Source of the DNA: Rhodococcus sp. Leaf247
GTDB taxonomy: Bacteria > Actinomycetota > Actinomycetes > Mycobacteriales > Mycobacteriaceae
Direction of reading: 5' to 3'
Assembly (NCBI RefSeq): GCF_001426185.1
Contig: NZ_LMRP01000001.1
Span: forward strand, 1,838,765 to 1,902,764
Length of the DNA: 64,000 bases
The notes below the pieces were generated by a model that was not told the origin of the DNA, ran no database searches, and saw only the letters and a program-made list of their open reading frames with translations. Each line of letters starts with the position of its first letter. Positions within the stretch are counted from its first letter, which is position 1. Positions 1-64,000 of the stretch are shown piece after piece. A program made the translations under genes and the position numbers.

Positions 1-179
1 GAGAGGAGCAGTGGGTCGCGGCGCGCGTCGCAGAAGGAACGAACGAATTCATGGCGCGCTTCACGCTCGGGATATTCCAGGCCGCCCACCAGGGAGGCTT
101 CGCTGCGACGGATCCCTTGCTGGCAGCGCTCCTCGGCCGCGAACCACGAACGGTGCAGCACGTCCTCGGCGCTTCCTGA
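1..179 (+). CDS. C-terminal end of an NmrA/NAD(P)H-binding SDR-like protein (5' end outside window)
   Basis: An open frame enters from the left edge (codons begin at base 3) and ends at the TGA at 177-179, giving about 58 residues. The end resembles the tail of NmrA-like NAD(P)-binding (atypical SDR) oxidoreductases: a stretch reading MARFTLGIFQAAHQGGF, then LLGREPRTVQHVL just before the stop. In that family this segment forms the last helices, which cap the substrate pocket. The catalytic and nucleotide-binding parts lie outside the window, so the substrate cannot be inferred. The next gene starts 77 bp downstream on the same strand. The family call rests on the tail alone and is tentative. 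Confidence 0.6.
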   Translation, partial: EEQWVAARVAEGTNEFMARFTLGIFQAAHQGGFAATDPLLAALLGREPRTVQHVLGAS

Positions 180-256
180 CCTCGGGTCGTCCACTCGTAA
201 CGATCCGGAAACCGGGAAACACGGCAAACGAAACCGACGGCGCCGACACTGTTCCC

Positions 257-1648
257 ATGGTGTCGTTGTCGAAGTTCACACGGGGTCGAGCGGGCACACA
301 TCCGGTCGACGACATCCCGCCTCTGTCCGTGCTGGCGCCGCTGGGCCTGCAGCACGTGCTCGCGATGTACGCGGGTGCGGTCGCCGTCCCGCTGATCGTC
401 GGCAGTGCTCTCGTCGCTGCGGGCGAACTGCAGTCGAGCGATCTCCCGTACCTGATCACCGCGGATCTGTTCGTGGCGGGAATCGCCACGCTGATCCAGG
501 CGGTGGGTTTCTGGCGATTCGGCGTGCGGCTACCGCTGATGCAGGGATGCACGTTCGCCGCGGTGACACCGATGATCGCGATCGGCTCGCAGTACGGCGT
601 CACCGCCATCTACGGTTCCGTGATCGCCTCCGGAATCTTCATGATGGCGTTGGCTCCGGTGTTCGCGAAGCTCCTGCATCTGTTTCCGCCGTTGGTCACC
701 GGAACGGTCATCCTGATCATCGGGCTCTCGCTGATGCCGGTCGCGGCGGGATGGTTCGGCGGCGGCACCGGTGCGGACGACTTCGGTGAACCGAAGTACA
801 TCGGCATGGGCGCGCTGACCTTGCTGATCATTCTGCTGATCGAACGTTTCGGGCCCGCACCGGCAAAACGCCTGTCCATCCTGCTCGGCCTCGTCATCGG
901 CACGATCATCTCGATCCCGTTCGGCCTCACCGATTTCAGTGGAGTGGCCGACCAGGACTGGGTGGGCGTGACCACGCCGTTCCACTTCGGATTCCCGACG
1001 TTCGAGATCAGCGCGATCATCACCATGTGCATCGTGGCGCTGGTCATCATGACCGAGACCACGGGCGACATCATCGCTGTCGGCGAGATCGTCGACAAGA
1101 AGGTTCCGCCTCGCCGCCTGGCCGACGGACTCCGAGCGGACGGATTGTCGACGATGCTCGGCGGCATCTTCAACACGTTCCCGTACACCGCATTCGCACA
1201 GAACGTGGGCCTCGTCGCGATCACGGGGGTCAAGACCCGGCACGTCGCCACGTTCGCCGGCGGCATCTTGATCCTCCTCGGTTTGCTACCGAAGCTCGGC
1301 GCCGTGGTGGAAGGGGTACCGCTACCCGTGCTCGGCGGCGCCGGCATCGCCCTGTTCGGCATGGTCGCCGCGAGCGGAGTCAGGACGCTGGCACAGGTGC
1401 GGTTCAACAACACCAACATCCTCGTCGTGGCTGTCGCCGTCGGAGTCGGCCTGCTTCCGACCGTCTCCCCCGACCTCTACGACAAGTTCCCCGACTGGTT
1501 CCAGACCATCTTCCACTCCGGCATCAGTGCGGGTGCGCTGTGCGCGGTCGTGCTCAACCTGCTGTTGAACTCGGAGTCGCTGCGCGACAGGCTTTCCGAC
1601 GACACAGATCCGCCGGCCCACGACGCTGTGCGTGGACCGGCGCTCTGA
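257..1648 (+). CDS. NCS2 family nucleobase (xanthine/uracil/urate) permease
   Basis: 463-residue polytopic membrane protein, the usual length of the nucleobase:cation symporter-2 family, which imports uracil, xanthine or urate with H+ or Na+. Family marks are the first-helix Gln-His (GLQHVLAMYAGAVAVPLIVG), the carrier motif ETTGDIIAVGEIVDKK near residue 270, and NTFPYTAFAQNVG shortly after. The frame stays open upstream to base 11, but that extension is Arg-rich and overlaps the previous gene, so I place the start at the ATG at 257, where the protein begins as family members do. The GDIxAxGE form of the motif is closer to xanthine/urate carriers than to UraA, but substrate is an inference. 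Confidence 0.9.
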   Translation: MVSLSKFTRGRAGTHPVDDIPPLSVLAPLGLQHVLAMYAGAVAVPLIVGSALVAAGELQSSDLPYLITADLFVAGIATLIQAVGFWRFGVRLPLMQGCTFAAVTPMIAIGSQYGVTAIYGSVIASGIFMMALAPVFAKLLHLFPPLVTGTVILIIGLSLMPVAAGWFGGGTGADDFGEPKYIGMGALTLLIILLIERFGPAPAKRLSILLGLVIGTIISIPFGLTDFSGVADQDWVGVTTPFHFGFPTFEISAIITMCIVALVIMTETTGDIIAVGEIVDKKVPPRRLADGLRADGLSTMLGGIFNTFPYTAFAQNVGLVAITGVKTRHVATFAGGILILLGLLPKLGAVVEGVPLPVLGGAGIALFGMVAASGVRTLAQVRFNNTNILVVAVAVGVGLLPTVSPDLYDKFPDWFQTIFHSGISAGALCAVVLNLLLNSESLRDRLSDDTDPPAHDAVRGPAL

Positions 1649-1654
1649 TCTTCT

Positions 1655-2644
1655 CTACGACGAGGCGGAGCGAAGCTTCTCGAGCAACGGGCCGGCGGCC
1701 TCGGCGAGGAATCGATCCTGCGTCTCGTCGCCGACCTGCACCAGGGCGATGTCGGTGAATCCTGCCTCCCAGTAGGGCTTGACCTTCTCGACGATCGCAT
1801 CGAGGTCCGGACCGCAGGCGATGGTCCCCGCGACATCCTCGGGTCGGACGAACTGGGTGGCACCGGCGAAACCGGCCGTCGTCGGAAGATCCGCGTTCAC
1901 GGCCCAGCCACCGGCGAACCAACGGAACTGATCGTGAGCGATCCGGATCGACTCGTCCTCGTCGGGACCCCAGCAGATGGGGATCTGCCCGATCTTCTTC
2001 GAGTCACGACTCAGACCGGTGCCGATGTGCCGCGCCTTGTCCCAGCCCTGGACCAGCTCCGACTTGGGCTCGGTCGAGATCATGTGGTCACCGAGCGGGG
2101 CGAAACGCTCGATGGACTTCGACCCCGAGACCGCGATGCCGATCTCGAGCGGTGTGTCGGGGGTGTCCCACAGCCGGGCGGAGTCGACCCGGTAGTGCTC
2201 GCCTTCCCACGTGACCAGCTCCCCCGACTGCAACTGCCGAATGATCTTGACGGCTTCCTCGAACATGTCCTGGCGCTTGTCCACCGACGGCCAACCCTGG
2301 CCCACGACATGCTCGTTCAAGTTCTCCCCGCTGCCGAGACCGAGGGTGAAACGGCCGTCCGACAAAATCTGTAGGGTCGCTGCCTTCTGCGCGACGACCG
2401 CGGGGTGATACCTGATGATGGGGCAGGTCACGTACGTGTAGAGATCGACCGTCGACGTCGCGTGCGCCACCGCACCCAGCATCGTCCATGCGTAGGAGGC
2501 ATGCCCCTGCGAGGACAGCCACGGCGAGTAGTGATCGCTCGACACCTCGAAGTCGAAGCCGGCGTTCTCCGCTTTCACCGCGTAGTCGACGAGCTGCTTG
2601 GGGCCGCTCTGCTCGGTCATGAGGGTGTATCCGAAACGGGTCAT
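1655..2644 (-). CDS. F420-dependent LLM-class oxidoreductase (FGD-like, TIGR03557 type)
   Basis: 329 residues of the luciferase-like monooxygenase TIM-barrel fold in the F420-using G6PDH-like branch. It opens with MTRFGYTLMTEQSGPK and carries FEVSSDHYSPWL, YHPAVVAQKAATLQ and the loop GLGSGENLNEHVVG, which resembles the F420 phosphate-binding region of this family. True F420-dependent glucose-6-phosphate dehydrogenases share the fold, but this subfamily has unknown substrates. A purine-rich AGAGGA lies about 9 bases before the ATG. The start is 15 bp downstream of the SDR stop, so the two are probably one transcript. Cofactor use is inferred from family membership. Confidence 0.85.
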   Translation of the reverse strand: MTRFGYTLMTEQSGPKQLVDYAVKAENAGFDFEVSSDHYSPWLSSQGHASYAWTMLGAVAHATSTVDLYTYVTCPIIRYHPAVVAQKAATLQILSDGRFTLGLGSGENLNEHVVGQGWPSVDKRQDMFEEAVKIIRQLQSGELVTWEGEHYRVDSARLWDTPDTPLEIGIAVSGSKSIERFAPLGDHMISTEPKSELVQGWDKARHIGTGLSRDSKKIGQIPICWGPDEDESIRIAHDQFRWFAGGWAVNADLPTTAGFAGATQFVRPEDVAGTIACGPDLDAIVEKVKPYWEAGFTDIALVQVGDETQDRFLAEAAGPLLEKLRSASS

Positions 2645-2659
2645 GGGAAGTGGTCCTCT

Positions 2660-3460
2660 CTAGATGGTCGCGACCGAACCGGAGTCGACGCGGTAGTTGG
2701 AGCCGTTGACGAAGCTGGCACGCTCCGAACACAGGAACGTGACCACCGACGCCACTTCCTCCGGGGTACCCCGTCGACCGAGTTCCATGAACGGCCGATC
2801 CTCTTTCAGGAAGCTCTCGATGGCCTCGTCGCGATCGGTACCGCGCTCGTCGGCGCGCTTGTCCATCATCGCGTCGGTCATCGGCGTGTGAATGAAGGCA
2901 GGAGACACCGCATTGACCAGGACACCCTCGGACGCATAGGTCTTGGATAATCCCTTGACCAGCGACAGGATTCCGGCTTTCGCTGCGCAGTACGGCAATT
3001 CGTCGATGTAGGGCTGCTCGGCGTCTTCCGATGCCAGCAGCACGATGCGTCCCCACCCGCCCTGGCGCAGCTCCGGGAGGAACGCGCGCACGACGCGCGC
3101 CGGACCGAGAAGGTCGACCTCGATGGTGGATGACCAGCCGTCGTCGTCGATCTCGTGGAACATGCCCTGCGCGCCGGTGATCCCGGCGCTCTGCACGAGG
3201 ATGTCGACGGTGCCGAGCGCCTCGACAGCCTTGGCATGCAGCGCCTCCACCTCGGCCGGCTTGGTCACGTCGGCGGCGAACGCGGTGACGGATCCGTCGG
3301 GCCCCGTCAGTTCTGCCGCACCGGCAGCGAGCTTGTCCTGGTCCTTGTCGGTGACGAAGACTCGAACGCCCTCGTCGAGAAGCATCTGCGCTGTGCACCA
3401 GCCGATTCCCGAATCCGCTCCGGTGATGACTGCTGTGCGTCCCGTGATTCCGAGGTCCAT
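2660..3460 (-). CDS. Short-chain dehydrogenase/reductase
   Basis: 266-residue classical SDR with a Rossmann fold. The cofactor motif TGADSGIG is at residues 13-20 and the catalytic set is Ser144, Tyr157 and Lys161 (PYCAAKAG). The usual NNAG motif is replaced by VQSAG. Asp38 after the second strand (VTDKD) favours NAD over NADP. The start at 3460 (MDLGITGRTAVITG) fits the family; the frame continues upstream, but that part overlaps the GH15 gene. It lies 8 bp after the GH15 stop and just before the F420 gene, so HAD, GH15, SDR and the F420 enzyme may form one leftward operon. The substrate is unknown. Confidence 0.88.
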   Translation of the reverse strand: MDLGITGRTAVITGADSGIGWCTAQMLLDEGVRVFVTDKDQDKLAAGAAELTGPDGSVTAFAADVTKPAEVEALHAKAVEALGTVDILVQSAGITGAQGMFHEIDDDGWSSTIEVDLLGPARVVRAFLPELRQGGWGRIVLLASEDAEQPYIDELPYCAAKAGILSLVKGLSKTYASEGVLVNAVSPAFIHTPMTDAMMDKRADERGTDRDEAIESFLKEDRPFMELGRRGTPEEVASVVTFLCSERASFVNGSNYRVDSGSVATI

Positions 3461-3468
3461 GTGTGGTC

Positions 3469-5277
3469 CTACTTTCGTGTGTCGGAGGTCGTGTGGTCGT
3501 GACCGCTGGCCAGTGTCAGCGCTGCGTTGATGAGCGCCAGATGGGACAGGCCTTGCGGGAAGTTGCCCAGGAACGTCGAGGGTTCGCCCTCGGCGGATCG
3601 GTCGGGGTCGATCATCTCGGCGAAGAGCCCGACGTCGTTGCCGGTCGTGACGAGCCGGTCCATCAGAGCGGAGGCCTCCTCGTCGCGGCCGAGCTTGGCC
3701 AGTGCGCTGACGACCCAGAACGAGCAGGCGACGAAGGTGCCCTCCACCATCCGCATTCCGGAGTAGCGGTAGAGATGATCTCCGGAGCCGAGTTCGTCGC
3801 GAAGAGCGTCCACGGTCCGGGACATACGGTCGTCGTCGACGCACCGACTGCCCGCGTGCAGCAGCACGGATGCATCCAGTTCATCGGTTCCCGGGTACCA
3901 GATGTACGCACCGCGAGACTCGGACCAGCAGTTGTCCGCGATCCACTGCGCGATATGGTCGCGCTCGGTCACCCACCGATCCGCGATACCCGGGATCATG
4001 CCCTGCTCGGAGAGGTGGACGGCGCGATCGAGCGCGTGCCAGCAACCCATCTTCGAGGACGTGTAGTGCTGCTCGGTGGGCAGCTCCCACATGCCGGCAT
4101 CCTTGCGTCGCCAGATGTCGCACGTGGTGTCCGCGATCTGCGCGAGCAGTCGGCCGGTGGGGGCGTCGAGGATGTTGCCCGCGTCGACGTACAGCGACAC
4201 GATGTCGAACAGGTCGCCGAAGATACCCTGCTGGAGCTGCGTGGCCGCCTCGTTGCCGTTGACGACCGGGCCGATGCCGCGCCACCCCGGAACGTCCGGG
4301 TAACTCGACCCCGCGGGAACTTCACCGTCGAATGTGTAGAACACCTGCGTGATCTGCTCGTTGCTGCGGATGATGCGCAGCAGCCACGCGACCGCGGCGT
4401 GCACCTCCTCGCGGAGACCGAAACGGATGAGCGCCTTGATCGTGTAGGCGGCGTCGCGCACCCACGCATAGCGGTAGTCCCAGTTCTTCGCGCCGGCCCA
4501 CCGCTCCGGAAGTGAGGTCGTCGCCGCGGCCGCGATGGCGCCGGACGGGCTGTACAGCAACAACTTCAAGGCGAGCGCGCTGCGATGGACCTCGTCGTGC
4601 CAGGGTCCGTCGTATCGGAATTCTTCGGACCACATCTGCCAGTTGGTGATCGTCCGGTCGATTCCCGCATCGACATCCTCCGGCACCGGGAGATACAGCG
4701 GCTCCACCTCGGTGCCGACCACGGCAACCAGTGACCGGGCACCCACCTCGGTGGTGAATCGCCCACTGATCGAACGGGATCCGAGCTCGACGTCGTCGGC
4801 ATTCATCGTCCGCACACCGAGGCTGACGCCGTCCACCCGCAGTACCGTCCCGTGCACGGTCTCGTACGACCACGGGGACGCGGTCCCCAGGCACGTGCCC
4901 GGCGCCACCGTCCACTCCATGTCGACGCTGCCCTCGACGCCCTCGATGCGTCGGGCGAGCTCGGTCCACGGAAGACGGCCCGCCACTCCGGTATTGAGCG
5001 AATCGGTCACGTTCACGACACCCGAATCCGTGGTGAACGTGGTCACCAGGACGTTCGAGCCGTCCGCGTAGCGACGCGTCGCCGTGAAGTCCGCCGCCGG
5101 CCGCATCGATATGTACCCACCGGTATCGGCATCGAGCAGCGCCGCGAACACCGGTGGCGTGTCGAGGTTGGGTACCGGGAACCAGTCGATACGTCCGTCG
5201 TTCGCGATGAGCGCGACGGTTCGGCCGTCGCCGATCGCGGCGTAGTCCTCGATCGCCGCGTAGTCGTTCTCTCTCAT
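3469..5277 (-). CDS. Glycoside hydrolase family 15 protein (glucoamylase/trehalase-like)
   Basis: 602 residues with the two-part GH15 layout: an N-terminal beta-sandwich starting YAAIEDYAAIGDGRTVALI, then an (alpha/alpha)6 barrel. Visible barrel motifs are WAGAKNWDYRYAWVRDAAY, DAGMWELPTEQHYTSSKM (its Glu matches the general acid of the family) and a later GTDELDASVLLH (Glu in the position of the general base). Actinobacterial GH15 proteins include the mycobacterial trehalase, so hydrolysis of trehalose or an alpha-glucan is plausible but unproven. There is no signal peptide, so it is probably cytoplasmic. The start ATG overlaps the stop of the HAD gene by 4 bp, which implies coupled translation. 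Confidence 0.88.
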   Translation of the reverse strand: MRENDYAAIEDYAAIGDGRTVALIANDGRIDWFPVPNLDTPPVFAALLDADTGGYISMRPAADFTATRRYADGSNVLVTTFTTDSGVVNVTDSLNTGVAGRLPWTELARRIEGVEGSVDMEWTVAPGTCLGTASPWSYETVHGTVLRVDGVSLGVRTMNADDVELGSRSISGRFTTEVGARSLVAVVGTEVEPLYLPVPEDVDAGIDRTITNWQMWSEEFRYDGPWHDEVHRSALALKLLLYSPSGAIAAAATTSLPERWAGAKNWDYRYAWVRDAAYTIKALIRFGLREEVHAAVAWLLRIIRSNEQITQVFYTFDGEVPAGSSYPDVPGWRGIGPVVNGNEAATQLQQGIFGDLFDIVSLYVDAGNILDAPTGRLLAQIADTTCDIWRRKDAGMWELPTEQHYTSSKMGCWHALDRAVHLSEQGMIPGIADRWVTERDHIAQWIADNCWSESRGAYIWYPGTDELDASVLLHAGSRCVDDDRMSRTVDALRDELGSGDHLYRYSGMRMVEGTFVACSFWVVSALAKLGRDEEASALMDRLVTTGNDVGLFAEMIDPDRSAEGEPSTFLGNFPQGLSHLALINAALTLASGHDHTTSDTRK

Positions 5278-5939
5278 CCGAGGCGCGCAACCATGGAACT
5301 GTCGAGGTTCGCCAGTAGATCGGCCGGATCGTCATACACCGCAACGGCTCCCGCATCGATCAACTCGGCGGCCGACACTCCGCCGCTCCGCACACCGATG
5401 CAGGGGACACCGGCGGCCACGGACGCTTCGACGTCCCATACCGAGTCGCCGACGAACACGGCGTGATCAGCGTCGACCCCGGCCTTGTCCAGCGCGATAC
5501 GAACGATGCCCGGCTCCGGTTTCGCCGTCTCCACATCCTCCGACGACGTCAACTCCGAGACGATCTCCTCGACCCCCAGTAGACCGCGAAGGATCGCGAG
5601 TTCGTTCTCCGGAGCCGAGGTGGCCAGAACGACCTGCAGCCCGCGGTCCGCTACCGCGCCGAGCAGATCGAGCGCACCGGGCAGCGGCGACAGCAGGGAG
5701 GACATCTCCTCGTAGTACTGCGTGTGCAGTTCCTTCGCATGCGAGGCAGCGGCCTCGTCCGCGTCGCCGGCCAGCGACGACAGCAGCTTCGCGCCGTCCA
5801 TTCCGATCGAGCGGTGGATACGCCACGAGTCGGCGGCGATCCCCGCATCGGCGAACGCTCGCGCCCATGCGTGGACGTGCGCGTAGTTGGAATCGACGAG
5901 TGTGCCGTCGATGTCGAACAGAACGGCGGGGGAAGTCAC
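5274..5939 (-). CDS. HAD superfamily hydrolase (phosphoglycolate-phosphatase-like)
   Basis: 221 residues, HAD subfamily IA. Motif I is FDIDGTLVD at residues 8-16 (nucleophile Asp9, acid/base Asp11). Motif II lies at ATSAPENE, a Lys follows in VETAKPEPG, and motif IV is FVGDSVWDVEAS. The helical cap between motifs I and II has the size seen in phosphoglycolate phosphatase and beta-phosphoglucomutase-like enzymes. The predicted start is a GTG at 5939. The stop overlaps the GH15 start by 4 bp, so a role with a sugar phosphate is possible. The substrate is not determined by sequence. Confidence 0.85.
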   Translation of the reverse strand: MTSPAVLFDIDGTLVDSNYAHVHAWARAFADAGIAADSWRIHRSIGMDGAKLLSSLAGDADEAAASHAKELHTQYYEEMSSLLSPLPGALDLLGAVADRGLQVVLATSAPENELAILRGLLGVEEIVSELTSSEDVETAKPEPGIVRIALDKAGVDADHAVFVGDSVWDVEASVAAGVPCIGVRSGGVSAAELIDAGAVAVYDDPADLLANLDSSMVARLG

Positions 5940-5976
5940 GCATGGTGGCTACCCGCGGAGGGCCGTGGACAAACGA

Positions 5977-7395
5977 TCAGCCGCGCATCGCGGCTGCGAC
6001 CGTCACCACGTCACCGGCGGTGGTGACCGGCGTCCATAGGCCGTCCATCGTGTTCGCAGCCACACCTACTGCTGTCAGTGCATCCGGATCGAAGGTAAGG
6101 ACAGAGCCGTCGGAACACGCGAAGCTAACGGCGTCGGAGCCGACCGTGCACCGGGTCCCGCCGGACGTCGTGATGGCTGTGACAGCACCCGACCCCGAGA
6201 ACGACGTCACGGCAGGGGGTGTCGTCGTGCTGGTGACAGGCGGTGTCGTCGTGCTGGTGACAGGCGGTGTCGTCGTCTTCGTCGTTGTGGCCTCGAAGGT
6301 CGTGGTGGCATCCTCCGACGTCGTGGTAATCGACGTCGTGGGCGCTGTCGTCGTGGCGGGTTCAGTCGTGGGCGCTGTCGTCGTGGCGGGTTCAGTCGTG
6401 GGCGCAGTCGTCGTAGTCGGTTGTTCCGGGGCCGCGACACGCGCGGCAACGGCAGCGGTGGTCGCGACAGGACCCGTCGCTCCGCTTCCGCACGCCGCGT
6501 CGACGAGAACGAGCGTGAACCTGATGTCCAGCAGAATGTTCCCGAGAACTCCGAGCCGCAGAATCCTGCCGTTCTCCAGCACGAGGCTCGAGCGTGCGGA
6601 CGTCGTCGTGCCGACGACACTGCGGAGAGTCCCCGACACTCCGGGAACGACCACTGTCGATCCGCTCTGAGGGAAGTCGAACGACGTCGTGCCGCCTGCG
6701 GGCGGTACGGCAACGACGCTTCCGCCTCGAACGGAGATCGAGCCGCGGGGGTTCGATGCCGTCACGTTGGCGGCACTCGGAGCGGCTGCGGTGTACGTGG
6801 GACCGGACGACGTCAGGTCACAGGACACGGAGGACGTCACGGGGGACGGAACTGCGACCACGTCCGTCGAACCCAGCCCCAGGAGCGAGAGCAGTGATGC
6901 GTACAGCGTGTAGGAGGAGAGAGTCGCACTCGCGTTCACTCTCTGCGACGGAACCGTGACACACGGCGCAGGAGTCGCAGGTGCCCATCCGTAGGCCGCA
7001 CACGCGGCGCCCGTGATCGGTGTCCCGGCGACTGCGCCTCGCGAGGTCAGCTCGTTGGCCAGACCGAGCACCCCGGCGCTGCTGTAGGGCCCGGCCGTCG
7101 TTCCGGTCGCCGTACCCGGAACCGCCTGCGACCTGGCTGACGACGGTCCCGGCCACGGTGGGTTGGTTCCGCCCCTCAACAGATCGAACGCGACGCCCGA
7201 CGCCGAGGCGACGCGGCCGACTTCCGCGTAGGCGCTTCCGGCATTGGGCCACGACCCGCTCGTCACGGTGGCCGCAGCATGGTCGCGTCCTTGCCAGGCG
7301 GCGTCGGTGGTCTCGGTTCGCAGCACTGTCGACACGATGGTCAGAAGCAGGGCGGCGAGGGCGAGCGCTGCCGGGCATGAGCGATGGGTGGTCAT
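5977..7395 (-). CDS. Exported protein with SipW-type signal peptide and Thr/Pro repeat tract
   Basis: 472 residues. The N-terminus has a hydrophobic segment (LALAALLLTIVSTVLR) followed by TTDAAWQGRDHAAATVTSGSW, the alternate signal-peptide pattern of SipW substrates. The middle is a beta-rich, Ser/Thr/Val-rich domain. Around residues 325-395 lies a low-complexity tract of TTTAPTTEPA and PPVTSTTT units, then a 75-residue C-terminal domain with two Cys. There is no LPXTG motif or C-terminal membrane helix, so attachment to the surface is not explained. The start ATG overlaps the signal peptidase stop by 4 bp, tying expression to that peptidase. I recognise no catalytic domain; an adhesin or fibre-associated surface protein is an inference. 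Confidence 0.75.
   Translation of the reverse strand: MTTHRSCPAALALAALLLTIVSTVLRTETTDAAWQGRDHAAATVTSGSWPNAGSAYAEVGRVASASGVAFDLLRGGTNPPWPGPSSARSQAVPGTATGTTAGPYSSAGVLGLANELTSRGAVAGTPITGAACAAYGWAPATPAPCVTVPSQRVNASATLSSYTLYASLLSLLGLGSTDVVAVPSPVTSSVSCDLTSSGPTYTAAAPSAANVTASNPRGSISVRGGSVVAVPPAGGTTSFDFPQSGSTVVVPGVSGTLRSVVGTTTSARSSLVLENGRILRLGVLGNILLDIRFTLVLVDAACGSGATGPVATTAAVAARVAAPEQPTTTTAPTTEPATTTAPTTEPATTTAPTTSITTTSEDATTTFEATTTKTTTPPVTSTTTPPVTSTTTPPAVTSFSGSGAVTAITTSGGTRCTVGSDAVSFACSDGSVLTFDPDALTAVGVAANTMDGLWTPVTTAGDVVTVAAAMRG
6219..6278. repeat. 24-bp tandem repeat (2 full copies, partial third)
   Basis: Unit GGTGTCGTCGTGCTGGTGAC plus AGGC at 6219-6242 and 6243-6266, with a 12-base partial copy to 6278. 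Read on the minus strand it encodes the repeated PPVTSTTT units of the exported protein. The copies are identical, which suggests recent duplication and possible length variation between strains. Confidence 0.85.
6335..6422. repeat. 30-bp tandem repeat (2 identical copies, diverged third)
   Basis: Units at 6335-6364 and 6365-6394 are identical and a diverged copy runs to about 6422. On the minus strand each unit gives ten residues, TTAPTTEPAT. This is the linker tract of the SipW-type exported protein. Identical long units in a surface-protein linker are typical of slippage-prone, length-variable spacers. Confidence 0.85.
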
Positions 7396-7919
7396 TGCTG
7401 CCGCTTCGGTGACCGTGGCCAGAACATCGCCACGACCAACACGGTGATGCCGATGGTCAGCAGGCCGAGAACGATGGGATTCGAGAACCACACGACGACC
7501 TTCGCGAGGCCGGGTACGGACCAGAGGACCTTGCGCACCTCCCGCACGCTGTAACCCGCCGGGTCCTCGTACTCGTTGGCGTCGCCCTTCAACTCGAGGA
7601 ACGTGTCACCGTCGCGTCCCGGCGACGTCTCCACCACTCGATGCGTGACCGGAAGCTCTCCGACCCGGTCGACGGTCACGACATCCCCGGGAACGACCGA
7701 GTCTGCAGGGACTTCTCGGACGACGGCGAGGGAACCGGTCGGGATGGTCGGCGCCATCGACCCCGTCTTGAACATGATCAACGAGATGTTCATGGTGAAG
7801 GACAGGATCACCAGAACGATGCAGACCACACCGCCGAGTGCGAGAACGTTCAGCACCACGTCACCCGCACGCGACACGGCCGAACGGCGTCGGGGACGGG
7901 CTGCGTGTCGAGTCGACAT
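7392..7919 (-). CDS. Signal peptidase I, SipW/ER-archaeal type
   Basis: 175 residues: short basic N-terminus, membrane helix about 20-43, catalytic domain, second helix about 143-167. The nucleophile is Ser54 in GSMAPTI. The general base is a histidine, His93 in VTHRVVE, rather than the lysine of ordinary bacterial LepB; KGDANEYEDP (Asp113, Asp119) completes the archaeal/ER-type Ser-His-Asp pattern known from Bacillus SipW, which cleaves TasA and TapA. All three neighbours in this operon carry SipW-type signals and are the likely substrates. The gene begins 38 bp after the 220-residue exported protein and overlaps the next one by 4 bp. The window's housekeeping genes do not include a LepB, so this looks like a dedicated processing enzyme. 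Confidence 0.9.
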   Translation of the reverse strand: MSTRHAARPRRRSAVSRAGDVVLNVLALGGVVCIVLVILSFTMNISLIMFKTGSMAPTIPTGSLAVVREVPADSVVPGDVVTVDRVGELPVTHRVVETSPGRDGDTFLELKGDANEYEDPAGYSVREVRKVLWSVPGLAKVVVWFSNPIVLGLLTIGITVLVVAMFWPRSPKRQQ

Positions 7920-7957
7920 GTCACGTGTGCTTTCTGGTGATGCGGAAGAATGGTCGG

Positions 7958-8620
7958 TCACGCGGTACCCGGGAAGGTCCAGGTGGCGGACACAGATTTC
8001 GACGCGGCTGCCGAGCTGGTCCACACCGCGAGAGTGTCCGGCAAAGTCACCCGGAAGCACAGCGGCACAACGGAACCCGCGATACCAGGTGATCCCGCCG
8101 GGAGAATCACGGCGCCGGTAGCCGAATCCGCGGACATCGCGACACCGCCCGTCGAGGAACCGACGACGTACGACGCGGTCGAGGTGAACGCAGCACTGCC
8201 GCAGATCGTCGATCGGATCACCGCGTACTGCAACACCTCTCCCAGACCCGTGCCCGTCGGCGTCGTACCGTCGACAGTCACTGCCACGGTCGGCGAACCG
8301 ACGGCAGCGCGCAAGGAGATCGGGGCGTAGGACGACTCGCCCGGGAGCAGGGGCGCCGCGGGTGTCAGCGAGAGCAGAGCCGGCGCGCTCTGCGGATGCA
8401 TCGAGTACGCGCCTCCGCTCACCGACGATTCGAAACCGAAAGCCTGTGTCGAGAAGGATGTTCCACCCAGGACCTTGTCGGTCCACGATGCTGCGACGTC
8501 GGTAGCCGTCACCGCCGCCACGACGACTCCGCCGACGAGTCCCAGCGCGGCACCGACCCGGATCCGCCGACCGATGTCGGAGATCCGGGCCGGGGCGCTA
8601 CCGGCTGCATGTCGAGACAT
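7958..8620 (-). CDS. Exported protein with SipW-type signal peptide (second of a paralogous pair)
   Basis: 220 residues. The N-terminus is basic, then a hydrophobic segment (VGAALGLVGGVVVAAVTATD) followed by VAASWTDKVLGG, the SipW substrate signature. The mature part is rich in Val, Ser and Thr, predicted all-beta, with two cysteines (STICGSA and VPLCFRVTLP). Layout and C-terminus (PLCF-x-VTLP ... WTF) match the neighbouring 224-residue protein, so the two are paralogs. They resemble the alternate-signal exported family named after R. erythropolis RER_14450, and in general plan TasA/camelysin-type fibre subunits. The gap to the upstream paralog is 22 bp. The fibre role is inference. Confidence 0.8.
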   Translation of the reverse strand: MSRHAAGSAPARISDIGRRIRVGAALGLVGGVVVAAVTATDVAASWTDKVLGGTSFSTQAFGFESSVSGGAYSMHPQSAPALLSLTPAAPLLPGESSYAPISLRAAVGSPTVAVTVDGTTPTGTGLGEVLQYAVIRSTICGSAAFTSTASYVVGSSTGGVAMSADSATGAVILPAGSPGIAGSVVPLCFRVTLPDTLAVWTSSAAASKSVSATWTFPGTA

Positions 8621-8642
8621 GTCGAGATGATCCAGCGATCGA

Positions 8643-9317
8643 TTACGGAGTGGCCGGGACGACCGCCTCGGCCTGGAACTGCCACGTCAGGGTGTTGGTG
8701 GTCTTGCCGGCAACCTGGTCCGCCGTGGCGCTCGCGGGCAGCGTGACCGCGAAGCAGAGCGGGAGAGCAGTGCCGGCCTTGGGGAGAGTAATGGCCTTGG
8801 CAGCACTACCTGTTCCCAGGGTGCTTCCCGCCGCGACGACGCTCGCCCCACCGGTGATCGTTCCTGCGGTGCAGTTGGCGGCCGTGACATTGCTGACCAC
8901 CTGGTAGGTAAGGAAGGACGTCAGCGGTCCCGTCGTCGGAGTCGCACCGACGAGAGTCACCGCGGCGTCGTATGCGCCGCCCGCCGTGGGACCGAGGCCG
9001 ACACGCAGAGCGACGGGGGCATACACCGTCGTGCCGGGGCTCAAGGCCGCGAAACCGGTCGTGTAGTTGAACGTTCCTGCGGTCCCCGTGGTGTTGTACT
9101 CCTGCCACGCGCCGGAGCCCGCGGCCGAGAAGTCACCCTGGACGTTCCAGTTCTCGGCTGTGAACTGGGCCTGTCCGAACACGTTGTCGGTCCATGCCGC
9201 CAGGGTGACCGCCGCTCCGATGCCCAGAACAAGTCCGCCGGCGAGCAACGCACGAACCTTACGGCGCCGGTCGTCGCGCCGATCCGGTTCCTGATGGTTG
9301 ATGAGATCGGTCGTCAT
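8643..9317 (-). CDS. Exported protein with SipW-type signal peptide (first gene of the SipW operon)
   Basis: 224 residues. The start at 9317 (MTTDLINHQEPD) is chosen because GGGGA lies 6 bases upstream; the frame is open a little further. The signal is KVRALLAGGLVLGIGAAVTL followed by AAWTDNVFGQAQF, the SipW-type signature. The mature domain is all-beta in appearance, with YAPVALRVGLGP, a Cys in NVTAANCTAG and a second in LPLCFAVTLP, the same Cys pair as the downstream paralog. It probably belongs to the RER_14450-type alternate-signal exported family. As first gene it follows a long leader and a Crp-like promoter region. Likely exported and cleaved by the peptidase encoded in the same operon. 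Confidence 0.82.
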   Translation of the reverse strand: MTTDLINHQEPDRRDDRRRKVRALLAGGLVLGIGAAVTLAAWTDNVFGQAQFTAENWNVQGDFSAAGSGAWQEYNTTGTAGTFNYTTGFAALSPGTTVYAPVALRVGLGPTAGGAYDAAVTLVGATPTTGPLTSFLTYQVVSNVTAANCTAGTITGGASVVAAGSTLGTGSAAKAITLPKAGTALPLCFAVTLPASATADQVAGKTTNTLTWQFQAEAVVPATP

Positions 9318-9552
9318 GGCGGTCCCCGTTTCGGCTCGTAGCGCCATTCCTCAATGGCTGCGAGCGAACTGTAGAACCATTACTCGGCTTTCACATACCG
9401 AACGTTCCGCCTTTCTTGCCGTCCGACTATCGGTACCGGCCGTCACACGAACCGGCAGAGGTCGGCGCTCACAGGAAACCGTCGCGCACACGTCGACCGG
9501 CCACGATCCGCCGATCGATCAACGGTTGTGACTGCAAAACAGCGAATCGGAC

Positions 9553-9593
9553 ATAATACGCTCGGCTGCTCCTCAAACGTGATTTGTGTCACA
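9553..9593 (-). promoter_or_regulatory. Predicted Crp/GlxR-like site and -10 box upstream of the SipW operon
   Basis: At 9578-9593 the sequence reads CGTGA-TTTGTG-TCACA, nine of ten bases of the Crp consensus TGTGA-N6-TCACA. On the minus strand a TATTAT box lies at 9553-9558, placing the Crp-like site over the -35 position, as at class II activated promoters. Transcription from here would give a leader of roughly 220 nt before the first gene. The rest of the 9318-9661 gap shows nothing else clear except a GC-rich inverted sequence at 9608-9650 that may end the catalase transcript. Confidence 0.5.
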
Positions 9594-9661
9594 GTCGCAC
9601 GAACGAACGACGCCCGCCGCACCCGGAAGGGGCGCGACGGGCGGCGTCGATTACATGCGTG

Positions 9662-11200
9662 TCAGACGCGCGCGGCCTCGTCGGCCGGATCGTCCACGGC
9701 ACCTGCACCGGTGGTCGGCGCTGTGTCGCCCTGACCGGCGCGGACACCTTCTTCGACCTTCTTGCCGATCTCAGGATCGACATTGCTCCAGTACTGGAAC
9801 ACGCGCTGCAGCACCTGCTCGGTGACGCCGTTCAGCGCGTGACCGACGATGTTGCCGACGAGACGCTCACGGGCGTCGTCGTCCATGACCTCGCGCACGA
9901 GAGTGCCCGCCTGGACGAAGTCGCCGTCCTCGGGATGCTGTACGTACCCGGTACGCACGAATCGGGGCTCGAAGTCCCATGCGCCGTCGTCGCCGTATGC
10001 GTTGGAGTCCGCAGCGGGACCACCGTACGAGTTCGGGGCGTAGACCGGCGTGTCCGCGGAGTTGTAATGGATGTTCATCGCACCCTCCTTGGAGTACGAA
10101 TTGATCTCCGCCTTGGCGCGATTGACCGGCAACTGCGCGTAATTGGTGCCGATGCGGTACCGGTGCGCGTCCGCGTAACTGAAGAGGCGACCGAGCAACA
10201 TCTTGTCCGGGCTGGCGCCGATTCCGGGAACGAGGTTGGACGGTTCGAACGAGCTCTGCTCGATCTGCGCGTGGAAGTTCTCCGGGTTCTTGTTCAAGGT
10301 CATGGTGCCGACCTCGATCAACGGGTAGTCCTTCTGCGACCAGACCTTGGTCAGATCGAACGGGTTGTAGCGGTACGTCTCGGCCTCGTCGTACGGCATG
10401 ATCTGGACCTTGACGGTCCAGCTGGGGAAGTCCCCGTTGCGGATCGAGCCGAACAGATCCTGACGATGGTGGTCCGGCGACGTGCCCGCCAGCTCGTCCG
10501 CCTTGTCCTGCGTCAGGTAGTCGATTCCCTGATCGGTCTTGAAGTGGAACTTCACCCACGACTTCGTGCCGTCTGCGGCGATGAACTGGTAGGTGTGCGA
10601 GCCGAATCCGTCCATGTGGCGGAACGACTTCGGGATCCCGCGGTCTCCCATGAGCCAGGTCACCTGGTGCGCCGACTCGGGAGAGAGCGTCCAGAAGTCC
10701 CACTGCATGTTGTTGTCACGCAGGCCGGAGTCGGGCATCCGCTTCTGGCTGCGGATGAAGTCCTGGAACTTGAGCGGATCCCGTACGAAGAACACCGGCG
10801 TGTTGTTGCCGACCATGTCCCAGTTGCCCTCGGTGGTGTAGAACTTCAGCGAGAAACCGCGAGGGTCACGCCAGGTGTCGGGGCTGCCCTGCTCGCCCGC
10901 GACGGTCGAGAAACGAGCCAGCATCTCGGTCTTCGTGCCGGGCTGGAACACTGCGGCCCGCGTGTACTTCGAGATGTCGCCGGTGACCTCGAACGTTCCG
11001 AAAGCTCCCGCACCCTTGGCGTGCACGACGCGCTCCGGAACCCGCTCACGGTTGAACTGGGCCATCTTCTCGATCAGGTAGTGATCCTGCAGAAGGATGG
11101 GGCCCTGGGCCCCTGCGGTCAGCGAGTGCTCGTCGCTGGCGACCGGAATACCGGCGTTGTTCGTCGTGGTCTTGGCGGTGGGGGTGTCGGGTCGAGTCAT
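9662..11200 (-). CDS. katA: Catalase (monofunctional heme, small subunit type)
   Basis: 512 residues, typical small-subunit heme catalase that disproportionates hydrogen peroxide. The distal His60 is in [12 protein letters not shown], the distal Asn in [14 protein letters not shown], and the proximal heme-ligand Tyr in [14 protein letters not shown]. The chosen ATG at 11200 ([10 protein letters not shown]) has AGGAGG 11 bases upstream; the frame extends 12 codons further without a better site. The C-terminal tail is short and acidic and lacks the flavodoxin-like domain of large catalases. No OxyR or FurA regulator is adjacent. The gene symbol is used generically; which rhodococcal catalase paralog this is cannot be told here. 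Confidence 0.95.
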
Positions 11201-11285
11201 GTGGTTCTGTGCCTCCTGCTGATCTGCGTGACGCACGCGTCCTTACTACCCGTGTACCCGGGCAGCGACACGCGCACACTTACGC

Positions 11286-12398
11286 CTACCCGACAGTCGG
11301 ATGGAACAGCGGAAGGCCACCCTCGTCGACACCCAGCTCCTGGATGGACCACTCCCGCGGATCGAGTGCGTACTGGGAGTGATTGGTCGCCAGCAGCGAG
11401 GTACCCCGGAACGCCAGCGATGCCGGCGTCACCAAGGGGACGGACAACATCGATCGGCCCAGAGGCGACGGCAGAGCGTCCACGACACCGCGCCCCGGTT
11501 CGACGACCTCGACATCGTTGATCACCGGATTCGCCACGGCGACGTAGATGCGGCCGGAACTGCCGATGGCGATGCCGTCTCCCTGGGACGTCGTGGCGAT
11601 CTGTTCCCGCGTGCCGGGTGATCCGTCCGCCTCGACACCGAGGCGGAACAGTTTGCCGCGGAAGATCGACGCGTCCGGGGTCAGTGAGATCGTCACGGCG
11701 AACACCAACCGGCCCTGCGCGTCGAACTGCATGCCGTTCACGCTGTAGATGGACGCGAAATCAGCACTCTGGTACCAGATCCGGGCTTCTCCACCGCCCG
11801 GTGCGATCTTCCAGATCGTCGCCTGGTTCAGGTCACTGACGTACATGTTCCCGTCGCCGTCGAACACCGGGTAGTTGGGCCACGCCGGCCGGTCTATCGG
11901 GCTCGGCTCGCACGGCACCACGCCGCGACCGCAGGACGGAAGATCGGGGAACGTCGCGTAGACGCTCTGCTCGCCGGTGGCGGGGTCGATCCGCACCGCC
12001 CGCGCCCCCGAGTAGTCGAGCGCGTACGGCCGACCCGCCCCGTCGAGAGCGATGCCGTTCACGCCGTGTTCCGCGCTCGGAGAATGATCGACGAGGTCGT
12101 ACGTCCCGATCAGCGCGCCCGACCGATCGTGATGCCACACGGCCCCGGCGGATCTCGGTCGGTTGGACCCCGTCCAGACGCTTCCGTCGCGCGGATCGAC
12201 CGCGATGCCCTCCGGCTGACCGGGCAGGGGAAGTTCGGCGAAGGTCCGTGCATCTCCCGGCGCGGGCGAGGGAGGAGCGACAGGCTCGGCACCGGCCGAC
12301 CCCGCTCCGGCGACGAGACCGGATCCGATCATGACCGCAGTAGCCCCGACCGCCAGAGCCCTTACTGCCTGCATCACTGGCATCGACCGCTCGAACAT
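11286..12398 (-). CDS. Secreted SMP-30/gluconolactonase-like beta-propeller protein
   Basis: 370 residues with a Sec signal peptide: MFERSMPVMQAVRALAVGAT, a hydrophobic core, then a probable cleavage after GSAGA near residue 36. The body contains propeller-blade signatures: GQPEGIAVDPRDGSVW, GVNGIALDGAGRPYALD, PVFDGDGNMYVSDL, SVNGMQFDAQGRLVF and GDGIAIGSSGRIYVAV. These match SMP-30/gluconolaconase/LRE-like repeats, in which Asp, Glu and Asn residues bind a divalent metal and lactones can be hydrolysed. It is extracytoplasmic; the substrate is unknown. A divergent secreted protein gene starts 198 bp away. Confidence 0.8.
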   Translation of the reverse strand: MFERSMPVMQAVRALAVGATAVMIGSGLVAGAGSAGAEPVAPPSPAPGDARTFAELPLPGQPEGIAVDPRDGSVWTGSNRPRSAGAVWHHDRSGALIGTYDLVDHSPSAEHGVNGIALDGAGRPYALDYSGARAVRIDPATGEQSVYATFPDLPSCGRGVVPCEPSPIDRPAWPNYPVFDGDGNMYVSDLNQATIWKIAPGGGEARIWYQSADFASIYSVNGMQFDAQGRLVFAVTISLTPDASIFRGKLFRLGVEADGSPGTREQIATTSQGDGIAIGSSGRIYVAVANPVINDVEVVEPGRGVVDALPSPLGRSMLSVPLVTPASLAFRGTSLLATNHSQYALDPREWSIQELGVDEGGLPLFHPTVG

Positions 12399-12595
12399 TG
12401 CTGCGCCCCCCGGCTGTCATCGCGCAGCACCGAACGCTGCCGGATGGACACTACGGTTCCCCGCGTCCGGACACCGCACGCAGAACTCCAGCAGTCCCGG
12501 GGCGACATTGTGCCTGCTCACAGGAGTGTCCGAGATGTGAGCATCCTGTGGCACCCTTCGATCGTCTACACCGTGACGTTCTGGGGGGAAAACAA

Positions 12596-13747
12596 GTGAC
12601 GCGCAGTTCGAGAAGCAGGTCCGGATCGCTGAGGAAGGTCACCGCGGTCGCTGCCGCGGCCATCGCCGTGTCCGCGGCGTTCACCGGAACGGCCGGTGCC
12701 GCACCGGGACCCGTGGCACCCTCCACCGTTCTCGGATCGATCGACGACGGCCCCGGCCAGTTCCATGTCTTCCGCACGGTGGACAGCGGCAACCGTCCCA
12801 GCGCGGAAGACACCGCGCGGTGCAACGCCCAGTACGGAGTACCCGCCTCCTATGCACTGGTCGAGCGGCTCGACGCCCGGATGTACACCTTCCAGTCCGA
12901 CCCCGCCAGCGGCCTCCTCACGGCCGAGACCGCACGCGACGTCGGCCCGATTTACGTCTGTGACGGACTGGGGCTGAACGGCACTCAGATCCTCGACCAG
13001 TGGGGCACTCTCGACGCTCCCGGACTGGGCCGGCTGGACATGCGCGGACCCTGCGGATTCGAGCTGTACCCGGGATCACCCGGCCGCGGCGCGGTCGACT
13101 GCGTTCTACGTATAGCTCCTAACGCGTCGGGAATCGCGGGCGGTGTCGCGACGAGCAACTCGGTCGCCAACCCGCTGCGTCTGCCGGGTGGCCGCACCGG
13201 CTCGGTCTGGACGCTGTACGCCCTCGGCGAGGGCACGGCACCGGTGAACCAGGCTCCGCCTGCAGGGTTGCCGCAGCCGACCGGACCCATCGCGTACAAC
13301 GTCACCCGAGAGGTGAATTCGCGGTCTCAGGGTTCCTCCCCCGCCTGCGCGGGTGGTGAGCGGACCACCGAATTGCATGCCACCGGTGTGGATCCCGCGA
13401 CCGGTGCCGCGTCGACGTCGCCCAGCGAGATCGTCGCCGCCACCGCGCGGGTCTGCTACTCCCCCGTCGCGAACCCCGAGTTCGGTGCAGCCCTGTCCGT
13501 GACCTACAACAACGTCCCCGGTGGCCCGTTGACCGTCGAGGGACGCGGACAGTGCCGCCAGACCTCCCTCCCCGGTACCGCTGATCTGCAGCAGAGCTGT
13601 GGGTTGACGCTGCCGCCGAACCCGGCTCGTGGGTTGGCCGGTGGACAGGTCACCGTCAACGGCCTCGTCCCGGCGGGCGATCCGGCCGGGTCGGCCAACT
13701 CGGCCATCTGGACCACGTCGCTGCTCGGACCGATCTCCGGGAAGTAG
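12596..13747 (+). CDS. Secreted protein of unknown function
   Basis: 383 residues from a GTG at 12596, chosen because GGGGGGAA lies 6-8 bases upstream and the resulting protein has a clear Sec signal (basic [14 protein letters not shown], hydrophobic VTAVAAAAIAVSAAFTG, cleavage near TAGA-APGP). The frame is open further upstream without such features. The mature protein is rich in Gly, Pro and Thr with several cysteines (ARCNAQYG, IYVCDGLG, RGPCGFELY, VDCVLRI, SPACAGG, RVCYSP, GQCRQT, QQSCGLT), suggesting disulfides and an exported beta fold. I recognise no family. The 12399-12595 region between it and the SMP-30 gene must hold both promoters. Confidence 0.75.
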   Translation: MTRSSRSRSGSLRKVTAVAAAAIAVSAAFTGTAGAAPGPVAPSTVLGSIDDGPGQFHVFRTVDSGNRPSAEDTARCNAQYGVPASYALVERLDARMYTFQSDPASGLLTAETARDVGPIYVCDGLGLNGTQILDQWGTLDAPGLGRLDMRGPCGFELYPGSPGRGAVDCVLRIAPNASGIAGGVATSNSVANPLRLPGGRTGSVWTLYALGEGTAPVNQAPPAGLPQPTGPIAYNVTREVNSRSQGSSPACAGGERTTELHATGVDPATGAASTSPSEIVAATARVCYSPVANPEFGAALSVTYNNVPGGPLTVEGRGQCRQTSLPGTADLQQSCGLTLPPNPARGLAGGQVTVNGLVPAGDPAGSANSAIWTTSLLGPISGK

Positions 13748-13762
13748 CACCTCGACCGACCG

Positions 13763-15463
13763 TCAGTGACCGATGACCGTGAGGGGCAACCGAAGTGCGC
13801 CGGGTGCTTCCGCGGGCACCACCGGCGAGACCGGCTTGACCGGCGCAACGGGGGTGTAGTCGGCCCCCACCGGAGGGCGCTGATCCTGCTCACCCTTGTT
13901 GGGCCACAACGCCATCGCCCGCTCGGCCTGCGCGGTGATCGTCAGCGACGGGTTCACACCCAGATTGGCGCTGACGGCCGAGCCGTCGACCACGTGAAGT
14001 CCGTCGTGTCCGAACACGCGGTGGTACGGATCGACCACTCCGCGTTCGGGCGTTGCTCCGATGACGCAGCCGCCCAGGAAATGGGCCGTCATCGGGATGT
14101 CGAACACGTCCGCGAACGAGCCGCCCGCGTCTCCGCCGATCTTGTCGGCGGCCTTCCGGATGGCCACGTGGCCTTCCGGGATCCACTTGGGAGGCGGCGT
14201 ACCTCCGCCGGGACGCGACGTGAGTCTGCGGCCGAATCGTCCCTTCGCCGAGCCGAGTTCGAGCGAGTTGTCGTCGGTCTGCATGACCAACGCGATGACG
14301 GTGCGCTCGGACCAGTTCCGGACCGACAGGCTGCGGACAGCGGCCGCCGGGTGACGCATCGCCACGCCCAGTGTCTTCAACGGACGCGGCAGTCGACCCC
14401 CACCGTCGCTCAGCACGGTCTGCAGGAGCCCGATCGCGTTGCTTCCCTTGCCGTATCGCACCGGCTCGATGTGCGTGTGATCGTTGGGATGGAACGAGGA
14501 GGTGATGGCGACACCCTCGGTGTAGTCGACCTGCCGATCGCGTGCGGTCGCCGCGAGCACGGCCTCGGAATTGGTGCGCACGACCGATCCGAGCTTGTCC
14601 GACAGGTTCGGCAGCTGGCCGGTCTCCTTCATCGCGAGCATCAGCTTCTGCGTTCCGTAGGTCCCTGCCGCGAACACCACGTGATCGGCGGTCATCACCG
14701 TCTCGCGCCGCCGCAGTTTGGCTCCGGTGCGACGGGTACGGACCTCGTATCCGCCGCCTTCACGGGGACGAACCGAGGTGACGGTGGTCAGCGGATGCAC
14801 TGCAGCTCCAGCCTTCTCGGCGAGGTACAGGTAGTTCTTGACCAACGTGTTCTTCGCGCCGACCCGGCAGCCCGTCATACACGAACCGCACTCGGTACAC
14901 CCGGTGCGCGTGGGACCCGCGCCTCCGAAATAGGGGTCGGGAACGTCGCGGCCCTTCTGTCCCGGAGCTCCGAAGAACACGCCGACGGGAGTTGTGCTGA
15001 AGGTGTCGCCGACGCCCATCTCCTCGGCGATGTCGCGCATGATCTTGTCGGCCGGAGTGATCGTCGGGTTGTCCTCGACTCCCAGCATGCGACGAGCCTG
15101 GGCGTAGTACGGAGTCATCTCCGCTTCCCAGTCGGTGATGTCGCCCCACTGCGGATCCTCGAAGAACCGACTCGGCGGCTGGTAGAGCGTGTTGGCGTAG
15201 TTCAGCGATCCGCCACCGACACCGGCTCCGGCCATCACCAGAACGTTGGGCAGCAGGTGGATCCGCTGCAGCCCGTAACACCCGATGATGGGAGCCCACA
15301 GGTACTTCCGGAGGCGCCAGCTCGTCTTGGGGAGCTCGTCGTCCTCGAAACGGCGGCCCGACTCGAGGACACCGACGCGGTATCCCTTCTCGGTGAGCCG
15401 CAGTGCGGTGACGCTGCCGCCGAAGCCCGATCCGATGACGATCACGTCGTAGGTGTTCTTCAT
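13763..15463 (-). CDS. GMC-type FAD oxidoreductase, cholesterol oxidase ChoD-like
   Basis: 566 residues. N-terminal dinucleotide motif DVIVIGSGFGGSVTALRL at residues 6-23 binds FAD; GAGVGGGSLNYAN is the second FAD contact, and the C-terminal part has HFLGGCVIG and HVVDGSAVSANLGVNPS with the GMC active-site His/Asn region. A cluster GCTECGSCMTGCRVGAKNT near residues 190-208 is characteristic of the mycobacterial ChoD (Rv3409c) branch rather than of secreted cholesterol oxidases. No signal peptide is seen, and a Pro/Val-rich tail follows the FAD domain. It overlaps the monooxygenase stop by 4 bp, in an operon under the TetR regulator. A sterol or hydroxylated terpenoid is a plausible substrate, but this is inferred. 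Confidence 0.85.
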   Translation of the reverse strand: MKNTYDVIVIGSGFGGSVTALRLTEKGYRVGVLESGRRFEDDELPKTSWRLRKYLWAPIIGCYGLQRIHLLPNVLVMAGAGVGGGSLNYANTLYQPPSRFFEDPQWGDITDWEAEMTPYYAQARRMLGVEDNPTITPADKIMRDIAEEMGVGDTFSTTPVGVFFGAPGQKGRDVPDPYFGGAGPTRTGCTECGSCMTGCRVGAKNTLVKNYLYLAEKAGAAVHPLTTVTSVRPREGGGYEVRTRRTGAKLRRRETVMTADHVVFAAGTYGTQKLMLAMKETGQLPNLSDKLGSVVRTNSEAVLAATARDRQVDYTEGVAITSSFHPNDHTHIEPVRYGKGSNAIGLLQTVLSDGGGRLPRPLKTLGVAMRHPAAAVRSLSVRNWSERTVIALVMQTDDNSLELGSAKGRFGRRLTSRPGGGTPPPKWIPEGHVAIRKAADKIGGDAGGSFADVFDIPMTAHFLGGCVIGATPERGVVDPYHRVFGHDGLHVVDGSAVSANLGVNPSLTITAQAERAMALWPNKGEQDQRPPVGADYTPVAPVKPVSPVVPAEAPGALRLPLTVIGH

Positions 15464-17007
15464 GATGCGGTGACCTCCGGCTCGAGGCGGGGGTCGGTGA
15501 CGGCCCGCCGCACTGTTCGGTAGTTGTCGATGTCGAAGACCGACGTCGCCTTGCGGTACTTCCAGGTGAAGGTCGGCCACATGGCCGAGTTGCGGCCGCT
15601 CTTGTCCAGATACCAGCTCGAACATCCGCCCGTGTTCCACACCGTCCCGGCGAGATCGACATCGAGACTGCGGTTCCAGTCGTCCACGGCCGCCGGCTCG
15701 ACGTCCACCGCGTCGACACCCCGGTTCGCCATCTCCCGCAGCGCGGATTCGACGTACGCGGCCTGCGATTCGAGCATGTAGACGATGGAGCTGTGTCCCA
15801 GATTGGTGTTCGGTCCGTACATCAGGAAGAGGTTGGGGAAGCCGGACATCGTCGTACCGCGGTACGCGCGCGGACTGCCGCCCCACCGCTGCGCCAACGT
15901 CGTGCCGGCGCTGTCCCGAACCAGATGTGCGACGGGAGGTTCGGTCGGGGTGAAACCCGTACCGAAGACGATCGCGTCCACCTCACGTTCGCGGCCGTCA
16001 CGATCGACGACGCCGGTGGGTGTCACGGAGGCGAGACCGGAATCGACCAGCTCGACGTCGGGGCGCTGCAGGGTGTCGTACCAGTCGTTCGACAGCAGCA
16101 TGCGCTTGCAGCCGATGGTGTAGCCCGGAGTGAGGCGCTTCCGGAGTCCGCCGTCGCGCACCTTCAGTCGGAGGAAGCCCGTGGCGATCGAGTGCGCGAT
16201 CGACAGGAGCTTGGGCCGCTTGGCCATCATCTCGACGTACATCTCGCGGTAGGCGTAGATCGCACCGCGTTGCGCCTCGAGCGTCCACGGCGCGCGTCGG
16301 TAGAACCACCGCTCGACCGGACCGCGGGTGCGGTCCATCCGCGGGATGACCCACGCCGGGGTGCGCTGGAAGACGTGCAGGTGCTCGACGACGGGAGCGA
16401 TCTCGGGGACGAACTGGATTGCGGACGCACCGGTACCGACGACGGCGACACGCTTGCCGGTCAGGTCGTAGTCGTGGTCCCACGTCGCGGAGTGGAAGGT
16501 GTGGCCCGTGAAGGACTCCAAGCCGGGAACGTCCGGAAGCTTGGGCGTGGAGAGTGTTCCGGTGGCGGCCACCAGGACGCGTGCGGTCAGATCGCCCAGT
16601 TCGGTGCTCACCCTCCACAGGCACCGTTCGTCGTCCCACTGCGCCCCGAGGAGGGCACATCCGGTGATCAGACGCTCCCGGATACCGAAGCCGTCGGCGA
16701 CACCGCGGAGGTAGTCGTAGATCTCAGGTCCGCGCGCGAAGGTGTGGCTCCAGTTCGCATGCGGGGCGAAGGAGAACGAGTACAGCGACGTCGGAACATC
16801 GCACGCCACACCGGGATAGGTGTTGTCGCGCCATGTCCCACCCACGTCGTGAGCGCGCTCGATGATGAGAACGTCCGCGGTGGGATCGGCGCGCAGGATG
16901 CGCTCCGTGACGCCCATCCCGGCGAAACCGGATCCGACGACCAGGACGTCGACGTGCGCCGGCAGGGACACGGGTCGAGCCTCGGGCGAGGTCGGCGATG
17001 CGGTCAT
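15460..17007 (-). CDS. Flavin-containing monooxygenase, Baeyer-Villiger type
   Basis: 515 residues. It has two Rossmann motifs, GSGFAG at residues 25-30 (FAD) and GTGASA (NADPH), and between them the Baeyer-Villiger fingerprint FTGHTFHSATWD, matching FxGxxxHxxxW[PD]. GTWRDNTYPGVACD is also typical. Such enzymes insert oxygen next to a ketone to give an ester or lactone using NADPH and O2. The ATG at 17007 overlaps the TetR stop by 4 bp, and its own stop overlaps the GMC start by 4 bp, so all three are translated as a coupled set. The pair suggests oxidation of an alcohol to a ketone followed by ring or chain cleavage. Substrate unknown. Confidence 0.9.
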   Translation of the reverse strand: MTASPTSPEARPVSLPAHVDVLVVGSGFAGMGVTERILRADPTADVLIIERAHDVGGTWRDNTYPGVACDVPTSLYSFSFAPHANWSHTFARGPEIYDYLRGVADGFGIRERLITGCALLGAQWDDERCLWRVSTELGDLTARVLVAATGTLSTPKLPDVPGLESFTGHTFHSATWDHDYDLTGKRVAVVGTGASAIQFVPEIAPVVEHLHVFQRTPAWVIPRMDRTRGPVERWFYRRAPWTLEAQRGAIYAYREMYVEMMAKRPKLLSIAHSIATGFLRLKVRDGGLRKRLTPGYTIGCKRMLLSNDWYDTLQRPDVELVDSGLASVTPTGVVDRDGREREVDAIVFGTGFTPTEPPVAHLVRDSAGTTLAQRWGGSPRAYRGTTMSGFPNLFLMYGPNTNLGHSSIVYMLESQAAYVESALREMANRGVDAVDVEPAAVDDWNRSLDVDLAGTVWNTGGCSSWYLDKSGRNSAMWPTFTWKYRKATSVFDIDNYRTVRRAVTDPRLEPEVTAS

Positions 17008-17609
17008 GACGTCATCACCGCACGTTCCCATTCCGGCAGCACTCGTTCACGCATCTCGCGTTCCTCCTCGGGTGTTCGGAAGATGGCCGACACAGCCATC
17101 CCGCGGGCAAGTTCGATACTCAGTTCGAGAGCGACGGGAGACATCCGGTCCCCGAAGATCTGGCGTCCACCGTCCTGCAGGACCTCGGTGACACGGCGCT
17201 CGAGCGGCTCCATGGCTGCATGCAGGGCACGATCGGTCCGCGCGGCGACCCACAGTTCGAGTGCGGCGTGGAACAGCGGCCCGGAGAAGGCCTCGAGGAG
17301 CAGAGCGGGCCCGACCGGTCCGTCGCGGTCGCTTCCCACGATCTCCTCGAGCCGTCGCTCGACCAGGCGCTCCACGGCAGCGACCACGAGGGTCTCCTTC
17401 GTCGGGAAGTGATGCAGTTGCGCGCCGCGCGACACCCCGGCACGCCGCGCGATCTCCTGCGTGCTGGCCCGCGAGTATCCGACGTCGACCAGCGTGGCGA
17501 TCGCCGCGTCGAGAAGCGTCGCTCGTGTTCCGGCAGTGCGCTCGGCCTGAGTTCGGCGGACGGGCGGTGCCTCGTCTCGTGCGGTGGTCTCGGTCACACG
17601 GAGGACCAT
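17004..17609 (-). CDS. TetR family transcriptional regulator
   Basis: 201 residues. The N-terminal helix-turn-helix is clear: RATLLDAAIATLVDVGYSRA, then STQEIARRAGVSRGAQLHHF and PTKETLVVAAVERL, residues about 29-85. The C-terminal part is the usual helical ligand pocket. It is first in the operon with the monooxygenase and GMC genes (4-bp overlap), so it probably represses this operon and is released by a substrate or product. A 20-bp near-perfect palindrome lies 14 bp before the start. The start could be the ATG at 17609 or a GTG four codons later; neither has a strong ribosome site. Confidence 0.9.
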   Translation of the reverse strand: MVLRVTETTARDEAPPVRRTQAERTAGTRATLLDAAIATLVDVGYSRASTQEIARRAGVSRGAQLHHFPTKETLVVAAVERLVERRLEEIVGSDRDGPVGPALLLEAFSGPLFHAALELWVAARTDRALHAAMEPLERRVTEVLQDGGRQIFGDRMSPVALELSIELARGMAVSAIFRTPEEEREMRERVLPEWERAVMTS

Positions 17610-17622
17610 ACCGAGAAATCAA

Positions 17623-17642
17623 CAAACAGTCCAGACTGATTG
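17623..17642. promoter_or_regulatory. Palindromic operator, probable TetR binding site
   Basis: CAAACAGTC-CA-GACTGATTG: the 9-base arms match at eight positions, and the inner CAGTC-CA-GACTG is perfect. It sits between the divergent TetR and radical SAM genes (gap 17610-17680), the usual place and size for a TetR-family operator, so it could control both directions. Confidence 0.6.
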
Positions 17643-17680
17643 TAAGTTTGTTTGTCGGTGGGTCCTGATAGATCTGGACC

Positions 17681-18769
17681 GTGGACATGACACCTTCCGT
17701 CACGCGGTCTCGTTCGCCGTTGCTGCAGGTCCGACGCATCTGGGCCGAGCCCGACGCTCTGGCCGATCTCCGCGGCCAGGAAGTTCTCGCGCGGTTTCCC
17801 GACGCGGAGATCATCGACGTCGACTCCCATTGGCAGATACCGGAGCTGCACGGCAACGCCGGGAACATCGACCGCTGGGTGCGCGTCAAGACCGAGGACC
17901 TGGTGCTGGGAGTCAAGAAGTCGTTGACGGCTCGTCCCAACGGGCGCTCGGCGGACTGGATCGCACCGTCGACCGCCAACGGGTGCGCCATGGCGTGCGC
18001 CTACTGCTACGTACCCCGCCGCAAGGGCTACGCCAACCCCGTCACCGTCTTCACGAACATCGACAAGATCGTCGGATACCTCGGACGCCACGTCCGTCGC
18101 CAAGGACCCAAGCCGGCACCGAACCAGTGCGATCCCGTCGACTGGGTGTACGACATCGGCGAGAACAGTGACTGCAGCGTCGACGCCACCATCAGCGACA
18201 ACGTCGCGGACCTCGTCCACGCGTTCGCGGGGTGGGACGGCGCGAAGGCCAGTTTCGCCACGAAGTACGTCAATCGGGAGCTCCTCGAACTCCGACCGCG
18301 CGGTGGAACGCGCATCCGGTTCTCCCTCATGCCCCACCAGGAGTCGAGACTGCTCGACATCCGCACGTCACCGATGGACGAGCGGATCGCAGTCCTCGAC
18401 GAGTTCGTCGACGCCGGCTACGAGGTACACCTGAACTTCTCCCCGGTGGTGCTCTCCCCCGGATGGCAGGAACGATGGGCCGCGCTGATCGAGCAGATCG
18501 CCGAGCAGACGGGTGACGCCTTCAAGCGCCAGGCCGCGGTCGAGATCATCACGCTCACCCACAACCAGGACCTGCACGAGGTCGATCTCGGATGGCATCC
18601 GAAGGCCGAGGACGTGTTGTGGACGCCGCGGGTCCAGGAGGCGAAGCGCTCGCAGAACGGAGCCGACAACGTGCGGTACCGCATCGACGTCAAGTCGCGC
18701 GCCGTCGCCGAGCTGACCGACCTGATCGCGGCGCGGGCACCGTGGCTGCGCGTGCGCTACGCCTTCTGA
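17681..18769 (+). CDS. SPL-like radical SAM protein (spore photoproduct lyase family)
   Basis: 362 residues from the GTG at 17681 (an ATG two codons later is equally possible; no strong ribosome site). The radical SAM cysteines are CAMACAYC, residues 102, 106 and 109, which hold the 4Fe-4S cluster that cleaves S-adenosylmethionine. Around it is the SPL-family context APSTANGCAMACAYCYVPRR, with later VHLNFSPVVLSPGW and ITLTHNQDLHEVDLGWHP. In spore formers this family repairs the spore photoproduct in DNA. This organism does not make endospores, and actinobacterial homologues have no established role; another UV or nucleic-acid lesion is a guess. It is divergent from the TetR gene across a palindromic operator. 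Confidence 0.85.
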   Translation: MDMTPSVTRSRSPLLQVRRIWAEPDALADLRGQEVLARFPDAEIIDVDSHWQIPELHGNAGNIDRWVRVKTEDLVLGVKKSLTARPNGRSADWIAPSTANGCAMACAYCYVPRRKGYANPVTVFTNIDKIVGYLGRHVRRQGPKPAPNQCDPVDWVYDIGENSDCSVDATISDNVADLVHAFAGWDGAKASFATKYVNRELLELRPRGGTRIRFSLMPHQESRLLDIRTSPMDERIAVLDEFVDAGYEVHLNFSPVVLSPGWQERWAALIEQIAEQTGDAFKRQAAVEIITLTHNQDLHEVDLGWHPKAEDVLWTPRVQEAKRSQNGADNVRYRIDVKSRAVAELTDLIAARAPWLRVRYAF

Positions 18770-18772
18770 CCG

Positions 18773-19855
18773 TCACCGCCCGGACATCACGCCCAGCATC
18801 GACTCCACTGCCGTCGGCCAGCCGTACTGCTCCGCCCTCGCCCGAGCCGTCGGCCGTCCGCCCGAGGGGAGCGCCAGGGTCGCGGCGATGCCCTCGGCGA
18901 AGTCGCGGGAACGATTGGCCACCGCTGCGCCGCAGTCCGGGGTGACGATCTCGGCCAGCGCAGACGTTCCCGAGACCACCGCGGGTGTGCCCGACGCCAG
19001 CGCCTCCAGAGCCGCCAGCCCGAACGTCTCGTGCGGGCCGGGAGCGACCGCGACGTCCGCCTCGGCGAGCAACCGTGCGACGTGTTCGCGGTCGGAGACG
19101 AACCCGGCGAAGTGCACGGGCAGCCCCTCGGCGCGCCGCTCGAGCGCGGCCCGCCGCGGACCGTCTCCCACCACCACCAGGCGTGCGTCGATGCCCTCGC
19201 GGCGCAGGTGTGCCAAGGCGTCGACGCTGCGCTCGGCGTGCTTCTCCACCGACAGTCGTCCACAGTGCACCAGCCGGATCATCCGGCCCTCGTTGCGATG
19301 GCGACGCGACGGGTGGAACAACTCGAGGTCCACCCCGAGTGCGATGCGGTGCGCGTCGGCGCCGATCCGGTCGAACTCCTCCTGCGCGAACGCGGTGGTG
19401 CACACCACCGCGTCGTGACCGAGGACGGACCGCCTGTTGGCGACGTCCGCCGCCGCGCGCGCGACCGGGGCAGGCAACACCTGTCCGAGCAGTCGGTCCA
19501 GTCTCTCGTGGGAGATCATCACGCTGCGAATCCCTCTGTGGCGCGCCCATGTTCCGAGGCCACGCAGGGTCAGACGGTCCGAGATCTCGAGCACGTCCGG
19601 TCGCAGACTCGCCGCGACGTCGGCCGTCACGGACGGCCTCGCCACCCGGTAGCCACCGGTCATCGGGAGCCGGGTGGACGGGACGGTGATGCGATGCACC
19701 CCGGTGGCGGACATCGTTTCGGAGTGGACGTCGCCGGGGACGATGACCGTGACCTCGTGGCCGCGAGCGACGTAGCCCGCTCCGAGCTGGTCCACGGCCG
19801 TCCGCAGACCGCCCGAACGAGGTCCGTAGAAGTTGGCCACCTGCACGATGCGCAT
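18773..19855 (-). CDS. Glycosyltransferase family 4
   Basis: 360 residues, GT-B fold. The start at 19855 gives MRIVQVANFYGPRSGGLRTA, the typical GT4 opening with the Gly-rich acceptor loop. The donor-binding half has LVHCGRLSVEKHAERSVDAL, VVGDGPRRAALE and APGPHETFGLAALEALASGT, whose E-x7-E pattern contacts the nucleotide sugar. In actinobacteria such enzymes add mannose or other hexoses to lipids, glycans or small molecules. There is no membrane anchor. Neighbours give no pathway hint, so donor and acceptor are unknown. It ends 3 bp after the convergent radical SAM stop. Confidence 0.88.
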   Translation of the reverse strand: MRIVQVANFYGPRSGGLRTAVDQLGAGYVARGHEVTVIVPGDVHSETMSATGVHRITVPSTRLPMTGGYRVARPSVTADVAASLRPDVLEISDRLTLRGLGTWARHRGIRSVMISHERLDRLLGQVLPAPVARAAADVANRRSVLGHDAVVCTTAFAQEEFDRIGADAHRIALGVDLELFHPSRRHRNEGRMIRLVHCGRLSVEKHAERSVDALAHLRREGIDARLVVVGDGPRRAALERRAEGLPVHFAGFVSDREHVARLLAEADVAVAPGPHETFGLAALEALASGTPAVVSGTSALAEIVTPDCGAAVANRSRDFAEGIAATLALPSGGRPTARARAEQYGWPTAVESMLGVMSGR

Positions 19856-20054
19856 GCGGCCAGTGTCGAGGTGAGCCGTGTACGGACGAGGACCGCGCCG
19901 AGAACGTCGCACGAACACTGACCTCGCACGAACACTGATGTCGAGCGATCACCGTCGTCGCACGACTGCGGCACGGGAACCCGGCACCGGCGCCGCACGT
20001 TGCCGTGGTGTCCGACCCGCGACGACACGTCACCGACGAAGAAGAGGTCCCACG

Positions 20055-20252
20055 ATGACCAGCCCGGCACGAAAGTTGACCCGTTCACGACAGAGCAAGG
20101 TGGTCGCCGGCGTCTGCGGTGGCCTCGCCGAACGTTTCGGAATCAGTCCCGGCCTCGTCCGACTGCTCTTCGTGCTGTCCTGCATCCTTCCGGGGCCGCA
20201 GTTCGTGATCTACCTCGTGCTGTGGATCGCCATTCCGAAAGCCGCCTTCTGA
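20055..20252 (+). CDS. PspC domain membrane protein
   Basis: 65 residues, essentially one PspC domain: KLTRSRQSKVVAGVCGGLAE, then RFGISPGLVRLLFVL and one membrane helix (FVIYLVLWIAIP). PspC proteins sense or signal envelope stress; many actinobacteria have several short stand-alone copies. A GAGGTC sequence lies 7 bases upstream of the ATG. No pspA is near, so a link to the phage-shock system is not shown. Confidence 0.85.
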   Translation: MTSPARKLTRSRQSKVVAGVCGGLAERFGISPGLVRLLFVLSCILPGPQFVIYLVLWIAIPKAAF

Positions 20253-20561
20253 CGGGAGCGGCGCAGGTCATCGGGTAGCTCACCGGCTTACGCCCGCACA
20301 ATCGGCCCCGACACCGGAGCCGGATCGGATTCCGATCACAGCCAACATCTTTGGTCGTCTGCTGTACATCGCCCAGTTGCGCACCTCCGACGCGGCCCCT
20401 TAGTGTCGATCACGATTCGTATCGCGCGCGTCTCGGGCACCCACGGGTTCGCGCGCGACTCTCGACGTGCAGGGCGTTCGAACAGAGGCCGCCGCGCACC
20501 ATCCGGCCACTCCACGAGCAGGTCGGGCGCAACACCATGGCGCCCGGCCGGCAAGGACACG
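20253..20561. other. Intergenic region with a 15-bp palindrome
   Basis: 309 bp without a convincing gene. It holds the perfect palindrome GATCGGA-T-TCCGATC at 20323-20337, a possible operator or short hairpin. A TTGCGC at 20376 with a weak downstream AT-poor box might be a promoter for the next gene. Nothing else is recognisable. Confidence 0.4.
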
Positions 20562-21245
20562 ATGTCTACGTACGGCGGTTTCTCCGGTCACCGAGCCGAC
20601 GACAGGTCCCGCGCGAGCAGATCCGCCCGGTTCGCGTGGCGCTACCTCGACTCGGACGATGCCGCGCGCCTGTGGGACGAGGTCACCGACTGGGTCTGGT
20701 GGCTCCGTGACCGGTACGAACTGACGGACCGTGTTCCCCGCTGCTGGTACCGACACGGCCCGGTGGTCGAAGAATTCACGGCGCTGATGGCGGCATGGAC
20801 CGAGGCATATTCCTCCGGTCGAGGTATGTCGGCGTGGCATTCGTCGGATCTGTGGCCGCTGATGGATCGCCTCGAGAGCATCTCCGGGTTCGAACAGTGT
20901 CAGGCCGACGGATGCTCACACGATTCCGGCTTCCTGCATGCGCCGGAGGGCACCGAGGCCGTCATGGAACCGGCACACGACACCTCGAACCTGGACTCCT
21001 CGACCTTCGACGACGCCACCCGGGACGCTCCCGACATGTCCGACGTCGGAGCCATGGTGGTGGGTGTGGTCACCGAGGACGTCATGCTGATGGCCGTCGT
21101 GAACGGAGAAGCGACAGCACTCGACGCGGGGCGACCGCACGGGCGCTACCGCCTGGGCGGCAACCTCTGGACCTGGAGTTCGATCCTCGGCGGCTACGTG
21201 CCGTGTCGGGAATCGTCCGCCGGCCTCCGCGCGATCGAGAGCTGA
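20562..21245 (+). CDS. DUF4913-like protein of unknown function
   Basis: 227 residues from the ATG at 20562, which has AAGGA 6 bases upstream. Residues about 30-85 contain LWDEVTDWVWWLRDRYELTD, VPRCWYRHGPVVEEFTAL and MAAWTEAY, a pattern I associate with DUF4913, a domain found mostly on actinomycete plasmids and integrative elements next to transfer genes. No transfer gene is present here. The middle is acidic (SSTFDDATRDAPDMSD), and the end is a compact Trp-rich segment (LGGNLWTWSSILGGYVPC). It may be a remnant of an old mobile element or a domesticated copy. Family assignment is from memory. Confidence 0.6.
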   Translation: MSTYGGFSGHRADDRSRASRSARFAWRYLDSDDAARLWDEVTDWVWWLRDRYELTDRVPRCWYRHGPVVEEFTALMAAWTEAYSSGRGMSAWHSSDLWPLMDRLESISGFEQCQADGCSHDSGFLHAPEGTEAVMEPAHDTSNLDSSTFDDATRDAPDMSDVGAMVVGVVTEDVMLMAVVNGEATALDAGRPHGRYRLGGNLWTWSSILGGYVPCRESSAGLRAIES

Positions 21246-21252
21246 GCGCGAA

Positions 21253-23569
<2,317 letters not shown>

Positions 23570-23674
23570 GCTGGTGCTACCTCCTGCGTCGGGGTGTATG
23601 TATTCGGCGAACCGGTTGTGGAGCCTACCGACCTGCAGCGGTGCCGGGTGAATCGCGTGCCTGCCTACCATCTG

Positions 23675-25354
23675 ATGGTGACCGCCCCCGACCCCTCCGC
23701 CCTCCCGCCTCGCCACCGACGCCGCAGTCTGTTCGTCGCGCTGCCGTCCGTCGGTCCCCGATGGCCCGGTGGCCTGCGGTCGGCGGCAGCATTCGGCGTT
23801 CCGGCGCTGGCACTGCTCGCCGGCGGCTTCCAGACGGAGGCGCTGCTGACGGCGGCCGGCGGTTTCGCGGTGGTCTACGGCGAGGGACGCCCGTTCCGTT
23901 CGCGGTGGTCCGTGGTCCTCCTCGCGGGACTCGCACTGGTGCTGTCCGCCACCGCCGGCGGACTGGTGGGCCAGTACGCCGATCCCCGCGACACGGTGCT
24001 CGGCGCCGTCCTCGTCGTCGTGGTGCTCACGGCGCTGGGAACCGTCGCCACGTTCGTCGTCGACGCGCTGCGACTCGGTCCTCCCGGCGCGTTCTTCTTC
24101 GTCCTGACCTGCGCCATCGCCACCGTGGTGCCGCAGGCCGGTGTCTCGGCCGCCGTCAACTCCGTGTGTGTCGCTCTGGGAGCCGTGTGGGCGTTGCTCG
24201 TGTCGATGGCACCCGCGGTGCGCGACTTCTCGAAGCCCGAACGGGACGCGGTGATCGCCGCGGAACGGACCGTGAGCGCCTTCGCCGCGGCGCGGGACGA
24301 GGCCGACACCGCCGTCGCTGCTCGTCACCGCGCGGCCGTGTCCGTCGACAAGGCGTGGTCCGCGCTGCACGACGCCCGCATTCCCGCGCGGCGCATCGAC
24401 GATCCGCTGGTCCTGCGACTGCGCGCCGCACACCTCGAGTTCGCCCGGACCGTCGACGGTCTGCCGACGGACCCCCAGCACGTCTCCGATGCGGTCCATG
24501 TCGAGTCCGGGAGCCGTCCGACCGTGCCGATGGCGCGGCCGTCCGTCACGTTCCGGCTGGTGCGCGCACTCGACCGCGACTCCCACGCCACGACCACGGC
24601 GATGCGAGTGCTGTGTGCGTCGTCGGTGGCCGGTCTGATCGCGGTCGTGGTCGGACTCGGCAGACCGGACTGGGCCGTGATCGGCGCGGTCCTCGTGCTG
24701 CAGCAGGGACTGGACCGGCCCCGAGGAACCGTGCGGGCTCTGCATCGACTGGTCGGAACCGCCGCCGGTGTCGTGCTGTTCGCCGTGGTGTTCTCGCTGT
24801 CGCCGAGCGGAGTCGTCCTGGTCCTCGTGCTGATGGCCCTGCAGTTCCTCATCGAACTGTTCATCGCCCGCAACTACGGCATCGCCGTCATGTTCATCAC
24901 CCCGCTGGCCCTGCTGATCGGCGGGGCGTCGCACCCGGGCGCGCAGGCCTGGCCGCTGGCATGGGAACGCTTCGTCGAGACCTGCATCGGTGTCGCCTGC
25001 GCCCTGGCCGCGATGTGGGTCGTCGGCCGCCATGCGCATCGGCGATGCCTGAACTGGTGCGACGCGCGCGTCATGGCGGCATCATCGGACCTGGTGGACC
25101 TGCTGCACCGCGTGGCGCCCAGTGACGATGCCGCCATGACAGTGCGCCGCGACGTCCAGTTCGAACTGGTCGGGGCCGCCCTCGCCGCCGAACACGCCGT
25201 GAGCGACGACAGGGAGTGGGCGGCGACGGTATGGCCGTCCCACCTGGCTGTCGACGCGATCGGTTACGACCTCCTGGCGGCGTGCAGTCGCACTCCGGAC
25301 GGTGCGACGGTGGACGATCTGGGCACGTTCCGAGCCCGAACCGTCGACGGATGA
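23675..25354 (+). CDS. FUSC family membrane protein (aromatic acid exporter-like)
   Basis: 559 residues from ATG 23675 or GTG 23678. Two blocks of hydrophobic helices (residues about 38-180 and 330-470) are separated by a soluble helical part ([20 protein letters not shown] and on), the layout of FUSC/AaeB-like transporters. The second block has [19 protein letters not shown] and the characteristic [19 protein letters not shown]. Such proteins export aromatic acids or other toxic small molecules. The frame is open for a further 1.8 kb upstream, but that part is antisense to lysC and asd and is not coding. It is divergent from lysC (gap about 105 bp); no regulator is adjacent. Confidence 0.8.
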
Positions 25355-25400
25355 GCGGTGGCGGTGTCCTCGGGGGAGCCGACGGAGTAAGGTGACGCGC

Positions 25401-25435
25401 ATGTTCGGCGCCGGGTTCGCCCTTCTCCTTCGTCG

Positions 25436-25451
<16 letters not shown>
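25401..25451 (+). CDS. leuL: leuA leader peptide
   Basis: Sixteen-residue reading frame MFGAGFALLLRRRDGV with three consecutive leucine codons (CTT CTC CTT), placed 72 bp before leuA and followed by overlapping hairpins and a T run. This is the layout of a ribosome-mediated attenuator: scarce leucyl-tRNA stalls the ribosome on the Leu codons and favours read-through. AAGG lies about 8 bases upstream of the ATG. Too short for automatic gene calling but strongly suggested by context. Confidence 0.7.
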
Positions 25452-27341
<1,890 letters not shown>

Positions 27342-27342
27342 G

Positions 27343-28236
27343 TCACGGAGCGACTGCCGCTACCTGCGCCTCGAGCGCGTCGAGCACCGCCGCGACGGCG
27401 GGTCGTTCGGCCGCTCGGGGGCGGGTGGCGACGTCGTAGATCCGCGCGGCTTTCACTCCGGCCAGTCGGCACTTCGCGACGCGCGGGTGGGCGGAGGCGT
27501 AGCGCGGCATCAATGCGATGCCGTGCCCGTGAGCGACAAGCTCCTCGGTCAGGCGGAAGTCGTTGATGCGCATGATGACTCGGGGAGTCACGCCGGTGAC
27601 GGTCGCGATGGAGAGCAGGACGTCGTCCACCGGGAAGCCGCCCCGCACGCTGATCCACTGCTCGTCGGACAATTCCTCGATGTCGACCGACTCGCGATGA
27701 GCGAGCGGATGCGACGGTGGTAGCACCAGATCGATGGGCTCCCGCATCAACGTGCGCACCTCCACGCGTTCCGACGCGATGGTGGGTGCTCGTTCGTCTC
27801 GATGGGTGAGCACCACGTCGTAGTCGGCGAGCAGTGCCGGGACGGACGAGGCGGGGACATCCTCGTCGCGTGCGTCGACGACGACCCCGGCACCCGAGAG
27901 CCGGTCGAGCACACCCGGCAGGAGCAGCGCGGCGCCGGACGGGAAGAGTGCCAGTCGCACGGTTCCGCGTGCGCTCCCGCGGTACGACGCCATCTCGTCC
28001 GATGCCCGCCCGAGCGCTGCCAGCACGTCGTCGGCGTGCGGAACCAGTGCGCGTCCTGCCGCCGTGAGCCTGACCCGGCGTCCGTCGGGTTCGAGAAGGG
28101 CGACGCCCGCTTCCTTCGTCAGCAGCTTGAGCTGCTGGGACACCGCCGACGGTGTCATCGACAGCGCCTCCGCGGTGGCTCCGACGGTGCCTCGGTCGGC
28201 CAGCTCGCGGAGGACTCTGAGGCGCTCGACATTCAT
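27343..28236 (-). CDS. LysR family transcriptional regulator
   Basis: 297 residues. The N-terminal winged helix-turn-helix is MNVERLRVLRELADRGTVGA, with recognition segment ALSMTPSAVSQQLKLLTKEA; the C-terminal two-lobed effector domain follows. It is divergent from the EamA exporter across 71 bp, the classic arrangement for a LysR activator of a small-molecule exporter. The gap contains AT-rich sequence around 28245-28270 (GCTAGCTCATAATTATTCG), where both promoters and LysR boxes must lie. It converges on leuA with one base between the stops. The effector is unknown. Confidence 0.9.
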   Translation of the reverse strand: MNVERLRVLRELADRGTVGATAEALSMTPSAVSQQLKLLTKEAGVALLEPDGRRVRLTAAGRALVPHADDVLAALGRASDEMASYRGSARGTVRLALFPSGAALLLPGVLDRLSGAGVVVDARDEDVPASSVPALLADYDVVLTHRDERAPTIASERVEVRTLMREPIDLVLPPSHPLAHRESVDIEELSDEQWISVRGGFPVDDVLLSIATVTGVTPRVIMRINDFRLTEELVAHGHGIALMPRYASAHPRVAKCRLAGVKAARIYDVATRPRAAERPAVAAVLDALEAQVAAVAP

Positions 28237-28307
28237 GAAGCAACGCTACATTGCTAGCTCATAATTATTCGATTGTCCTTACCTATGCCGGTGAGGACAC
28301 TGGGTTC

Positions 28308-29222
28308 ATGACCACTCGCGACCGCCTGCTCGGACTGATCGTCGTCGTGGTCTGGGGGCTCAACTTCCTGGCGATCCGTGCAGGCCTCGACCAGTTCCCG
28401 CCCTTCTTCTTCGCAGCGCTCCGATTCGCCGTCATCGCCGTCCCGGTCGTGCTGTTCGTGCGCCGCCCGAACGTCCCGCTGAAGTGGCTCCTGCTGTACG
28501 GCGTCGGATTCGGACTCCTGCAGTTCGCCTTCCTCTTCGCCGCCATGAACGCCGGCATGCCTACCGGACTGGCGTCGTTGGTGCTCCAGTCGTCCGCACC
28601 GTTCACGGTGGTTCTCGGTGCCCTGTTGCTCCGCGAACACGTCGGCCCTCGCCAGTGGCTCGGCATCGGTGTCGCCGTCGGCGGGATGGTGCTGATCGGG
28701 TGGGACAGGGCGCACAACGCGACTCTGCTTCCGGTGCTGCTGACGCTGCTCGCCGGCCTGAGCTGGGCTTTCGGCAACCTCGGCAACAGATTGGCCGCGT
28801 CGAAGGAGCCGATGCGACTGATGCTGTGGATGTGCGTCGTTCCGCCTCTGCCGCTGTTCGCGTTGTCCGCCGTGACCGAGGGGCCCACCGCCGGATGGTC
28901 GGCCGTCGGCGACGCGGTGTCCACCGGCCGGTACTCGGGTCTGCTCGGACTGCTGTACATCGTGGTGGTCGGCACGATCGCGGGCTCGGGTCTGTGGACG
29001 GTGCTGATCAGCCGGTACCCGGCCGGTGTCGTCGCGCCGTTCTCCCTGCTGGTGCCGGTCGTCGGAATCGCCGCGTCCTGGCTGGTCCTCGACGAAGTTC
29101 CGAGCGTCCTGTCGCTGGTCGGTGCCGTCGTGGTGATCGGCGGCTGCATGTGGGGCCTGAGTCGCTCACCCCGCGCGGCCGCCGCGATCGAGGGTGCGCC
29201 GCTCGCAGCCCAGCGAACCTGA
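28308..29222 (+). CDS. EamA/DMT family exporter
   Basis: 304 residues, ten predicted membrane helices in two EamA repeats: the first starts LLGLIVVVVWGLNFLAIRAG, the second near GLSWAFGNLGNRLAA. ALRFAVIAVPVVLF and PFSLLVPVVGIAASWLVLDE are typical of the RhaT/EamA group that exports amino-acid or sugar metabolites. It is divergent from a LysR regulator that probably controls it. Start chosen at ATG 28308, where the first helix begins at once. The substrate is not determinable. Confidence 0.88.
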   Translation: MTTRDRLLGLIVVVVWGLNFLAIRAGLDQFPPFFFAALRFAVIAVPVVLFVRRPNVPLKWLLLYGVGFGLLQFAFLFAAMNAGMPTGLASLVLQSSAPFTVVLGALLLREHVGPRQWLGIGVAVGGMVLIGWDRAHNATLLPVLLTLLAGLSWAFGNLGNRLAASKEPMRLMLWMCVVPPLPLFALSAVTEGPTAGWSAVGDAVSTGRYSGLLGLLYIVVVGTIAGSGLWTVLISRYPAGVVAPFSLLVPVVGIAASWLVLDEVPSVLSLVGAVVVIGGCMWGLSRSPRAAAAIEGAPLAAQRT

Positions 29223-29248
29223 CACCCCTACGGCGCCGCGTGGTGACT

Positions 29249-29254
29249 TAGGGT
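29249..29254 (+). promoter_or_regulatory. Predicted -10 box of a leaderless transcript
   Basis: TAGGGT (TAnnnT pattern) ends 6 bases before the ATG at 29261, so transcription would begin at or next to the start codon. No ribosome site is present upstream of that ATG, which agrees with leaderless translation, common in actinobacteria. Confidence 0.5.
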
Positions 29255-29260
29255 GCCCTC

Positions 29261-30169
29261 ATGTCCAGATCTACCCGTGTCCTCCCGGCCCTGCTCGCGG
29301 TCGTCGCCGTCGTTGCGACCGCATGTTCCGCCGCATCGACGCAGGCGAGCGAGCCTGATGGAACGCGCCTCGTCTCCCACGCGCGCGGCGAGACCGAGGT
29401 CCCCGCGTCGCCGCTGCGGATCGTGACGCTCGAACCCGTGCAGCTCGACACCAGCGTCGCGCTCGGTGTCGTCCCGGTCGGCACCGCGGTGCTGAGCGAG
29501 GCAGCCGGAGTGCCGGCGTACCTAGGCGCCGAGGCGTCCGGTATCCCGACGATCGGCACGGTCGCCGAACCGCGGATCGAGGCCATCGCGGCCCTGCAGC
29601 CCGACCTGATCCTGGGAACAGAGACGCGCCACGGCGAGCTGTACGACCAACTTGCCGCGGTCGCTCCCACCGTGTTCATGGCGTCGCAGAGCGACCCGTG
29701 GCAGGACAACGTGCGATTCGTCGGCTCCGCATTGGGACGGGACAGCGAACCTCTGCTGGCCGAGTACGAGCAGCGGTGCGACGACATCGCCGGCAGGTTC
29801 GACACCGACGGGCGCACGGCGCAACTGATCCGGCCCCGCGACGGTCTGCTGACCCTGTACGGACCCCTGTCCTTCGCGGGCAGCACGCTCGAATGCGCCG
29901 GCTTCACGACGCCGCCGCGCCCGGAATGGTCCGACGAGATCAGCGCGGACCTGTCACCGGAACTGGCCGCGCAGGCGCGCGCGGACCTCGTGGTGATCAC
30001 CTCCGCCACGCCGGACGACCCAGCATCGGTGCCGGCGGCCATCACGGCGAACGCGTCGACGTTCCCGCAGCCGCACGTCGTCGACCAGTCGTACTGGATC
30101 ACCGGTGTCGGACCGAAGGGTGGTCAGGCAGTGCTCGACGACATCGAACGGATCCTCGGGGCGTCCTGA
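29261..30169 (+). CDS. Iron-siderophore ABC transporter substrate-binding lipoprotein
   Basis: 302 residues. Signal peptide MSRSTRVLPALLAVVAVVAT ends at a lipobox-like VATAC, so Cys22 is the likely lipid anchor. The body is a FecB/FhuD-type periplasmic-binding fold: IVTLEPVQLDTSVALGVVPV, IEAIAALQPDLILG, APTVFMASQSDPWQDNV and a C-terminal YWITGVGPKGGQAVLDDI. It should bind a ferric siderophore outside the membrane for a permease encoded elsewhere; no FecC/D/E genes lie nearby. No IdeR box is obvious. It appears to be inserted between leuA and murT compared with mycobacteria. Confidence 0.85.
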   Translation: MSRSTRVLPALLAVVAVVATACSAASTQASEPDGTRLVSHARGETEVPASPLRIVTLEPVQLDTSVALGVVPVGTAVLSEAAGVPAYLGAEASGIPTIGTVAEPRIEAIAALQPDLILGTETRHGELYDQLAAVAPTVFMASQSDPWQDNVRFVGSALGRDSEPLLAEYEQRCDDIAGRFDTDGRTAQLIRPRDGLLTLYGPLSFAGSTLECAGFTTPPRPEWSDEISADLSPELAAQARADLVVITSATPDDPASVPAAITANASTFPQPHVVDQSYWITGVGPKGGQAVLDDIERILGAS

Positions 30170-30199
30170 CTTCCTCGCCGTATGGGAGGATCGGTCATC

Positions 30200-31486
30200 A
30201 TGATCGACAGCAGCAGACGGCACCTCGGAGCCCGCGGCAGGCTGGCTCTGTCCGCGGCATCGGCCGCGGCGTGGGCCTCTCAGAAGGCCGGACGCGGCAA
30301 GGGTTCGATGATCGGCGGACTGGTCGCGCTGAAGATCGATCCGGCGTTGATGTCCCGCCTCGGCGCGAACCGGCGCACGGCCGTGGTGACCGGAACCAAC
30401 GGCAAGTCGACGACGACCCGTATGACCGCTGCCGCGTTGGCCACCCTCGGCGACGTGGCGACGCAGGCCGACGGCGCCAACATGGACGCCGGCATCGTCG
30501 CCGCACTGAACTCCCGCCGCACCGCCCCGTTGGCGGCCCTCGAGGTGGACGAACTGCATGTTCCCCACGTGTGTGACGCGGTGAATCCCGAGGTGCTGGT
30601 GCTGCTCAACCTCAGCCGCGACCAGCTCGACCGGGTGGGCGAGATCAACATGATCGAACGCAAACTGCGCGCCGGGCTGCGCGATCATCTCGACACCGTG
30701 GTGGTGGCCAACTGCGACGACGTGCTCATGACGTCCGCCGCGTACGACTCGCCCCGCACGGTCTGGGTCGCGGCCGGCGGCGGCTGGGTCGGCGACTCGG
30801 TCAGCTGCCCTCGCACCGGCGAGCCGATCGAGTGGAGCGGCGCGCACTGGCGCAGCACGGGAACGCTCGAGGACGGTCGCGAATTCGCCCGCCCGGAACC
30901 GCAGTGGTGGCTCGACGACGACAATCTGTACGGACCCGACGGGCTGATCCTGCCGATGACGTTGACGCTTCCGGGGCGCGCGAACCGCGGCAACGCGGCA
31001 CAGGCCGTGGCAGCCGCCGTCACCATGGGCGCGGATCCGGTGGAGGCCGTGGCGGCCGTCAGCGCCGTCAGTGAAGTCGCCGGACGCTACAGCTCGATCC
31101 AGTACGGATCACACACTGTCCGAATGCTTCTGGCGAAGAATCCCGCCGGTTGGCAGGAAGCGCTGTCGATGATCGACCCCGACGCCGACGGTCTCGTCAT
31201 CGCCGTCAACGGCCAGGTTCCCGACGGCGAGGATCTGTCGTGGCTGTGGGACGTGCGGTTCGAGCACTTCGAGAACACCACGGTGATCGCCGCCGGTGAG
31301 CGCGCGACCGACCTCGGGGTGCGCCTGACCTATGCGGGCGCCGATCACAGCGTCGTCCCGAATGCGTTGCGCGCCATCGAGTCCTGCCCTCCCGGCAGAG
31401 TCGAGGTCCTGGCGAACTACACGGCGTTCCGCGATCTCGGCCGCGCCTTGGCTCGCGAAACGGCGAAGGAGGCTCCCGGTGTCTGA
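30200..31486 (+). CDS. murT: Lipid II isoglutaminyl synthase, MurT subunit
   Basis: 428 residues. MurT is a Mur-ligase-like ATPase that activates the D-glutamate carboxylate of lipid II so that GatD-derived ammonia can amidate it. The P-loop is GTNGKSTTTRM at residues 65-75; LEVDELHVPHV and LNLSRDQLDRVGE are central-domain motifs, and the C-terminal DUF1727 domain has YAGADHSVVPNALRAIE. The start at 30200 has GGGAGGA nine bases before it; an ATG at 30182 is less good. The four-cysteine zinc ribbon I recall in staphylococcal and pneumococcal MurT is not visible: only one Cys (SCPRTGEPIE) remains there. It overlaps gatD by 8 bp. Confidence 0.95.
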   Translation: MIDSSRRHLGARGRLALSAASAAAWASQKAGRGKGSMIGGLVALKIDPALMSRLGANRRTAVVTGTNGKSTTTRMTAAALATLGDVATQADGANMDAGIVAALNSRRTAPLAALEVDELHVPHVCDAVNPEVLVLLNLSRDQLDRVGEINMIERKLRAGLRDHLDTVVVANCDDVLMTSAAYDSPRTVWVAAGGGWVGDSVSCPRTGEPIEWSGAHWRSTGTLEDGREFARPEPQWWLDDDNLYGPDGLILPMTLTLPGRANRGNAAQAVAAAVTMGADPVEAVAAVSAVSEVAGRYSSIQYGSHTVRMLLAKNPAGWQEALSMIDPDADGLVIAVNGQVPDGEDLSWLWDVRFEHFENTTVIAAGERATDLGVRLTYAGADHSVVPNALRAIESCPPGRVEVLANYTAFRDLGRALARETAKEAPGV

Positions 31487-32180
31487 CTTCCGGATCGGAC
31501 TCGTCCTCCCCGACGTCATGGGGACCTACGGCGACAGCGGGAACGCTCTGGTGCTCCGCCAGCGCATGCTCATGCGCGGACTCGACGCCGAGATCGTCTC
31601 CATCACGCTCGCCGACCCGGTACCGGACTCCCTCGACGTCTACGTTCTCGGTGGCGCGGAGGATTCGGCTCAGCGCTTGGCGACCAAACACCTCGCGCGG
31701 TACCCGGGTCTGCAGCGCGCCGCGGAACGCGGTGCTCCCGTCCTCGCGATATGCGCAGCGATCCAGGTACTCGGCGAGTGGTACGAGACCAGCTCGGGCG
31801 AACGCGTCGACGGTGTCTCGATGCTGAACGTCACCACGGCGCCGCAGGAGACCCGGTCGATCGGTGAAGTCATCACCCGCCCGGTGTCCGACCGCTTGAC
31901 CCAGACGCTGACCGGCTTCGAGAACCACCGTGGCGGTACGACTCTCGGTCCCGATGCCGCACCGTTCGCGCGTGTCGAGCACGGCGTCGGCAACGGTGTC
32001 GGCGACGGCAACGAGGGCGTCGTGCAGGGCTCGGTGATCGGCACCTACATGCACGGACCGGCGCTGGCCCGCAATCCCGAACTGGCGGACCATCTGCTCG
32101 AGACAGCTCTGGGTCACTCCCTCGAGCCGCTGCACCTGGCCGACGTCGAGCAGCTGCGCACCGAGCGTCTGCGCCGCTAG
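31479..32180 (+). CDS. gatD: Lipid II isoglutaminyl synthase, GatD glutaminase subunit
   Basis: 233 residues from the GTG at 31479, which has AAGGAGG ten bases upstream and overlaps the end of murT by 8 bp. CobB/CobQ-like class I glutamine amidotransferase: VLPDVMGTYGDSGNALVLRQ at the N-terminus, nucleophile Cys92 in LAICAAIQVLG and catalytic His192 in TYMHGPAL, matching the Cys/His pair of S. aureus GatD. It releases ammonia from glutamine for MurT. Its TAG stop shares the CTAG at 32177-32180 with the convergent AbrB-type gene. Confidence 0.95.
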   Translation: MSDFRIGLVLPDVMGTYGDSGNALVLRQRMLMRGLDAEIVSITLADPVPDSLDVYVLGGAEDSAQRLATKHLARYPGLQRAAERGAPVLAICAAIQVLGEWYETSSGERVDGVSMLNVTTAPQETRSIGEVITRPVSDRLTQTLTGFENHRGGTTLGPDAAPFARVEHGVGNGVGDGNEGVVQGSVIGTYMHGPALARNPELADHLLETALGHSLEPLHLADVEQLRTERLRR

Positions 32181-33277
32181 ACCGAGACCGGATCCTCGGC
32201 CGGTTTCCGCGCCGCCCGGCGCATCAGCAGCTGGGCGATCAGCGGTGCGGCGATCAGCATCGACACCAGGCGGATCAGTTGCACGCAGGCGACGAAGGTG
32301 ACGTCGCTTCCTGTCGACGCGGACACAGCCAGCACGGCCGCGAGCCCACCCGGAGTCGTCGCGAGGTAACCCGTCAGCAGGCTCGTGCCCGTCCACGCGG
32401 ACAGCGCCCAGCCGAGCAGCGCGCAGATGACTCCGATGCCCGCGACGAGAGCGAACGCGTAGGGAAAGAGCCGACCGATCAGACGCAGGCTCGACATCGT
32501 GAAGGCCAAGCCCGCTTGCCATCCGATCACCAGGAAGGCGATCGGGAGCACGATCGGGGGGATCTCGATGCCCACCGGCCACCCGAGAAGAGCGAGTGCG
32601 CCGGACACCAGCAACGGTCCCAGCGTCGCGGGTGCGGGAAGACGCGCGAGCCGCCCCAGAGCGATGCCCACCAGCACGGCACCGACGAGGAACAGCACAC
32701 CGATCCACCACGGCAGCGCATCGTCGACGGGTTCCGCAGGCTCGACGGCATGCGTGTCCGCGTGGAACACGAAGGTGACCACCAGCGGCATCGTCACGAC
32801 GACCAGAGCGACGCGGAGGTACTGCACGACGGCGACGACACGCTCGTCTCCGCCGAGTTCGCGCGCCGTGGCCACCAGTCCGGTGGCGCCGCCGGCGATC
32901 AACGCCAGCATGCCCGTCGCTGCCGTCACATCCTTGTTCAGTGCGAGAAGTGCGCCGCAGCCGGCACTGACCGCCAAGGTGGCGATCCCGATGGCCACCG
33001 CGGGAAACCAGTTGTCGCCCAACGCAGCCAGAGTCTCGATGTCCACCATCAGGCCGATCGTCACGGCCAGGGTTCCCTGGGCCGCCATCGACCCGAACCG
33101 CGGGACCGCGCGCGGACCCAGTCCCGTCAGGGCGAAGAAAACCGCGACGACGAGAGCCGCGAACAGTGACGGGGCGGTCAGTCCCACAGCGTCGAGAAGG
33201 AACCATCCGGCCACGGACACGGCTGTGAGCGCCACCCAGCGGGTGGCGCTCACAGCGACGGTACGAACTCTGCTCAC
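32177..33277 (-). CDS. AbrB family membrane protein
   Basis: 366 residues, about ten membrane helices in two repeats, the AbrB duplication arrangement (PF05145): SLFAALVVAVFFALTGLGPR and later LLTGYLATTPGGLAAVLAVS; the repeat motif PGG(L/A)xxV appears at GGATGLVATA and TTPGGLAAVLAV. These proteins are putative transporters, some linked to ammonium or glyphosate/organic-acid handling, function uncertain. The GTG start at 33277 overlaps the universal-stress-protein stop by 4 bp, so the two are coupled. The longer upstream frame overlaps that gene and is rejected. Confidence 0.82.
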   Translation of the reverse strand: MSRVRTVAVSATRWVALTAVSVAGWFLLDAVGLTAPSLFAALVVAVFFALTGLGPRAVPRFGSMAAQGTLAVTIGLMVDIETLAALGDNWFPAVAIGIATLAVSAGCGALLALNKDVTAATGMLALIAGGATGLVATARELGGDERVVAVVQYLRVALVVVTMPLVVTFVFHADTHAVEPAEPVDDALPWWIGVLFLVGAVLVGIALGRLARLPAPATLGPLLVSGALALLGWPVGIEIPPIVLPIAFLVIGWQAGLAFTMSSLRLIGRLFPYAFALVAGIGVICALLGWALSAWTGTSLLTGYLATTPGGLAAVLAVSASTGSDVTFVACVQLIRLVSMLIAAPLIAQLLMRRAARKPAEDPVSV

Positions 33278-33675
33278 GACTTGACGAGCAGCACCGGTAC
33301 CGGTGTTTCGAGAAGCAGACGCTGGATCGACTGGCCCATCAGGAACTTTCCGACGGCCGACCGGTGACGCGAACCCACCACGAGGAGTTCGGCTCCGGAC
33401 TTCTCGATCAGCGCGAGCAGGGTGGTCGTGGCATCGGGGTCGGGCTGAGCTGCGGCCAGGGTCCACGTCGCCTCGGATTCACCGAGAGCCGAGAGCGACG
33501 CCCTGATGGATTCCTCCACCGCGTCGGCCTCCTTGGCCTCCGAGGAGGGATCGGGTGAACCGGAGTACGCATGCAGCACAACCAGGTCGGTACCGGTCGC
33601 CCGTGCCTGCTGGAGTGCGGATCCGAGGGCTTTGCGGCCTTCGTCGGAGCTGTTGTGAACGACGGCGACACTCAT
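33274..33675 (-). CDS. Universal stress protein (UspA family)
   Basis: 133 residues, one Usp domain. MSVAVVHNSSDEGRKALGSA leads into the alpha/beta fold; the ATP-binding loop signature G-x2-G-x9-G-(S/T) is seen in VVGSRHRSAVGKFLMGQSIQ. Single-domain Usp proteins modulate stress survival or a partner protein. It lies downstream of the citrate carrier (31 bp) and overlaps the AbrB-type gene by 4 bp, so it may be a soluble partner of these membrane transporters. Confidence 0.88.
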   Translation of the reverse strand: MSVAVVHNSSDEGRKALGSALQQARATGTDLVVLHAYSGSPDPSSEAKEADAVEESIRASLSALGESEATWTLAAAQPDPDATTTLLALIEKSGAELLVVGSRHRSAVGKFLMGQSIQRLLLETPVPVLLVKS

Positions 33676-33706
33676 GATCGTGTGTTCTCTTTCTCGTGGA
33701 TGCTGA

Positions 33707-35107
33707 TCAGCCGAAGGGGATCTGGCCGAGGAGGACGCCGACGGCGAGCATCGTCAAGGAGACGACGGTGGCGCGCCACAGGACCTTGCGGTGGTGGTCG
33801 GCGAGCGAGACGCCGGCAAGGGTGACCAGCAGCAGGATGGCGGGGACCAGCGGGCTCTGCAGGTGGACGGGCTGGCCGGTGATCGAGGCGCGTGCCATCT
33901 CGACCGGCTCGATGCCGTACTGCGCGGCCGTCTCGGTGAGCACCGGGAGGATGCCGAAGTAGAAGGCGTCGTTGGTCATGAAGAACGTCAGCGGGATCGA
34001 CAGGATTCCGGTGATGACGGCCAGGAACGGTCCCATGGCGTCCGGGATGACGCCGAGGAGCCACTCGGCCATCGCCTCGACCATTCCGGTACCGGAGAAC
34101 ACGCCGGTGAGGACGGCAGCGGCGAGCACCATGGCGACGACGGAGACGATCGAGGCGGAGTGGCGTGCGATGGCCTCGCCCTGCTCCTTGACCTTCGGGA
34201 AGTTGAACGTGAGCGCGATGGAGGCGGCGATCATGAACAGCACCGGGATGGGGAGGATGTCCATGACCAGGATGACGAGGAGCGTGACGGTCAGGATCGC
34301 GTTGAACCAGAGCAGCTTCGGACGCAGGGTGTCGCGGTTCGGGTCGAGGCCGTCGATGAACTGACCTGCCTTGCCGTCGTTCTCGTCGTCACCGGTGGTG
34401 ATGTCGGCGCTTCCGGTGCTGCGACGGGTCTTGCCGGTTCCGGTGCCGTCGGTACCCACGCCGGCTCCCACGAGCTCCGTGTCGTAGACCAGCGAGCCGA
34501 GGCGGCGACGCTCCATCAGGCCGAGGTGGATCGAGAAGAGCAGCACGATGATCAGGCCGGCGATCATGGACGGCACCATGGGGATGAACACGTCGGAGGG
34601 CGAGATGCCCAGTGCCGATGCGGCGCGGACGGTGGGTCCACCCCACGGGATGATGTTCATCGTGCCGTTGGCCAGACCGGCGACGACGGTCAGGATGACC
34701 GGGGAGACACCGAGTTTGAGGTAGAGCGGCAGCAACGCGGACGTCACGATGATGAACGTCGTGGAGCCGTCACCGTCGAGCGAGACGACCATGGCCAGCA
34801 CGGCGGTACCGACGACCAGCTTCATCGGGTCGTTGCGCACCAGGCGCAGGATGCCGCGCACCAGCGGGTCGAACAGTCCGACGTCGATCATGATGCCGAA
34901 GAAGATGATCGCGAAGAACAGCAACGCGGCGGTCGGGGCGAGCGATTTGATGCCGTCCGTGATCATGTCGCCGATGCCGAGGCCGGCTCCGGCGAACAGA
35001 CCGAAGATGACCGGCACCAAGATCAGCGCGACGACGGGCGTCGCACGTTTGGTCAGGATCAGGAACATGAAAGCGGCAACCATGAGGAAGCCGAGTATCA
35101 CCAACAT
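33707..35107 (-). CDS. citM: CitMHS family citrate transporter
   Basis: 466 residues, about twelve membrane helices. Family features: MLVILGFLMVAAFMFLILTK, LVVGTAVLAMVVSLDGDGST near residue 100 and NGTMNIIPWGGPTVRAA near 150, all typical of CitMHS carriers that take up citrate complexed with Mg2+ or Ca2+ together with protons. A hydrophilic loop follows (residues about 210-255). GAGGAG precedes the start. It is downstream of the tctC-like gene and divergent from the citrate-type two-component system, so it is likely induced by citrate. The choice of metal is not readable from sequence; the symbol is generic. Confidence 0.9.
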   Translation of the reverse strand: MLVILGFLMVAAFMFLILTKRATPVVALILVPVIFGLFAGAGLGIGDMITDGIKSLAPTAALLFFAIIFFGIMIDVGLFDPLVRGILRLVRNDPMKLVVGTAVLAMVVSLDGDGSTTFIIVTSALLPLYLKLGVSPVILTVVAGLANGTMNIIPWGGPTVRAASALGISPSDVFIPMVPSMIAGLIIVLLFSIHLGLMERRRLGSLVYDTELVGAGVGTDGTGTGKTRRSTGSADITTGDDENDGKAGQFIDGLDPNRDTLRPKLLWFNAILTVTLLVILVMDILPIPVLFMIAASIALTFNFPKVKEQGEAIARHSASIVSVVAMVLAAAVLTGVFSGTGMVEAMAEWLLGVIPDAMGPFLAVITGILSIPLTFFMTNDAFYFGILPVLTETAAQYGIEPVEMARASITGQPVHLQSPLVPAILLLVTLAGVSLADHHRKVLWRATVVSLTMLAVGVLLGQIPFG

Positions 35108-35201
35108 GGTTACTACTCCTCGTGTTTCGAGTGGGGTTCATCGAGTGGATCGGGGTGTTCAGGACACAGCTGTCGCAGAGGACCGAGCTGGTGGGCCGGC
35201 G

Positions 35202-36188
35202 TCAGCCGGTGGTGGGTGGGCCGATCGTGGTGCGGACGAGGTCGGCCTGCTCGTCCAGGAACGACGCGAAGTCGTCACCGGTGAGAAGAGCGTCCCTCCA
35301 CCCGTTGCGCAGCAGGATCTCCTGCCACACAGGGGATTCGACCAACGACTCGACCTGGGCGGTCAGAGCGTCGACCCGGTCGGGCGGCAGTCCTGGCGGC
35401 GCGAGGATGCCCCGCCAGTTGTCGAAGTCCAGGTCCACACCCTGCTCGCGGACGGTGGGGGCGTCGATACCGTCGATACGCTCGGCGCTGGAGACGGCGA
35501 GGACACGGACGGTGCCCGACGCGATCTGGTCGAGGTACTCGCTCACGCCGGTCGTGGCCACGTCGACCTGGCCGGTGAGCAGGGCGGGAAGCAGCTCGCC
35601 GCCCCCGTCGTAGACGCGGTACTCGGACGCCCGCGGATCGACTCCGACGGCCCGAGCGAGCTGGGTTCGGAACAGTCCGTCCGGACCCCCCTCGGCGGAC
35701 CCGCCGGCGAACTGGAGACCGGACGTGTCCGAGCGCCACCGATCGAGCAGGTCGGCGAACGTACGCAGCGGGGATGCCGCCGGTACGAGCACGACCTCGG
35801 GTTCGGTGACCAGGCGGGCGATGGGAGTGACGTCGGTGATCGAGTGATCGGACGGGGTGGTGGACAGTGCGCCCACCAGCCCCAGTCCCATCACCAGCAG
35901 GAGCCGATCGTTGCCCTGTTCCAGAGCAAGACGATTGAGCCCCACGACGCCACCCGATCCGGGTAGTACGAGAACGTCGTCCACCACGACGTCCTCCGCG
36001 GCCCAACCTCGGGCCAAGCTGCGAGCGGTCAGGTCGTAACCGCCACCGGCGACGGAGGGAGCGATGAGACGAAGTCCCGGCTCCCCCACCCCGGTCACCA
36101 TGGACGGCATCGCCGCACTGCAGGCGATCGCCGTGCAGAGCACCACCAGCAGCGCTGCGAGAGCGCTGATGCGGCGACGTCGGTTCAT
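35202..36188 (-). CDS. TctC-like tricarboxylate-binding lipoprotein
   Basis: 328 residues from ATG 36188 (MNRRRRISALAALLVVLCTA), ending its signal at lipobox AIAC, so an anchored extracytoplasmic protein. The fold is that of tripartite tricarboxylate transporter receptors: LRLIAPSVAGGGYDLTARSL at the N-terminus, VTPIARLVTEPEVVLVPAAS, GGSAEGGPDGLFRTQLA and VREQGVDLDFDNWRGILAPP. The TctA and TctB membrane subunits are absent; instead a CitMHS carrier follows 94 bp downstream. It may act as a citrate receptor that informs the divergent sensor kinase, as proposed for BctC in Bordetella; that role is inference. Confidence 0.85.
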   Translation of the reverse strand: MNRRRRISALAALLVVLCTAIACSAAMPSMVTGVGEPGLRLIAPSVAGGGYDLTARSLARGWAAEDVVVDDVLVLPGSGGVVGLNRLALEQGNDRLLLVMGLGLVGALSTTPSDHSITDVTPIARLVTEPEVVLVPAASPLRTFADLLDRWRSDTSGLQFAGGSAEGGPDGLFRTQLARAVGVDPRASEYRVYDGGGELLPALLTGQVDVATTGVSEYLDQIASGTVRVLAVSSAERIDGIDAPTVREQGVDLDFDNWRGILAPPGLPPDRVDALTAQVESLVESPVWQEILLRNGWRDALLTGDDFASFLDEQADLVRTTIGPPTTG

Positions 36189-36214
36189 GGGCACGATCTC
36201 ACTGTGGCGCATCT

Positions 36215-36254
36215 TGTGACTGCGGTCACCCTTTGGTGCACAAACGGGATTGTG
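36215..36254. promoter_or_regulatory. Crp/GlxR-like site and inverted repeat between tctC and the sensor kinase
   Basis: TGTGA-CTGCGG-TCACC at 36215-36230 matches nine of ten Crp consensus positions and ends 27 bp before the tctC start. Next to it CACAA-ACGGGA-TTGTG at 36239-36254 is a perfect 5-bp inverted repeat, a candidate site for the CitB-type regulator. The gap (36189-36326) must contain both divergent promoters. Confidence 0.5.
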
Positions 36255-36326
36255 TTCATTGTGCGCGCCGGCCGTGCACGCCGATGCGCGAACTCCCGCA
36301 CCGTCCGGCGGTACGGTTCAGCGGTG

Positions 36327-37967
36327 ATGCGGCGGCGACTGAATCTCCTTCGATCACGCCGCACCCTCTCGTCACAACTGCTCGGACTCCAGCTTCTCAT
36401 CATCGTCGCCGTGCTCGTGGTCATCAGCGGCCTCTCGCTCGCGCAGGCGTCCGCGACCTTCCAACGTGAGCAGGGCCTGCGCGTGCAGTCCGCCGCGGAG
36501 AATCTGGCTGCCAGCCCTACCGTCCGGCAGTTGCTGCCCTCTGCTCAGCCACGCATCCGGTCGGGGCTTCAGGGCGCCGTGGAGTCGGTGCGCGCAGTGT
36601 CCGGCCTCGACTACGCACAACTCACCGATCCCGACGGCGTCATCGTCGTCGCCACGGATCCGTCGCGGATCGGGCAGAAGTCCGCCGCCGAGGGTGCCGG
36701 AGCCCGCGCCGGCCGATCCTGGACCGGTCTGGCCGAGACCAGCGAGAACACGGCACTGTCCCCGAACGCGTCCGTCCAGTCGCAGGTCCCGGTACTCGAC
36801 GCCGACGGTCGGATCGTGGGAGTGGCCATCGTCGGGCGTGAGTACCCGTCGGTGTGGGCGCGGCTCGGCCAGGCAACCCCCGACCTGCTCATCTACCTCG
36901 CGGTCGCCTCCGTCCTGGGAGCCGTGGGCTCCATCCTGCTTGCCCGACGCGTCAAGCGGCAGACGATGGGCATGGAGGCCGGAGAGATCGTGGACCTCGT
37001 CCGGCAACGTCAGGCCATGCTCGAGGGACTGAAGGAAGCCGTTGTCGCACTGGATCCTTCGGGCAGGGTCGTCCTGCTGAGCCGCAGCGCCCACGACATG
37101 CTCGGTCTCCCCGAGGACAGTGTCGGACGGGACGTGGAGAAGCTGGGGCTCGACGATCGCGTGCTCGACGTCCTGCGCCACCCCAGCGACGACGGTGATC
37201 AACTCGTTCTCACCGGTGATCGCATCCTGGTCTTCAACACCGTCCCGATCGAGGCTGCCGGTCGGAAGGTCGCGACGGTCACCACGTTCCGCGACCGCAC
37301 GGAGCTCAGCGACGTCGAGAGCAAGCTCGACATCAGCCGCACCAGTTCGACCGCACTGCGCGAACACATCCACGAGTTCGACAACCAGCTGCACACCATC
37401 TCGGGGCTGGTGCAGCTCGGCGAGTACGACGAGGTCGAGCGCTACGTCGACGGCATCACCGAGCATCGAGAACGGCTGACCTCCACCGTCACCGACCGCA
37501 TCGACGATCTGGGGGTCGCCGCCCTGCTGATCGCGAAGATCGGTGCGGCGGCCGCACGGTCGGTCACCATTGCGCTCGACGACGCCTCGAATCTGCCCCG
37601 ATCGAGCGACGACGGCTCCCGCGATCTCTGCACCATCGTCGGCAATCTCGTCGACAATGCTGTGGACGCGCTGCTGGAACACGGGACACCGGATCCGGTC
37701 GTACGAGTGCGCATCGTGACCACCGAGGACCGTATCGACGTCGAGATCGCCGACAACGGCCCGGGCATCGACGCTCCGGACGTCGACAAGGTCTTCGAAC
37801 AGGGGTGGAGTACCAAGGGGACGTCGCTCGACGGCCACGGTTTCGGCCTGGCCCTCGTCCGCGTCGTCTGTCGCCGCGGCGGCGGCGAGGTGTCGGTGGG
37901 TGAGAGAGTCGAGGACGGCAGGCGCTGGACGGTCTTCCGGGCGAGCGTGGGGAGGGACGAACGATGA
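36327..37967 (+). CDS. CitA/DcuS-type sensor histidine kinase
   Basis: 546 residues. Two membrane helices (about residues 18-39 and 190-212) enclose an extracytoplasmic PAS-like ligand domain with the typical GLDYAQLTDPDGVIVVATDP. A cytoplasmic PAS follows (LEGLKEAVVALDPSGRVVLL), then the dimerisation segment HEFDNQLHTISGLVQLGEYD with phospho-acceptor His349, and an ATPase domain with LVDNAVDALL (N box), DNGPGIDAP (G1) and GHGFGLALV (G2). Kinases of this group sense citrate or C4-dicarboxylates. ATG 36327 is preferred; a GTG lies one codon upstream. The stop overlaps the response regulator start by 4 bp. Confidence 0.92.
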   Translation: MRRRLNLLRSRRTLSSQLLGLQLLIIVAVLVVISGLSLAQASATFQREQGLRVQSAAENLAASPTVRQLLPSAQPRIRSGLQGAVESVRAVSGLDYAQLTDPDGVIVVATDPSRIGQKSAAEGAGARAGRSWTGLAETSENTALSPNASVQSQVPVLDADGRIVGVAIVGREYPSVWARLGQATPDLLIYLAVASVLGAVGSILLARRVKRQTMGMEAGEIVDLVRQRQAMLEGLKEAVVALDPSGRVVLLSRSAHDMLGLPEDSVGRDVEKLGLDDRVLDVLRHPSDDGDQLVLTGDRILVFNTVPIEAAGRKVATVTTFRDRTELSDVESKLDISRTSSTALREHIHEFDNQLHTISGLVQLGEYDEVERYVDGITEHRERLTSTVTDRIDDLGVAALLIAKIGAAAARSVTIALDDASNLPRSSDDGSRDLCTIVGNLVDNAVDALLEHGTPDPVVRVRIVTTEDRIDVEIADNGPGIDAPDVDKVFEQGWSTKGTSLDGHGFGLALVRVVCRRGGGEVSVGERVEDGRRWTVFRASVGRDER

Positions 37968-38632
37968 CGCTCAAGGTTCTGGTGGTCGACGACGACTTCA
38001 TGGTCGCGCGCGTACACACCGGGTTCGTGGCGAAGGTGGACGGCTTCGAGGTGTGCGGGGTGGCGCACACGGCCAGGGAGGCGCTGGAGAAGGTCGAGTC
38101 GACACGGCCGGATCTGGTGCTTCTGGACGTCCACCTGCCGGGCGTCACCGGACTCGATCTGATCGGCCCGTTCCGCGACATCATCCCTGACCTGGACGTT
38201 CTGGTCATCACCAGCGAGCGTGAGGCCGAGTCGGTTCAGAGGGCGCTACGCGCCGGCGCCGTGCACTATCTGATCAAGCCGTTCAAGTTCTCCGCCCTGC
38301 AGGAGCGGCTCGAGCACTACCGGCACACCCGCGAGTCGTTGGCGGCCATCTCCGAGGCGGAGCAGGATGCCGTCGACAAGGCGTTCGGAGTTCGCGGTGC
38401 GGCCACCCGTCTACCCAAGGGGCTGAGCGGCGAGACGTTGACGATGGTGGAGCAGCACCTCAGGGACCACGAGACGGAGATCTCCGCGAGCGCGATGGCC
38501 GAACGCACGGGCATGTCGCGCTCCAGCGCGCGGCGCTACCTGGAGTACCTTTCCGACGTGAACCGCGTGACGGTGACGCTCGACTACGGCAACGTCGGCC
38601 GGCCGGAGCGGCTCTACCGACTCAAGCGCTAG
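37964..38632 (+). CDS. CitB/DcuR-type response regulator
   Basis: 222 residues. Receiver domain: acidic pair in VVDDDFM, phospho-acceptor Asp55 in LLDVHLPG, Thr83 and Lys105 (LIKPFKF). The C-terminal part is a winged helix of the CitB type ([20 protein letters not shown] and EYLSDVNRV). It is coupled to the upstream kinase by a 4-bp overlap and should activate the divergent tctC-citM genes in response to citrate. Its TAG stop shares the CTAG at 38629-38632 with convergent recR. Confidence 0.92.
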
Positions 38633-39240
38633 CGCATCACGTTGCGGCCGGACAGCGCCCGGCCCAACGTGAGCTCGTCGGCGAATTCGAGGTCGCCGCC
38701 CATCGGCAGACCGGATGCCAGGCGCGTCACGCTCAGACCGGGGAAGTCGCGCATCATGCGCAGCAGGTAGGTCGCCGTCGCCTCGCCCTCGGTGTTGGGG
38801 TCGGTGGCGATGATGACCTCCGAGACGTCGACACCGTCCTCCTGATTGCCGACGCGGGTAAGCAGCTCACGGATGCGGAGTTGGTCCGGACCGACGCCGC
38901 TGAGCGGATCGAGAGCACCGCCGAGCACGTGGTAGCGGCCCTTGAACTCGCGAGTGCGCTCGACGGCCTGGACGTCCTTCGGCTCCTCTACGACGCAGAT
39001 CATGGTGCGATCCCGCCGGGGATCGGAGCAGATGCGGCACATCTCCTTGTCCGAGACGGTGCCGCACACGATGCAGAACTGCACTCCGTCGCGAACACGC
39101 TGCAGAGCTTTCTGCAGGCGGTCGATGTCGGGCGCCTCGACGGCGAGGAGGTGGAAGGCGATGCGCTGCGCACTCTTCGGTCCGACACCGGGGAGCTTGC
39201 CCAGCTCGTCGATCAGATCCTGGACCGGACCTTCGTACAC
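38629..39240 (-). CDS. recR: Recombination protein RecR
   Basis: 203 residues from a GTG. Helix-hairpin-helix [18 protein letters not shown] near residues 15-32, a four-cysteine zinc finger (Cys56, 59, 68, 71), a Toprim domain with [14 protein letters not shown] and [17 protein letters not shown], and a C-terminal [19 protein letters not shown]. RecR acts with RecO and RecF to load RecA at gaps. It starts 3 bp after the ybaB stop, the usual operon order. Confidence 0.97.
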
Positions 39241-39243
39241 GGT

Positions 39244-39582
39244 CTAGAAGCCGGGCAGACCGGGAAGACCGCCGCCGGCGAGACCGGCGAGGGGGCCGAG
39301 CTTCTGCGAGGCGACCTCGGCCGCCGCGCGCGACGCGTCCGCGATGGCGCCGATGACCAGATCCTGCAGGGTGTCGACGTCGTCGGGATCGACGACCTTG
39401 GGGTCGATGGTCAGACCGACCACCTCGCCGCTGCCCTTGACGGTGGCCACGACGAGTCCGCCGCCGGCGCTGCCGGTGACCTCGGTCGCGGCGATCTCGG
39501 CCTGGGCGGCCATGAGCTGCTGCTGCATCTGCTGGGCCTGCTGCAGCAGTTGGGACATGTCGGGCTGTTCACCGGGTTGCAC
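39244..39582 (-). CDS. YbaB/EbfC family nucleoid-associated protein
   Basis: 112 residues from a GTG ([15 protein letters not shown]), the start that fits the mycobacterial homologue. It has the Gln-rich coiled helix [20 protein letters not shown], the core [20 protein letters not shown] and a Gly/Pro-rich tail. YbaB binds DNA as a dimer and is nearly always next to recR. It shapes local DNA structure; a precise role is not established. Confidence 0.93.
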
Positions 39583-39616
39583 GGCGGGTGTCCTTCCGAG
39601 ACGTGAGCTGGGGTCG

Positions 39617-39640
39617 GGGTCGAGCCTAGTTGCTCGACCC
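39617..39640 (-). terminator. Hairpin downstream of the SRPBCC gene
   Basis: GGGTCGAGC-CTAGTT-GCTCGACCC, a perfect 9-bp stem with a 6-base loop, 7 bp after the SRPBCC stop on the minus strand. No T run follows, so termination is plausible but not certain. Confidence 0.5.
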
Positions 39641-39646
39641 GACAGG

Positions 39647-40081
39647 TCACTGGACCTGACGCGACAGGTTCTCCAGCAGACTTGCCTGGATCTTCTTCAG
39701 CCCGAGAGGGGCGAAGGTCTTCTCGAAGAAACCGCCGATGCCACCGGCGCCGGTCCACTCGGTCGTCGTCGTCACCTGCGAACCCGCTCCGCTCGGGGAG
39801 ACGGCGTAGGTGGTGATCATCGACGAGTTGGCATCGGTCTCGGTGATCGTCGAGCCGGCGACGGACACGGTCGCCAGGACGTCCCGTGACCGCTTCTCGG
39901 TCGCCTGGAGGACCCAGCGCACGACGGTGCCGTCGCCCTGACCGCCCTCGACGACAGCGAAGTCGCGGTAGTTCTCGGGCAGGATGCGCGGGCGCACGGT
40001 CTCGTAGTCGGAGAGGGCAGCGAGCACCTTGTCGGGTGCCGCCTCGAACGTGCGGACACTGCTGGCGCTGACCTTGGCCAT
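39647..40081 (-). CDS. SRPBCC family protein (START/polyketide-cyclase-like fold)
   Basis: 144 residues from ATG 40081, which has AGGAGA upstream. [20 protein letters not shown] is a typical SRPBCC opening, followed by [18 protein letters not shown] and a C-terminal helix [20 protein letters not shown]. The fold makes a hydrophobic cavity for lipids or aromatic ligands. The position next to bfaA/bfaB is conserved in mycobacteria (Rv3718c), suggesting a link to lipids, but no activity is known. Confidence 0.85.
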
Positions 40082-40245
40082 GAGGGGTTCTCCTGAGCAC
40101 ATCGAAACGAACGAACGGTACTACCAGTCTTCCATGTCCCGGCCGAGAGGTTTCCGGGCGGACACCGGGCGAATCGACGGCAACGATCATGTGACGTTTC
40201 CCGTCTCGAGGGGCACCTTCCGTAGCGTTGCGAACAACCGCGATA

Positions 40246-40251
40246 TAGCGT
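40246..40251 (+). promoter_or_regulatory. Predicted -10 box, leaderless bfaA transcript
   Basis: TAGCGT (TAnnnT pattern) ends 6 bases before the GTG at 40258, the same spacing as at 29249-29261. No ribosome site precedes the GTG, consistent with a leaderless mRNA. Confidence 0.45.
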
Positions 40252-40257
40252 TCTCGC

Positions 40258-41721
40258 GTGGATCGGACACTCGACGCAGAACGTGGGAGACCCCCCGGAC
40301 CTGCTGAAATCGGACAAGACCGGCACCAGGCCGGCGTGCGGACACTGCTGAGCAGTTACCGCGCGATACCCGACGCAGCGACCGTCCGGCTGGCGAAGAA
40401 GACGTCCAATCTCTTCCGCGCCCGGCCGAAGAACACCGCTCCCGGCCTCGACGTCTCGGGACTGGGCGGAGTCATCTCCGTCGACCCCGTGGCGATGACG
40501 GCCGACGTGCAGGGAATGTGCACGTACGAGGACCTCGTGGACGCGACCCTGCACCACGGCCTGTCGCCGCTGGTGGTCCCCCAGCTCAAGACCATCACGC
40601 TCGGCGGGGCCGTCACGGGCCTCGGGATCGAGTCGACGTCCTTCCGCAACGGGCTCCCGCACGAGTCCGTGCTCGAGGTCGACATCCTCACCGGATCCGG
40701 TGACATCGTCACCGCGACACCCGACAACGAGTACAGCGACCTGTTCCACGCGTTCCCCAACTCGTACGGCACGCTCGGGTACTCGACCCGTCTCCGCATC
40801 GAGCTCGAGCGTGTCCACCCCTACGTCGCCATGCGCCACATCCGTTTCCACGACGTGGAGTCGGTGCAGGAGGTGATGACCCGGATCGTCGCGGACCGCG
40901 AGTACGACGGTGAACGCGTCGACTACCTGGACGGAGTCGTCTTCACAGGATCCGAGGCGTACCTGACGTTGGGCCGCGGTACCGACGAACCCGGACCCGT
41001 CAGCGACTACACCGATGATCGCGTCTTCTACCGGTCCATCCAGCACGACGGCGCCGCCCCGAAGCGTGACCGGCTGACCGTCCGCGACTACCTGTGGCGA
41101 TGGGACACCGACTGGTTCTGGTGCTCCCGTGCCTTCGGCGCCCAGAACCCCCGCATCCGGAAGTTCTGGCCCAGGAAGTACCTGCGCAGCAGCTTCTACT
41201 GGAAGCTGATCGCGCTCGACCAGAAGTACGACATCGCCGATCGCCTGGAACGGCGCAAGGGCAACCCGATCCGCGAACGCGTCGTGCAGGACATCGAGGT
41301 TCCCGTCGAGAACACGGCCGCCTTCGTCGACTGGTTCCTGCGGGAAATACCGATCGAGCCGTTGTGGTTGTGTCCGCTGCGGCTGCGGGAACCCGACGGC
41401 TACAGCGATGCGAGCGAGGCGGATGCCGGAGTTCGCGGGTGGCCGCTGTACCCGTTGCAACCACACCGTACGTACGTCAACATCGGTTTCTGGTCGTCGG
41501 TCCCGATCGTCGACGGTGAGCCCGAAGGTGCGGCGAACCGCCGCATCGAACGGATGGTGACCGAGTTCGACGGCCACAAATCGCTTTACTCGGATTCGTT
41601 CTACGACAAGGACGAGTTCGATGCCCTCTACGGCGGTGAGAAATACCGCCTTCTGAAGAAGAAGTACGACCCCGATTCGCGACTGTTGGATCTGTATTCG
41701 AAGGCGGTGCATCGTCGATGA
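40258..41721 (+). CDS. bfaA: FAD-binding oxidoreductase of 10-methyl fatty acid synthesis (BfaA/TmsA-like)
   Basis: 487 residues. FAD-binding type 4 (vanillyl-alcohol-oxidase-like) domain: LDVSGLGGVISVDPVAMTAD, VVPQLKTITLGGAVTGLGIE and FPNSYGTLGYSTRLRIELE; a long C-terminal domain follows. It is the counterpart of mycobacterial Rv3719. In that pathway the partner methyltransferase adds a methylene group to oleoyl chains of phospholipids and this enzyme reduces it to 10-methylstearate (tuberculostearic acid). The stop overlaps bfaB by 4 bp. GTG start 40258 fits a leaderless promoter; a later in-frame start cannot be excluded. Confidence 0.88.
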   Translation: MDRTLDAERGRPPGPAEIGQDRHQAGVRTLLSSYRAIPDAATVRLAKKTSNLFRARPKNTAPGLDVSGLGGVISVDPVAMTADVQGMCTYEDLVDATLHHGLSPLVVPQLKTITLGGAVTGLGIESTSFRNGLPHESVLEVDILTGSGDIVTATPDNEYSDLFHAFPNSYGTLGYSTRLRIELERVHPYVAMRHIRFHDVESVQEVMTRIVADREYDGERVDYLDGVVFTGSEAYLTLGRGTDEPGPVSDYTDDRVFYRSIQHDGAAPKRDRLTVRDYLWRWDTDWFWCSRAFGAQNPRIRKFWPRKYLRSSFYWKLIALDQKYDIADRLERRKGNPIRERVVQDIEVPVENTAAFVDWFLREIPIEPLWLCPLRLREPDGYSDASEADAGVRGWPLYPLQPHRTYVNIGFWSSVPIVDGEPEGAANRRIERMVTEFDGHKSLYSDSFYDKDEFDALYGGEKYRLLKKKYDPDSRLLDLYSKAVHRR

Positions 41722-43037
41722 CGACGTTCAAGGATCATCAGAACTCCGGCACGGCCGGTAGTTCGCCCAAACTCTCCATAGCCGAGATTCTCGAGCAGTT
41801 CACCGAAGGTGATCTGCCCGTGCGCTTCTCGGCCTACGACGGCAGTACGGCCGGTGCCGAGGATTCCGAGTACGGGCTCAAGCTCACCTCACCCCGCGGC
41901 ACCACATACCTCGCGACAGCTCCGGGCGACCTGGGCATGGCCCGCGCCTACGTCTCCGGCGACCTCGAGATCGAAGGCGCCCACCCTGGCGACCCGTACG
42001 ACGTGCTGAAGATGCTCGGCGACGACCTTCACTTCAAGCGCCCGTCCGCCCGTGCCCTGGCCACCGTCACGCGCTCGTTGGGCTGGGAGTTGTTGCGGCC
42101 CATCGCTCCCCCGCCCCAAGAGTCACTGCCGCGGTGGCGTCGTATCGCCGAGGGTCTGCGGCACAGCAAGACCCGCGACGCGGAGAGCATCCACCACCAC
42201 TACGACGTGTCCAACACGTTCTACGAGTACGTCCTCGGCCCGTCGATGACCTACACGTGCGCCGCCTACCCGAGTATCGACGCCTCTCTCGAGGAGGCGC
42301 AGGAGAACAAGTACCGCCTGGTGTTCGAGAAGTTGAACCTCAAAGCGGGCGATCGGCTGCTCGACATCGGCTGCGGCTGGGGTTCGATGGTGCGCTACGC
42401 GGCCCGCCGCGGCGTCCACGTCATCGGCGCCACGCTCTCCAAGGAACAGGCCGAGTGGGCACAGCAGGCCATCGCCGCCGACGGCCTCGGCGATCTCGCC
42501 GAGGTCCGGCACAGCGACTACCGCGACATCGCCGAGACCGACTTCGACGCAGTGTCGTCCATCGGCCTCACCGAGCACATCGGTGTCTCGAACTACCCCG
42601 CGTACTTCGAGTTCATCAAGAGCAAGCTCCGTCCCGGCGGCCGCGTGCTGAATCACTGCATCACCCGCCCCGACAACCGGTCGTCGGCACGTGCGGGTGG
42701 GTTCATCGACCGCTACGTCTTCCCCGACGGTGAACTGACCGGGTCGGGTCGCATCATCACCGAGATGCAGGACGTCGGCCTCGAGGTGCGCCACGAGGAG
42801 AACCTGCGCGAGCACTACGCGCTGACTCTGCGCGACTGGTGCCGCAACCTCGTCGACAACTGGGATGCCTGTGTCGCCGAGGTCGGTGAGGGAACCGCCC
42901 GCGTCTGGGGCCTCTACATGGCCGGCTCGCGCCTGGGCTTCGAGCGCAACGTGGTGCAGTTGCACCAGGTGCTCGCCGTGAAGCTCGACAGCACCGCCGA
43001 CGCGGGACTTCCGTTGCGCCCCTGGTGGAACGGCTGA
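41718..43037 (+). CDS. bfaB: SAM-dependent fatty-acyl methyltransferase, CFA synthase family (BfaB/TmsB/UfaA1-like)
   Basis: 439 residues. N-terminal lipid-binding region, then the CFA-synthase core: ESIHHHYDVSNTFYEYVLGP, MTYTCAAYPSIDASLEEAQE, the SAM site LLDIGCGWGSMVRYAARRGV and TEHIGVSNYPAYFEFIKSKL. It transfers methylene from SAM to the double bond of oleoyl phospholipid, giving the 10-methylene intermediate used by BfaA. Coupled to bfaA by a 4-bp overlap. The product, tuberculostearic acid, is a membrane marker of Mycobacteriales including Rhodococcus. Confidence 0.92.
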   Translation: MTTFKDHQNSGTAGSSPKLSIAEILEQFTEGDLPVRFSAYDGSTAGAEDSEYGLKLTSPRGTTYLATAPGDLGMARAYVSGDLEIEGAHPGDPYDVLKMLGDDLHFKRPSARALATVTRSLGWELLRPIAPPPQESLPRWRRIAEGLRHSKTRDAESIHHHYDVSNTFYEYVLGPSMTYTCAAYPSIDASLEEAQENKYRLVFEKLNLKAGDRLLDIGCGWGSMVRYAARRGVHVIGATLSKEQAEWAQQAIAADGLGDLAEVRHSDYRDIAETDFDAVSSIGLTEHIGVSNYPAYFEFIKSKLRPGGRVLNHCITRPDNRSSARAGGFIDRYVFPDGELTGSGRIITEMQDVGLEVRHEENLREHYALTLRDWCRNLVDNWDACVAEVGEGTARVWGLYMAGSRLGFERNVVQLHQVLAVKLDSTADAGLPLRPWWNG

Positions 43038-43057
43038 TCTGCTGACACGGACGCCGT

Positions 43058-43094
43058 CTCGGGTGTCGAATCACGGGGACTGTCGACACCCGAG
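43058..43094 (+). terminator. Hairpin between bfaB and the acyl-CoA ligase
   Basis: CTCGGGTGTCGA and TCGACACCCGAG form a perfect 12-bp stem with a 13-base loop, 20 bp after the bfaB stop. No T run follows. It is a likely intrinsic terminator or mRNA-stabilising end. Confidence 0.6.
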
Positions 43095-43124
43095 CGGGTG
43101 CGACTCCACGAGAGGACACCCGAG

Positions 43125-44660
43125 ATGGCGGATCAGTCGCAGCCCGGACGTGCACGGCGGGACAACTGGAACAACCAGGTACGTCGACACGCACTGATGG
43201 ATCCCGCGGGTGTGGCGCTGCGCTTCGGCGGGGCGACGCACACCTGGCGCGGCCTCGCCGACCGTGTCGACGCACTCGCCGGCGGGTTGTCCCGCCGCGG
43301 TGTGACGGCCGGGGACCGGGTGCTGATCCTCATGCTCAACCGGCCCGAGTACGTCGAATCGGTGCTGGCGATCACCGCCGTCGGCGCGATCGCCGTGCCC
43401 GTCAACTTCCGGATGAGCGCACCGGAGATCACCTACCTCGCGGAGAACAGCGGCGCCGGCCTCATCGTCGTGGAGGACGCTCTGGCACCGCTCGCCGCGG
43501 CGGTCGGCATCGCGGACTCGATCATCGTGGGAGGTGACGGGGACACCTACGAGGCGCTGATCCGCGAGGGCATCCCTGCGCCCGACACCGACGTCCCGGA
43601 CGATGCGCCGGCGCTGATCATGTACACCTCGGGAACCACCGGCCGCCCCAAAGGTGCTGTGCTGTCCCATTCCAACATGCAGGCCCAAGCACTCACCTGC
43701 ATCCGGGCGCTACAGATGTACGGGGTGGACGAGATCAACTTCTGTGCGTCGCCGATGTTCCACATCGCCGCGCTGGGCAGCATCGCCCCCAGTCTCAAGC
43801 TCGGCATCCCCACCGTCATCCACCCCGTCGGTGCGTTCGACCCGGCCGCACTGCTCGACGTCCTCGAGGCCGAGTCCGTGACCACTCTGTTCCTCGTGCC
43901 GGTGCAGTGGCAGGCGGTCTGCGTAGAACAGGCGCGACGCCCCAGGAGGTTGGCACTGCGGGTGATCTCGTGGGGTGCGGCGCCGGCGTCGGACACCGTG
44001 TTGAGGGCCATGTCGCAGACGTTCCCCGACGCCCTCACCGTGGCCGTCTTCGGCCAGACGGAGATGTCGCCGATCACCTGTGTCCTCGACGGCGGCGACG
44101 CACTCCGCAAACTCGGGTCCGTGGGACGCGTCGTCGCCACGGTGGAAGCGCGGGTCGTCGACGACGACATGGTCGACGTCCCGCGAGGCGACATCGGCGA
44201 GATCGTCTACCGCGGACCGACGTTGATGCACGGTTACTGGGAGAACCCCGCCGCGACGTCGGATGCGTTCCACGGCGGCTGGTTCCATTCCGGCGACCTG
44301 GTGCGCCAGGACGACGAGGGCTTCGTCTTCGTCGTCGACCGCAAGAAGGACATGATCATCTCCGGCGGTGAGAACATCTACTGCGCCGAGGTCGAAAACG
44401 TCCTGTTCTCCCATCCCCGGATACTCGAGGCAGCCGTCATCGGCCGCCCGGACGACCGGTGGGGTGAGGTGCCCGTCGCCGTCGTCGCGCAGCGCGCCAC
44501 CGACGAGCCGGACCTGACGCTTCCCGACCTCGTCGACTGGCTGGACGCACGCCTCGCGCACTACAAGCACCCTCGCGACCTGGTTTTGGTGGAGGCGCTC
44601 CCCCGCAACGCCGGCGGCAAGGTCGTGAAGGTCGACCTCCGCCGGCGGTACTCGAGCTAG
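43125..44660 (+). CDS. Fatty-acid-CoA ligase (FadD-like, AMP-binding)
   Basis: 511 residues. Motif I ALIMYTSGTTGRPKGAVLSH near residue 170, the adenylate region ISWGAAPASD and FGQTEMSP, YRGPTLMHGYW, and FHSGDLVRQDDEGFVFVVDR with KKDMIISGGENIYCAEVENV; the catalytic Lys of the C-terminal domain is in PRNAGGKVVKVDL. These enzymes activate carboxylic acids as adenylates and then CoA thioesters. ATG 43125 has AGAGGA nine bases upstream. Near fadBA and a secreted lipase, it probably feeds beta-oxidation. The chain length accepted is unknown. Its TAG shares CTAG with the convergent small membrane protein gene. Confidence 0.9.
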   Translation: MADQSQPGRARRDNWNNQVRRHALMDPAGVALRFGGATHTWRGLADRVDALAGGLSRRGVTAGDRVLILMLNRPEYVESVLAITAVGAIAVPVNFRMSAPEITYLAENSGAGLIVVEDALAPLAAAVGIADSIIVGGDGDTYEALIREGIPAPDTDVPDDAPALIMYTSGTTGRPKGAVLSHSNMQAQALTCIRALQMYGVDEINFCASPMFHIAALGSIAPSLKLGIPTVIHPVGAFDPAALLDVLEAESVTTLFLVPVQWQAVCVEQARRPRRLALRVISWGAAPASDTVLRAMSQTFPDALTVAVFGQTEMSPITCVLDGGDALRKLGSVGRVVATVEARVVDDDMVDVPRGDIGEIVYRGPTLMHGYWENPAATSDAFHGGWFHSGDLVRQDDEGFVFVVDRKKDMIISGGENIYCAEVENVLFSHPRILEAAVIGRPDDRWGEVPVAVVAQRATDEPDLTLPDLVDWLDARLAHYKHPRDLVLVEALPRNAGGKVVKVDLRRRYSS

Positions 44661-44845
44661 ACCCCGCGGCGCCTGCTCACCACCACGATCGCCACTCCGA
44701 CGATCAGGATGATGGGACCGAGGATCGACCAGGTGGAGGTGTTGCTCATCGCGCTACCGCCGATCACCCCGAATCCCTGGAGGGCGAACAGGAGGCCCAG
44801 AAGGGCGATTACGACACCGATGACGGTGACAACAGGAGTCTTCAC
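44657..44845 (-). CDS. Small membrane protein of unknown function
   Basis: 62 residues from GTG 44845. Two membrane helices (VVTVIGVVIALLGLLFALQG and ILGPIILIVGVAIVVVSRRR) separated by a short Ser/Gly loop. I recognise no domain, and no strong ribosome site is visible; a longer start is possible. Its stop shares the CTAG at 44657-44660 with the convergent acyl-CoA ligase gene. Confidence 0.6.
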   Translation of the reverse strand: MKTPVVTVIGVVIALLGLLFALQGFGVIGGSAMSNTSTWSILGPIILIVGVAIVVVSRRRGV

Positions 44846-44935
44846 CTGTCGAACGTAGTCCCCTGACGCCGCGTCGGGCAGATACTCGTGAGGAGACACA
44901 CCACGAGGTGCGCAGCCCATGGTGAACTGACAGAC

Positions 44936-46075
44936 GTGACTTCTCTTCGACGACGATTCGGTGTCCCTGCCCTCGTTGCCTGTCTATCGCTGGCGACACC
45001 CCTCTCGCTCGCCGTCGCTCCGGCATCCGCGGAACCTGCCACGGGAATCGTGCTCTCCAGCAGTGCGCTCGACCCGGCGCTCGCGCCCCGAGGTGCCGCC
45101 GAGAGCTACCTCGTCCGTTACACAACGCTGCGCACCGCGGACAAGGTCGGCGAATCGACGGGAACTGTGTTCGTGCCCGCCGGCGAGCCTCCCGTCGGTG
45201 GATGGCCCGTGGTCTCGCACGCTCACGGAACCACGGGCATCGACGACGCGTGCGCACCGTCGCTGACAGGCACCACCGAGCTCGAACGGCCGGCCGTCGA
45301 AGCGTGGCTGGCGGCGGGATACGCCGTCGTCGCCACCGACTACGCGGGCATGCGAACCCCCGGCGTGAGTGCGTATCTCGACGGCCCCGCAGCCGGCGCG
45401 AACACCGTCGACATCGTGCGCGCGGCCCATTCCGTGGTGGGTGGGACGTTGTCCCCGACGTGGATCGCCACCGGGTTGTCGCAAGGGGGGAACGCGGCGT
45501 ACTTCGCTGCGGCGGCTGCATCGTCGCGCGCACCGGAACTCGACTTCCGCGGCGCCGTGGCCATTGCCGGACCGACGCAGCTGGACTCGGTCTTCCCGTT
45601 CGCCGGCCCGACGATCCCGCCGGTGCTCCCGAACGGCATCGTCGGCTACGTGTTCTCCACCTTGGCGGGCATGAGCGACCAGCGCCCCGAACTCGATGTG
45701 CGGAGCTACCTCACTCCGCGCGGCCTCGAGTACCTGAACGCGGCGACCACGCTGTGCGGCACCGAATTCCGTACCTACCGAGAGACGCATCCCGCGCAGT
45801 TCGGTGACCTGCTGACCAGGCCGCTGACTCCGCTGGCGCCGGTGTTCCGGCAGATGCAGGCCGTTCCCGTCAGTGGATACGATCGGCCCCTGTTGGTGAC
45901 GCAGAGCCTGGCGGACCAGACCGTCCCCGCACCTCTGACGTTCGCGCAGACCGCACGAATGTCTGCCGCCGGCACGGACTTCCAGCTGGTCACCTTCCCG
46001 ACTCCCGACCACGTCGGAACGCTGATGGCGTCGATGCCGGCCTCGCTGGACTTCGCAGCACGCGTGCTGCGCTGA
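44936..46075 (+). CDS. Secreted lipase (LIP family alpha/beta hydrolase)
   Basis: 379 residues from GTG 44936, giving a clean Sec signal: RRRFGVPALVACLSLATPLS then cleavage near ASA-EP. The mature part matches secretory lipases: VGGWPVVSHAHGTTGIDDAC, the nucleophile elbow GLSQGGNAAY with Ser182, acid Asp in LLVTQSLADQTVPA and His in TPDHVGTLMA. It should hydrolyse acyl esters outside the cell. A GTG at 44888 in the same frame is an alternative but gives a longer polar N-terminus. It converges on fadB across a strong terminator. Confidence 0.85.
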   Translation: MTSLRRRFGVPALVACLSLATPLSLAVAPASAEPATGIVLSSSALDPALAPRGAAESYLVRYTTLRTADKVGESTGTVFVPAGEPPVGGWPVVSHAHGTTGIDDACAPSLTGTTELERPAVEAWLAAGYAVVATDYAGMRTPGVSAYLDGPAAGANTVDIVRAAHSVVGGTLSPTWIATGLSQGGNAAYFAAAAASSRAPELDFRGAVAIAGPTQLDSVFPFAGPTIPPVLPNGIVGYVFSTLAGMSDQRPELDVRSYLTPRGLEYLNAATTLCGTEFRTYRETHPAQFGDLLTRPLTPLAPVFRQMQAVPVSGYDRPLLVTQSLADQTVPAPLTFAQTARMSAAGTDFQLVTFPTPDHVGTLMASMPASLDFAARVLR

Positions 46076-46080
46076 GACGA

Positions 46081-46114
46081 CGACAGCCCCGCACCACGAG
46101 GTGCGGGGCTGTCG
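46081..46114. terminator. Bidirectional terminator between lipase and fadB
   Basis: CGACAGCCCCGCACC-ACGA-GGTGCGGGGCTGTCG, a perfect 15-bp stem with a 4-base loop, lying between two convergent stops (46075 and 46126). Confidence 0.85.
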
Positions 46115-46125
46115 TGTGCTCGTGA

Positions 46126-48276
46126 CTAGCGCAGTGACGCAGGCGGAGTGAACCGCTCGCCGTACTGCTTGGCCAGCTCCTCGGCACGGGCGACGAACGC
46201 CTCCTTGCCGATCGAACCGTCCGCGGCCTCGTAGCCGACGACGTACTGGTGCACGCCACCGGTCCACGCCGGGAAGCCGATTCCGAAGATCGAGCCGATG
46301 TTGGCGTCGGCCGTGGTGTTCAGGACACCCTCGTCGAAGCACTTCTGCGTCTCGATCGCCTCGATGAAGAGCATGCGCTCCTTGAGGTCCTCGAAGGACG
46401 CCTCTGACGTCCCCGACTTGAAGGCGTCACGCAGACCGGACCAGAGGCCGGTGCGCTTGCCGTCCACGTACTCGTAGAAGCCGGCGCCCTTGGACTTGGA
46501 CGGACGCTCGAACTCGTCGACCATCTTGTCGATCACGGCACCCGCAGCATCCTCCGGAGGAGTTCCGCCGGCGGCCACGATCGCGTCGTAGGTCTCCTTG
46601 CGGATCTTCTGCATCAGGGTGAGCGTCAGCTCGTCGGAGAGCTGCAACGGCGGCGCCGGGTAGCCCGCCTGGAGGCCGGCCTGCTCGATGGTCGACGGCT
46701 CGACGCCCTCGCCCAGCATCGCGATGGCCTCGTTGATGAAGGTGCCGATCACGCGGGAGGTGAAGAATCCGCGGCTGTCGTTGACGACGATCGGCGTCTT
46801 CTTGATGGCCTGCACGAGGTCGAATGCCTTGGCCAGAGCCGCATCCGAGGTCTTGTCACCACGGATGATCTCGACCAGCGGCATCTTGTCGACGGGCGAG
46901 AAGAAGTGGATTCCGATGAAGTCTTCCTGGCGCTTCACACCGGTCGCGAGACCGGTGATGGGCAGCGTCGAGGTGTTCGAGCCGAGCAGCGAATCGGGAG
47001 CGACGAGGTCCTCGATCTCCTGGAAGACCTTGTGCTTGAGGTCCTGCGACTCGAAGACTGCCTCGATGACGAGGTCTGCACCCTCGACGTCCTTCGGGTC
47101 CGCCGTGGGGTGGATCCGCGCGAGCAGTGCGTCCGACTTCTCCTGCGTCGTCTTGCCACGCGAGAGAGCCTTGGCCTCGATGGCCTCCGAGTACGCCTTG
47201 CCCTTGTCCGCGGACGCCTGCTCGACGTCCTTGAGGACGACGTCGATGCCGGCCTTCGCACAGACGTAGGCGATGCCCGCGCCCATCATGCCGGCGCCGA
47301 GAACGGCGACCTTGGTGAACTGGGTCTTCTCGTAGCCGTCCGGCCGCGACTTGCCGGCGTTGATCGCCTGCAGGTCGAAGAAGAACGCCTGGATCATGTT
47401 CTTCGAGACCTGGCCGGTGACCAGCGACGTGAAGTAGCGCGACTCGATGGTGGACGCGTTGTCGAAGTCGACCTGCGCGCCCTCCACCGCTGCGGACAGG
47501 ATCGCGAGCGGCGCCGGCATGGGCGCGCCCTTGATCTGCTTGCGCAGGTTCGAGGGGAACGCCGGAAGGATCTGTGCGAGCTTGGGATTCGACGGCGTGC
47601 CGCCGGGGATCTTGTAGCCCTTGACGTCCCAGGGAGCGACGCCACCCTCGGGGTTGGCCTTGATCCATGCCTTCGCAGCGGGAACCAGTTCCTCGATGCT
47701 GCCGACGACCTCGTGCACCAGACCGAGCTCGAGAGCCTTCGACGGGCGGAAACGCGTGCCCTGCGACAGCACCGACATGAAGCCGTTCTGGATGCCCATC
47801 AGGCGGGTGATGCGCGTGACGCCACCACCGCCGGGGAGCAGGCCCAGCGAGACCTCGGGGAGGCCGAGCTGCACGCCCGGCACGTCGGCGACGATGCGGT
47901 GATGCGTCGCCAGCGTGATCTCGAGTCCGCCGCCCAGTGCTGCACCGTTGATCGCGGAGACGACGGGCTTGCCCAGGGTCTCGAGGCGACGGAGCTGCGC
48001 CTTGACGGTCTGCACCTCGTCGAAGATCTGCTGTGCGTCGGCCGGGCCGGCCTTGATCATGTTCTTCAGGTCGCCGCCGGCGAAGAACGTCTTCTTCGCC
48101 GAGGTGATGACGACGCCGGTGATGGAGTCCTTCTCGGCCTCGAGGCGATCGACCGTCGCGCCCATCGAGTCCTTGTAGAGCTCGTTCATCGTGTTGGCGC
48201 CCTGGTTGGGGTCGTCCATCGTCAGCGTGACGATGCCGTCGGCATCCTGATCCCACGCAATCATGTTCTCGCTCAT
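46126..48276 (-). CDS. fadB: Fatty acid oxidation complex alpha subunit (enoyl-CoA hydratase / 3-hydroxyacyl-CoA dehydrogenase)
   Basis: 716 residues. N-terminal crotonase domain with the oxyanion-hole and catalytic region SAINGAALGGGLEITLATHH and LGLPEVSLGLLPGGGGVTRI; from about residue 335 the dehydrogenase domain, with NAD motif VAVLGAGMMGAGIAYVCAKA, VIEAVFESQDLKHKVFQEIE, SNTSTLPIT and IGIHFFSPVDKMPLVEIIRG (catalytic His). It hydrates enoyl-CoA and oxidises the product to 3-ketoacyl-CoA. It starts 9 bp after fadA with GAGGAA as ribosome site, so both subunits are made together. Confidence 0.96.
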   Translation of the reverse strand: MSENMIAWDQDADGIVTLTMDDPNQGANTMNELYKDSMGATVDRLEAEKDSITGVVITSAKKTFFAGGDLKNMIKAGPADAQQIFDEVQTVKAQLRRLETLGKPVVSAINGAALGGGLEITLATHHRIVADVPGVQLGLPEVSLGLLPGGGGVTRITRLMGIQNGFMSVLSQGTRFRPSKALELGLVHEVVGSIEELVPAAKAWIKANPEGGVAPWDVKGYKIPGGTPSNPKLAQILPAFPSNLRKQIKGAPMPAPLAILSAAVEGAQVDFDNASTIESRYFTSLVTGQVSKNMIQAFFFDLQAINAGKSRPDGYEKTQFTKVAVLGAGMMGAGIAYVCAKAGIDVVLKDVEQASADKGKAYSEAIEAKALSRGKTTQEKSDALLARIHPTADPKDVEGADLVIEAVFESQDLKHKVFQEIEDLVAPDSLLGSNTSTLPITGLATGVKRQEDFIGIHFFSPVDKMPLVEIIRGDKTSDAALAKAFDLVQAIKKTPIVVNDSRGFFTSRVIGTFINEAIAMLGEGVEPSTIEQAGLQAGYPAPPLQLSDELTLTLMQKIRKETYDAIVAAGGTPPEDAAGAVIDKMVDEFERPSKSKGAGFYEYVDGKRTGLWSGLRDAFKSGTSEASFEDLKERMLFIEAIETQKCFDEGVLNTTADANIGSIFGIGFPAWTGGVHQYVVGYEAADGSIGKEAFVARAEELAKQYGERFTPPASLR

Positions 48277-48285
48277 AAAAGTTCC

Positions 48286-49497
<1,212 letters not shown>

Positions 49498-49672
49498 TGC
49501 GCAGAGTTCCTTCCGACGTGAGATGGGCAGCACGGCGGATACAGGCACCGGCGCCCACGAGGTACAGACCTCGACGCCACTCACCATAAGCACGAAAAGG
49601 CGTGGCGGAAAGGACCGAAACGAGCGCGCAGTATGACACCGGGGACGGTGTTCGCGGGCCCTTTCGAGAGGG

Positions 49673-51820
49673 TCAGATCTCCTTGAGCGGGGTGGCGCCC
49701 AATTCGGACTGCAGCAGCTCCAGCGCGACCTCGTCCGGATCGCGCCGCGTCGACGGATCGACAGGCTCCTTGGCCTGCTTCATCAACTCTTCCTGCTCCT
49801 CCGGGCTTTCCGGGGGCGGAGGACCGTCGTACGGATCGGGGCTGCCCGGGTCGTCCGGATAGTCGGGCTCCTCTGGCGGAGGCGGTATGTCGTCGTCGGT
49901 CGGCCGCGACGCCGCGGACGGGCGGGCCGTCGAGGTCGGGGCCGGTTGCGGTGCGGCTCGGCTGGGGCGCGAGAAGCGAGGAGCGTTCGATGCAGGACGT
50001 TCCGGTGTCGCCGTGGCGGGCGCCGGGGCGGCTGCGCGCACCGAGCCGTCCCCGGCCTCGCAGATGACGGTCCAGTCCACACCGAACACATCCCGCAGAG
50101 CGTCCTTGATCACTTCCGCGTTCCTCGGTTCCACCAGCCTCTTCGCCAGCGGCGCCGAGTCGTGACCCAGCACGATCGCGCCGTCTCCGACGGACTTCAC
50201 CGTCGCACCCGACAGCATCACCTCGACCGTGCGACTGCGCTCACGGACCTTGGTCCGCACCTCGGACCAGACCGCGCGCACGGCAGCCACATCGGGTCCG
50301 GCCGTGTCGGGTTCCGGAGCCGCGGTGGGCTCGGGTTCCGGGGTCGGCTCGGGCTCGGGTTCCGGGGTCGGCTCGGGCTCGGGTTCGGGCTCGGGTTCGG
50401 GTTCCGGGGTCGGCTCGGGTTCCGGGGTCGGCGTCGGCTCGGGTGTCGGCACGGACTCGGGCTTCGGTGTCGGCACGGGCTCGGGGGTCGGCTCGGGCTG
50501 TGGTGTCCGCTCTGGCGCAACAGGTTTCGCGGCCACCTCGGGTGCGGGCGCCGGTTCGGGTGCTCGCTCGGACGGCCGTCGGAAAGTCTGCTTGTGGGCC
50601 GTCGCCTCGAGCCGGTCCTGCTCGTGACCTGCCTCCACGGCGGCGGCTTCACCGGCGGGAAGCGTAACGTCGAGGCGACGCTCCAACCGCTCGATACGCT
50701 GCAGCACAGCACTTTCCGCGTCGGACGCAGCGGGAAGAAGCATGCGCGCACACATCACCTCGAGGAGCAGGCGGGGCGCCGTCGCGCCGCGCATCTCACC
50801 GAGACCGGCGTGCACCGTCTCCGCGTACCGCGCCAACGTGGCGGGACCGATGCGCTCGGACTCGTCGCGCATGCGCTCGATCATGTCCGCGGGCGCGTCG
50901 ATAAGACCGCGCTCCCCCGCGTCGGGAACCGCTCGCATGAGGATGAGGTCGCGGAGACGCTCGAGCAGGTCGACGGCGAACCGACGCGGATCGTGTCCGG
51001 CGTCCATGACTTTCTCGACGGTGCCGAACAGCGCGGCTCCGTCCTGTGCGGCCAACGCGTCGACGGCCTCGTCGATCAGCGCGACGTCCGTGACGCCGAG
51101 CAGCATGAGCGCGCGGGCGTACTGCACACCCTCGTCGCCCGCGCCGGCGAGCAACTGGTCCAGCACGCTCAGGGTGTCACGGGGCGAACCGCCGCCGGCG
51201 CGAATGACCAACGGGAACACAGCATCCTGGACGGTGACATGCTCTTCCGCGCAGATACGTTCCATCAGTCCACGCATGGCTGCCGGAGGCAGCAGTCGGA
51301 ACGGGTAGTGGTGTGTACGGCTACGGATGGTCGGCAGAACTTTCTCCGGCTCCGTCGTCGCGAACACGAAGATGAGGTGCTCCGGCGGCTCCTCCACGAT
51401 CTTGAGCAGCGCGTTGAAGCCCGCCGTGGTGACCATGTGCGCCTCGTCCACGATGAAGACGCGGTAGCGGGACTCCGCCGGGGCGTAGAAGGCCCGATCG
51501 CGCAGTTCACGGGTGTCGTCGACGCCGCCGTGGCTGGCAGCATCGAGCTCGATCACGTCGAGGTTGCCGGGACCACCGGGCGCCAGCGCCACACACGACC
51601 CGCAGACGCCGCACGGAGTCGACGTCGGACCTTCCACACAGTTGAGCGAGCGCGCCAGGATGCGCGCGGAGGACGTCTTACCGCAGCCGCGAGGACCGGA
51701 GAACAGGTAGGCGTGATTGATGCGCTTGGAGTCGAGTGCGACGGACAGCGGCTCGGTGACATGCTCCTGCCCGACCACTTCCGCGAACGTCGCTGGACGG
51801 TATTTCCGGTACAGGGCCAC
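49673..51820 (-). CDS. dnaX: DNA polymerase III subunit gamma/tau
   Basis: 715 residues from GTG 51820 ([20 protein letters not shown]). AAA+ clamp-loader ATPase: P-loop [10 protein letters not shown] at 41-50, zinc cysteines 61, 70, 73 and 76, Walker [21 protein letters not shown] and sensor [19 protein letters not shown]. After about residue 410 comes a long linker of Pro-Glu-Thr repeats ([12 protein letters not shown] and similar), then a tau C-terminal domain ([20 protein letters not shown]) and another Pro/Asp-rich tail. It loads the sliding clamp and organises the replisome. Position before the ribosome-poor start suggests coupling or weak initiation; a hairpin lies just upstream. Confidence 0.97.
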
Positions 51821-51837
51821 GCGAGAGAGAGTACCGA

Positions 51838-51861
51838 CGCCGACCGACAGATCGGTCGGCG
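51838..51861 (-). terminator. Hairpin between the HhH-GPD gene and dnaX
   Basis: CGCCGACCGA-CAGA-TCGGTCGGCG, a perfect 10-bp stem, 5 bp after the HhH-GPD stop and 17 bp before the dnaX start on the minus strand. It may end or attenuate the upstream transcript; no T run follows. Confidence 0.55.
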
Positions 51862-51866
51862 GGAAC

Positions 51867-52451
51867 CTACGACCCCGCGCTCTCCTTCGCCGCCTTCTTG
51901 GCAGCCTTCTTGAACTCGCGGACCTCACCCAGTGAGCGGGCGTCGACCACGTCGGCAATCGACCGGCGCGACCCGTCGTCGCCGTAGGAACCCGCGGCGT
52001 CGCGCCAGCCCGTCGGCTCCACACTCATCTGCTTGCCCAGCAGTGCGAGGAAGATCCGGGCCTTCTGATCGCCGTACCCGGGCAGCGCCTTCAGTCGCTT
52101 CAGCACTTCCTTGCCGTCCGGATCGCCCTCCGTCCAGATGGCGTCGGCACGGCCGTCCCAGGTGTCCACGATGAACGAGCACATCGACTGGATCCGCTTA
52201 CCCATCGATCCCGGGTAACGATGCACCGCGGGCGGGGTGGAGCAGATGGCGAGAAAGTCGTCCTCGGGCATCTCGGCGATCGCGCGCCCGTCGAGCGACC
52301 CGATGCGATCCACCAGCTTCTTCGGCCCGGCGAACGCAGATTCCATCGGCACCTGCTGATCGAGCAGCATCCCGATCAGGAGCGCCAGGGGCTCGGAAGA
52401 GAGCAGTGCGTCGGCGTCGGGGTCTCCCACCAGGTGCAGCGTCGTTGCCAT
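51867..52451 (-). CDS. HhH-GPD base excision DNA repair family protein
   Basis: 194 residues. [20 protein letters not shown] near residue 23 and the helix-hairpin-helix [20 protein letters not shown] near 118 are typical of HhH-GPD glycosylases (endonuclease III/AlkA superfamily), which flip out and excise damaged bases. The 4Fe-4S cysteines of Nth are absent. A Lys/Ala-rich C-terminal tail may aid DNA contact. The substrate lesion is unknown. The ATG at 52451 is 96 bp from the next gene, with a long hairpin between. Confidence 0.85.
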
Positions 52452-52491
52452 GAATCGAGTGTTTCATGCGTTCGAGCGGTTCCCGCAACGC

Positions 52492-52535
52492 TTCCGGCAA
52501 CCTGCATCGGTTGCAGCCGTTGCAGGTTGCCGGAA
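52492..52535. terminator. Long hairpin between the AbiEi-like gene and the HhH-GPD gene
   Basis: TTCCGGCAACCTGCA (52492-52506) pairs perfectly with TGCAGGTTGCCGGAA (52521-52535). The loop itself contains CGG-TTGCAG-CCG, so the stem can extend to about 18 pairs with one T-T mismatch. It is 13 bp after the AbiEi-like stop. No T run is present. Confidence 0.65.
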
Positions 52536-52547
52536 CCGTTGCAGGAA

Positions 52548-53438
52548 TCAGATCCCCAGGACGTCACGAAGCCGAAGCGCGAGACGGTCGTCGGTGAGGT
52601 CCTTCCACATCCATCGTTGGACGTTCCACCCAGCTGCTCGCAACGCGTCTTCCCGAAGCTTCTCCTGCACGACCACCTCGTCGGAGGATTGCATGCCGCG
52701 GGTGTACTTCGCCATCCCGTCGAACTCCCCGATGACGCCGGCGTATTTCCACAGCAGATCCGGCCGGTACGTATGGGCACCGACGGCGATCTCGACCTGC
52801 AAGTCCGGCACCGGCAGTCCGTGACGATCCAGGTAGACCCTGCTTCGGGACTCGCCGACGCTCTCGCTCCGCCCGTCCATGAAAGCCACCGCGCGCCGCG
52901 CACGAGCGATCCCGCGGCGACGGCTGCACCGCCCGAAAGCTTCGTCGATCTCGCGAGACGTGATTCCGCCGAGACGCAGGGCCGAGTCACCCACACACAC
53001 CGCTTCTTCGAAAGTCAGCGTGCACGCCAGATCGGCCACCGTCCGAGCGGGTGTCGTGACGCGGACGCCGCCGACGAGCTGCACGTCCTCCTCGTCGAGT
53101 CGGGTCGCATGTCGCCACCTAGTACTACCGCGGCGACCCCCGCCGGAACCATCGACGCTCACGTGGACCGCCGAAGGAGCACCGTTCCACAGCGACAGTC
53201 CGAGTGCCAGAGCAGCGGATTCGTGGCTGAGCGCGAGATCTTCGCCGCCGGCCTTCAGCGTGGCGTGGGCCATCAGCAGATGACGCTCCTCGAGCGTTGC
53301 ATCAGCCAATGCACCTCGGGATGCGTACCAGCCGCGGCGCACAGGGGTGATGGCCCCGGATCGCCGTGCGCGTCGGATCTCCGCGTCGGCTATCCCACGA
53401 GAAGCGAGGTCTCGGCGGGCGAACAGCTCTTCGGTCAC
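52548..53438 (-). CDS. AbiEi/DUF559-like protein (winged helix plus nuclease-like fold), orphan
   Basis: 296 residues from GTG 53438. N-terminal residues about 1-60 look like the AbiEi antitoxin-type winged helix (LFARRDLASRGIADAEIRRA, then GAITPVRRGWYASRGA). The C-terminal part has ESVGESRSRVYLDRHGLPVP, YRPDLLWKYAGVIGEFDGMA and QEKLREDALRAAGWNVQRW, the order of acidic and basic residues seen in DUF559/Vsr-like restriction-endonuclease folds (E, D, E-x-D, K). No AbiEii toxin gene is adjacent, so the toxin-antitoxin label is doubtful. Such orphans are frequent in rhodococci and mycobacteria; function unknown. Confidence 0.75.
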   Translation of the reverse strand: MTEELFARRDLASRGIADAEIRRARRSGAITPVRRGWYASRGALADATLEERHLLMAHATLKAGGEDLALSHESAALALGLSLWNGAPSAVHVSVDGSGGGRRGSTRWRHATRLDEEDVQLVGGVRVTTPARTVADLACTLTFEEAVCVGDSALRLGGITSREIDEAFGRCSRRRGIARARRAVAFMDGRSESVGESRSRVYLDRHGLPVPDLQVEIAVGAHTYRPDLLWKYAGVIGEFDGMAKYTRGMQSSDEVVVQEKLREDALRAAGWNVQRWMWKDLTDDRLALRLRDVLGI

Positions 53439-53521
53439 CTGCTCATCGTCGAACAGAACGCCGATCCGTGCGTTCGGCTATCCACAGGCAGGCCACACGC
53501 AACGGTGAGAACCCGTACGAA

Positions 53522-55111
<1,590 letters not shown>

Positions 55112-55119
55112 CAGAGAAA

Positions 55120-55152
55120 GACCCCCGTGCACTGCACGGGGGTCTTCTTCGT
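55120..55152 (+). terminator. Terminator after tRNA-Ser
   Basis: GACCCCCGTG-CACTG-CACGGGGGTC, a 10-bp perfect stem, followed by TTCTTCGTT, 8 bp after the tRNA. Confidence 0.88.
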
Positions 55153-55154
55153 TC

Positions 55155-55304
55155 TCACTCCCTGTCCAGCACCCAGGTCACCGGAGCCGGGTCGAGCCCT
55201 TCCACGACGCCGGCGGCCCAGGCCTCGGCGGTGGAGATGTCCTCGTGGTCGGCAGTGGCCAGGACGGTGTCGTTGCTGGTGTCACGCACTCGGTAGGTCG
55301 GCAT
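55155..55304 (-). CDS. Small protein of unknown function
   Basis: 49 residues: MPTYRVRDTSNDTVLATADH, then a segment ending EGLDPAPVTWVLDRE. Soluble, acidic, no membrane segment, no recognised domain. It lies 35 bp after the DUF2797 stop on the same strand and ends just before the tRNA-Ser terminator. The codon bias looks coding, but no strong ribosome site is seen. Likely a real small gene, not certain. Confidence 0.5.
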   Translation of the reverse strand: MPTYRVRDTSNDTVLATADHEDISTAEAWAAGVVEGLDPAPVTWVLDRE

Positions 55305-55339
55305 GACTGTCGGATGCCACACGGCGTGCACCGACAAAC

Positions 55340-56242
55340 TCAGAACAGCGCTTCCTGCATCGCGGGGAGCGCCGTCTCGAAGTCGCCCCTCTCGATGCGC
55401 CGCCCGCGCAGTCTCGACAGGTCGGCCACGTAGAGCGAGTCCGGGTCTTCGGACACCGTGGCCCCGACGGCGGAGCCGACGCACCACCGCACCGTCAACC
55501 CGTGTGCTCCGACGGCGGTGTCGAGCGGATACGCGGTCCGTCGCCCGTCGAAGACTCCGTCCCGCGCGGGGGCCTGCCACTGCTCGTCGACGATGCGGAA
55601 GTCGTCGTCGGAGAAGTCCGATCCGAGATCCGCCAGCACCTCGCGCGCCGCCGCGGCCGCATCGGCGTTCGCACGATCGAGGCGCGACAGGTCGACGGGA
55701 CGGGTGAGGCCCGCAGCCTTGGCGGACGCGCGGACCGCCTGCCGGAGCCCCGCCGTGTCCGTCATCGCATCTTCGAGATGTCGGACCACTCTGCCGTCGA
55801 CTGCTCGCGCGACGTACCGTCCGACGACAGCTCCCTGTTCGGTCAGACGCCCCCATTTTCGGGGGTCGGCGGCGGTCCCCACCTTGTCGGTCCCGTCGGC
55901 GAACGTTGCGACGTACAACCAGTGCGGCTGCATCACAACGCTTTCCAGTCCCTTCGACAGGAAGTCCTGCCGATGCACGATGTGGACGAACCGGAAGGGG
56001 TCCGCCGCGACGCACGCCTCGCAGTGCACCCCGGAGGTCGCCCGCGCCGAGTTCGGGCACGCCACGGGACCCGCATCACCGCGGCGTCCGATGCACCACA
56101 GCACGCCGGGGGCGTCGACCGCCCGGTACCGCAGCGAGGCCCCGGTGACGGGCATCGTGGTCATCCGGCCCGTCGAGACGTCGGTGAGTCCCAGCAGCGG
56201 CTCGTCCCGTGGCCAACTCACGCCGCGAACCAACTCGACCAC
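55340..56242 (-). CDS. DUF2797 domain protein
   Basis: 300 residues from GTG 56242, which has GAGAGGAG six bases before it; the longer upstream frame overlaps the divergent gene. It matches DUF2797 in layout: a Cys motif region (LWCIGRR ... VACPNSARATSGVHCEACVA), then VHRQDFLSKGLESVVMQPHW, LYVATFADGTDKVGTAA and RLTEQGAVVGRYVARAVDGR, resembling a GIY-YIG-like core preceded by a zinc-ribbon-like Cys cluster. Function is unknown. The family assignment is from memory of these motifs. Confidence 0.7.
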   Translation of the reverse strand: MVELVRGVSWPRDEPLLGLTDVSTGRMTTMPVTGASLRYRAVDAPGVLWCIGRRGDAGPVACPNSARATSGVHCEACVAADPFRFVHIVHRQDFLSKGLESVVMQPHWLYVATFADGTDKVGTAADPRKWGRLTEQGAVVGRYVARAVDGRVVRHLEDAMTDTAGLRQAVRASAKAAGLTRPVDLSRLDRANADAAAAAREVLADLGSDFSDDDFRIVDEQWQAPARDGVFDGRRTAYPLDTAVGAHGLTVRWCVGSAVGATVSEDPDSLYVADLSRLRGRRIERGDFETALPAMQEALF

Positions 56243-56275
56243 GTACGTCTCCTCTCGACCTGGCACTCTTCGACC

Positions 56276-56815
56276 ATGCGCGCACCCGGATTCGTCAGCT
56301 CCGCCTATCACCGCGTGACGACACGGAAGGGTGGGCTGCTCCCCCGGCACCGCGCATCTGCACGATTGTCCGCCTATGTCTACGGCAACATTCTGGTGAT
56401 GACCGTCGTGGTCGCGGCGAGCCCGGGGTCCATCGGAGGAGGTTCGGCGGCGTTGTTGGTGCTCGGGACGACGGTCACGACGTTCCTCGCCCACGTCTTC
56501 GCGGACGCCGTGGCGGCGGGCACTGTCGACGACGACTCGGTGGACATGCGCGCGGAGTTGCGCGACACGGTGCCGATCGCGTCGTCCGGTGTCGCGCCGT
56601 CCTTCCTTCTGGCCCTTGCCTGGCTCGATGTGCTGCCCGGTGCCCTCGCACAGGCCGCCGCCGGGGCGTTGGTGACTCTGCGCATCGCCTCGATACCCGT
56701 GGTCGCCGAGCGTCTGCGGGGGCGGAGTCCGTCGTTCCGCCTGGTCCTGGCGGGTATCGGGACCGCTGTCATCGCCGCCGTGGTGGTGGCCGTGAAGGTC
56801 TATCTGACGCACTGA
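56276..56815 (+). CDS. Four-helix membrane protein of unknown function
   Basis: 179 residues from ATG 56276. Basic N-terminus, then helices around YGNILVMTVVVAASPG, LVLGTTVTTFLAHVFADAVA, SGVAPSFLLALAWLDVLPGA and LVLAGIGTAVIAAVVVAVKV. A conserved-looking AHVFADAV and a charged loop DDDSVDMRAELRDT lie between helices 2 and 3. I do not recognise the family. It is divergent from DUF2797 with only 33 bp between, so they may share a promoter region. Confidence 0.7.
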   Translation: MRAPGFVSSAYHRVTTRKGGLLPRHRASARLSAYVYGNILVMTVVVAASPGSIGGGSAALLVLGTTVTTFLAHVFADAVAAGTVDDDSVDMRAELRDTVPIASSGVAPSFLLALAWLDVLPGALAQAAAGALVTLRIASIPVVAERLRGRSPSFRLVLAGIGTAVIAAVVVAVKVYLTH

Positions 56816-56956
56816 GCACGTCGTTCGCCGGACAAACGTCTTGTGACGAACACCGCCCGTCCACACGTAATGTCTGGCATCACATGGCTCCGGAATGGCG
56901 CATCCACGCCGGATGCAGTGCACACTCGGAAGAGTTGTACTACGGAGGGATCTCCC

Positions 56957-57859
56957 ATGGCGGCACTCGATACCGCACAGCCGGACATGCAGACATTCAG
57001 TCTGCACGGCAACGACATGAAATACCTGGACATCGGAGACGGCCCGACGGTCATCCTGATCCACGGCCTACTGGGTTCTCATCACAACTGGGAACCTCAG
57101 GTCGACATGCTGTCGCGTCGATACCGCGTGATCGTCCCGGACCTGTTGGGTCACGGTGAGTCCGACAAGCCGGCCGGTGACTACTCCATCAGCGCCCACG
57201 CGGCCAGCGTCCGCGACTTGCTGCACAGCCTCGACATCTCGTCCGCGACGTTCGTCGGCCATTCGCTCGGCGGCGGCATCGCGATGCAGACCCTCTACCT
57301 GTTCCCCGAACTGGTCGAGCGCATGGTGCTCATCGCGAGCGGCGGCCTCGGCCCCGAGGTGAGCCCGCTGCTCCGCGCCGCGACTCTCCCCGGTAGCGAG
57401 TTGGTGCTCCCGCTGATGGCCAACCGCACGGTTCGCGGACTGACCGACCTGGCGATCGACGGTCTGGACAAGCTCGGACTGCCGCTGATGAGCGCAAGTT
57501 CCACCGAGGCGTGGCGCAGTTTCGGGTCGGTCCAGGATGCCGGAACGCGTCGCGCGTTCCTGGCGACGGCGCGCTCGGTGATCAGCTTCCGAGGCCAGAC
57601 CATCAATGCCACTCCGCACTTCGCCAATTTCCCCAACATCCAGGCGATGCTCATCTGGGGTGCGCGCGACAGCATCATCCCCAACTCCCACACCGAGAAC
57701 GCGCGGGCCGAGCTACCGCAGGGACGGGTCGAGATCTTCGAACGCGCGGGGCATTTCCCGCACCTGGACAATCCGGACCGCTTCGAGCGCGTGTTCGCCG
57801 AGTTCATGCGCGACTGCGAGGCGCAGACGCCACGGCCGAGGCTGGTCGCGAAAGCCTGA
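56957..57859 (+). CDS. Alpha/beta fold hydrolase
   Basis: 300 residues; start has GGAGGGA upstream. HGLLGSHHNW at residue 36 (oxyanion hole), VPDLLGHGESDKP, nucleophile elbow FVGHSLGGGIAM with Ser103, acid Asp in WGARDSIIP and His in AGHFPHLDNP. This is the epoxide-hydrolase/haloperoxidase-like branch of serine-type hydrolases, which cleave esters or lactones or C-C bonds. There is no signal peptide, so it is cytoplasmic. The 141-bp upstream region has no clear operator. Substrate unknown. Confidence 0.88.
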   Translation: MAALDTAQPDMQTFSLHGNDMKYLDIGDGPTVILIHGLLGSHHNWEPQVDMLSRRYRVIVPDLLGHGESDKPAGDYSISAHAASVRDLLHSLDISSATFVGHSLGGGIAMQTLYLFPELVERMVLIASGGLGPEVSPLLRAATLPGSELVLPLMANRTVRGLTDLAIDGLDKLGLPLMSASSTEAWRSFGSVQDAGTRRAFLATARSVISFRGQTINATPHFANFPNIQAMLIWGARDSIIPNSHTENARAELPQGRVEIFERAGHFPHLDNPDRFERVFAEFMRDCEAQTPRPRLVAKA

Positions 57860-57866
57860 CCACGAC

Positions 57867-57901
57867 AGAACGCCCTCTCCCGATCCGGGAGAGGGCGTTC
57901 T
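57867..57901. terminator. Bidirectional terminator
   Basis: AGAACGCCCTCTCCC-GATCC-GGGAGAGGGCGTTCT, a perfect 15-bp stem between the convergent hydrolase and MHS transporter genes, followed by TTGCGTT on the plus strand. Confidence 0.88.
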
Positions 57902-57915
57902 TGCGTTACACGGAC

Positions 57916-59298
57916 CTACTTGGCGATGCCGACCTTTGCCAGTTCTGCCTCGGTGGCCAGGTTCTTCGCGTCGGCGATGTCGATGCTCTCGAGCGCGATG
58001 CCCTTGGTCTCCCGCGCCACGACCACGGCGATGAGGGTGATCAGGGTGGCGCCCGCCAGGTACCAGGCGATGGGCACGGACGAGCCGTACACGTCGAGCA
58101 GCTTGACCGCGATGATCGGCGCGAGCGAGCCGGCGACGATCGACGTCACCTGGTAGCCCAGTGACACACCGGAATACCGCATACGCGTCGGGAACATCTC
58201 GGACATGATCGCCGGCTGCGTGGCGTACATGAAGGCGTGGAAGACCAGGCCGATGATGATCGCCAGCATGATGACGACGTTGTGGCCGCTGTTCATCATC
58301 GGGAACGCGAAGAACCCCCACGTCCCGGCGGTGATCGCACCGACCATGTACACCGGACGGCGGCCCACGGTGTCGGCCAGTCGACCGACCAGCGGGATCA
58401 CCGCGAAGTGGACGGCGTGCGCGACGAGCATCCACCACAGGATGGTGCTGGTGTCCGTTCCCACCTCGACCTTGAGGTAGGTGATGGAGAAGGTGACCAC
58501 CAGGTAGTACATGACGTTCTCACCGAAGCGCAGCCCCATCGCGGTGAACACGCCACGCGGGTACCGCTTGACGACCTCGAAGACGCCGTACGACGCGGCC
58601 TTGATGACCTCGGCCTGCTTCTGGGCCTCGACGAAGATCGGGGCGTCGGTGACCTTGGTGCGGACGTAGTAGCCGACGAAGACGATGACGGCGGACAGCC
58701 AGAACGCGACACGCCAACCCCAGCTGAGGAATGCCTCGTCGGACAGTGTCGTGGTCAGAACCAGCAACACCACGGTGGCCAGCAGGTTTCCACCGGGAAC
58801 ACCGGCCTGCGGCCAGCTCGCCCAGAAACCGCGGCTCTTGTTCGGGCTGTGCTCGGCGACCAGAAGTACCGCGCCACCCCACTCTCCGCCGACGGCGAAG
58901 CCCTGGATGAAGCGCAGCAGCACCAGCAGCGCCGGCGCCCAGTAGCCGATCTGGTTGAACGTCGGCAGACATCCCATGAGGAACGTCGCGGCACCGACGA
59001 GCACCAGGGAGAACTGGAGCAGCTTCTTGCGTCCGTACTTGTCACCGAAGTGACCGAAGACGATGCCGCCCAGCGGTCTCGCGACGAATCCCACCGCGTA
59101 GGTGACGAACGCGGCCAGGATGGCGTCGAGTTCGCTCGTTCCCTCCGCGAACATGATCTTGCTGAACACGAGCGTCGCCGCCGTGCCGTAGAGGAAGAAC
59201 TCGTACCACTCGACCACGGTGCCCGCCATGGATGCGGCGACCACCTTCCGCAGACCCGACGGTTCCTCCTCGCGGTCCACTCTGTCGACAACCGACAT
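57916..59298 (-). CDS. MFS transporter, metabolite:H+ symporter (MHS) family
   Basis: 460 residues, twelve membrane helices. MHS features: MAGTVVEWYEFFLYGTAATL in helix 1, VARPLGGIVFGHFGDKYGRK in the loop 2-3 and RFIQGFAVGGEWGGAVLLVA in helix 4; these group with shikimate, citrate, alpha-ketoglutarate and proline/betaine symporters. AAGGAG precedes ATG 59298. The divergent LysR gene is a likely regulator. The substrate cannot be told from sequence, though an organic acid is probable. Confidence 0.9.
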   Translation of the reverse strand: MSVVDRVDREEEPSGLRKVVAASMAGTVVEWYEFFLYGTAATLVFSKIMFAEGTSELDAILAAFVTYAVGFVARPLGGIVFGHFGDKYGRKKLLQFSLVLVGAATFLMGCLPTFNQIGYWAPALLVLLRFIQGFAVGGEWGGAVLLVAEHSPNKSRGFWASWPQAGVPGGNLLATVVLLVLTTTLSDEAFLSWGWRVAFWLSAVIVFVGYYVRTKVTDAPIFVEAQKQAEVIKAASYGVFEVVKRYPRGVFTAMGLRFGENVMYYLVVTFSITYLKVEVGTDTSTILWWMLVAHAVHFAVIPLVGRLADTVGRRPVYMVGAITAGTWGFFAFPMMNSGHNVVIMLAIIIGLVFHAFMYATQPAIMSEMFPTRMRYSGVSLGYQVTSIVAGSLAPIIAVKLLDVYGSSVPIAWYLAGATLITLIAVVVARETKGIALESIDIADAKNLATEAELAKVGIAK

Positions 59299-59399
59299 GA
59301 CATTCTCCTTGCTGAGTCTCCGGCACCCGGATAGTGATCCACGGCACACGCTGGGTTCAGTATCGACGCAGATCACCGGAGATCACAATGGCCGCGAAC

Positions 59400-59414
59400 G
59401 CAGTACGAGACTGC
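59400..59414. promoter_or_regulatory. Inverted repeat in the MHS/LysR divergent region
   Basis: GCAGT-ACGAG-ACTGC, perfect 5-bp arms, 13 bp before the LysR start; AGATCAC also occurs twice nearby with 3 bases between (about 59380-59396). Either may be a LysR-type binding site, since the gap 59299-59426 separates the two divergent genes. Confidence 0.4.
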
Positions 59415-59426
59415 AAAGATGCACAC

Positions 59427-60383
59427 ATGACCCCGATCGGCAGTTCCGCACCCCACGGTCGGCCGTCTCTGCCCAGTGCCGACGATCTCCTGGTGCTCCT
59501 CGCCGTGGGACGCAGCGGACGCTTCACCGCGGCGGCGGACAGTCTGGGCGTCAACCACACCACCGTGTCGCGCCGCATCGCGTCGTTGGAGAAGTCGCTC
59601 GGCGGCCGAGTGCTGGTCAAGACGTCGGGTGGGTGGGAACTGACCGACCTCGGACGAGGCGCCCTGCGCGCGGCAGAGACAGTGGACGGAGTCGTCCGCG
59701 GGTTGGTGGACCCCGCCGGGGCGTCGCTGAGAGGTGTCGTCAGGATCTCGGCCACCGACGGCTTCAGCGCGTACATCGCCGCTCCCGCCGCGGTCCATGT
59801 GCAGGAACGCCACCCGGACATTGCTGTCGAACTGGTCGCCGCCACTCGTCGAGCGTCGCAACAACGGTCGGGAATGGACATCGAGATCGTCGTCGGGACA
59901 CCGCACGTCCACCGCGCCGAGGCCCTGCATCTCGGCGACTACTGCCTCGGTCTCTACGCCACCCGCGAGTACCTCGACAGCCATGGCGACGTCACCACCC
60001 GAGCCGACCTGTCCGGACATCCGTTGGTCTACTTCGTGGAATCTATGCTGCGTGTCGACGATCTCGACCTGGCGCGATCCGTCGGCGGCGACGCCGACTC
60101 CACCGACGTTCCCGTCATGCGCAGTTCGGTCAGCTCGACCAACGTGTTCGTCCATGTCGAGGCCACCCGCGCCGGGGCGGGCATCGGTCTGCTCCCGTGC
60201 TTCATGGCCGACCGCCACGACGACCTGGTCCGAGTGCTGCACTCAGAGGTCACGGTGACGTTGGCGTACTGGCTGGTCGCTCGGAGCGAGACACTGCGTC
60301 GGCCCGAGGTCGGGGTCGTCGTCGACGCGATGAGGGCGTTGGTCACGGCGCGCAGTGCCGAACTGCTCGGACGGGCGGAATGA
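59427..60383 (+). CDS. LysR family transcriptional regulator
   Basis: 318 residues from ATG 59427; an ATG at 59388 in the same frame is an alternative. Winged helix LLAVGRSGRFTAAADSLGVN with HTTVSRRIASLEKSLGGRVL, then an effector domain (GVVRISATDGFSAYIAAPAA). It is divergent from the MHS transporter, which it probably controls. Unusually, its stop overlaps the start of the glutamyl-Q tRNA(Asp) synthetase gene by 4 bp, so a transport regulator and a tRNA-modifying enzyme are translationally coupled. Confidence 0.9.
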   Translation: MTPIGSSAPHGRPSLPSADDLLVLLAVGRSGRFTAAADSLGVNHTTVSRRIASLEKSLGGRVLVKTSGGWELTDLGRGALRAAETVDGVVRGLVDPAGASLRGVVRISATDGFSAYIAAPAAVHVQERHPDIAVELVAATRRASQQRSGMDIEIVVGTPHVHRAEALHLGDYCLGLYATREYLDSHGDVTTRADLSGHPLVYFVESMLRVDDLDLARSVGGDADSTDVPVMRSSVSSTNVFVHVEATRAGAGIGLLPCFMADRHDDLVRVLHSEVTVTLAYWLVARSETLRRPEVGVVVDAMRALVTARSAELLGRAE

Positions 60384-61267
60384 CGGGAGCCGGCCGATAC
60401 GCACCGAGCCCGTCCGGCGATCTCCACCTCGGCAACCTCAGGACCGCTGTCCTGGCCTGGCTCTTCGCCCGCAGGACGGACCGATCGTTCGTCCTGCGCG
60501 TCGAGGATCTGGACCGCGTCCGGGAGGGTTCGGAAGCGCGCCAACTTGCCGATCTGGCCGCACTGGCCGTGGACTTCGACGGCCCCGTGCTGCATCAATC
60601 GGATCGACGAGATTCCTATGCGGCGGCCATCGAGTCTCTGCGCGCGGACGGTCGGGTGTACGAGTGCTTCTGCACCCGGCGGGAGATCCAGCAGGCTGCG
60701 TCGGCACCGCATGCGCCGCAAGGCGCCTACCCGGGAACCTGCCGTCATCTGTCCGACACCGAACGCGCGCAGCGCAGAGCCGAGGGTCGACGCGCTGCGC
60801 TGCGGTTGAGAGCCGACGTCGACACGTACACGGTCCACGACGCACTGGCAGGCGAGTACACCGGAGTCGTCGACGACCTCGTCCTGCAACGCACCGACAA
60901 AGTGCCCGCCTACAACCTTGCCGTCGTCGTCGACGACGGCTTCCAGGGTGTGGACCAGGTCGTCCGCGGCGACGACCTTCTCGCGTCGGCTCCCCGCCAG
61001 GCCTACCTGGCAGGCCTGCTCGACATCCCCGAGCCGACGTACGTGCACGTCCCGCTCGCCCTGGGGCCCACGGGTGCGCGGCTCGCGAAGAGGGACGGCG
61101 CCGTGACGTTGCGAGACCGCCTGGACGCCGGTGAATCCGTGCAGGACGTCGTCGAGATGATCGCGGCGTCGATCGGAACGCCGGGATGTCGCAGTCTCGA
61201 CGACATCGCCGGTCGATGGACTCCGACACTGCTTCCGCGAGATCCGTGGTTCGTGGCGTTTCCCTGA
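60380..61267 (+). CDS. gluQ: Glutamyl-Q tRNA(Asp) synthetase
   Basis: 295 residues. A glutamyl-tRNA synthetase catalytic core without the anticodon domain. RYAPSPSGDLHLGNLRTA carries the HIGH-type motif (HLGN at 16-19); zinc ligands fit CFC ... YPGTC; RLAKRDGAVTL is the KMSKS equivalent. GluQ attaches glutamate to the queuosine base at position 34 of tRNA-Asp, so it implies that tRNA-Asp carries Q. ATG 60380 overlaps the LysR stop. It lies about 0.9 kb from a queuosine-precursor transporter and 1.7 kb from tgt. Confidence 0.93.
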   Translation: MTGAGRYAPSPSGDLHLGNLRTAVLAWLFARRTDRSFVLRVEDLDRVREGSEARQLADLAALAVDFDGPVLHQSDRRDSYAAAIESLRADGRVYECFCTRREIQQAASAPHAPQGAYPGTCRHLSDTERAQRRAEGRRAALRLRADVDTYTVHDALAGEYTGVVDDLVLQRTDKVPAYNLAVVVDDGFQGVDQVVRGDDLLASAPRQAYLAGLLDIPEPTYVHVPLALGPTGARLAKRDGAVTLRDRLDAGESVQDVVEMIAASIGTPGCRSLDDIAGRWTPTLLPRDPWFVAFP

Positions 61268-61373
61268 TCGGTACCGCTTCGCAACAGGACATGGCACACC
61301 GTCGGGGGCATTTCGGACGTAGGGTGGCCGCGACAGTTCTGCACGTCTCATCCCCTCGTACGAGAAGGACACC

Positions 61374-62057
61374 ATGACCACAGGCGGTTTCGACCCGAAC
61401 AAGGACCCGCAGAACCCCGGTGGCTACCCGCCGCCCAGCCAGGGTTCGTACCCGCCGCCCCAGCAGGGCAACTACCCGCCGCCGCAGCAGGGTGGATTCA
61501 CTCCGCCTCAGCAGGGCTCGTACCCGCCGCCGCCGCAGCAGGGTGGCTACCCCCAGCAGGGCGGTTACCCCCAGCAGGGCGGCTACCCGACGCCTCCCCA
61601 GTTCGACAACAGCGGGTTCGGCGGACAGCCGGCCGGCGGCCGGCCCGGTAGCCTCGGCATCCGTCTCGGTGCCCGCATCATCGACGGGATCATCGTCGGA
61701 ATCGTCGCGCTGATCCTGGCGGCCATCTTCGGAGCCACCGACAACATCCTGGTCACCGGGCTGTTCTCCGGTGTTCTGACGTTCGCCTACTTCGTCGGCC
61801 TCGAGGTCAGCCAGGGCGCGACGCTGGGCAAGAAGATCCTCGGGCTCCAGGTTCACGGACCCGCCGGTGCGGCACGTCCGAGCCTGCAGCAGTCCGCGAT
61901 CCGCAACGCCTTCACGCTGCTGAACGTCATCCCGTTCCTCGGCGGCCTGCTCGCGTTCATCGCGGTGATCGTCATCGCCGTGACGATCAACTCGAGCCCC
62001 AGCAAGCAGGGCAAGCACGATCAGTTCGCCGGCGGCACCCAGGTCGTCAAGAAGTAA
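61374..62057 (+). CDS. RDD family membrane protein with Pro/Gln/Tyr-rich N-terminus
   Basis: 227 residues. Residues 1-85 are low complexity, built of SYPPPQQG and GGYPQQ units. The RDD domain follows: SLGIRLGARIIDGIIVGIVA with the Arg and Asp-Asp-type residues, LGKKILGLQVHGPAGAARPS and a second helix block LLNVIPFLGGLLAFIAVIVI. RDD proteins are probable small-ion or Na+/H+ carriers. A TAGGGT at 61320-61325 may be the -10 box; AGAAGGA precedes the ATG. Repeats may mediate surface or envelope interaction. Confidence 0.85.
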   Translation: MTTGGFDPNKDPQNPGGYPPPSQGSYPPPQQGNYPPPQQGGFTPPQQGSYPPPPQQGGYPQQGGYPQQGGYPTPPQFDNSGFGGQPAGGRPGSLGIRLGARIIDGIIVGIVALILAAIFGATDNILVTGLFSGVLTFAYFVGLEVSQGATLGKKILGLQVHGPAGAARPSLQQSAIRNAFTLLNVIPFLGGLLAFIAVIVIAVTINSSPSKQGKHDQFAGGTQVVKK

Positions 62058-62074
62058 CACCGTTCGCGGCGCCT

Positions 62075-62106
62075 CGGGCGCGGATCCCTCGCGGGATTCG
62101 CGCCCG
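62075..62106 (+). terminator. Terminator after the RDD gene
   Basis: CGGGCGCGGATCCC-TCGC-GGGATTCGCGCCCG, a 14-bp stem with one G-T pair, 18 bp after the RDD stop and before the next gene. Confidence 0.75.
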
Positions 62107-62133
62107 TCGTCGTCTCGGTGCTTGGATCGACCG

Positions 62134-62877
62134 GTGACTGCAACCAACTCCACTGCCACCGACGGCGACACTCCGTCTGGACAGGCCTCGTTCGCCCACA
62201 TCAGCCGGGGCTTCTACCCCGCCATCGTCGCTCTTTTCGTGGCGGTTCTGCTGATCTCGAACGTGGCCGCCAGCAAGGGTGTCGCCTTCTTCGCCTCGTC
62301 CGACGTCTCGCTCGGGCCTTTCCAGGTGCTGCCGATCAACACCGACGGCGCCTTCTTCCTCTTCCCCCTCGCCTACATCCTCGGTGACGTCCTCAGCGAG
62401 GTGTACGGCCTCAAGGCGACGCGCCGCGCCATCTACCTGGGCTTCGGATCGCTCCTGCTCACCTCGGTGTGCTTCTGGATCGCGATCGAACTCCCCGCGG
62501 CCTCGTTCTACGAGAACCAGGCAGCACTCGAGACCGTCGTCGGCGTCGTGCCCCGTCTGGTCCTCGCCGGACTCGCCGGCTACACCGTCGGACAGCTGCT
62601 GAATTCCATCGTGCTGGTGAAGATCAAGGAACGCACGAAGGAGAAGCACCTGTGGGCCCGGCTCATCGGGTCGACCGTCGTCGGCGAATTCTTCGACACA
62701 CTGATCTTCTGCAGCATCGCAGCCGGCGTCATCGGCATCACGACGGGCGCCGACTTCGTCAACTACGTCATCGTCGGCTTCCTGTGGAAGACCCTCGTCG
62801 AGGTGCTGGTCCTCCCCATCACCTACGCCGTGATCGCGTACATCAAGAAGCGCGAGCCGACCTACTCCCCGGACTGA
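62134..62877 (+). CDS. Queuosine precursor transporter (YhhQ/VUT family)
   Basis: 247 residues from GTG 62134; a TTG at 62122 is possible. About six membrane helices. Family motifs: YPAIVALFVAVLLISNVAAS, INTDGAFFLFPLAYILGDVL (conserved F-P-x-x-Y-x-x-x-D) and SEVYGLKATRRAIYLGFGS, with LIGSTVVGEFFDTLIFCSIA near residue 190. Members (formerly DUF165) import preQ0/preQ1 in E. coli and probably other deazaguanines. Convergent with tgt, the enzyme that uses such bases. The exact base imported here is unknown. Confidence 0.88.
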   Translation: MTATNSTATDGDTPSGQASFAHISRGFYPAIVALFVAVLLISNVAASKGVAFFASSDVSLGPFQVLPINTDGAFFLFPLAYILGDVLSEVYGLKATRRAIYLGFGSLLLTSVCFWIAIELPAASFYENQAALETVVGVVPRLVLAGLAGYTVGQLLNSIVLVKIKERTKEKHLWARLIGSTVVGEFFDTLIFCSIAAGVIGITTGADFVNYVIVGFLWKTLVEVLVLPITYAVIAYIKKREPTYSPD

Positions 62878-62889
62878 CCCCACCCCCGC

Positions 62890-62957
62890 CCCCGCGAGTA
62901 CGTCGATACTGTCGCTGTCGAGCACGACATCACGACACTATGGACGTACTCGCGGGG
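62890..62957. terminator. 15-bp inverted repeat between the VUT gene and tgt
   Basis: CCCCGCGAGTACGTC (62890-62904) and GACGTACTCGCGGGG (62943-62957) are perfect complements with a 38-base spacer, between two convergent genes. On the plus strand AGTTTT follows directly, so it can end the transporter transcript. The long spacer is unusual for a terminator. Confidence 0.6.
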
Positions 62958-62965
62958 AGTTTTGG

Positions 62966-64000
<1,035 letters not shown>

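Follow-up and report, generated by a model that had tools for sequence, protein, structure and literature searches.

In Rhodococcus sp. Leaf247, whose genome measures 4.53 Mb, the window (the whole stretch of 64,000 nucleotides that was analysed) holds a compact cluster in which a signal peptidase gene lies among the genes of three exported proteins, and the question raised by this locus is what the four products make together. The original prediction had read the cluster as a fibre system of the SipW/TasA type, and that reading is supported here, the fibre itself, the cleavage and the role of the third exported protein being the parts that we infer. Our working hypothesis, which we consider probable, is that the operon specifies a TasA-type surface fibre held together non-covalently by donor strands and assembled without a sortase, with A and B as subunits, P as maturase and R as initiator or anchor.

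Anatomy of the operon

The genes and associated elements are as follows.

8643–9317, minus strand: A, exported protein of 224 aa with a SipW-type signal and a predicted TasA-like beta-sandwich, likely the major fibre subunit
Residues 41–59 of A: predicted N-terminal donor-strand segment
7958–8620, minus strand: B, 220 aa, paralogue of A with an ASW-type signal, likely the second fibre subunit
7392–7919, minus strand: P, Ser-His(-Asp) signal peptidase of 175 aa, archaeal/ER type
5977–7395, minus strand: R, 472 aa, AAW-type signal, likely the initiator or anchor
6208–6477, minus strand: Thr/Pro-rich linker of R, with tandem repeats, predicted to be disordered
9343–9358, minus strand: leader inverted repeat GCCATT-N4-AATGGC, some 25 nt ahead of the start codon of A
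9579–9593, minus strand: palindrome TGTGA-N6-TCAC, located some 260 nt ahead of A

All four genes lie on the minus strand in the transcription order A, B, P, R, and the predicted leftward operon proved exact both in its protein sizes and in its spacing (22 bp between A and B, 38 bp between B and P, and −4, a 4-bp overlap, between P and R). A and B are paralogues, as had been claimed (35 % identity over 213 columns, E 2e-16). The AAW/ASW-type signal endings hold for all three exported proteins of the window (AAW at residues 40–42 of A, ASW at 44–46 of B and AAW at 32–34 of R), and the signal core is 90 % conserved, but the Trp is not found everywhere, being absent from B and R in two genomes (G001 and G002). 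A sortase-assembled pilus was rejected because an LPxTG-type motif, sought as the LP.TG pattern only, is absent from A, B and R.

P matches the archaeal-type signal peptidase I family TIGR02228 of NCBIfam (61 bits, cut-off 51.85) and aligns with human SEC11C (E 6.8e-6), with Ser54, His93 and Asp113 each opposite the same residue, as expected of the Ser-His signal peptidase that had been proposed; by eye, the catalytic Ser, His and Asp are kept in 12 aligned orthologues. Against the Bacillus SipW equivalog NF046067, P scores 37.8 bits, short of the cut-off of 190, which sets it apart from the Bacillus subtilis enzyme.

Of the families, which had been said to be catalogued in actinobacteria, NCBIfam recognizes those of A and P; B and R match none of the signal or peptidase families named here. 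A matches TIGR04088, the family of SipW-dependent signal proteins (25.9 bits, cut-off 19), as do all 76 members of its alignment (A1) at E<=0.01, and its closest named homologue is from Rhodococcus sp. BP-332 (86 %). TIGR04088 did not match B or R; B was without a match at E<=1 in both NCBIfam and Pfam, R came near no NCBIfam cut-off, and A and B were unmatched by the Pfam camelysin family PF12389 at E<=1.

Predicted fold and putative donor strand of the subunits

An AlphaFold2 model of A (mean pLDDT 83.7) was compared with the PDB by Foldseek, a comparison with TasA having been suggested along with the original prediction, and its top match was the TasA fibre (8aur_A, E 1.2e-4). Matches two and three are archaeal filaments, so that all three best matches are extracellular filaments; the archaeal structures among the best are bundling pili (7ueg), the 0406 filament (7pnb) and Pyrodictium cannulae (9h8b). 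The model thus predicts a TasA-type beta-sandwich for A. By sequence alone, whether single or profile, no link between A and solved structures was found. The mature N-terminus of A aligns without gaps with the TasA donor strand, scoring 11.5 bits for the A family at the TasA register, and 0 of 100,000 shuffles did as well; the A family therefore appears, from this alignment, to carry a donor-strand segment immediately behind the cleavage site. The corresponding register is weak in B (1,477 of 100,000 shuffles).

It could be argued that the likeness to TasA reflects no more than a shared jelly-roll, and that A and B are exported beta-sandwich proteins matured by P that do not polymerize, acting as monomeric adhesins or as a coat. 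We regard this as unlikely, given that TasA heads a list whose three best entries are all extracellular filaments and that A has the TasA donor-strand segment in gapless register.

In the fibre model that we prefer, A, B and R would leave the cell by way of a special signal peptide, and P, encoded between the subunits and the presumed anchor, would cut that signal just before a W-x-D motif, so freeing a donor strand at the N-terminus. This strand, coming from one A (or B) subunit, would fill the groove of the next beta-sandwich, and the resulting fibre would consist of A, with B as a second or minor subunit.

Conservation of the operon and the probable specificity of P

The genus sample comprised 37 genomes, the window's included, of which 33 have a P-like peptidase of some kind and 12 a window-type P orthologue (>=66 % identity); A is found in the same 12. 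The search for the same gene order that had been suggested for the genus recovered A-B-P-R in all 12 A-bearing genomes, again counting that of the window, with gaps of −8 to 24 between A and B and of −4 to 38 between B and P. At each of the 12 loci, R starts (ATG, GTG or TTG) 4 or 1 nt inside the stop codon of P, start codons having been picked by closeness to the window genes and, for R, by overlap with P. When eight genome pairs were compared for the four genes, dN/dS lay between 0.05 and 0.43 in 28 of 32 comparisons, the remaining four having zero or saturated synonymous change. The mean was highest for R (about 0.29, pairs 0.13–0.38), and that of B was 0.24 (0.10–0.43).

Beyond the genus, the A profile matches 68 of 151 family genomes and 23 of 296 class genomes, and A-B-P-R recurs in nine genomes of three other genera among the 17 family loci fetched. 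R homologues are few: four proteins by word search and eight with a profile (the window's own included), while a six-frame search with the R profile gave 15 of the 151 family genomes and 5 of 31 genera, a count that includes a remnant (G005) and a fusion (G066).

With P as query, a wider scan was run over named genomes, and of 118 relatives the best 80 were kept. Each of these 80 loci has an A/B-family frame upstream in the same orientation, 78 of them within 500 nt, and 62 have two or more such frames; the R profile matches at 22. These loci are related by descent, and two are the same Mycetocola stretch, so that none of the counts from the scan represents independent events. Where enough downstream sequence was available, P is immediately followed by an ORF whose start is hydrophobic at 75 of 77 loci. 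The motif A-(x)-[WF] occurs in this ORF in up to 63 of the 77, compared with 68 of 241 control frames that likewise start hydrophobically, many of these controls being surely spurious; the figure of 63 is an upper bound, because frames with the motif were preferred and six read P-A-W and may be ordinary signal ends. Among these 63 motif-bearing ORFs, 42 start 4 nt inside the P stop, and they fall into a short group of 144–220 aa (38 ORFs) and a long one of 420–606 aa (25). From sequence comparison, the general module seems to be one or more subunit genes, a peptidase and a coupled third substrate, of which the long R is one form. A comparable layout is thus present in many other actinobacteria.

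Two observations from individual loci may be recorded here. One locus (L089, G079) has six A-family frames around a single P, an expansion of subunits. At two others (L097 and L098), the post-P gene begins with the same 52 residues in Williamsia muralis and in a contig bearing the label Kitasatospora arboriphila, the latter being perhaps a mislabelled or contaminated assembly.

The genomic linkage seen at all of the kept loci points, indirectly, to P as a probable dedicated maturase of the putative substrates encoded beside it. The genome of the window encodes two further peptidases of the same class elsewhere, as it might if P were a second, semi-general signal peptidase and the operon a set of exported proteins with unrelated roles. 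We consider that explanation highly improbable, in view of the constant upstream A/B-family frame, the conserved signal core and the general-type signal peptidase that is also encoded elsewhere in the genome.

The third exported protein

R consists of a signal (residues 1–33), a beta-rich domain (about 34–306), a Thr/Pro-rich linker (about 307–396) and a C-terminal domain (about 397–472) with two Cys. It had been described as a repeat protein, which is true of the linker, where TRF finds tandem repeats at 6213–6276 and 6319–6414, but the repeats are confined to that region. The model of R is poor (pLDDT 55), with values of about 78–90 for the C-terminal domain and <50 for residues 306–392, and gave no usable fold match; the absence of TasA from the match list excludes nothing. 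For this reason the role of R rests on its coupling to P, a fusion described below, its linker and a weak N-terminal resemblance, the expected donor-strand register being equalled in 169 of 100,000 shuffles while another register scores higher.

On these grounds R is most likely an initiator or anchor. It is likely to be translationally coupled with P and would present, before a beta-rich domain of another kind, an N-terminal segment resembling that of the subunits, the linker perhaps spanning the wall; R would then most likely give the first strand and hold the fibre at the envelope, like TapA and CapP in Bacillus. In B. subtilis the first strand is supplied by TapA, and tapA and sipW overlap at their stop and start codons (PMC10151520). 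B. cereus uses two TasA-type proteins and CapP, all cut by SipW, with the disordered C-domain of CapP as the wall anchor (PMC13082335).

It may be, of course, that a fibre exists and that R is instead a tip adhesin or an independent surface protein, which would be compatible with our reading of A, B and P. The high mean dN/dS of R, the short form of the post-P gene in many other actinobacteria (the larger group of motif-bearing cases) and the fact that the expected register is not the best in the R profile all point that way. Set against them are the stop/start overlap with P at 12 of 12 loci, the fusion of an R-like part to a peptidase and a linker and C-terminal domain that recall the disordered anchoring half of CapP (PMC13082335). 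We take this alternative seriously while doubting it.

A second cluster and fused peptidases

The same genome carries a second cluster, S1-S2-P2-S3-PR (L008:6031–9825; C2:342–346 kb), with two more peptidases, P2 and PR. S1 matches TIGR04089 (157.9 bits, cut-off 60), and S3 scores 21.3 bits against camelysin (PF12389), below the cut-off of 22.5. PR is a single frame of 506 residues in which the peptidase part, 35 % identical to P, precedes another hydrophobic stretch resembling a signal, one more domain, a Thr/Pro linker and a domain at the C-terminus. This is the layout of R; in sequence, the exported part shows no detectable likeness to the R of the window. In G066 (L085:4385–6007), the C-terminal half of a 540-residue peptidase fusion does match the R profile (domain E 4.9e-24). 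At 11 of 12 loci of the second-cluster type that were inspected, a frame bearing a peptidase extends over >=503 codons; two genomes (G010 and G018) have both clusters side by side, and at least one peptidase match of other than window type is found in 29 of the 37 genus genomes. The overlap of P and R in one cluster and the fusion in the other suggest that peptidase and large partner act together.

Genomic setting and leader elements

The operon is flanked by a catalase gene upstream and by genes for a HAD phosphatase and a GH15 protein downstream, a site common to 5 of the 12 operon-bearing genus genomes. In G005 (L086:4802–5107), the 3' end of R alone is left between the catalase and HAD genes, a deletion scar. 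Given the shared site and the scar, the operon behaves like a discrete accessory unit. Neither the HAD gene nor the GH15 gene was accepted as a member of it, as both keep their place beside catalase in G005, which has lost the operon.

The inverted repeat in the leader is a putative hairpin or operator, and on folds judged by eye a similar hairpin is present in 6 of 12 leaders. The palindrome further upstream, which we take to be CRP/GlxR-like, may not belong to the operon, because a similar site remains in the operon-less G005. No Rfam family reached its gathering threshold between 5000 and 10000, and a sigma-70 scan gave no promoter-like site on the operon strand. A terminator-like stem lies at the end of R (5978–5996), one of 3 found where 1.6 were expected.

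Relation to known systems

The closest parallels are with Firmicute fibres. As in B. subtilis tapA-sipW-tasA, a SipW-type peptidase is encoded beside its substrates, the signal is followed by an aromatic-x-Asp donor strand (PMC9674648, PMC10151520) and the genes for peptidase and assembly protein overlap at stop and start codons (PMC10151520); in addition, the predicted sandwich of A is closest to the fibre form of TasA, and the LP.TG sorting pattern is absent from the window operon. The window differs in that A has no detectable overall sequence similarity to TasA, that there are two subunit paralogues and that R, at 472 aa, has its own linker and C-terminal domain; moreover, it is the downstream R that P overlaps, while in B. 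subtilis tapA lies before sipW (PMC10151520). The B. cereus TasA/CalY/CapP/SipW system likewise combines two TasA-type subunits and one SipW with a partner whose N-domain is beta-rich and whose disordered C-domain anchors it to the wall (PMC13082335). In the window, by contrast, four genes form one tight cluster and R has a folded C-terminal domain after its linker; the likeness of R to CapP that we draw is one of layout (PMC13082335). In Clostridium perfringens sipW-bsaABCRSD, BsaA stays intracellular without SipW and forms filaments outside, and the operon has further exported partners; it is set apart by the resistance of BsaA polymers to SDS and formic acid and by its two-component system, the window operon having no regulator (PMC7395162).

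Among the matches listed from open-licence PMC papers, none concerned TasA-type fibres in actinobacteria. The families TIGR04088, TIGR04089 and TIGR02228, which A, S1 and P match respectively and B and R do not, name a signal or an enzyme class, and public annotation likewise names proteins of this kind mostly by their signal. The evidence of fold, register and gene order turns them into a testable fibre system.

It is tempting to go further and to propose a widespread, hitherto undescribed class of actinobacterial donor-strand pili, free of chaperone and sortase and crossing the outer mycolate layer in mycolate-bearing genera. In these pili a signal peptidase would set off assembly, being coupled to its own substrate-initiator or, in the second cluster, covalently fused with an initiator that would free itself by cutting its internal signal; to this we give somewhat less than even credence. 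If the fibre reading is true, actinobacteria carrying this type of operon would have a matrix or adhesion fibre, perhaps with a part in biofilms, which would pose the problem of its passage through the mycolate layer, and in the fused peptidase–substrate proteins we would have a signal peptidase that seems to form part of its own client.
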